From: Clostridia bacterium
GTDB taxonomy: Bacteria; Bacillota_A; Clostridia; Peptostreptococcales; Anaerovoracaceae
Assembly (NCBI GenBank): GCA_024403175.1
Contig: JAKSSI010000092.1
Coordinates: 1-5,847, forward strand
Direction: 5' to 3'
DNA: 5,847 bases
Both the position numbers and the translations under genes were made by a program. The notes under the pieces were generated by a model. It had not been told where the DNA came from and searched no databases. It saw only the letters and a program-made list of their open reading frames with translations. Each line of letters opens with the position of its first letter. Positions within the stretch are counted from its first letter, which is position 1. Shown here in pieces: positions 1 through 5,847 of this stretch.

Positions 1-555
1 TGCAATGGCGAGGGAAAAGTTATTCTTAAAGAAACTTGTCAATACTGCACGGATGGGGTAACTCGTTCAATGTGCCCGGATTGTTCTGGTACAGGTCATA
101 TTAAAAGAGATCCTTATAAGACATGTAGTGAATGTAAAGGTACAGGAAAGGTGGGATATGAGTGCGCTTGGTGTGAAGGAACATTAAAAAGATATATTGG
201 AACTTGGTATTGTATGGAATGCAGAAAAACAACAAAGGATTTAATGCTTACCAAGGCTCAGTATTATAATTTACAGGCTTATCACATCTGCCCTAAGTGT
301 AATGATAATGATTGTAGAGACATAGATGTTAGGATATCAAGCGATCCTTGCTTCCACTGTGGTGGAAAAGGGCAGCTTTCAACATGTGAACTTTGCAAAG
401 GAACCGGAAAGTATTATGATGGTACAGTAAGTGACTATTGCTATAGTTGTAAATCAACTGGATATGTTGAAGTAAAATGCACAAAATGTTCAGGAGAAGG
501 ATATACAACGAAAACGGTAAAATGTACTGATTGTAATGGGACGGGTACAAATTAA
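1..555 (+). CDS. Cysteine-rich multi-CxxC zinc-finger protein (DnaJ central-domain-like repeats), 5'-partial
   Basis: The frame is open from base 1 to a TAA at 553-555, giving 184 visible residues. The ATG at 70 is not taken as the start, because CxxC-bearing sequence continues in frame before it. I count 24 cysteines, including 11 CxxC pairs (visible residues 13/16, 25/28, 42/45, 55/58, 71/74, 97/100, 117/120, 129/132, 147/150, 160/163, 175/178). Six are full CxxCxGxG motifs of the DnaJ zinc-finger type (25, 42, 117, 129, 160, 175); the others are degenerate. Known DnaJ proteins carry four such motifs binding two zinc ions, so this is a longer array. No J domain (HPD motif) or DnaJ C-terminal domain is visible, and the protein ends two residues after the last motif. 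There is no membrane segment. Zinc binding is a confident inference; the role, perhaps client binding or a scaffold, is unknown. Lysine is mostly AAA here, unlike the operon downstream. An intrinsic terminator follows 36 nt after the stop. Confidence 0.85.
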   Translation, partial: CNGEGKVILKETCQYCTDGVTRSMCPDCSGTGHIKRDPYKTCSECKGTGKVGYECAWCEGTLKRYIGTWYCMECRKTTKDLMLTKAQYYNLQAYHICPKCNDNDCRDIDVRISSDPCFHCGGKGQLSTCELCKGTGKYYDGTVSDYCYSCKSTGYVEVKCTKCSGEGYTTKTVKCTDCNGTGTN

Positions 556-591
556 CTTTTAGAATAATTTTGAACTGAAAAAATCAGAAAC

Positions 592-619
592 GACCGAGCC
601 AAATGGCTCGGTCTTTTTT
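592..619 (+). terminator. Intrinsic terminator of the cysteine-rich gene
   Basis: A perfect 9-bp stem, GACCGAGCC (592-600) and GGCTCGGTC (605-613), closes an AAAT loop and is followed directly by six T (614-619). It lies 36 nt after the stop of the upstream gene. This is a textbook Rho-independent terminator. The same stem sequence recurs at 1015-1036. Confidence 0.93.
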
Positions 620-670
620 GTTATGTTCATTTGTTAATTTAATGGACTTGTAAATTTGGCAAAATTTTAC

Positions 671-765
671 ATGTTGCCAGTTGAAAAAATTTTGTATAGT
701 TAGTGGCAACATTTGTTCCGTCTTTTTGCAAAATGATGTATCCCATACAAGCGTAAACGTATAAA
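671..765. repeat. Repeat unit 1 (inverted arms ATGTTGCCA / TGGCAACAT plus tail)
   Basis: Perfect 9-bp inverted arms, ATGTTGCCA (671-679) and TGGCAACAT (704-712), are separated by 24 AT-rich bases. The tail contains CTTTTTGC (722-729) and AAAATG (730-735), the latter 17 nt after the right arm, then GCG at 751-753. The unit runs to the start of the next left arm. Similar arms and tail occur in the next two units. Confidence 0.75.
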
Positions 766-848
766 ATGTTGCCATTTAATAAAAGGACTTTAATAAGTGG
801 CAACATTAATCATTTTTTCAACCTGAAAATGCATTGATACGGCAAGAA
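766..848. repeat. Repeat unit 2 (inverted arms ATGTTGCCA / TGGCAACAT plus tail)
   Basis: The arms are ATGTTGCCA (766-774) and TGGCAACAT (798-806), identical to unit 1, with a 23-nt centre. The tail repeats the pattern of a T-run (813-818) followed by AAAATG (826-831), here 19 nt after the right arm, and ends with a GGCAAG stretch. The centres of units 1 and 2 differ, so it is the arms and tail motifs that are conserved. Confidence 0.75.
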
Positions 849-935
849 ATGTTGCCCCAAAAGCGCTAAATTTTAGTTAGTGGCAACAAAAGCATTTTTA
901 GGCACCCCAAAATGAGATCCAAGCGCGCTATTCAA
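849..935. repeat. Repeat unit 3 (inverted arms ATGTTGCC / GGCAACA plus tail)
   Basis: The arms are ATGTTGCCC (849-857) and TGGCAACAA (881-889). Seven bases pair (TGTTGCC with GGCAACA), and the outermost pair of units 1 and 2 is lost. The 23-nt centre contains the near-palindrome CTAAATTTTAG (866-876), and TAGTTAG precedes the right arm exactly as in unit 1. The tail has a T-run (895-899) and AAAATG (909-914), 19 nt after the right arm, then GCGCGC at 923-928. The right boundary is approximate because no fourth left arm follows. Confidence 0.65.
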
Positions 936-1012
936 ACGGATTCTTCATTTTATAGTGGTGGTTCAGTCCTTTTTGCCGGAATAGTAACTGGATTTCAATC
1001 AAACAAATAGAA

Positions 1013-1038
1013 AAGACCGAGCCAGTTGGCTCGGTCTT
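1013..1038 (-). terminator. Intrinsic terminator of the CYTH gene, possibly bidirectional
   Basis: Stem AAGACCGAGCC (1013-1023) pairs with GGCTCGGTCTT (1028-1038) around an AGTT loop. Read on the minus strand it lies 24 nt after the CYTH stop and continues into TTTTC. Read on the plus strand it is followed by GC and five T (1041-1045), so it could work both ways. Its core 9-bp stem is identical to that of the terminator at 592-613. Confidence 0.9.
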
Positions 1039-1062
1039 GCTTTTTACAATAATATATACGCC

Positions 1063-1686
1063 TTACAGCCCCAGTATATCCAGTCCATCTCTAAACTTTG
1101 AAGAGATCTTTACTTTAAGGCCGTATTTTTCGGCAATTATGTCGCCGAGCTTACGTGTGGCTTCTGCATCGCCGGCAAAAAGCTCAAGTTCTATTTCCAT
1201 GATTGGCACTTCGCCCTTGTCGGTAATAATGCTTCCAGAGTCTACGGCAAGTTCCATAATAGTGGATGCGTAGGCAAGGCGCTTTCTGCGTCTTAAGAAA
1301 CGCATTTCCAGGACATTTAAGAGAGGTTCGTCGCCTACGAGGGAAATCATCACATCGCCTGGGTCGCTACCCTTAAAAATGGCAGGATTTAATGCCATGA
1401 AGCTGGTTTCGTCTGTAATAGGTACATTAATTTCATCTCTTGTAAAGAGACCGTCTTTGTGGCTACCATTAGTTTTTAATGTAGCGAAATAGGTTTCCCC
1501 CTCAGAACGTACTCTAACCGCAATATTATTCTTAGATAATCTATAATCAGCTGTATCAAAATAGATAGCCTTCATTACAAGACTTTCTGCAGATGATGCA
1601 TCTGATATTTCATTTAAATATTCATCTTCCCAAATGCTGTCTAATGTCTGTTTGTCAGGCACAGCATATTTCATTTCAATTTCCAT
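1063..1686 (-). CDS. CYTH domain protein (triphosphate tunnel metalloenzyme family)
   Basis: This is a complete 207-residue protein. It starts with the diagnostic ExExK motif (E2, E4, K6), which lies at the extreme N-terminus in this family and so fixes the start; AAGGAG lies 6 nt upstream of the ATG. Charged residues expected to line the tunnel follow in family order: YFDT 42-45, RVR 58-60, K71, R83/E85, a basic run at 132-136, E145, E164/E166/E168, and SKFRDGL 196-202. Family members bind a triphosphate group with a divalent metal and hydrolyse inorganic triphosphate, thiamine triphosphate or nucleotide triphosphates, or act as class IV adenylate cyclases. The substrate cannot be read from this sequence. 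There is no CHAD or HD domain, signal peptide or membrane segment, so it should be a single-domain cytosolic protein. It is transcribed alone, divergently from tig, with its own promoter and terminator. Confidence 0.93.
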   Translation of the reverse strand: MEIEMKYAVPDKQTLDSIWEDEYLNEISDASSAESLVMKAIYFDTADYRLSKNNIAVRVRSEGETYFATLKTNGSHKDGLFTRDEINVPITDETSFMALNPAIFKGSDPGDVMISLVGDEPLLNVLEMRFLRRRKRLAYASTIMELAVDSGSIITDKGEVPIMEIELELFAGDAEATRKLGDIIAEKYGLKVKISSKFRDGLDILGL

Positions 1687-1692
1687 AAGTTA

Positions 1693-1698
1693 CTCCTT
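1693..1698 (-). promoter_or_regulatory. Ribosome binding site of the CYTH gene
   Basis: CTCCTT on the plus strand reads AAGGAG on the minus strand, 6 nt upstream of the ATG at 1686. It supports the chosen start, which is also where the family's ExExK motif begins. Confidence 0.88.
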
Positions 1699-1710
1699 AA
1701 CCGAAGAGTG

Positions 1711-1739
1711 ATAATAGCACTACTTGCAATTAATATCAA
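1711..1739 (-). promoter_or_regulatory. Sigma-70-type promoter for the CYTH gene
   Basis: On the minus strand, TTGATA (1739-1734; 5 of 6 to consensus) is followed by a 17-bp spacer and TATTAT (1716-1711; 5 of 6). A TGC directly before the -10 makes it an extended -10 element. Transcription would begin near 1704, leaving a short leader that contains the AAGGAG site. An imperfect palindrome at 1707-1721 overlaps the -10. Confidence 0.8.
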
Positions 1740-1762
1740 GTTCTATCTCAAATAATTCGTAT

Positions 1763-1791
1763 TTGCAACACTTGTACATATATGATATAAT
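1763..1791 (+). promoter_or_regulatory. Sigma-70-type promoter for the tig-clpP-clpX-lon operon
   Basis: TTGCAA (1763-1768; 4 of 6) is followed by a 17-bp spacer and a perfect TATAAT (1786-1791). TG at 1783-1784 gives an extended -10. The expected start is near 1798, so the leader is about 33 nt. It is back to back with the CYTH promoter, their -35 boxes being 23 bp apart. I saw no CIRCE (HrcA) or CtsR-type operator here, so classical heat-shock control is not evident. Confidence 0.85.
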
Positions 1792-1814
1792 ACGAAACTG
1801 CCCTTATATTGGGC

Positions 1815-1822
1815 AAAGGAGG
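1815..1822 (+). promoter_or_regulatory. Strong ribosome binding site of tig
   Basis: AAAGGAGG lies 8 nt before the ATG at 1831, a near-perfect Shine-Dalgarno site. It directly follows a small potential hairpin, TGCCC (1799-1803) with GGGCA (1811-1815), which touches its first base. Confidence 0.9.
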
Positions 1823-1830
1823 ATATATTA

Positions 1831-3153
1831 ATGACATCTAAGTTAGTTAGTAAGGAAAGCGGATTAGCCGTTTTTACAATGGAATTTACAGCAGAAGAAT
1901 TCGACGCTGCTACAGATAGAGCTTACAAGGCTGCACGTGGTAAGATTACAGTACCAGGTTTCAGAAAAGGTAAGGCTCCAAGAAGCATCATCGAAAACAG
2001 ATATGGTTCAGGAGTATTCTTCGAAGATGCCATTGATGATCTTCTCAATGCAAATTATACAAATACACTTACAGAACTCGACATCGAACCAATCGCAAGA
2101 CCTGACATCGATTTCGGCGAAGAAAAGCTTGAAAAGGGCAAGGGATTCACAGTTACAGTAAAGGTTCAGACTCCACCAGATGTAAACGTTAAGGATTACA
2201 AGGGAATGGCAGTAGAACGTAAGGTTCACGCTGTAACAGAAGAAGATGTTCAGAAGCAGCTTGAAATGCTCCAGAAGAGAAACGCTCGTCAGATTACAGT
2301 TGAAGGCGAAGCTCAGCTCGGAGATACAGTTGTTCTTGATTACAAGGGATTCTGTGGCGAAGATCAGTTCGCAGGCGGCACAGCTGAAAACCAGACATTA
2401 AAGCTTGGTAGCGGACAGTTCATTCCTGGATTCGAAGAACAGCTCGTTGGCGTAAAGGCTGGCGAAGCAAAGGATGTAAAGGTTACATTCCCAGCTGAAT
2501 ATCATGCAGAAGACCTCGCAGGTAAGGATGCAGTATTCCAGTGCCTCGTTCACGAAATCAAGAGAGAAGAACTTCCTGCACTCGATGATGAATTCGCAAA
2601 GGACGCTTCCGAATTCGATACACTCGAAGAACTCAAGGCAGATCAGAAGAAGAAGCTTGAAGAATCCGCTGAAAAGGCAAAGGAATTCGACGGAAAGAAT
2701 GCCGTTGTTGAAAAGCTTATCGAAATGAACCCAATCACATTACCAGAAGCAATGATCGAAAACGAAGCTGAAGTAATGCTTGATGAATATGCACAGCAGA
2801 TGGCATACCAGGGACTCTCCCTTGATATGTACTGCAAGTATATGGGCAAGACAGTAGAAGACATTAAGAACGAAATGAAGCCAAACGCTGAAAGCAGAGT
2901 AAAGAGCAGACTCGCTCTTAAGGCTGTTGCAGAAGCAGAAGGCATTGAAGCAACTGAAGAAGACATCGAAGCTGAATATCAGAAGCTTGCTGATCAGTAC
3001 AAGATGGATATCGAAAAGATTAAGGATTCCTTCAAGGGCGAAAACCTTGGCCTCATGAAGGAAGATATTAAGAACACAAAGGCTATTCAGTTACTTTACG
3101 ATAACGCAGTATTCACTGATAAGGACGATAAGGAAGAAGAGCCACAGGCTTAA
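1831..3153 (+). CDS. tig: Trigger factor, ribosome-associated chaperone and peptidyl-prolyl isomerase
   Basis: The 440-residue protein is the usual full length. The N-terminal ribosome-binding domain (about 1-115) carries the signature GFRKGKAP at 43-50, the loop that docks on ribosomal protein L23 at the exit tunnel. An FKBP-type isomerase domain spans about 160-245 (GDTVVLDYKG from 164, GSGQFIPGFEEQLVG from 194). The C-terminal helical chaperone domain runs from about 250 to 425, with MIENEAEVMLDEYAQQM at 308-324 typical of the arm that cradles nascent chains. The tail is acidic (DKDDKEEE). The protein binds emerging polypeptides in the cytosol before GroEL or DnaK. It is the first gene of the operon, with a strong promoter and ribosome binding site. 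Lysine is nearly always AAG and glutamate GAA, a bias expected of a highly expressed gene. All three domains are intact. Confidence 0.98.
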   Translation: MTSKLVSKESGLAVFTMEFTAEEFDAATDRAYKAARGKITVPGFRKGKAPRSIIENRYGSGVFFEDAIDDLLNANYTNTLTELDIEPIARPDIDFGEEKLEKGKGFTVTVKVQTPPDVNVKDYKGMAVERKVHAVTEEDVQKQLEMLQKRNARQITVEGEAQLGDTVVLDYKGFCGEDQFAGGTAENQTLKLGSGQFIPGFEEQLVGVKAGEAKDVKVTFPAEYHAEDLAGKDAVFQCLVHEIKREELPALDDEFAKDASEFDTLEELKADQKKKLEESAEKAKEFDGKNAVVEKLIEMNPITLPEAMIENEAEVMLDEYAQQMAYQGLSLDMYCKYMGKTVEDIKNEMKPNAESRVKSRLALKAVAEAEGIEATEEDIEAEYQKLADQYKMDIEKIKDSFKGENLGLMKEDIKNTKAIQLLYDNAVFTDKDDKEEEPQA

Positions 3154-3170
3154 TTATTTAGTATCAATTC

Positions 3171-3203
3171 AGCGGGGCTTTATGCCCCGCTTTATGATTT
3201 TTT
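3171..3203 (+). terminator. Terminator-like hairpin between tig and clpP
   Basis: An 8-bp GC-rich stem, AGCGGGGC (3171-3178) and GCCCCGCT (3184-3191), closes a TTTAT loop 17 nt after the tig stop. The T-run (3198-3203) starts six bases after the stem, so termination is probably partial. It could reduce clpP-clpX-lon transcription relative to tig, or act as a processing or 3'-end stabilising element. Confidence 0.65.
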
Positions 3204-3212
3204 AGGGGAGGG
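3204..3212 (+). promoter_or_regulatory. Ribosome binding site of clpP
   Basis: AGGGGAGGG is strongly complementary to the 16S rRNA tail. The GGAGG core ends only 4 nt before the ATG at 3216, which is short, but no other in-frame start fits the mature ClpP N-terminus better. Confidence 0.82.
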
Positions 3213-3215
3213 AAA

Positions 3216-3800
3216 ATGAGTAGTTTAATTCCAATGGTCGTAGAACAGAGTTCAAGAGGCGAACGTTCCTACGATATTTATTCTAGACTTTTAAAAGACA
3301 GAATCATTTTCTTGGATGGAGAAATTACAGACGACGTAGCAAGTCTTGTAGTTGCTCAACTTTTATTTTTAGAGAGCGAAGATCCAGACAAGGATATTAG
3401 CATATATATTGATAGCCCTGGTGGTGTTATTACGGCAGGTATGGCTATCTACGACACAATGAATTATATTAAGCCAGATGTATCCACAATTTGCATCGGC
3501 ATGGCTGCAAGTATGGCAGCTTTCCTTCTTGCTGCAGGAGCAAAGGGCAAGAGATATGCTCTTCCTAATGCAGAAGTTATGATTCACCAGCCACTCGGTG
3601 GCGCACAGGGTCAGGCTACAGAAATTCAGATTGCAGCTAGACACATTATAAGAACAAAGGAAAAAATGAATACACTTCTTGCTAAGATGACAGGTCAGCC
3701 TTACGAGAAGGTATGTGAAGATACAGAAAGAGACAATTTCATGTTTGCTGAAGAAGCCATGGAATATGGTCTTATTGATAAAGTAGTAGAGAAAAGATAA
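3216..3800 (+). CDS. clpP: ATP-dependent Clp protease proteolytic subunit ClpP
   Basis: The 194-residue serine peptidase (family S14) should form the 14-subunit barrel that degrades polypeptides fed by ClpX. The catalytic triad is complete: Ser99 in GMAASMAA (95-102), His124 in MIHQPLGGA, and Asp173 in TERDNFM. The residue after Ser-Met is Ala where Gly is common, which still fits the family signature. SPGG at 67-70 is the conserved oxyanion-side loop. The protein starts [11 protein letters not shown], matching the mature N-terminus of other ClpPs with little or no propeptide, so processing may be minimal. The axial N-terminal residues and the [13 protein letters not shown] handle segment are normal. 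It follows a terminator-like hairpin after tig, and its stop is 2 nt before clpX. Confidence 0.98.
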
Positions 3801-3802
3801 TT

Positions 3803-5065
3803 ATGCCAAATAGATACGATAGCTCAAAAGAACTTATTTGTTCATTCTGCGGAAAGCCTCAGAGCATGGTAAGAAGACTTGTTGCAGGCCCAGGTGTTTA
3901 CATCTGCGACGAATGCATCAATGCTACTTACGAAATTATTTCCGCTGAATTTGCAAGAACTCCTGATGCTACAGCTATAGACGAAAGAAAACCTCTTTTA
4001 AAGCCTCGCGAAATTTCAGATAAGCTTTCTGAATATGTAATAGGCCAGGAAAGAGCAAAGAAGCTTCTTGCTGTTGCTGTTTACAATCATTACAAGAGAC
4101 TCTTCTCTCAGGAAGATATTGATAACGATGTAGAACTTCAGAAGTCCAATATTGTTATGGTCGGCCGTACAGGTTCCGGCATGACTTATCTTGCTCAAAC
4201 ACTTGCAAAGATTTTAGATGTTCCTTTTGCAATTGCGGATGCCACAGCTCTTACAGAGGCAGGCTATGTAGGTGAAGATGTAGAAAACATTCTTCTTAAG
4301 CTTATTCAGGCTGCAGATTACGACATTGAAAAAGCTCAGAAGGGTATTATTTACATAGACGAAATCGATAAGATTTCTCGTAAATCCGACAACCCATCCA
4401 TCACAAGAGACGTTAGCGGTGAAGGCGTTCAGCAGGCACTTCTTAAGATTATTGAAGGTACTGTTGCAAATGTTCCACCACAGGGCGGAAGAAAGCACCC
4501 ACAGCAGGAGTTTATTGAATTCGATACATCCAATGTGCTCTTCATTTGCGGCGGTGCATTTGATGGTATTGATAAGGTAATTCAAAGACGTATGGGTGAA
4601 AAGGTAATCGGTTTTAACAAGACCGTTGTTTCCACCAACGTTAACGACCCACATATTCTCGACCACATCCAGGCAGAAGATCTTCTTCACTACGGACTCA
4701 TTCCAGAATTCATCGGAAGAGTTCCTGTAATTGCCACACTGGATGAACTTAGCATTGAAGCTCTTATTAAGATTATTACAGAGCCAAAGAATGCTCTCCT
4801 TAAGCAGTATAAAAAGCTTATGGAATATGATGATGTGGATCTTGAAATTGAAGATGAAGCTATTACTGTAATTGCAGAAAAGGCAAAGGCAAAGAAGACC
4901 GGAGCTAGAGGCTTAAGATCAATTTTTGAAGATATAATGACAGACGTAATGTACGACATTCCATCTGAGGCCGATGTTGAGAAGGTTGTAATCACAAAGG
5001 ATGCCGTAGAAGGTAAAGCACCTATTACAGTTGTCAGAAAAATAGAAGAAAAGAAAGAAGCATAA
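3803..5065 (+). CDS. clpX: ClpX unfoldase, ATP-binding subunit of ClpXP, with an altered Walker A motif
   Basis: The 420-residue protein is full length and colinear with ClpX, the AAA+ hexamer that recognises, unfolds and translocates substrates into ClpP. The N-terminal zinc-binding domain has C13, C16, C35 and C38. The AAA+ module shows the pore loop GYVG (154-157), Walker B IIYIDE (182-187), RKH loop (230-232), IGF loop that docks on ClpP (269-271), arginine finger R306 in EFIGRVPV, and sensor-2 GAR (367-369). The anomaly is Walker A: residues 121-128 read GRTGSGMT instead of GPTGSGKT. The ATP-phosphate lysine is Met127 (ATG, one base from AAG) and the preceding Pro is Arg122 (CGT, one base from CCT). 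The frame is intact and nothing else looks decayed. From family knowledge, loss of this lysine should abolish or cripple ATP binding. No strong ribosome site precedes the ATG, and the 2-nt gap from clpP suggests translational coupling. Confidence 0.96.
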
Positions 5066-5068
5066 ATT

Positions 5069-5847
5069 ATGAGCGAAGTAATGCCTTTAATCCCACTTAG
5101 GGGACTTACGGTATTTCCGAACATGGTAATTCATTTTGATCTGGGAAGAGAAAAGTCCATCCTTGCACTCGAACGTGCAATGGTTATGAACCAGACCATC
5201 TTTTTGGTGTCCCAGAAAAATGCCGACTTAGACCTTCCAACAACAAATGATATCTATGAATACGGAACTGTTGCAAAGATTAAGCAGATGCTTAGACTTC
5301 CAGGCAACAATATTCGTGTTCTTGTTGATGGTCAGTATAGAGCAAAGATTGGCGGCTACATTCAGGAAGTTCCATACTTCCTTGTTACAGCAGAAGCTGT
5401 TGAAGAAAAGTCCGTTAAGAAGACTCCACATATTGCAGCTCTTATGCGCAACGCGCAAAAGCTTTTCCACGAATGGGTAAGCCTTCATCCAAAGTCATCC
5501 GAAGAAGCATCATCTGCTGTAGATGAAATGCAAGAGCCGGGTAGACTTGCTGATTATATTGCCGCAAATGTTGAATTAAAAGTAGAACTTGCACAGCAGA
5601 TTCTCGAAACAGTAGACCCTGAATTAAGACTCGAAAAGCTTAATGAAATTCTCACAAGAGAAAATGAAATCTTAAAGCTTGAAGATAATATCAAGAGCAA
5701 GGTAAATGCTTCTATGAGCAAGTCTCAGAAGGAATATTATCTTCGTGAACAGATTAGAGTTATTCATCAGGAACTCGGCGAAAGCGAAGACGCTGAAGAA
5801 GAGGCAGCAATTTGGAGAAAGCAACTTAAGGATTTAAATCTTGGTGA
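5069..5847 (+). CDS. lon: ATP-dependent Lon protease, N-terminal part (3'-partial)
   Basis: The ATG at 5069, 3 nt after the clpX stop, opens a frame of 259 codons that runs off the window. The start PLIPLRGLTVFPNM (6-19) and GREKS (26-30) are typical of the Lon substrate-binding domain. That domain continues through YGTVAKIKQMLRLPG (65-79) and RVLVDGQYRA (83-92), and the domain ends near residue 200. The following helical segment has KEYYLREQIRVIHQELGE (221-238), the conserved linker before the AAA+ domain. The AAA+ and Ser-Lys protease domains lie beyond the window, so activity cannot be judged here. Full-length bacterial Lon is about 770-800 residues. Lon degrades misfolded and selected regulatory proteins in the cytosol. 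No clear Shine-Dalgarno site and a 3-nt gap suggest coupling to clpX translation. Confidence 0.96.
   Translation, partial: MSEVMPLIPLRGLTVFPNMVIHFDLGREKSILALERAMVMNQTIFLVSQKNADLDLPTTNDIYEYGTVAKIKQMLRLPGNNIRVLVDGQYRAKIGGYIQEVPYFLVTAEAVEEKSVKKTPHIAALMRNAQKLFHEWVSLHPKSSEEASSAVDEMQEPGRLADYIAANVELKVELAQQILETVDPELRLEKLNEILTRENEILKLEDNIKSKVNASMSKSQKEYYLREQIRVIHQELGESEDAEEEAAIWRKQLKDLNLG

Follow-up and report, generated by a model that had tools for sequence, protein, structure and literature searches.

An otherwise ordinary clpX gene whose Walker A loop has methionine in place of the lysine: a probable local consensus error weighed against a real change

The clpX gene described here encodes a Walker A loop without the lysine that defines this motif, which raises the question of whether the motor of a core protease has really changed its catalytic site in nature. 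If the replacement is real and the enzyme functional, nature would be seen to replace the most conserved residue of an AAA+ motor, within a core protease, by relocating a charge. If it is real and the enzyme dead, the gene would capture a wild strain just after the loss of ClpXP, and if it is an error, single metagenome contigs would be seen to mimic catalytic-site changes. The evidence most likely points to an error first and then to a recent loss of ClpXP, with a new kind of enzyme less likely.

The window, by which we mean the whole 5847-base stretch of DNA that was analysed, carries clpX as an ordinary gene of a tig-clpP-clpX-lon cluster on the plus strand (Table 1). The names of its relatives suggest an uncultured member of the Bacillota, similar to Family XIII / Anaerovoracaceae. 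All four genes are open, and a gap of two bases separates the clpP stop from the clpX start codon. The clpX product exceeds both curated ClpX cut-offs (TIGR00382, 631.3 bits against 370.75; NF003745, 646.8 bits against 359) and has the N-terminal C4 zinc-binding domain (PF06689, 64 bits), with CSFC at residues 13-16 and CDEC at 35-38, so that the zinc-binding cysteines 13, 16, 35 and 38 are all kept. In domain order, zinc finger, other motifs and adjoining clpP it is like the AAA+ unfoldase of ClpXP as modelled by TIGR00382 and NF003745, and it shares up to 86% identity with other bacterial ClpX. The Walker A loop of ClpX in general is G(P/S)TGxGKT, in contrast to GRTGSGMT in the window. An identical protein of 420 residues is present in the public protein set (P0001, 100% identity), as a cluster of one member from one 5847-base contig; since this is a single contig of that length, the window is probably the entire contig.

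Table 1. Coordinates of the genes in the cluster and of the ClpX segments discussed in the text.
Feature	Position	Strand	Basis
tig (trigger factor), 440 aa	1831..3153	+	TIGR00115, 436.8 bits (cut-off 180.2)
clpP, 194 aa	3216..3800	+	TIGR00493, 338.6 bits (cut-off 308.6)
clpX, ATP-dependent Clp protease ATP-binding subunit, 420 aa	3803..5065	+	ORF; TIGR00382, NF003745, PF06689, PF07724
Walker A loop GRTGSGMT, residues 121-128	4163..4186	+	sequence, alignment
CGT = Arg122	4166..4168	+	Pro in 295, Ser in 6 of 301 other ClpX
ATG = Met127	4181..4183	+	Lys in 301 of 301 other ClpX
Pore loop GYVG, residues 154-157, present	4262..4273	+	letters; usual ClpX motif name
Walker B IYIDEID, residues 183-189, present	4349..4369	+	letters
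Arginine-finger segment EFIGR, residues 302-306, present	4706..4720	+	letters
Sensor 2 segment GARGLRS, residues 367-373, present	4901..4921	+	letters
lon, N-terminal part (cut by the end of the window)	5069..5847	+	PF02190; TIGR00763 partial match, below the whole-protein cut-off

The loop opens with GGC for Gly121 (4163-4165) and closes with ACT for Thr128 (4184-4186), and the Walker A pattern GxxxxGK[ST] is absent from the window ClpX. A preliminary description of this DNA had placed GRTGSGMT at residues 121-128, with Arg122 from CGT and Met127 from ATG, and its coordinates are exact. It had also put each change one transversion away from a usual codon. The codons of 124 loops taken from the DNA of relatives agree: codon 127 is AAG in 75 and AAA in 49, and codon 122 is one of the four proline codons in 121 and a serine codon in three.

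To assess how rare the loop is, we aligned 302 ClpX sequences: 176 proteins from the database, 125 loci in translation and the window itself. Some genes enter twice, once among the database proteins and once, with different trimming, among the loci, so the 301 comparisons do not equal 301 independent organisms. Left out of the counts were P0121 and P0123 (duplicated or fused), proteins shorter than 400 residues, identical sequences and locus reading frames covering less than 85% of the query; one reading frame was kept per locus, and loci L136-L145 stood outside the counts. Among the 302, the window alone has Met127 and the window alone has Arg122, and the P-loop lysine, described beforehand as near-invariant, is present in all the others. 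In the closest proteins, the segments flanking the loop match those of the window exactly or almost exactly. A search scored on residues 108-150, in which a second GRTGSGMT with similar flanks would be expected near the top ranks, listed 119 other matches, all with Lys and none with this loop. The homology lists stop at the best 120 among roughly 8000 candidates that were scored, and each database entry stands for a cluster at 90% identity, so that rare near-identical variants inside clusters are invisible to such counts.

More specifically, the loops of P0001-P0120 comprise 115 GPTGSGKT, three GSTGSGKT, one GPTGAGKT (P0084) and the window's own. The 97 proteins P0121-P0217 yield 96 occurrences of GPTGSGKT and two of GPTGCGKT, two loops coming from P0121. 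In this last protein, a ClpX of 480 residues, the Walker A segment is duplicated and supplies both GPTGSGKT copies, possibly an assembly artefact. None of the readable clpX loops on viral contigs was changed; nine such loci gave eight readable loops, some of them nearly identical, and all eight have Lys. In E. coli genomes, a 151-base clpX piece around K125 found a match in 5374 of 5426, with 3457 records at 95-99% identity, a range in which synonymous variation masks amino-acid changes.

The gene around the loop is in good health. Walker B, pore loop, IGF loop, arginine finger, sensor 2 and zinc finger are all present as letters, as had been described; box II and the RKH loop are likewise kept, most of the names being those usual for ClpX motifs. 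In columns where 11 close relatives agree (at least nine present), the window differs only at P122R, K127M, L356V and E377D. Relative-rate counts against the same 11 (window/relative) run from 17/17 to 20/11 and 21/12, with a largest chi-square of 2.61. The window has the shortest root-to-tip length of its clade in the midpoint-rooted tree (0.353); its terminal branch of 0.149 is fairly long, in a tree without any closer relative. At columns conserved to at least 99%, the only private change of the window is K127M in clpX (133 columns, 302 sequences), and there is none in tig (16 columns, 71 sequences), clpP (56 columns, 232 sequences, proteins outside 190-202 residues being dropped) or lon (9 columns, 87 sequences). 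Column 122 is 97.7% Pro and therefore falls outside this list. Lowering the threshold to 98% adds one outlier, ClpP N66D, and an independent ClpP has the same residue as the window at this position (P0219, from a 1470-base ENA contig; 99% identical to the window ClpP, with one difference in 194 residues). The source of P0219 is the same species as that of the window or one very close to it.

The preliminary view that there is no general decay is thus borne out: the ClpX cut-offs are passed, no further outlier appears and rate acceleration is not significant. A long-standing pseudogene was rejected on the same absence of significant acceleration and of other outliers. The rest of the gene being normal, and the agreement of close relatives being broken at four residues only, the loop change is, judged from the aligned sequences, private and either very recent or unreal. 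As biology, the loop of the window is a singleton.

The expected effect of the change follows from E. coli ClpX, whose K125 aligns with window residue 127. Lys125 is reported to contact nucleotide, as do Arg307 (arginine finger) and Arg370 (sensor 2), and the K125M mutant is described as severely inhibited in ATP hydrolysis (PMC7112951, eLife 2020), in line with the earlier statement that Lys-to-Met is an inactivating change. This mutant has the same residue and the same substitution as the window; it was made in the laboratory and keeps the usual Pro at the second loop position, where the window has Arg. By homology with it, the window ClpX, with its sequence taken at face value, would be expected to hydrolyse ATP poorly or not at all.

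The preliminary reading named four explanations (a tolerated natural variant, a subunit mixing with a second active ClpX, a recent inactivating mutation and a sequence error) without choosing among them. Its statements on the biochemistry and on the lack of general decay are supported; two of its explanations find no support. A tolerated natural variant finds none among relatives, since none of the 301 shares Met127 or Arg122; they are canonical and the window is the sole outlier, which is half of the outcome that had been named as telling against the change, the other half being a low-quality assembly. The idea of a second active ClpX fares no better. It holds that another clpX in the genome is active and that the window copy mixes in as a passive subunit, and we regard it as very improbable. 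Among 21 genomes grouped around the nearest relative (78% identity), not one shows two ClpX: 19 have one long ClpX match at 63-78% identity, one has only a partial ClpX match and one only an HslU-like match. Six further genomes, reached through loci, each have one ClpX together with HslU-like matches, and wider genome searches gave a match of some kind in 388 of 393 and 246 of 247 genomes. Furthermore, the window clpX adjoins clpP, the expected place of the main copy.

A central point for the remaining explanations is how surprising two close changes are. Among the other columns conserved to at least 97%, 8 of 150 lie within five residues of position 127, so that a random second hit there would be an event of about 5%. 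As a control, 40 of the 302 ClpX (window included) have at least two outliers at columns of this kind, and in 8 of those 40 a pair falls within six residues. Seven of these eight are sequences other than the window. The pair in P0128 is the same as that in P0129. A third-position change and other outliers are common to P0151 and P0176, which looks inherited. The remaining pairs are in L068, a distant deltaproteobacterial row, in P0076, where the changes are conservative, and in P0204 (G29Q, Y33C), where they are as radical as in the window. Close pairs are therefore not unique to the window.

We favour, at slightly better than even, the explanation that P122R and K127M together are a local consensus error in one short contig. 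Such an error could come, for example, from low coverage, with only one or two poor reads behind the consensus at this stretch, and the true ClpX of the organism would then have a canonical Walker A. Lys127 in 301 of 301 other sequences, Arg122 in none, the single-member protein cluster and the lack of relaxed selection all speak for it. That both changes are radical and share one loop, everything else being unaltered, fits a local fault at the level of reads, and a local fault of the consensus readily produces a close pair. Against an error, no other fault was detected in the contig, where a poor contig might show more, some 1.66 kb separate the loop from the contig end, and 97 of the 301 other ClpX rows have at least one private change at columns conserved to at least 97%. 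The known error contexts add little. Illumina errors have been described as biased towards positions after 3-mers ending in GG (PMC4787001), a context that fits neither altered codon on either strand and so also counts against an error. For each altered base, the first G of a GGC stands four bases upstream, a context reported as error-linked yet, alone, as no reliable predictor of error-prone sites (PMC3622629). This link is weak for that reason and because the motif itself puts a Gly codon before both positions; GGC makes up 29 of the 76 Gly codons here.

The main rival of a consensus error is a real mutation, inactivating and of very recent origin, carried by the sampled strain, by which ATP binding and hydrolysis in ClpX would fail; we hold this to be possible, though doubtful. 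ClpXP proteolysis would then be lost or the subunit dominant-negative, with Lon and other unfoldases presumably carrying on. The effect reported for the matching K125M mutant argues for inactivation (PMC7112951), and in Chlamydia a ClpX Walker B mutant is described as having lost ATPase activity while keeping its oligomer, which suggests that a dead subunit can persist (PMC7468207). In the window, lon follows clpX, and relatives have HslU-like matches, the assignment to HslU being drawn from the match pattern. Intact other motifs and the lack of rate acceleration are as expected if the mutation is very recent. Against it, two radical changes would have to have struck the same loop while every other near-invariant site was spared, the coincidence of about 5% derived above, and the change is absent from all compared sequences.

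It is unlikely that the loop works as it stands, with the positive charge moved from loop position 7 to position 2 (Arg122), Met in the space of the lysine and a weaker ATPase. That both changes are real and linked, with the phosphate-binding charge relocated from Lys127 to Arg122 and ATP still hydrolysed, is slightly less likely again. If so, it would be the first naturally relocated Walker A charge known to us in a Clp unfoldase. MinD-type deviant Walker A ATPases (KGGxxGK[ST]) have an extra lysine at loop position 2, a precedent for a charge there, but they also keep the second lysine; the window has Arg at position 2, no GG next and no Lys at position 7. The joint occurrence of Arg122 and Met127 favours a working loop, and Ser122 in 6 of the 301 other ClpX indicates that Pro is not strictly required.

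Precedents are also reported from other families. In Eurotiomycete Kti12 the place of the P-loop lysine is taken by Leu, and the protein has a lower affinity for ATP yet remains catalytic when ATP is high; in phage Mu gp28 the residue is Leu70, reportedly complemented by the nearby Lys64 (PMC7363723). Together they suggest that replacement of this lysine is not always fatal. In principle, an Arg at the second loop position might have a similar effect. Kti12 is, like the window ClpX, a natural swap of the Walker A lysine for a bulky hydrophobic residue; it differs in belonging to another ATPase family, in spanning a whole fungal group and in working at high ATP, whereas the window is one contig. 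A point against the parallel with Mu is that its lysine lies six residues upstream and the window Arg five. In large terminases a P-loop Arg is described as acting in cis, in one example beside an intact Lys (PMC5727402). Against a working loop, neither Arg122 nor Met127 occurs in any compared sequence, and K125M alone is reported to impair E. coli ClpX severely (PMC7112951).

Several further features were observed in and around the locus. Viral contigs (IMG/VR; L137-L144) carry a near-complete ClpX with 45-52% identity to that of the window and with the Walker A Lys present; phage-carried clpX may merit attention. In the window, a Cys-rich reading frame with an open 5' end (1-555) has repeated CxxC motifs and a match to PF00684, the DnaJ central zinc domain. 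A CYTH-domain protein (PF01928; 1063-1686, minus strand) is divergent from tig, and tblastn matches to it were also found in many loci of relatives around clpX.

The intergenic region 669-888 holds an imperfect inverted repeat in three spaced copies (TGTTGCC ... AGTGGCAACA), with starts 83-95 bases apart. The sequence TGTTGCCA occurs five times in the window, where 0.23 occurrences are expected, and TTAGTGGCAACA is found in none of 145 loci. No Rfam match was obtained anywhere in the window at gathering scores. Two hairpins, at 578-623 and 1001-1046, flank the repeat-bearing region and are 80% alike over 46 bases. Each has the form GACCGAGCCA..TGGCTCGGTC followed by T-rich sequence, and the two resemble terminators or, alternatively, the termini of an inserted element.
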